A stretch of 14,693 nt of DNA from an uncultured Lachnospiraceae bacterium (GTDB lineage Bacteria > Bacillota > Clostridia > Lachnospirales > Lachnospiraceae), in assembly GCA_949283905.1 (NCBI GenBank), contig CASDUB010000044.1:1-14693 (forward strand), written 5' to 3'. The notes below the pieces were generated by a model. The model did not search any database, was not told the DNA's origin, and was given only the letters and a program-made list of their open reading frames with translations. The position numbers were made by a program, and so were the translations under genes. Positions 1 through 14,693 of the stretch are shown piece after piece (the stretch's first letter is position 1; each line of letters starts with the position of its first letter).

Positions 1-42
1 CCTCTCGGGTGGAAGGAGTATGGGGAGTATGTCATTGAATAA
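1..42 (+). CDS. possible 3' end of an upstream gene (partial)
   Basis: The first frame is open from the window edge and reads PLGWKEYGEYVIE followed by TAA at 40-42. The residue mix (W, Y, E, K, I) looks like a real protein end, and it stops just ahead of the next gene's ribosome binding site, as expected in an operon. A second frame is also open, from base 2 to a TAA at 95-97 that overlaps the next gene. Its translation is less protein-like, but it cannot be excluded. The product cannot be named from 13 residues. Confidence 0.35.
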   Translation, partial: PLGWKEYGEYVIE

Positions 43-65
43 GACTATGACTTTTCATAATAAGC

Positions 66-70
66 AGGAG
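66..70 (+). promoter_or_regulatory. ribosome binding site deciding the start of the sensor-MFS gene
   Basis: AGGAG lies 1 base before the ATG at 72 and 10 bases before the in-frame ATG at 81. The first distance is too short for initiation, so the ATG at 81 is preferred. Confidence 0.6.
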
Positions 71-80
71 AATGACAGGA

Positions 81-3014
81 ATGTCGTCGAACAGTAAATT
101 CTTAAGATATATAAGATCAAAGAAGTTTAAGCGCACGGATTTTTTGCTGATCATTGCAGCCGTGCTTCTTTTTGTGTTTTGTATGGCAGCGGATACGTCC
201 GTTTCGGGAGCGCTGAGCACAAAAGATCGTATATCCCTCGGTTATCAGACGAAACAGGGTGCCGACGGAAATTTTTATACGATAGATAAAAGTCATGAAC
301 GGCTCATATGTTTTGATGAGAGCGGAACTATTCGTTTTTCGATAGAAAATATTAAAAGCGATATAGGCGAGGTATCATATATAGACGACGCAGCAGTTAC
401 AAAAAGCGGGATATATATTTCAGCGAGCCAATGGAATGAAATGTCTATAGAGCGGGAAGCCGTTGTCTTATTTGACCTTAACGGTAAGTATATAGAGACG
501 TGCTTTGGCCGCGATTATTCCGGTGAATATGTGAATAAGCACAGATTTTACGGGGTAACGGAGCAAAACGGCGAAGCGGTGGCTGCCGAATGTCTTGAAA
601 ATGCGATCAATATCGGCTCTGAAACAATTTCCTATGAAAACGCCTTTAACGCCGTCAGCGATATTGAGATCACTGACGAGGCAGTGTATGTTCTCGACAA
701 ATCCGGAGTCATAAAAAAATATTCTCAGGATAAGCGGGAAGGCGAGACGGTCTATTCAAGTATAAACGACGGCGGTCAGATCGTTCCCTACAGACTGGCT
801 GTATCTTCGGCCGGAGATATATATTTTACCGATATTAAAAATAATGAAGTCCGCCTTGTGTCTCAAAATGACGGATCGGGAAAATACGTATGTGATTCGT
901 TCGGATCTCTTACGGCAGATATCGGCGATGACGGAAGCATTCTGCTGACTCCGGGAGACAGTGTTTGTATCGTCCGTGACAACGGAAACGAAACAACTTA
1001 CAGCACTTTGAAAAAGAACGCATCGGATACAGTGATGGGATTTCTGTGGTTTGCGGCTTTTGCGGCATTTATAGTTCTGATCTGCATCATATGCCTTCGT
1101 ATTGTCATACTGCTTATGAACAGAAAATACACGCGTATACAGAAGGTATCTCTTCTTTTGCTGGGTACTGTTGCAGTTGTAGCGATACTTCTGTGCGCCA
1201 TACTTATGAATTCATTTGCCGAAGAATACAGAAGCAAGATAAAAGAACAGGTAGAAACTGCCGCGTATATGATAGCGAATCAGACAGACGGCAGCGATAT
1301 CGAAAATATAGATTCGGCGGAAGATTTCGGCGGCGAATCTTATAAACGCCTGTGCGGCATAATGGAGCGTTCGTTTCCGATGAATATTGATTTCTATCGT
1401 CAGATATACTGCAACATACTTAAAATACCTGATGACGGAAGCGGCGGATATGCCGTGGCGTATCTCGATCAGTCGGTGGGCGCGTATTTTCCTCTCGATG
1501 AGAGCGAGCAGCAGGACCTTTTAAAGGTAAAAAATACGGGCGCCTCAGTTTGGAACGGAGAAGTTGAAGATATTTCAGGTACTTATCTTTCAGTTAAAGT
1601 TCCGGTATACGATGATTCGGGGATGATATGCGGAGCTGTGGCAGTCGGCGTTGAAACTTATGTCATTTCGGACACCATCAGTGAAATGCTGCGCGGCATC
1701 ATATTATCGATACTGGTGATCCTTCTTATCGTATGGATAGTGTCGGTTGAAATAATGCTTTTTATAAACGGATACGGCAAATATAAAGGCGATCTGTCGG
1801 TATCAGGTAAAAAAGCGTTTCCTTCACATCTGCTGAGGATACTTATATTTCTGATATTTGCGGCCTACAATATGACGGCGTCATTTTTGCCGGCGTATCT
1901 GCTTTATAAAGCCGATATATTCGAAGAAAGTATTCAAAGCCTTGCGGCAGCGCTGCCTGTGACGATAAATATTTTCCTGATAGGCGTAATGTCGCTTTTC
2001 TGCGCGGGACTTATAAAAAGGATGGGCGTTAAAAGATTAATGCTGCTTTCGGCATTATGCTCACTTGCGGGAAATCTTATAATATTTGTTTATCCGGAAT
2101 ATTTTATGATCTTTGCGGGACTCATTCTTGACGGCGTAGGTGTCGGCCTCATAACAAATTCCGTCTATGTGATGATAAGCCGCATAAAAGACGAAGACGA
2201 CCGCACGGCGGGATTATCAGTCTACAACAGCGCATATCTTTCGGGTATTAATTTCGGAATGATGACAGGCTCTCTTCTCGCCGTAAATATGGGAAGGCAG
2301 GAAGTATTTGTAATAGTTTCGGCCGTATGGGCGGCGCTTATTTTAATAACGCTTCCGCTGATAAGAAGGGTAGGGGCGGTTATAAAAGATTCGGATAAGG
2401 ACGAATCTGGCAGCGCATCATCTCCTTTGACGATAAGGCGTTATGTTGCTGATAAAAAAGTTCTGGGATTTATGGTGTTCATACAGAATCCGTATATAAT
2501 ATTCAGCAGCTTTGTCTTTTATTATGTGCCTTTATTCTGCGATATGAAGGGATACGGCGAAGCTCTCTGCTCGCTTTTTATTATGATATACTCCCAGATG
2601 GCGATACTGCTTTCGGGATCGCTTACATCGTATGCGTCCAAGATAAAAAGAGGCGGATCGATGTATGCGGCTCTCGGTTTAAACATAGCGGCGGTAGTGA
2701 TCTACGCCGTATTTCAGGATCTTCCGGCAATGATATCCGCTCTTATAATACTCGGAGTCAGCGCCGCCTTCGGAAAACCGGTGCAGCAGAATTACTATCT
2801 CAATATTGACATGACTAAAAAATACGGTGAAGACAGGGCTATGGGAATATATAATTTCTCGGAAAATATCGGAGAATCTTTAGGACCTACCGTCTTCGGA
2901 AAGATGATCTCAGCCGGAAGCATGCGCCTTTCGCTGATGATTTTCTGTGGGTCGGCAGGAGTTATGGGCTTGCTTCACAAGATCATCTGCGGACGGGATA
3001 AAAAAGAAAAGTAA
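81..3014 (+). CDS. propeller-Cache-MFS fusion: sensor-like membrane transporter
   Basis: A 977-residue membrane protein (numbered from the ATG at 81) of unusual architecture. One helix at 21-37 is followed by a region at about 52-312 with repeated beta-hairpin signatures (DGNFYTID 62-69, SGIYIS 109-114, AVYVLDKSG 201-209, GDIYFTD 245-251, DGSILLTPG 284-292), resembling an NHL/PQQ-type beta-propeller. Helices at 318-346 and 356-376 lead to a Cache-like domain (377-537, ending in VPVYDDSGMICGAVAVG). After another helix at 538-562 comes a 12-helix MFS transporter (583-970). The predicted topology is consistent: propeller and Cache outside, MFS entered from the cytoplasm. MFS motif A is recognisable as GLIKRMGVKR (643-652), with Lys where Asp is usual. 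The gene is 19 bases ahead of a PP2C phosphatase gene. Substrate unknown. The MFS call is firm, Cache likely, propeller inferred from pattern only. Ordinary MFS proteins are about 400-450 residues. Confidence 0.8.
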   Translation: MSSNSKFLRYIRSKKFKRTDFLLIIAAVLLFVFCMAADTSVSGALSTKDRISLGYQTKQGADGNFYTIDKSHERLICFDESGTIRFSIENIKSDIGEVSYIDDAAVTKSGIYISASQWNEMSIEREAVVLFDLNGKYIETCFGRDYSGEYVNKHRFYGVTEQNGEAVAAECLENAINIGSETISYENAFNAVSDIEITDEAVYVLDKSGVIKKYSQDKREGETVYSSINDGGQIVPYRLAVSSAGDIYFTDIKNNEVRLVSQNDGSGKYVCDSFGSLTADIGDDGSILLTPGDSVCIVRDNGNETTYSTLKKNASDTVMGFLWFAAFAAFIVLICIICLRIVILLMNRKYTRIQKVSLLLLGTVAVVAILLCAILMNSFAEEYRSKIKEQVETAAYMIANQTDGSDIENIDSAEDFGGESYKRLCGIMERSFPMNIDFYRQIYCNILKIPDDGSGGYAVAYLDQSVGAYFPLDESEQQDLLKVKNTGASVWNGEVEDISGTYLSVKVPVYDDSGMICGAVAVGVETYVISDTISEMLRGIILSILVILLIVWIVSVEIMLFINGYGKYKGDLSVSGKKAFPSHLLRILIFLIFAAYNMTASFLPAYLLYKADIFEESIQSLAAALPVTINIFLIGVMSLFCAGLIKRMGVKRLMLLSALCSLAGNLIIFVYPEYFMIFAGLILDGVGVGLITNSVYVMISRIKDEDDRTAGLSVYNSAYLSGINFGMMTGSLLAVNMGRQEVFVIVSAVWAALILITLPLIRRVGAVIKDSDKDESGSASSPLTIRRYVADKKVLGFMVFIQNPYIIFSSFVFYYVPLFCDMKGYGEALCSLFIMIYSQMAILLSGSLTSYASKIKRGGSMYAALGLNIAAVVIYAVFQDLPAMISALIILGVSAAFGKPVQQNYYLNIDMTKKYGEDRAMGIYNFSENIGESLGPTVFGKMISAGSMRLSLMIFCGSAGVMGLLHKIICGRDKKEK

Positions 3015-3033
3015 TAATTTATGAGGAATTCAT

Positions 3034-4686
3034 ATGAAAAGTGAAACGAAAAAATATAAACATCCGTTAAGACGAAAAATGCTTTTGGGATGCGCGCTTT
3101 TCTGTGCGATATCATGCCTGGCTACAGGATTTTTCGGCGCCGTTATCTACACTGACGGAATGTATTCAAGATACGATTCAAATATGACGGATATTCTCGG
3201 ATATGTGATGAGCGGCGTAGATACAGACGATCTTGAAAAATGCATTGAAACAGGTGTGGAATCCGTAAAATTCAGGGAACTGCAGAAACAGCTTGATAAT
3301 ATAAAAGAGAACTTTGACATAGAATATATCTATATAGTTAAGCCTTTGAATACGGAAGAAACCGACAATATGATGAATGTCATTGCCGGCGTTACTCAGT
3401 ATGAGGTCGAATATGAGGCGGATACTCTTGCGCATTTAGGACAGCTTACAGGCACGCTTTATTCGCCGGAGGTGGCGGCGAAGTATCTGGAAGCCATGGA
3501 ACTTGAAAAGGGAGAAGTGAACTTTTTTGAGAACCGCACCGGTTACGGACATGATTACACGGCCATCACTCCGGTTAAAAATTCCGACGGAGTATCGATA
3601 GCGGTGCTTGCGGTTGACCTTTCGATAAACGAAATATACGCGGTGCTCGGAAACTATGTGCTGCTGATATTTGCAGGAACAGTGATACTTATTATCGTCT
3701 TCCTGAATATAATTTACCGCTGGCTTTCAAAAAAGGTAATAGTTCCGGTGTCGAAAATTCAGACGGCTGCGGAGAAATTTGTAAATGAAAGCCGGACGCA
3801 GAACGATCCGGACCTTTTAAGCTATGAAGATCCGAAGATAAATTCTGAAGATGAGATAGAAGCCCTTTCGATGTCGCTTTCAACGCTCGCTTCCGATCTG
3901 AAAAAATACATGAAAAACCTTGTTAAAGAAACAAGGGAAAAAGAGAGAATAGGGACGGAGCTCGCTCTTGCCACAAAGATACAGGCTGATATGCTTCCAT
4001 GCATTTTTCCGCCGTTCCCTGAAAAAAGCGAATTTGATATATATGCCACCATGGAGCCGGCAAAGGAAGTCGGCGGCGACTTTTATGATTTCTTTATGGT
4101 AGACGATAAACATCTGGCAGTGGTAATGGCGGATGTTTCGGGTAAAGGAATACCGGCAGCTCTTTTTATGGTCATAGGAAAAACACTTATCAAAGATCAT
4201 ACCCAGACGGGAATCTCTCTTGGCGATGTTTTTTCGGAAGTAAACGATATGCTCTGCGCGTCCAACAATGAAGGACTTTTTATAACGGCTTTTGAAGGCG
4301 TGCTCGATATCGAGACGGGAGAGTTCAGATATGTGAATGCAGGTCATGAGCCTCCGTATATTTATAAAGCGGGACAGGAATATGAAAAATATAAAGTAAG
4401 ACCCGGATTTGTGCTTGCCGGAATGGAAAATATGAAATACAAAGAAGGCACGCTCAGCCTCATGCCGGGAGATAAGGTATTTCTGTATACCGACGGCGTT
4501 ACTGAAGCTGAAAACACAGGTCCTGAATTATATGGAGACGCCCGCCTGTCCGATATACTCAATAAAACAAAAAATTGTGATGTCGAGCAGACTCTTAAAA
4601 AAGTTCGCGGCGATATCAGTGAATTTACGGACGGCGCCGAGCAGTTCGATGATATTACGATGCTCTGCCTTGAATATCACGGATAA
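3034..4686 (+). CDS. Cache-HAMP-PP2C (SpoIIE/RsbU-type) serine phosphatase
   Basis: A membrane-bound phosphatase of 550 residues, expected to remove phosphate from a Ser/Thr-phosphorylated STAS anti-anti-sigma protein and so release a sigma factor. Domains in order: helix at about 16-40; extracytoplasmic Cache-like sensor at 41-203; helix at 206-229; HAMP at about 230-290 (Pro238, DEIEAL 273-278); a helical linker; and the PP2C domain at about 305-548. Catalytic metal-site motifs are intact: EVGGDFYD (345-352), MADVSGKG (365-372), NAGHEPP (435-441), LYTDGVTEA (484-492) and DDITML (539-544). GAGGA precedes the ATG by 6 bases. The sensor resembles that of the preceding gene, and the RsbW-like kinase gene starts 9 bases later, so the three genes form one operon. 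The family call is secure; the target protein is not in the window. Confidence 0.93.
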   Translation: MKSETKKYKHPLRRKMLLGCALFCAISCLATGFFGAVIYTDGMYSRYDSNMTDILGYVMSGVDTDDLEKCIETGVESVKFRELQKQLDNIKENFDIEYIYIVKPLNTEETDNMMNVIAGVTQYEVEYEADTLAHLGQLTGTLYSPEVAAKYLEAMELEKGEVNFFENRTGYGHDYTAITPVKNSDGVSIAVLAVDLSINEIYAVLGNYVLLIFAGTVILIIVFLNIIYRWLSKKVIVPVSKIQTAAEKFVNESRTQNDPDLLSYEDPKINSEDEIEALSMSLSTLASDLKKYMKNLVKETREKERIGTELALATKIQADMLPCIFPPFPEKSEFDIYATMEPAKEVGGDFYDFFMVDDKHLAVVMADVSGKGIPAALFMVIGKTLIKDHTQTGISLGDVFSEVNDMLCASNNEGLFITAFEGVLDIETGEFRYVNAGHEPPYIYKAGQEYEKYKVRPGFVLAGMENMKYKEGTLSLMPGDKVFLYTDGVTEAENTGPELYGDARLSDILNKTKNCDVEQTLKKVRGDISEFTDGAEQFDDITMLCLEYHG

Positions 4687-4695
4687 GGAGAGATA

Positions 4696-5121
4696 ATGCA
4701 GGAGAATAACACGACTTTTGAAATTAATATCGAAGCTAAAATTGAAAATCAGCAAAAAATGACAGCTTTTATCGAGGAAGTGCTTGAAAAGGCAGATTGT
4801 CCCATGAAAGCGCAGATGCATATATCTGTCGCTGCAGATGAGATATTCAGCAATATAGCTTATTACGCTTATCCCAAAAAAAACGGCAGCGTAACGATAA
4901 AAGCGGAAATAAAGAGCGGACCGAAGGCCGTCGAAATAAAGTTTATTGATTCCGGCATACCGTTTGATCCGCTGAGTATTCCCGAACCGGATGTTACTAA
5001 AAGCGCCGAAGAACGCAGCATAGGCGGACTTGGCATATTTATGGTCAAAAAAATGATGGATGAAGTTTCTTATGAATACAGCGGCGGAAAAAATATATTA
5101 ACGATAAAAAAATATCTATGA
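4696..5121 (+). CDS. RsbW-like anti-sigma factor / serine kinase (HATPase_c)
   Basis: A 141-residue cytoplasmic GHKL-type ATPase, the size of RsbW/SpoIIAB. The family binds a sigma factor, or phosphorylates a STAS antagonist, and switches partner according to that antagonist's phosphorylation. Visible motifs: N-box ADEIFSNIAYYAY (47-59, with Glu49 and Asn53), D-box DSGIPFDP (85-92), and G-box GGLGIFMVKKMMDEV (110-124). AAGGAG at 4685-4690 overlaps the stop codon of the phosphatase gene, 5 bases from the ATG, so translation is probably coupled. The gene ends head-on with the regulator gene, overlapping it by 6 bases. No STAS gene follows, which is unusual since kinase, phosphatase and antagonist are often adjacent. 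Which sigma factor, if any, it holds cannot be read from the sequence. Confidence 0.9.
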   Translation: MQENNTTFEINIEAKIENQQKMTAFIEEVLEKADCPMKAQMHISVAADEIFSNIAYYAYPKKNGSVTIKAEIKSGPKAVEIKFIDSGIPFDPLSIPEPDVTKSAEERSIGGLGIFMVKKMMDEVSYEYSGGKNILTIKKYL

Positions 5122-5748
5122 TATATTGTCCGCTAACTTATAGCTTCCTTTTTTGAGTTTAACAAGCGTTCCGTTATCCGTCATATCTTTTAAAACCCTC
5201 TGGAGCTGGCGGCGGCTGCAGCGTATCTTCGTTGCCATGTCGTCAACTCCGGTAAAAGCGTGGCCGGAGGCTTCATGCTTCAGATATCCCATAAGTCTTT
5301 CTTCGATAGATATGCTTGTGACTTCAAGCCTGATCAAAGTGGCTAATTTTTCGGCAAGGCAGTTGATCGTAAATTGAAGGAAGGATGAGTCTTTTAAAAG
5401 CCGGTCTTTTATTTTTGTGATGTTAAGAGTCACGCATAAAAGATCGGTATGCGCTTCTACAATAAGCGGCAGTGTGATATTGCTGCAAAATTCCAGATCT
5501 CCCAGAAAACCGTTTTCCTCTAAAATACAGAGCTTTGATAATTCGCCGTTGTAATGTATATGGTATATGTTTACGCAGCCGCTGACGATAAATTTTATAT
5601 GGTCGGAATCGTTTTTCGCGTTGTTGAGAACTTCACCCTGATCATAAGAATATAGTTCGAAATTAAGCGGTTCCGTATCAAAATGATCTTCTATCTTAAA
5701 TTTCTCAATATAATATTCCAATAAGTTTTTATCTTTTATTTTTTTCAA
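5116..5748 (-). CDS. Crp/Fnr-family transcription regulator (YeiL-like)
   Basis: A 210-residue DNA-binding regulator. Residues about 20-115 form a cyclic-nucleotide-binding-type beta-roll (SYDQGEVL 34-41, GFLGDLEF 80-87), followed by a dimerisation helix at 115-145. A winged helix-turn-helix of the Crp type follows at about 160-205 (TGVDDMATKIRCSRRQLQRV, then a wing at KLKKGSYKL). The phosphate-binding R-S/T-A signature of true cAMP-binding Crp is absent, so the effector is probably not cAMP. There are six cysteines but no clear Fnr-type Fe-S cluster spacing. The start is TTG at 5748: an in-frame stop lies at 5764-5766, no ATG fits, and only a weak GGGG at 5758-5761 serves as ribosome binding site. 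It diverges from the MATE gene and likely controls it and itself through the palindrome at 5792-5809. Confidence 0.88.
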   Translation of the reverse strand: MKKIKDKNLLEYYIEKFKIEDHFDTEPLNFELYSYDQGEVLNNAKNDSDHIKFIVSGCVNIYHIHYNGELSKLCILEENGFLGDLEFCSNITLPLIVEAHTDLLCVTLNITKIKDRLLKDSSFLQFTINCLAEKLATLIRLEVTSISIEERLMGYLKHEASGHAFTGVDDMATKIRCSRRQLQRVLKDMTDNGTLVKLKKGSYKLADNIS

Positions 5749-5780
5749 AATTTTAAACCCCGTTTATAAAATATTCTTTA

Positions 5781-5809
5781 ATAATAAAACATTGTGACAT
5801 AAGGCACAA
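5781..5809 (-). promoter_or_regulatory. predicted promoter of the Crp/Fnr-family regulator
   Basis: On the - strand, TTGTGC (5809-5804) and TATTAT (5786-5781) are separated by 17 bases, giving a start near 5774 and a leader of about 26 bases. The -35 is one arm of the palindrome at 5792-5809, which suggests negative autoregulation. Predicted from hexamer match only. Confidence 0.5.
5792..5809. promoter_or_regulatory. Crp/Fnr-type operator palindrome
   Basis: TTGTG and CACAA arms are perfect inverted repeats around 8 bases, containing TGTG-N8-CACA, which is the half-site spacing of Crp sites (TGTGA-N6-TCACA). It lies in the 121-base gap between the regulator and MATE genes. Its centre at 5800.5 is 41.5 bases before the start site predicted for the MATE gene, the class II activator position. 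Confidence 0.65.
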
Positions 5810-5826
5810 CAAAAAAATTGCGGCGC

Positions 5827-5835
5827 TGATATTAT
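5827..5835 (+). promoter_or_regulatory. extended -10 element of the MATE gene
   Basis: TGATATTAT is an extended -10 (TGn followed by TATTAT, 5 of 6 to consensus) and predicts a start near 5842. The -35 position (5807-5812, CAACAA) is a poor match, which fits a promoter dependent on an activator bound just upstream. Confidence 0.5.
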
Positions 5836-5869
5836 ATCCGTGTAAATTACAGATAGAGGTGCCGATGAC

Positions 5870-7201
5870 ATGAGCAACAATATTTTTGAGACGGAAAAAA
5901 TATCAAAAGCATTTTTCAAACTTTCTATTCCTGTTGTCTGCAGTATGATGGTGTCGCTGCTTTACAATATGGTAGATACATATTTTGTGGCACTGACAGG
6001 AAATACCGATCTTATAGCAGGAGTTTCCGTCGTCGCGCCGGTGTTCTTTTTGATGATAGCGTTCGGCGATATATTCGGACTTGGCGGCAGCAGCCTTATT
6101 TCAAGGCTGTTCGGACGTAAGGAATATGAAAAAATAAAAAACGTCAGTGCCTTTTGCTATATATTTGCTTTTTGCACCGGAGCGCTTCTTACAGTTATTT
6201 TGCTGGTGTTTCAGGAGCCGATCCTGTACGCGTTCGGAGCGAACGCCGACTCATATATACATGCATCGGAATATTACACTTATCTTGTGCTTGCGGCGCC
6301 TTTTGTCGTAACGACTTATGTTCCGATAAATCAGATGCGTTCAGAAGGCCTGAGCGTCGAAACGATGATAGGACCGCTTGTCGGCTCTGTAGTTAATATA
6401 ATTCTGGATCCGATAATGATCTTCAGCATGAATATGGGCGCTAAGGGCGCGGCTGTGGCTACACTTATAGGAAATATATGTACTTTTTCAGTTCTTACTA
6501 TATTTTTATTGAAAAAAAGCAGACTGTTGTCAATGAATCCGAAGCATATAAAAGGCATTGAGGGAGACGACGTTAAACAGATCTTCTCTATCGGAATACC
6601 GGCTTCTTTTAACAATCTTATGTATACCGTTTCGATGATGCTTACGAACAGTATGCTTTTAAAATACGGAAACGACAAGATCGCGGCTTTGGGAATAACG
6701 ATAAAAGTCTCAAGCATAGTGATGTATGTTCTGATAGGATTCGCGTCAGGATCGGCGCCCCTTGCCGGTTATAACTACGGCGCGAAAAACATAAAGCGTT
6801 TAAAAGACATATTAAAATTCTGCTATACATTTCAGATAGCGGTTGCCCTTTTGATGAGCGCCGTAATATTCGCTCTGGCGCCTCAGATGATCGGGATATT
6901 TATGTCGGATCCGGGCATTGTCGAAACAGGCGCCCATATGCTGCGTATCCTGATCTGCGGAATGGTATTCGAAGGGATCGTCTTTATGGCGGCAACTCAT
7001 GCCCAGTCTTTTGGAAAAGCGCTTCCGGCTCTTATCCTTACAATTTCACGACAGGGCGTTGTGTTTATAATAATACTCTTTATCTTTTCAACATTATTCG
7101 GTTATAACGGCATTATAAGTGCGCAGATGGCATCGGACATAGTTACGGCTGTCATTGCAGTACTCTTCCTTAAGAAAATGATACCAAAACAAAAAGAATA
7201 A
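5870..7201 (+). CDS. MATE-family multidrug/sodium or proton antiporter
   Basis: A 443-residue inner-membrane efflux protein with 12 predicted helices in two homologous halves (about 10-225 and 235-440), the usual MATE length. Family signatures: NMVDTYFVA (33-41, with the early-helix Asp36), GLGGSSLISR (70-79), QMRSEG (155-160), DPIMIF (180-185), and in the second half GSAPLAGYNYGAKN (294-307). It most resembles the MepA/DinF-type branch common in Clostridia. The family couples cation influx to export of amphipathic drugs or metabolites; the substrate here cannot be told. AGAGGTG at 5855-5861 precedes the ATG by 8 bases; a competing ATG at 5865 is out of frame and meets a stop after one codon. 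Divergence from a Crp/Fnr-family gene across a Crp-like operator suggests this is the regulator's main target. Confidence 0.93.
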   Translation: MSNNIFETEKISKAFFKLSIPVVCSMMVSLLYNMVDTYFVALTGNTDLIAGVSVVAPVFFLMIAFGDIFGLGGSSLISRLFGRKEYEKIKNVSAFCYIFAFCTGALLTVILLVFQEPILYAFGANADSYIHASEYYTYLVLAAPFVVTTYVPINQMRSEGLSVETMIGPLVGSVVNIILDPIMIFSMNMGAKGAAVATLIGNICTFSVLTIFLLKKSRLLSMNPKHIKGIEGDDVKQIFSIGIPASFNNLMYTVSMMLTNSMLLKYGNDKIAALGITIKVSSIVMYVLIGFASGSAPLAGYNYGAKNIKRLKDILKFCYTFQIAVALLMSAVIFALAPQMIGIFMSDPGIVETGAHMLRILICGMVFEGIVFMAATHAQSFGKALPALILTISRQGVVFIIILFIFSTLFGYNGIISAQMASDIVTAVIAVLFLKKMIPKQKE

Positions 7202-7220
7202 ATAATGCCGCTTTCCTTTG

Positions 7221-7257
7221 GGCGTTCCGTTTTATATGCGGAACGCCTGTTTAATTT
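7221..7257 (+). terminator. rho-independent terminator after the MATE gene
   Basis: A 9-bp perfect GC-rich stem (GGCGTTCCG at 7221-7229 with CGGAACGCC at 7239-7247) with a 9-base loop is followed by TGTTTAATTT. The U-run is interrupted but the stem is strong. Confidence 0.8.
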
Positions 7258-7295
7258 GAACTTAAAACGTGTGATTTTATCTGCTATATTGCGCA

Positions 7296-7324
7296 TTGCC
7301 GCTGATGGCAAAAAAAGTTATAAT
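7296..7324 (+). promoter_or_regulatory. sigma-A-type promoter of the surface protein gene
   Basis: TTGCCG (7296-7301), a 17-base spacer and a perfect TATAAT (7319-7324) place the start near 7331, giving a leader of only about 17 bases. Confidence 0.75.
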
Positions 7325-7333
7325 TAAAATGCG

Positions 7334-7343
7334 AGGAGGTGAT
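7334..7343 (+). promoter_or_regulatory. perfect 10-base Shine-Dalgarno sequence
   Basis: AGGAGGTGAT is fully complementary to the 3' end of 16S rRNA and sits 4 bases before the ATG at 7348. It predicts strong translation and fixes the start. It is the best ribosome binding site in the window. Confidence 0.85.
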
Positions 7344-7347
7344 CTGA

Positions 7348-9351
7348 ATGAAAAACGTCAGGAAATTAATTTGTGTACTCAGTTGTCTGGCTCTTTTTAT
7401 GACTGCACCGTTGTCCGTTTTTGCGGATGATGTTTCAGAAACTGAGCCGTTGAATAATACGGAACTTACAGGAGAAGGAACGGCGGACAGTCCGTATATT
7501 ATTTCAACTGCTGATGAATTAAAAGCTTTTGCTCAAAAGGTAAACGGCGGCGAGAGAACCGCATATGCAACTCTTGCAGCTGATATAGATCTTAATCCGG
7601 GGATAATATTTAATGCGGACGGTACTTATACCGGAGGAGAACCGGAACAGTGGACGCCTATAGAAGATTTTACCGGCGTCTTTGACGGAGGTCAGCATTA
7701 TATAAAAGGACTTTACATTAACAGATCGGATGAGGATAATCAGGGACTCTTTGGCGATGTTGCGTGTACTATAACGAACCTGGGCATCGAGAACAGTTAT
7801 GTGTGCGGTGCTGAATATGTGGGCAGCATATGCGCGCGCAACGGAAAAGGCGGAGTGATAGAGTCATGTTATAACTCGGGAACTGTTGACGGCAGCCGTA
7901 ATGTCGGAGGAATAGCCGGATATGCATTTGATATTACCGCATGCGCCAATGACGGAAATGTAACGGCGGATGTAAATGCAGCCGGAGGAATAGCAGGAAC
8001 AAGCCAGGGCAATGTCACTCTTTGTTACAATACGGGAGCAGTATATGCAGGCAATGATGCCGCAGGCGGAGTCCTTGGAAGCAGCCGCGGCAATGTGGAA
8101 AAATGCTTTAATACGGGAAATGTTTCTTCCGGCGGAGGAGCCTGGGATTCGATCGGCGGAGTGATAGGAGCTATTTCTACATACAGCGCAAGTGCAGTAA
8201 TAGAAAACTGTTATAATTTAGGAACTGTAAACGGCGCGAACCAGTATGCCGGAGGTATTGTCGGAAGTCTCGGAAGAAAATGCCATGTCGTAAACAATTT
8301 CAATATGGGCGGATTAACAGGCGGCGCGCAATTCGGAAATATTGCCGGAAGCATCAGCAGCGCGGCTTCTGTAGACAATTCTTATTATCTGTTTGAAGAA
8401 GAAACGGCTGACGGCGGAAAGACAGCCGAACAGTTTGCTTCAGGTGAGGTGGCTTACCTTTTAAATACCGATGAGGCGGAGCTTGTATGGAAACAGAATA
8501 TCGATAACGGAGAAGGCAATCCGGGATATCCTTCGTTTTCGGGCGAAGATGTTTACATGATAAATAAATACGCTACATGTGATAAATCTGATACACCGAC
8601 CATAGGATACAGCAATACGGACGCGGATATCGCAGGAGCGCATGACCTTATAAGACATGAAGGCGTACCGGCCGAGTGTACAAAAGACGGAAATACAGAA
8701 TACTGGCAGTGCGCGGCATGCGGAAAATATTTTTCGGATGAAGCAGCCGCAAATGAGATAACGCAGGAGATGACGGTTATACCTATGAGCGGCCACAGCC
8801 TTGTGAAGACAGAAGCTAAAGATGCGACATGTACAGAGGCGGGCAACACAGAATACTGGCAGTGCACGGCATGCGGAAAATATTTCTCGGATGAGAACGC
8901 ATCAAATGAGATCACGGCAGATGATACGGTTATCGATGCATTGGGACACACGCCCGAGATCAAAGGCGTAAAAGAAGCTTCCTGCACACAGGAAGGATAC
9001 ACCGGCGATAAGGTTTGTTCGGTATGCGGCAAGACATTGGAAAAGGGAACAACAGTTGAAAAACTCGCCCATAATTTTAAGGACGGAAAATGTACGGTAT
9101 GCGGAGCGAAAGATCCAAATTATGTTCCGAAAGAACCTGAACAACCTACAAAGCCTGAGCAGACTACAAAGCCTGAGCAGACTACAAAACCTGTACAGGC
9201 AGGAAATGCCCCAAAACCGAATGCAGATAATGGAAACGTTACGTCAGCTCCTACAGGCGATGAAAGCAATGTATTGGGCTGGGCGGTTGTGATCGCAATA
9301 GCATCAGCAGGCGCTGCGGCGGCCATTGCAGGCAGAAGACATAAAAAATAA
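7348..9351 (+). CDS. secreted surface protein with GLUG-like and CxxC repeats
   Basis: A 667-residue exported protein. A signal peptide (1-26, basic KNVRK then a hydrophobic core, likely cut after VFA) precedes a region opening with DSPYIISTADELKAFAQKV (47-65), typical of Firmicute adhesin-like proteins. Glycine-rich repeats of GLUG type follow (GLFGD 133-137, VGGIAGY 186-192, AGGIAGTSQGNV 212-223, AGGVLGSSRGNV 239-250, IGGVIGA 269-275, AGGIVGSLG 301-309), each paired with CYN/CFNTG-type strands, probably a beta-solenoid. Three 51-residue repeats at 432-574 carry CxxCGK. A Lys-Pro-Glu-Gln-Thr linker (592-616) leads to a degenerate sorting motif (APTGD, 634-638), a helix (642-662) and RRHKK. 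It is probably wall- or membrane-anchored. Adhesion or matrix binding is inference. It is monocistronic, between its own promoter and terminator. Confidence 0.85.
   Translation: MKNVRKLICVLSCLALFMTAPLSVFADDVSETEPLNNTELTGEGTADSPYIISTADELKAFAQKVNGGERTAYATLAADIDLNPGIIFNADGTYTGGEPEQWTPIEDFTGVFDGGQHYIKGLYINRSDEDNQGLFGDVACTITNLGIENSYVCGAEYVGSICARNGKGGVIESCYNSGTVDGSRNVGGIAGYAFDITACANDGNVTADVNAAGGIAGTSQGNVTLCYNTGAVYAGNDAAGGVLGSSRGNVEKCFNTGNVSSGGGAWDSIGGVIGAISTYSASAVIENCYNLGTVNGANQYAGGIVGSLGRKCHVVNNFNMGGLTGGAQFGNIAGSISSAASVDNSYYLFEEETADGGKTAEQFASGEVAYLLNTDEAELVWKQNIDNGEGNPGYPSFSGEDVYMINKYATCDKSDTPTIGYSNTDADIAGAHDLIRHEGVPAECTKDGNTEYWQCAACGKYFSDEAAANEITQEMTVIPMSGHSLVKTEAKDATCTEAGNTEYWQCTACGKYFSDENASNEITADDTVIDALGHTPEIKGVKEASCTQEGYTGDKVCSVCGKTLEKGTTVEKLAHNFKDGKCTVCGAKDPNYVPKEPEQPTKPEQTTKPEQTTKPVQAGNAPKPNADNGNVTSAPTGDESNVLGWAVVIAIASAGAAAAIAGRRHKK
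8641..9117 (+). repeat. tandem 153-base coding repeats (CxxC modules)
   Basis: Units start at His codons 8641, 8794 and 8947, a 51-residue period, with a shortened fourth start at 9070 (HNFKDGKCTVCG). Units one and two are very close in DNA: 8689-8763 and 8842-8916 differ at only a minority of bases and share TGCGGAAAATATTT. The third has diverged. Each unit has Cys-x8-11-Cys-x2-CysGK, so the cysteines may bind metal or form disulfides. Confidence 0.85.
9151..9186 (+). repeat. 18-base tandem repeat in the linker
   Basis: Two exact copies of AAGCCTGAGCAGACTACA (9151-9168 and 9169-9186) are flanked by degenerate copies. They encode Lys-Pro-Glu-Gln-Thr-Thr, a wall-spanning type linker that can change length by slippage. 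Confidence 0.85.
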
Positions 9352-9380
9352 ATATTAAAATTAAAATTTAACGTATAATA

Positions 9381-9417
9381 AAAGCGGTGCAGTCTGTCGG
9401 CTGCACTGTTTTTATTT
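9381..9417 (+). terminator. strong rho-independent terminator after the surface protein gene
   Basis: A 12-bp stem (AAAGCGGTGCAG 9381-9392 with CTGCACTGTTTT 9401-9412, including two G-U pairs) closes an 8-base loop, with T-rich sequence through 9417. The A-run on the left could let it work in both directions. Confidence 0.9.
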
Positions 9418-9437
9418 CACAGAAAACTCTGCTTTTA

Positions 9438-9459
9438 TGAAAAAACGGTGAAAAAACGG
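9438..9459 (+). repeat. 11-base tandem repeat upstream of tyrS
   Basis: Two adjacent exact copies of TGAAAAAACGG lie about 20 bases upstream of the tyrS -35 element. They may be a binding site or chance in A-rich sequence. Confidence 0.5.
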
Positions 9460-9478
9460 CGCGCGAGGATCTGACAGC

Positions 9479-9506
9479 TTGACATTGACATATCACATGA
9501 TAGAAT
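9479..9506 (+). promoter_or_regulatory. tyrS operon promoter with doubled -35 hexamer
   Basis: TTGACA at 9479-9484, a 16-base spacer and TAGAAT at 9501-9506 predict a start near 9513. A second TTGACA follows at once (9485-9490), 15 bases from an alternative TATAAA (9506-9511). The predicted leader is about 37 bases, too short for a T-box. Confidence 0.7.
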
Positions 9507-9535
9507 ATAAATTTGTATGATTAGAATTATCGCAC

Positions 9536-9543
9536 AGGGAGGG
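9536..9543 (+). promoter_or_regulatory. ribosome binding site fixing the GTG start of tyrS
   Basis: AGGGAGGG lies 6 bases before GTG at 9550. The upstream in-frame ATG at 9517 has no ribosome binding site and sits 4 bases from the predicted transcription start. Confidence 0.8.
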
Positions 9544-9549
9544 AAAACC

Positions 9550-10800
9550 GTGAAAATATACGAAGAATTAGTAGCAAGAGGCCTGATAGCGCAGGTTACA
9601 AACGAAGAGAAAGTACGAGAACTTATAAACAACGGAAACGCTACGTTTTACATAGGATTTGATCCGACTGCAGACAGTCTTCATGTCGGTCACTTTATGG
9701 CGCTTTGCCTTATGAAGAGACTTCAGATGGCAGGCAACAAGCCTATCGCCCTTTTAGGAGGCGGAACAGGTATGATCGGAGACCCGTCAGGAAAAACTGA
9801 TATGCGTAAGATGATGACTAAGGAAACCATCGAGCACAACATCGAATGCTTTAAGAAACAGATGAGCAGATTCATTGATTTTTCCGACGGAAAGGCAATG
9901 ATGGTAAACAATGCCGACTGGCTCCTTGATCTCAACTATGTTGATATGTTAAGAGAAGTCGGACCTTATTTCAGCGTAAACAATATGCTCCGCGCAGAAT
10001 GTTTTAAACAGCGTATGGACAGAGAACTCGGACTCAGCTTTCTTGAATTCAACTATATGATAATGCAGAGTTACGATTTCTATGTATTATATCAGAAATA
10101 CGGATGCAACCTTCAGTTCGGAGGAGACGATCAGTGGAGCAATATGCTTGCAGGCCGTGAGCTTATCCGCAAAAAAATGGGTCTTGAGGACAAGGATGCG
10201 AAAGCTGAGGCAATGACCATCACGCTTCTTCTTAATTCGGAGGGCAAGAAGATGGGCAAGACTGTGAGCGGCGCCGTATGGCTCGATCCCGAAAAGACAT
10301 CTCCTTATGATTTCTATCAGTACTGGAGAAACGTCGGCGACGCCGATGTTCTCAAATGTCTCAGAATGCTTACATTCCTTCCGCTCGAGCAGATCGATGA
10401 GATGGACAAATGGGAGGGAAGCCAGCTTAACAAAGCAAAAGAGATCCTCGCATACGAGCTGACGGCTCTCGTTCATGGCGACGAAGAAGCGAAAAAGGCA
10501 CAGGACGCTGCAAAATCTCTCTTCGGAGGTTCGGCAGACAATGCGAACATTCCGTCATTGGAGATTTCAGCGGATGAAATCGAAGGCGATACGATCGACG
10601 TTATCACTCTTCTTGTCAAAGCTGAAATGGTATCAAGCCGTTCAGAAGGAAGACGTGCCATCGATAAAGATAAGAGCGTTTCGATTGACGGAGAAAAAAT
10701 CACGGATGTATTCGCGACTGTTGAGAAGAGCAGACTCGCCGACGGAGGAATACTCCTTCAGAGAGGCAAAAAGAAATTCAAAAAGATATCATTAGTGTAA
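9550..10800 (+). CDS. tyrS: tyrosyl-tRNA synthetase
   Basis: A 416-residue cytoplasmic class I aminoacyl-tRNA synthetase that charges tRNA-Tyr with tyrosine using ATP. The Rossmann catalytic domain carries the HIGH-type signature HVGH (45-48), the family stretch [13 protein letters not shown] (70-82), the tyrosine-binding-region motif [10 protein letters not shown] (189-198), and the KMSKS-type loop KKMGKTVSG (233-241). The C-terminal S4 RNA-binding domain spans about 348-414 ([20 protein letters not shown]). Length matches the bacterial family, and the start at GTG 9550 agrees with the usual N-terminus. First gene of an operon with alaS 22 bases downstream. No T-box or other tRNA-sensing leader precedes it, unlike many Firmicute tyrS genes. 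Complete, with nothing missing. Confidence 0.97.
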
Positions 10801-10822
10801 TGATATATACAGGGAGATAACA

Positions 10823-13474
10823 ATGAAGAAATACGGTGTAAATGAATTGAGAAAAATGTTCCTGGATTTTATGGAGAGCAAGGGACATTTGGTAATGAAG
10901 AGCTTTTCGCTCATTCCTCAGAATGACAAGAGCGTTCTTCTTATAAATGCGGGAATGACTCCCCTCAAACCTTATTTTACGGGAGCAGAGATACCGCCGA
11001 GAAAAAGAGTTGCCACATGCCAGAAATGTATCCGTACCGGTGATATCGAAAATGTCGGAAAAACGGCGCGTCACGGCACTTTCTTTGAGATGCTCGGAAA
11101 CTTCTCGTTCGGAGATTACTTTAAACATGAAGCGATCGCATGGTCATGGGAATTTCTTACGAAAGTCGTCGGACTTGACGAGAACAGACTTTATCCGTCT
11201 GTTTATATCGATGACGACGAAGCGTACAATATCTGGAAAGATGAGATAGGCATCGCTCCGGAAAGAATCTTCAAATTCGGAAAAGAAGACAATTTCTGGG
11301 AGCACGGCGCAGGACCGTGCGGCCCGTGTTCCGAGATCTACTATGACCGCGGAGAAAAATACGGATGCGGAAAACCGGACTGTACCGTAGGCTGCGACTG
11401 CGACAGATACATGGAGATCTGGAATAACGTATTTACACAGTTTGACAATGACGGACACGGAAATTATACAGAACTTGAAAACAAGAACATCGATACAGGA
11501 ATGGGTCTTGAGAGACTTGCAAGCGTTGTTCAGGATGTGGATTCTATCTTTGACGTAGATACTATACAGGCCCTCAGAAATAAAGTCTGTGAGATCGCAA
11601 AAAAAGAATATATGAAGAAACACGAAGACGATGTTTCGATCCGTCTTATCACAGATCATATCCGTTCGGCTACATTTATGATATCAGACGGTATCATGCC
11701 TACAAATGAAGGACGCGGCTATGTTTTGAGACGTATAATCAGACGCGCGGCACGTCACGGAAGACTTCTCGGAATTAATGATCTTTTCCTTGAAGAGCTT
11801 GCTGCAACCGTTATTGAAGGAAGCAAGGACGGATATCCTGAACTTGAAGAAAAACAGGATTTTATCTTTAAAGTTCTCAGAAATGAAGAAAGCCAGTTTA
11901 ACAAGACTATCGATCAGGGACTTAAGATACTGAGCGATATGGAAGAGAAGATGGCAGCATCGGGAGAAAAGATCCTTTCAGGCGAAGACGCGTTCAAACT
12001 CTATGATACTTACGGATTCCCGATGGATCTTACAAAAGAGATCCTTGAAGAAAAGGGATACGGAATAGATGAAGAAGGATTCAAGGCGGCTATGGATGTG
12101 CAGAAGGAAACTGCGCGCGAGGCAAGAAAATTAAGCGGAGCCAATGATTCATATATGGGCGCCGACGCTACCGTATATGATGAGATAGATCCTTCGATAA
12201 CAACGGAATTCGTAGGATATAACAGCCTTACGGCTAAATCAAAGATAGTTGTTCTGACTGATGAAAAAGAGATCCGCAAAGATCTTATGGAAGGCGAGAG
12301 CGGAACAGTGATCGTATCGGAAACTCCGTTCTATGCTACAATGGGCGGACAGGAAGGCGATACAGGCGTTATCACTACTGCAAACGGAACGTTTGAAGTA
12401 AAAGAGACAAAGAAGATCCGCGGAGACAAGGTTGCTCACGTAGGAGTTATGGTTCAGGGAATGCTTTCGGTCGGAGACGAGGCAGAGCTTAAAGTCGAGA
12501 CAGCGGCGAGACGCGATACATGTAAAAACCATTCGGCAACCCATCTTCTTCAGAAAGCGCTCAAGACAGTGCTCGGATCTCATGTAGAGCAGAAGGGTTC
12601 TCTCGTTACTCCGACAAGACTGCGTTTTGACTTTTCACATTTTGAAGCTATGACAAATGACGAGATCAAAGAAGTGGAAAGACTCGTAAATGAGGCCATC
12701 GAAGAGCAGTATGAAGTAAAAACAGATGTCATGGATATCGAGGACGCTAAAAAGACAGGCGCTATGGCTCTTTTCGGAGAAAAATACGGCGAAAAGGTTC
12801 GTGTTGTAAACATGGGCGGATATTCGATCGAGCTTTGCGGCGGTACACATGTATCAAATACGGCGCAGATAGGTCAGTTTAAGATCATATCTGAAGCAGG
12901 TATCGCTTCAGGCGTAAGACGTATTGAAGCTCTTACGGGACGCAATGTGCTTGAATATTATGCAAATATCGAAGATAAGCTCAACAAGAGCGCTGCTCTC
13001 CTTAAGGCGTCGGCAGATGAGCTTGAAGGAAAGATCACTCATCTTTTAAATGAAAATAAAGAACTCAAATCAGAGAATGAATCATTAAAGAGCAAGCTCG
13101 CAAAAGGAGCCGTGTCTGACGTTATGAACTCTGTTACGGAGATTAAAGGCGTTAAACTGCTTGCGGTATCTGTTCCTGAGCAGGACATGAACTCCCTCAG
13201 AAATTTAGGCGACGAGCTCAAGGCGAAACTCGGCGAAGGCGTTGTCGTACTCGCCAGTGAAAAGGGCGGAAAAGTAAGCCTTTGCGCTATGGCTACCGAC
13301 GAGGCAGTTAAAGCAGGCGCGCATGCCGGAAATATCGTAAAAGCCGCGGCTTCTATCGTCGGCGGCGGCGGAGGCGGACGCCCGAATATGGCAACCGCAG
13401 GCGGAAAAGACGCATCAAAGATACCGGATGCAATCGCGGCAATTCCTTCTATTGTAGAGGAAATGCTGAAATAA
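10823..13474 (+). CDS. alaS: alanyl-tRNA synthetase
   Basis: An 883-residue cytoplasmic class II synthetase that charges tRNA-Ala, checks for the G3-U70 pair and removes mischarged serine or glycine. The catalytic core starts with the characteristic N-terminus (LRKMFLDFMESKGH), followed by ARHGTFFEMLGNFSFGDYFK and GAGPCGPCSE (162-171). The editing domain has the metal-binding HSATH (570-574) and CGGTH (672-676), both intact. The C-Ala domain ends with a glycine-rich GGGGGGRPNMA segment followed by AGGKD. Length is normal (about 875-880). AGGGAG sits 6 bases before the ATG. It follows tyrS by 22 bases with no terminator between them, so the two are co-transcribed. Confidence 0.98.
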   Translation: MKKYGVNELRKMFLDFMESKGHLVMKSFSLIPQNDKSVLLINAGMTPLKPYFTGAEIPPRKRVATCQKCIRTGDIENVGKTARHGTFFEMLGNFSFGDYFKHEAIAWSWEFLTKVVGLDENRLYPSVYIDDDEAYNIWKDEIGIAPERIFKFGKEDNFWEHGAGPCGPCSEIYYDRGEKYGCGKPDCTVGCDCDRYMEIWNNVFTQFDNDGHGNYTELENKNIDTGMGLERLASVVQDVDSIFDVDTIQALRNKVCEIAKKEYMKKHEDDVSIRLITDHIRSATFMISDGIMPTNEGRGYVLRRIIRRAARHGRLLGINDLFLEELAATVIEGSKDGYPELEEKQDFIFKVLRNEESQFNKTIDQGLKILSDMEEKMAASGEKILSGEDAFKLYDTYGFPMDLTKEILEEKGYGIDEEGFKAAMDVQKETAREARKLSGANDSYMGADATVYDEIDPSITTEFVGYNSLTAKSKIVVLTDEKEIRKDLMEGESGTVIVSETPFYATMGGQEGDTGVITTANGTFEVKETKKIRGDKVAHVGVMVQGMLSVGDEAELKVETAARRDTCKNHSATHLLQKALKTVLGSHVEQKGSLVTPTRLRFDFSHFEAMTNDEIKEVERLVNEAIEEQYEVKTDVMDIEDAKKTGAMALFGEKYGEKVRVVNMGGYSIELCGGTHVSNTAQIGQFKIISEAGIASGVRRIEALTGRNVLEYYANIEDKLNKSAALLKASADELEGKITHLLNENKELKSENESLKSKLAKGAVSDVMNSVTEIKGVKLLAVSVPEQDMNSLRNLGDELKAKLGEGVVVLASEKGGKVSLCAMATDEAVKAGAHAGNIVKAAASIVGGGGGGRPNMATAGGKDASKIPDAIAAIPSIVEEMLK

Positions 13475-13502
13475 GATCGCAAAGAAAGGTTGGAACTCTT
13501 AA

Positions 13503-14231
13503 TTGGCGAATAAAGAAGTATCAGTACAGAAAAAGAAAGAATTGAAAGAGGCTATGTACGAATGGCTCGGCAAAAATGAAGAAGAATTCAGACAGCTGAT
13601 GTCATACTACAGATGCGCCATGATGGAGATCGAAACAAAGTTTAATGTGCTCAAAGAAGAGCTTTCATTAAAATTTGACAGAAACCCAATTGAAGGCATC
13701 AGAACACGTATTAAGACGACAGATAGTATTTTTGAGAAGCTTATCAGAAGAGAGTTCCCTGTTACTATGGAAAGTCTTGAGAGAAATATCAACGATGTGG
13801 CGGGAATCAGAGTGATCTGTTCCTTCCCGTCAGATATTTATCAGCTGGCTGATGCGCTTTTGTCACAGGACGATATAATCCTTATCGAAAAAAAGGATTA
13901 TATGAAAAATCCTAAGCAAAACGGGTACAGAAGTCTCCATCTGATTGTTGCTCTGCCCATATTCCTACATGATCACAAGAAAATGATGACGGTAGAGATA
14001 CAGTTCAGAACTATCGCTATGGACTGGTGGGCAAGCCTTGAACACAAGATCAGATACAAGAGAAATCTGCCGAATCTCCCTGAGATAGAGGAATCTCTTT
14101 TAAGATGCGCTTTAAGAAGCTATTATCTCGATCTTGAAATGGAAAATATTTACAAGACGGCTATCGGTGAAAGCGACAATACAAAACCGCTTTTCAGCGA
14201 CAGAAAAATGAAGCAAGAAGGAAAACAGTAA
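13503..14231 (+). CDS. small alarmone synthetase, RelQ/YjbM-like GTP pyrophosphokinase
   Basis: A 242-residue protein with only the RelA/SpoT synthetase domain. It transfers pyrophosphate from ATP to GDP or GTP to make (p)ppGpp. Motifs: R-type substrate segment GIRTRIKTTDSIFEKL (65-80), DVAGIRVIC (98-106), NGYRSLHLIV (140-149), and EIQFRTIAMDWWASLEHKIRY (165-185). There is no HD hydrolase, TGS or ACT domain, so it is a stand-alone synthetase; B. subtilis YjbM is about 211 residues. Start: TTG at 13503, with a weak TTGGA at 13490-13494; an ATG at 13554 would give 225 residues but has AGAGG only 2 bases away. The extra basic N-terminus (KKKELKEAMYEWLGKNEEEF) depends on this choice. The gene lies 28 bases after alaS and abuts clpX. 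Co-transcription with two synthetase genes links alarmone production to tRNA charging capacity. relQ is the closest symbol but the subtype is inferred. Confidence 0.92.
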   Translation: MANKEVSVQKKKELKEAMYEWLGKNEEEFRQLMSYYRCAMMEIETKFNVLKEELSLKFDRNPIEGIRTRIKTTDSIFEKLIRREFPVTMESLERNINDVAGIRVICSFPSDIYQLADALLSQDDIILIEKKDYMKNPKQNGYRSLHLIVALPIFLHDHKKMMTVEIQFRTIAMDWWASLEHKIRYKRNLPNLPEIEESLLRCALRSYYLDLEMENIYKTAIGESDNTKPLFSDRKMKQEGKQ

Positions 14232-14693
14232 ATGTCTGAAGATTTAAGAAATATAGAAGATGTTGATGAAAACGAAAACATCGAAGATAAATCAGGCGAT
14301 GACAATGATGAATATGAGAAAGTCTGTTTCATGTGCAGAAGGCCGGAAAGTAAAGCCGGAAAGCTGATGAATTTCGGATTTAACATGTTCATATGTCCTG
14401 ACTGTATGCAGAAGAGTATGGACGCCATGCAGAGAAGTCCGATAAATATCAACGACATGATGAGCAATATGCCGGGTGATATGAATCTCGGAGACATGAT
14501 CGCATCGGCGCAGATACCGAGGACACAGCAGGTTAAAAAGCGTAAGGAAAAACCGAAAAAGGCGGTTCCGCAGCTTGATATAAAGAATATACCGGCTCCT
14601 CACAGAATCAAAGCGCAGCTTGACGATTTTGTTGTGGGACAGGAACAGGCAAAAAAAGTTATGTCTGTTGCGGTATATAATCATTACAAGAGA
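14232..14693 (+). CDS. clpX: ClpX ATPase subunit of Clp protease (5' part, cut by window end)
   Basis: 154 codons are open to the window edge. ClpX unfolds tagged substrates and feeds them to ClpP. The N-terminal zinc-binding domain has CFMC (32-35) and CPDC (55-58), with 19 residues between pairs, like standard ClpX. The AAA+ start is diagnostic: [20 protein letters not shown] (120-139) followed by [15 protein letters not shown]. Two oddities: an acidic extension of about 30 residues before the first Cys, and a long Met-rich then Lys-rich linker (59-118, with [14 protein letters not shown] at 76-89 and KKRKEKPKK at 102-110). The same point is reached near residue 100 in B. subtilis ClpX, so about 50 residues are extra. 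AAGGA at 14218-14222 lies inside the preceding gene and the ATG follows its stop directly, suggesting coupled translation. The Walker motifs lie beyond the window. Confidence 0.93.

Follow-up and report, generated by a model that had tools for sequence, protein, structure and literature searches.

The window, by which we mean the whole stretch of DNA that was analysed (14,693 nucleotides), is an entire contig of an assembly that comprises 299 contigs and is 82.6% complete. Its plus strand carries the end of a gene designated c1 (positions 1-42), a gene for a sensor-MFS fusion protein of 977 aa (81-3014), a gene for a membrane PP2C with a SpoIIE domain (3034-4686) and a gene for a stand-alone HATPase_c_2 kinase (4696-5121). 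The fusion occupies a single open frame that is uninterrupted over all 977 codons, as the sequence-only reading had maintained. From the N-terminus to the C-terminus, the protein consists of a TM helix or signal anchor (residues 18-37, positions 132-191; AF2 and hydropathy), a six-bladed NHL-type beta-propeller (residues 48-311, positions 222-1013), a helix pair (residues 314-346 and 352-401, positions 1020-1283), an sCache-like domain (residues 402-525, positions 1284-1655), a long TM helix (residues 526-575, positions 1656-1805; AF2) and a 12-helix MFS domain (residues 582-974, positions 1824-3002). In the AF2 model, the second helix of the pair continues into the Cache domain. The turn between the paired helices is positive and cytoplasmic by the model and by its charge, and the loop at residues 340-357 shows a K+R value of 3.5 versus 0.2 for D+E. 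According to the models and this charge pattern, the propeller and the Cache domain both lie outside the membrane, which agrees with the topology proposed earlier. The whole model has a pTM of 0.60, and the mutual arrangement of the sensor and MFS parts within it is uncertain. Searches with Pfam and NCBIfam returned no cytoplasmic signalling domain in the fusion, and its modelled cytoplasmic parts are short.

The proposal that a propeller, a Cache domain and an MFS are joined in this protein is borne out by profile matches and by the AF2 models. The propeller has the six-bladed NHL-type fold, and its profile and fold matches include propellers of the SGL/lactonase and virginiamycin B lyase types; the receptor kinase PknD has a similar propeller. 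Because a Foldseek search with the whole model gave only MFS proteins among the 50 matches listed, a separate model of the sensor alone was made. The Cache domain is identified by profile: at E <= 0.01, sCache_3_2 matches 23 of 31 members, the window protein itself scoring 23.6 bits, which is under the cut-off of 28.4, and the profile of this domain matches the PDB entries of the CitA/DcuS sensor domains with E values of 0.005-0.009. The positions of the Cache domain that are invariant in 31 sequences include Y421, N445, Y461, D463, S465 and E476, with no Arg or His among them. The ligand pockets of DcuS and CitA use Arg and His. Citrate or a C4-dicarboxylate, to which the likeness to CitA/DcuS might point, was therefore not adopted as the ligand. 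One of 24 stretches (L053) was omitted from the Cache alignment.

The C-terminal part belongs to the MFS superfamily: MFS_1 matches it at 104.2 bits (E 8.9e-30; cut-off 33.4) and matches 31 of 31 members, 12 TM helices are modelled between residues 582 and 974, and the Foldseek matches concur. Among solved transporters, it is nearest to NorC and NorA by profile and to NorC, LmrP, MFSD10 and VMAT by fold, and its identity to the structures listed is 12-18%. The multidrug family TIGR00880 matches with an E value of 6.7e-8, and the score of 32.7 bits is below the curated cut-off of 131, a level at which the MFS part does not qualify as a member of the DHA1 exporters. Motif A of the MFS reads G-x3-[DE]-[RK]-x-G-[RK]2. 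At position 646, where its acidic residue would stand, the 31 sequences have R (21), K (4), A (4), Q (1) and S (1), and so the acidic residue is gone in 31 of 31; the motif is common in the superfamily and not strictly defining. This loss speaks against an ordinary exporter and could mean that transport is altered or lost. Three glycines, G722, G726 and G730, are invariant in the 31 sequences, and we take them to be reminiscent of the antiporter motif C minus its proline. Polar helix positions that are invariant in the same sequences (N597, T628, N630, N693, N716, N724, Q802, N925, N929, E932 and S933) suggest a working pocket. Because of the profile matches to NorC and NorA, the fold matches to NorC, LmrP, MFSD10 and VMAT and the likeness of the three glycines to motif C, the MFS part appears nearest to the DHA1-type H+-antiport exporters, and export is more likely than import.

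The fusion had been described as the first gene of an operon, and we reject this description because window positions 1-42 are occupied by the last 13 codons and the stop codon of c1. Frame 1 reads PLGWKEYGEYVIE before the stop; the gene upstream of the fusion in genome G006 ends in KEYGEYVIE, and positions 1-42 read as the end of the same gene. In the genome of the window, c1 was found once, in a gene that runs off the end of contig C71; the remainder of c1 thus very likely lies on C71, which would link that contig to the window's own (C44). Genes of the c1-like cluster occur in 9 of 35 regions and lie directly upstream of the fusion in 7 of the 9. At E <= 0.001, the c1 family numbers 297 relatives in the database, and the named ones among the best 120 of these are called hypothetical; Pfam gave no match at 0.01 for the two members tested. 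A promoter scan was uninformative, with 19 promoters found versus 15.3 expected.

The PP2C gene (550 aa; SpoIIE 1.3e-46) begins 19 bp downstream of the fusion, and no other gene with a SpoIIE domain was found in the 82.6%-complete genome. Its product resembles SiaA across residues 191-546 (NCBIfam E 4.7e-14, under the cut-off) and has an extracytoplasmic region of its own that is at best weakly Cache-like (dCache_1 0.015, under the cut-off); the PP2C of the relative L051 matches dCache_1 at 1.2e-27. The RsbW/SpoIIAB-like HATPase gene (141 aa; HATPase_c_2 8.9e-25) follows 9 bp after the PP2C gene, and its match to the NCBIfam model of RsbW is 8.2e-11, under that model's cut-off. It is the only HATPase_c_2 match in a frame of RsbW size in the genome; six more matches fall in frames of 275-590 aa. 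Elsewhere (G006, L045), PP2C and HATPase are found within one frame. A STAS gene lies on C71, divergent from c1, and a second one lies elsewhere (C216). The PP2C and the HATPase of the window retain the motifs of their relatives, and the STAS protein of C71 has SSAG; we assume these to be the key motifs of a partner switch. PP2C, HATPase and STAS thus form a gene set of the RsbU/RsbW/RsbV type, the partner-switching action of which we infer from their sequences. Sigma70_r2 matches occur in frames of 389, 196 and 165 aa only, and no sigma factor of SigB/SigF size was found in the 82.6%-complete assembly. The kinase gene of the earlier description stands; because only an RpoD-size sigma factor and two short ones were found, its label as anti-sigma is not established.

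The same protein recurs widely. A database search in which at least 7997 candidates were scored gave 66 relatives (clusters at 90% identity), and 63 of them cover at least 92% of the fusion, at 31-69% identity; among the sources that bear a name are Candidatus Alectryocaccobium, Lachnospira, Butyrivibrio, Lachnospiraceae and Erysipelotrichaceae. The same full-length arrangement is found in the genomes G006, G731 and G699 and in others. An assembly error that joins two separate genes is conceivable in a draft genome of this kind, with its 299 contigs; we reject it as practically out of the question because the arrangement recurs nearly full length in 63 of the 66 relatives. In a 31-row alignment, the mean pairwise identity is 49% for the Cache domain, the highest among the eight stretches measured, 48% and 46% for the two MFS halves, 37% for the propeller and 18-31% for linkers and helices.

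The distribution of the fusion is patchy. Of 397 genomes from the family of the window, 24 have a match (E <= 1e-20), as do 9 of 391 genomes of the class (at 1e-10) and, within a search of 61 genomes, 2 of the 7 that share its genus. The 24 matches in the family all fall in frames given as 591-1045 aa, of which that of G570 is doubtful: the tool gave an open frame of 591 aa (L074), and reading gave an MFS frame of 405 aa after an overlapping frame of 327 aa. Another MFS frame of 415 aa (G041:C177, L005/L078; E 2.7e-25) starts at a contig end, where its sensor may have been cut off. Because of this frame and the split frame of G570, we do not claim outright that this MFS clade is always fused. 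A pattern scan of genome contigs gave 15 matches, none of which was confirmed as a relative.

The surroundings of the fusion were compared in 34 regions that were fetched by their match to the fusion and not by their neighbours, which with the window makes 35. Six weak rows of the 13 from the search of 61 genomes (G027 twice, G008:C23, G057, G029 and G019; E 6e-7 to 1e-4) were left out. The MFS part is present in 34 of the 35, and L077 holds the sensor only. In 23 of these 34 neighbourhoods, counting the window, the MFS part has a SpoIIE-type PP2C gene nearby, in every case on its own strand and in 22 cases no more than 2.5 kb away; the count includes the PP2C of L046, which lacks motifs kept by the other PP2Cs. 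HATPase genes occur in 14 of the 34 and STAS genes in 3. Because some regions stop at contig ends, the absences of PP2C (11 of 34) and HATPase (20 of 34) are soft. The recurrence of the architecture beside PP2C and HATPase genes is seen at these frequencies, and an obligatory pairing is rejected. Propeller, Cache and MFS were all detected by profiles in 19 of the 34 regions (weakly in L053), 13 of which have the PP2C; in the other 15, the propeller, the Cache domain or both differ or were missed by the profiles. In five fusion-bearing genomes, none of the 11 MFS_1 matches in frames shorter than 500 aa shares a contig with a SpoIIE gene, and 4 of the 6 MFS matches in sensor-fused frames adjoin one; the genomes were chosen after the neighbourhoods had been viewed (MFS_1 E <= 1e-15), and only the first of these counts serves as a control. 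Each of ten genomes searched has 1-5 SpoIIE matches. Taken as a whole, the sequence-only reading stands in its architecture, topology and recurrence, fails in placing the fusion first in an operon and is unproven in its use of the term anti-sigma.

Other genes beside the fusion are varied. A HAMP and cyclase-like gene lies next to it in L062 (Guanylate_cyc 17.2 bits, under the cut-off), and NHLP-type exporters do so in L066 (NCBIfam; two of three genes above the cut-off and the third just below) and, by clustering only, in L049, L057 and L058. LPG_synthase_C-like genes form a cluster in 9 regions, and the two members tested both match. GNATs were seen in L048 (just under the cut-off), L053, L069 and L074, D-Ala-D-Ala-ligase-like genes in L051 (tested) and L073 (clustering only), an alanine racemase in L075 and a formyltransferase in L072. 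Tested neighbours also comprise periplasmic-binding proteins (L058, L071, L075 and L076), a 5'-nucleotidase (L070) and a gene with a weak Mor match (L068); two tested neighbours, in L050 and L076 (282 aa), gave no domain match.

The sensor part is found on other outputs as well. L077 has a homologous part with the layout propeller-TM-TM-Cache-TM (match over residues 12-560, 20% identity, E 6.4e-19), and this part is followed by HAMP (Pfam, residues 573-622 of that protein) and Guanylate_cyc, the class III cyclase domain. The same order is present in P0188, and P0189 has the same HAMP and Guanylate_cyc pair by precomputed Pfam. A search with the sensor alone gave a match in 49 of 392 genomes of the order at 1e-8; many of the weaker matches cover the Cache part only, including those to L106, a chemoreceptor, and L107, which is a hybrid histidine kinase. 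Five of ten frames of 904-929 aa were scanned (G041 and G699 apart): HAMP was found in all five, above the cut-off in four, and no domain was assigned after it. The sensor profile is matched over most of its length by two of them (L099 and L101) and only in its later part by the other three. Judged by such matches, few cyclase fusions are proven across the full sensor. The MFS part, conversely, is also found behind N-terminal regions that are different or shorter and in which only MFS-type families were recognised by Pfam (L050, L051, L052 and L076). In the cyclase relatives, HAMP follows at the position after the long TM helix (residues 526-575), and the architecture suggests that the MFS occupies the place of the output in receptors of this kind.

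Mainly because the MFS holds this output position, we prefer the view that the sensor gates the transporter over the view that the transporter reports to signalling. According to the explanation that we tentatively put first, with confidence somewhat short of even, the fusion is a membrane receptor with a transporter as its output, in which an exporter-like MFS is gated by a ligand from outside the cell and is encoded beside a switch of PP2C, STAS and HATPase. Outside the membrane, the ligand would be bound by the NHL propeller and the sCache-like domain, and the change that it induces would travel down the helices into the MFS and alter the transport cycle, along a path that may resemble that of the related propeller-Cache-HAMP-cyclase receptors. 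The predicted exporter-type MFS would move its substrate outward. From the same operon, the membrane PP2C with its own outside region and the HATPase, together with the STAS protein encoded divergently from c1, would act as a partner switch that probably tunes the export system, in its expression or its activity, to this signal or to one related to it. The gating mechanism is moderately supported, the coupling being read from the architecture.

The sequence-only reading had instead suggested a transceptor, in which the MFS, aided by the outer domains, binds and moves its substrate and the PP2C, informed of the conformation of the MFS, then switches STAS and HATPase. The PP2C gene 19 bp downstream and its presence in 23 of 34 neighbourhoods speak for such reporting, and CbrA is a known transporter-receptor protein (PMC13022988). 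However, a CbrA-type transceptor combines a transporter and a cytoplasmic signalling output in one protein, which the fusion, with no cytoplasmic signalling domain, does not. The PP2C need not be told by the MFS, since it has its own outside region, and the homologous sensor can signal inward through a cyclase without any MFS. We therefore consider the transceptor somewhat unlikely, as the missing cytoplasmic output domain and the HAMP-cyclase on the sensor in L077, P0188 and P0189 favour the MFS as the output. It is improbable, in our view, that the MFS has lost its transport function and is now only a membrane scaffold or ligand pocket of the receptor. UhpC-like sensor proteins of the MFS are known, and these, with the mostly R or K residue in place of the motif A acid, would fit that idea; by contrast, the many invariant polar positions in its helices and a conservation about equal to that of the Cache domain are what a working transporter would be expected to show. 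More improbable still is that the outer domains are scaffolds or an enzyme that pass a substrate on to the transporter. Some propellers are lactonases or lyases, propellers of both types are among the matches, and enzymes or periplasmic-binding proteins are often encoded next to the fusion; yet the propeller-Cache unit is also carried by cyclases (L077 and P0188), which receive no outside substrate, and the similar propeller of PknD belongs to a receptor kinase.

A wider reading of the locus, which we regard as unlikely, is that of a self-contained system of chemical communication, in which an enzyme makes a molecule, the MFS exports it, the sensor reads it and gates the MFS, and the switch responds. 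The enzyme might perhaps be c1 here and, in relatives, perhaps the LPG_synthase_C-like transferases, GNATs, D-Ala-D-Ala-ligase-like ATP-grasp proteins, alanine racemase or formyltransferase, and the product would perhaps be a small, amino-acid-derived molecule. The fused propeller and Cache domain would read the exported molecule outside and gate its further export, with PP2C, STAS and HATPase leading to a cellular response.

Several known systems share parts of this design. Like the sensor kinases CitA, DcuS and MalK, which have the nearest Cache domain, the fusion sets this domain between two TM helices; unlike them, it has an MFS in place of the histidine kinase and an NHL propeller before the Cache. 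PknD carries its propeller C-terminal to a Ser/Thr kinase, whereas that of the fusion is N-terminal to the Cache-MFS unit. The PP2C, HATPase kinase and STAS genes correspond to the sets of RsbU/RsbW/RsbV, SpoIIE/SpoIIAB/SpoIIAA and the SiaA-type PP2C; unlike these, the locus is tied to a sensor-transporter, in an assembly where no sigma factor of SigB/SigF size was found. The MFS fold and the nearest sequence matches are those of the DHA1-type exporters NorA, NorC, LmrP and VMAT, from which the fusion differs in its attached sensor, its lost motif A acid and its identity of 12-18% to the listed structures. In the CbrA/CrbS-type SLC5/STAC histidine kinases, one polypeptide is described as holding a full secondary transporter and signal-transduction parts (PMC9100948, PMC13022988), with the transporter first and the kinase last (PMC9100948, PMC13022988, PMC7918813). 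In contrast to these, the fusion starts with two extracytoplasmic domains, ends with the MFS and has no kinase. The Cache domains of the alpha2-delta calcium-channel subunits bind small ligands, and the protein acts with a membrane conduit (PMC9901441); alpha2-delta is a separate subunit of a eukaryotic channel, whereas the Cache domain of the fusion is a covalent part of a bacterial transporter.

Among the titles and starts of abstracts listed in a search of the open-access literature, no paper describes such a sensor-MFS fusion, which is weak evidence of absence, and the architecture is apparently undescribed as far as that search reaches. The propeller-Cache-MFS architecture is real and recurrent, and the fusion is best classed as a kind of transporter-receptor fusion with the order reversed and the MFS as its likely output. 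Bacterial receptors are usually classed by their output as kinases, cyclases, phosphatases or chemotaxis signalling proteins. With a receptor module whose partner is a cyclase in some species and an MFS in others, the transporter would join this list, and the fusion would provide a testable system for the direct gating of a secondary transporter by a ligand. Our analysis also flags an uncharacterised type of operon in gut Lachnospiraceae and their relatives, in which candidate ligand-making enzymes adjoin the fusion.

The 3′ end of c1, the gene upstream of the sensor-MFS fusion, occupies positions 1-42 of the window; c1 sequence is also present in the region L080 (1-1053), and the rest of the gene very likely lies at the end of C71, a contig of the same genome on which a STAS gene is divergent from c1. 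The c1 family is widespread, and no Pfam match was found in the members tested. Farther along the window lies a CRP/FNR-like regulator gene (cNMP_binding; 5116-5748, minus strand); it and the HATPase gene share six bases at their 3′ ends. A secreted-looking GLUG-repeat protein (7348-9351) carries two copies of the repeat YWQC(T/A)ACGKYFSDE and a TKPEQ-rich C-terminal stretch with a hydrophobic tail. A small ppGpp synthetase-like protein with a RelA_SpoT domain (13503-14231) is encoded between genes that we take to be alanyl-tRNA synthetase-like and ClpX-like.

The 1450-aa protein P0057 carries, in a single frame, an extra MFS-like stretch N-terminal to a complete propeller-Cache-MFS protein (precomputed Pfam: PF00083, PF13347 and PF07690). 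This arrangement may represent either a genuine double transporter or a joined gene call. At L074:6944-9071, sensor-like and MFS parts lie in two overlapping frames, and the computed frame call is a single open frame of 591 aa; this layout may reflect split genes or a frameshift.

A propeller-TM-TM-Cache-TM sensor also occurs in one polypeptide with HAMP plus a guanylate/adenylate cyclase domain (L077:6991-9738; proteins P0188 and P0189). NHLP-type bacteriocin exporter genes, assigned via NCBIfam in L066 and via clustering in L057 and L058, lie immediately 5′ of the sensor-MFS gene in these three regions (L066:1559-6924), and in L049 they lie upstream with one gene between. In L051 (110-5966), a compact run comprises genes for STAS, the sensor-MFS protein, a D-Ala-D-Ala-ligase-like ATP-grasp protein, dCache-HAMP-SpoIIE and HATPase, a complete partner-switch set surrounding the transporter.
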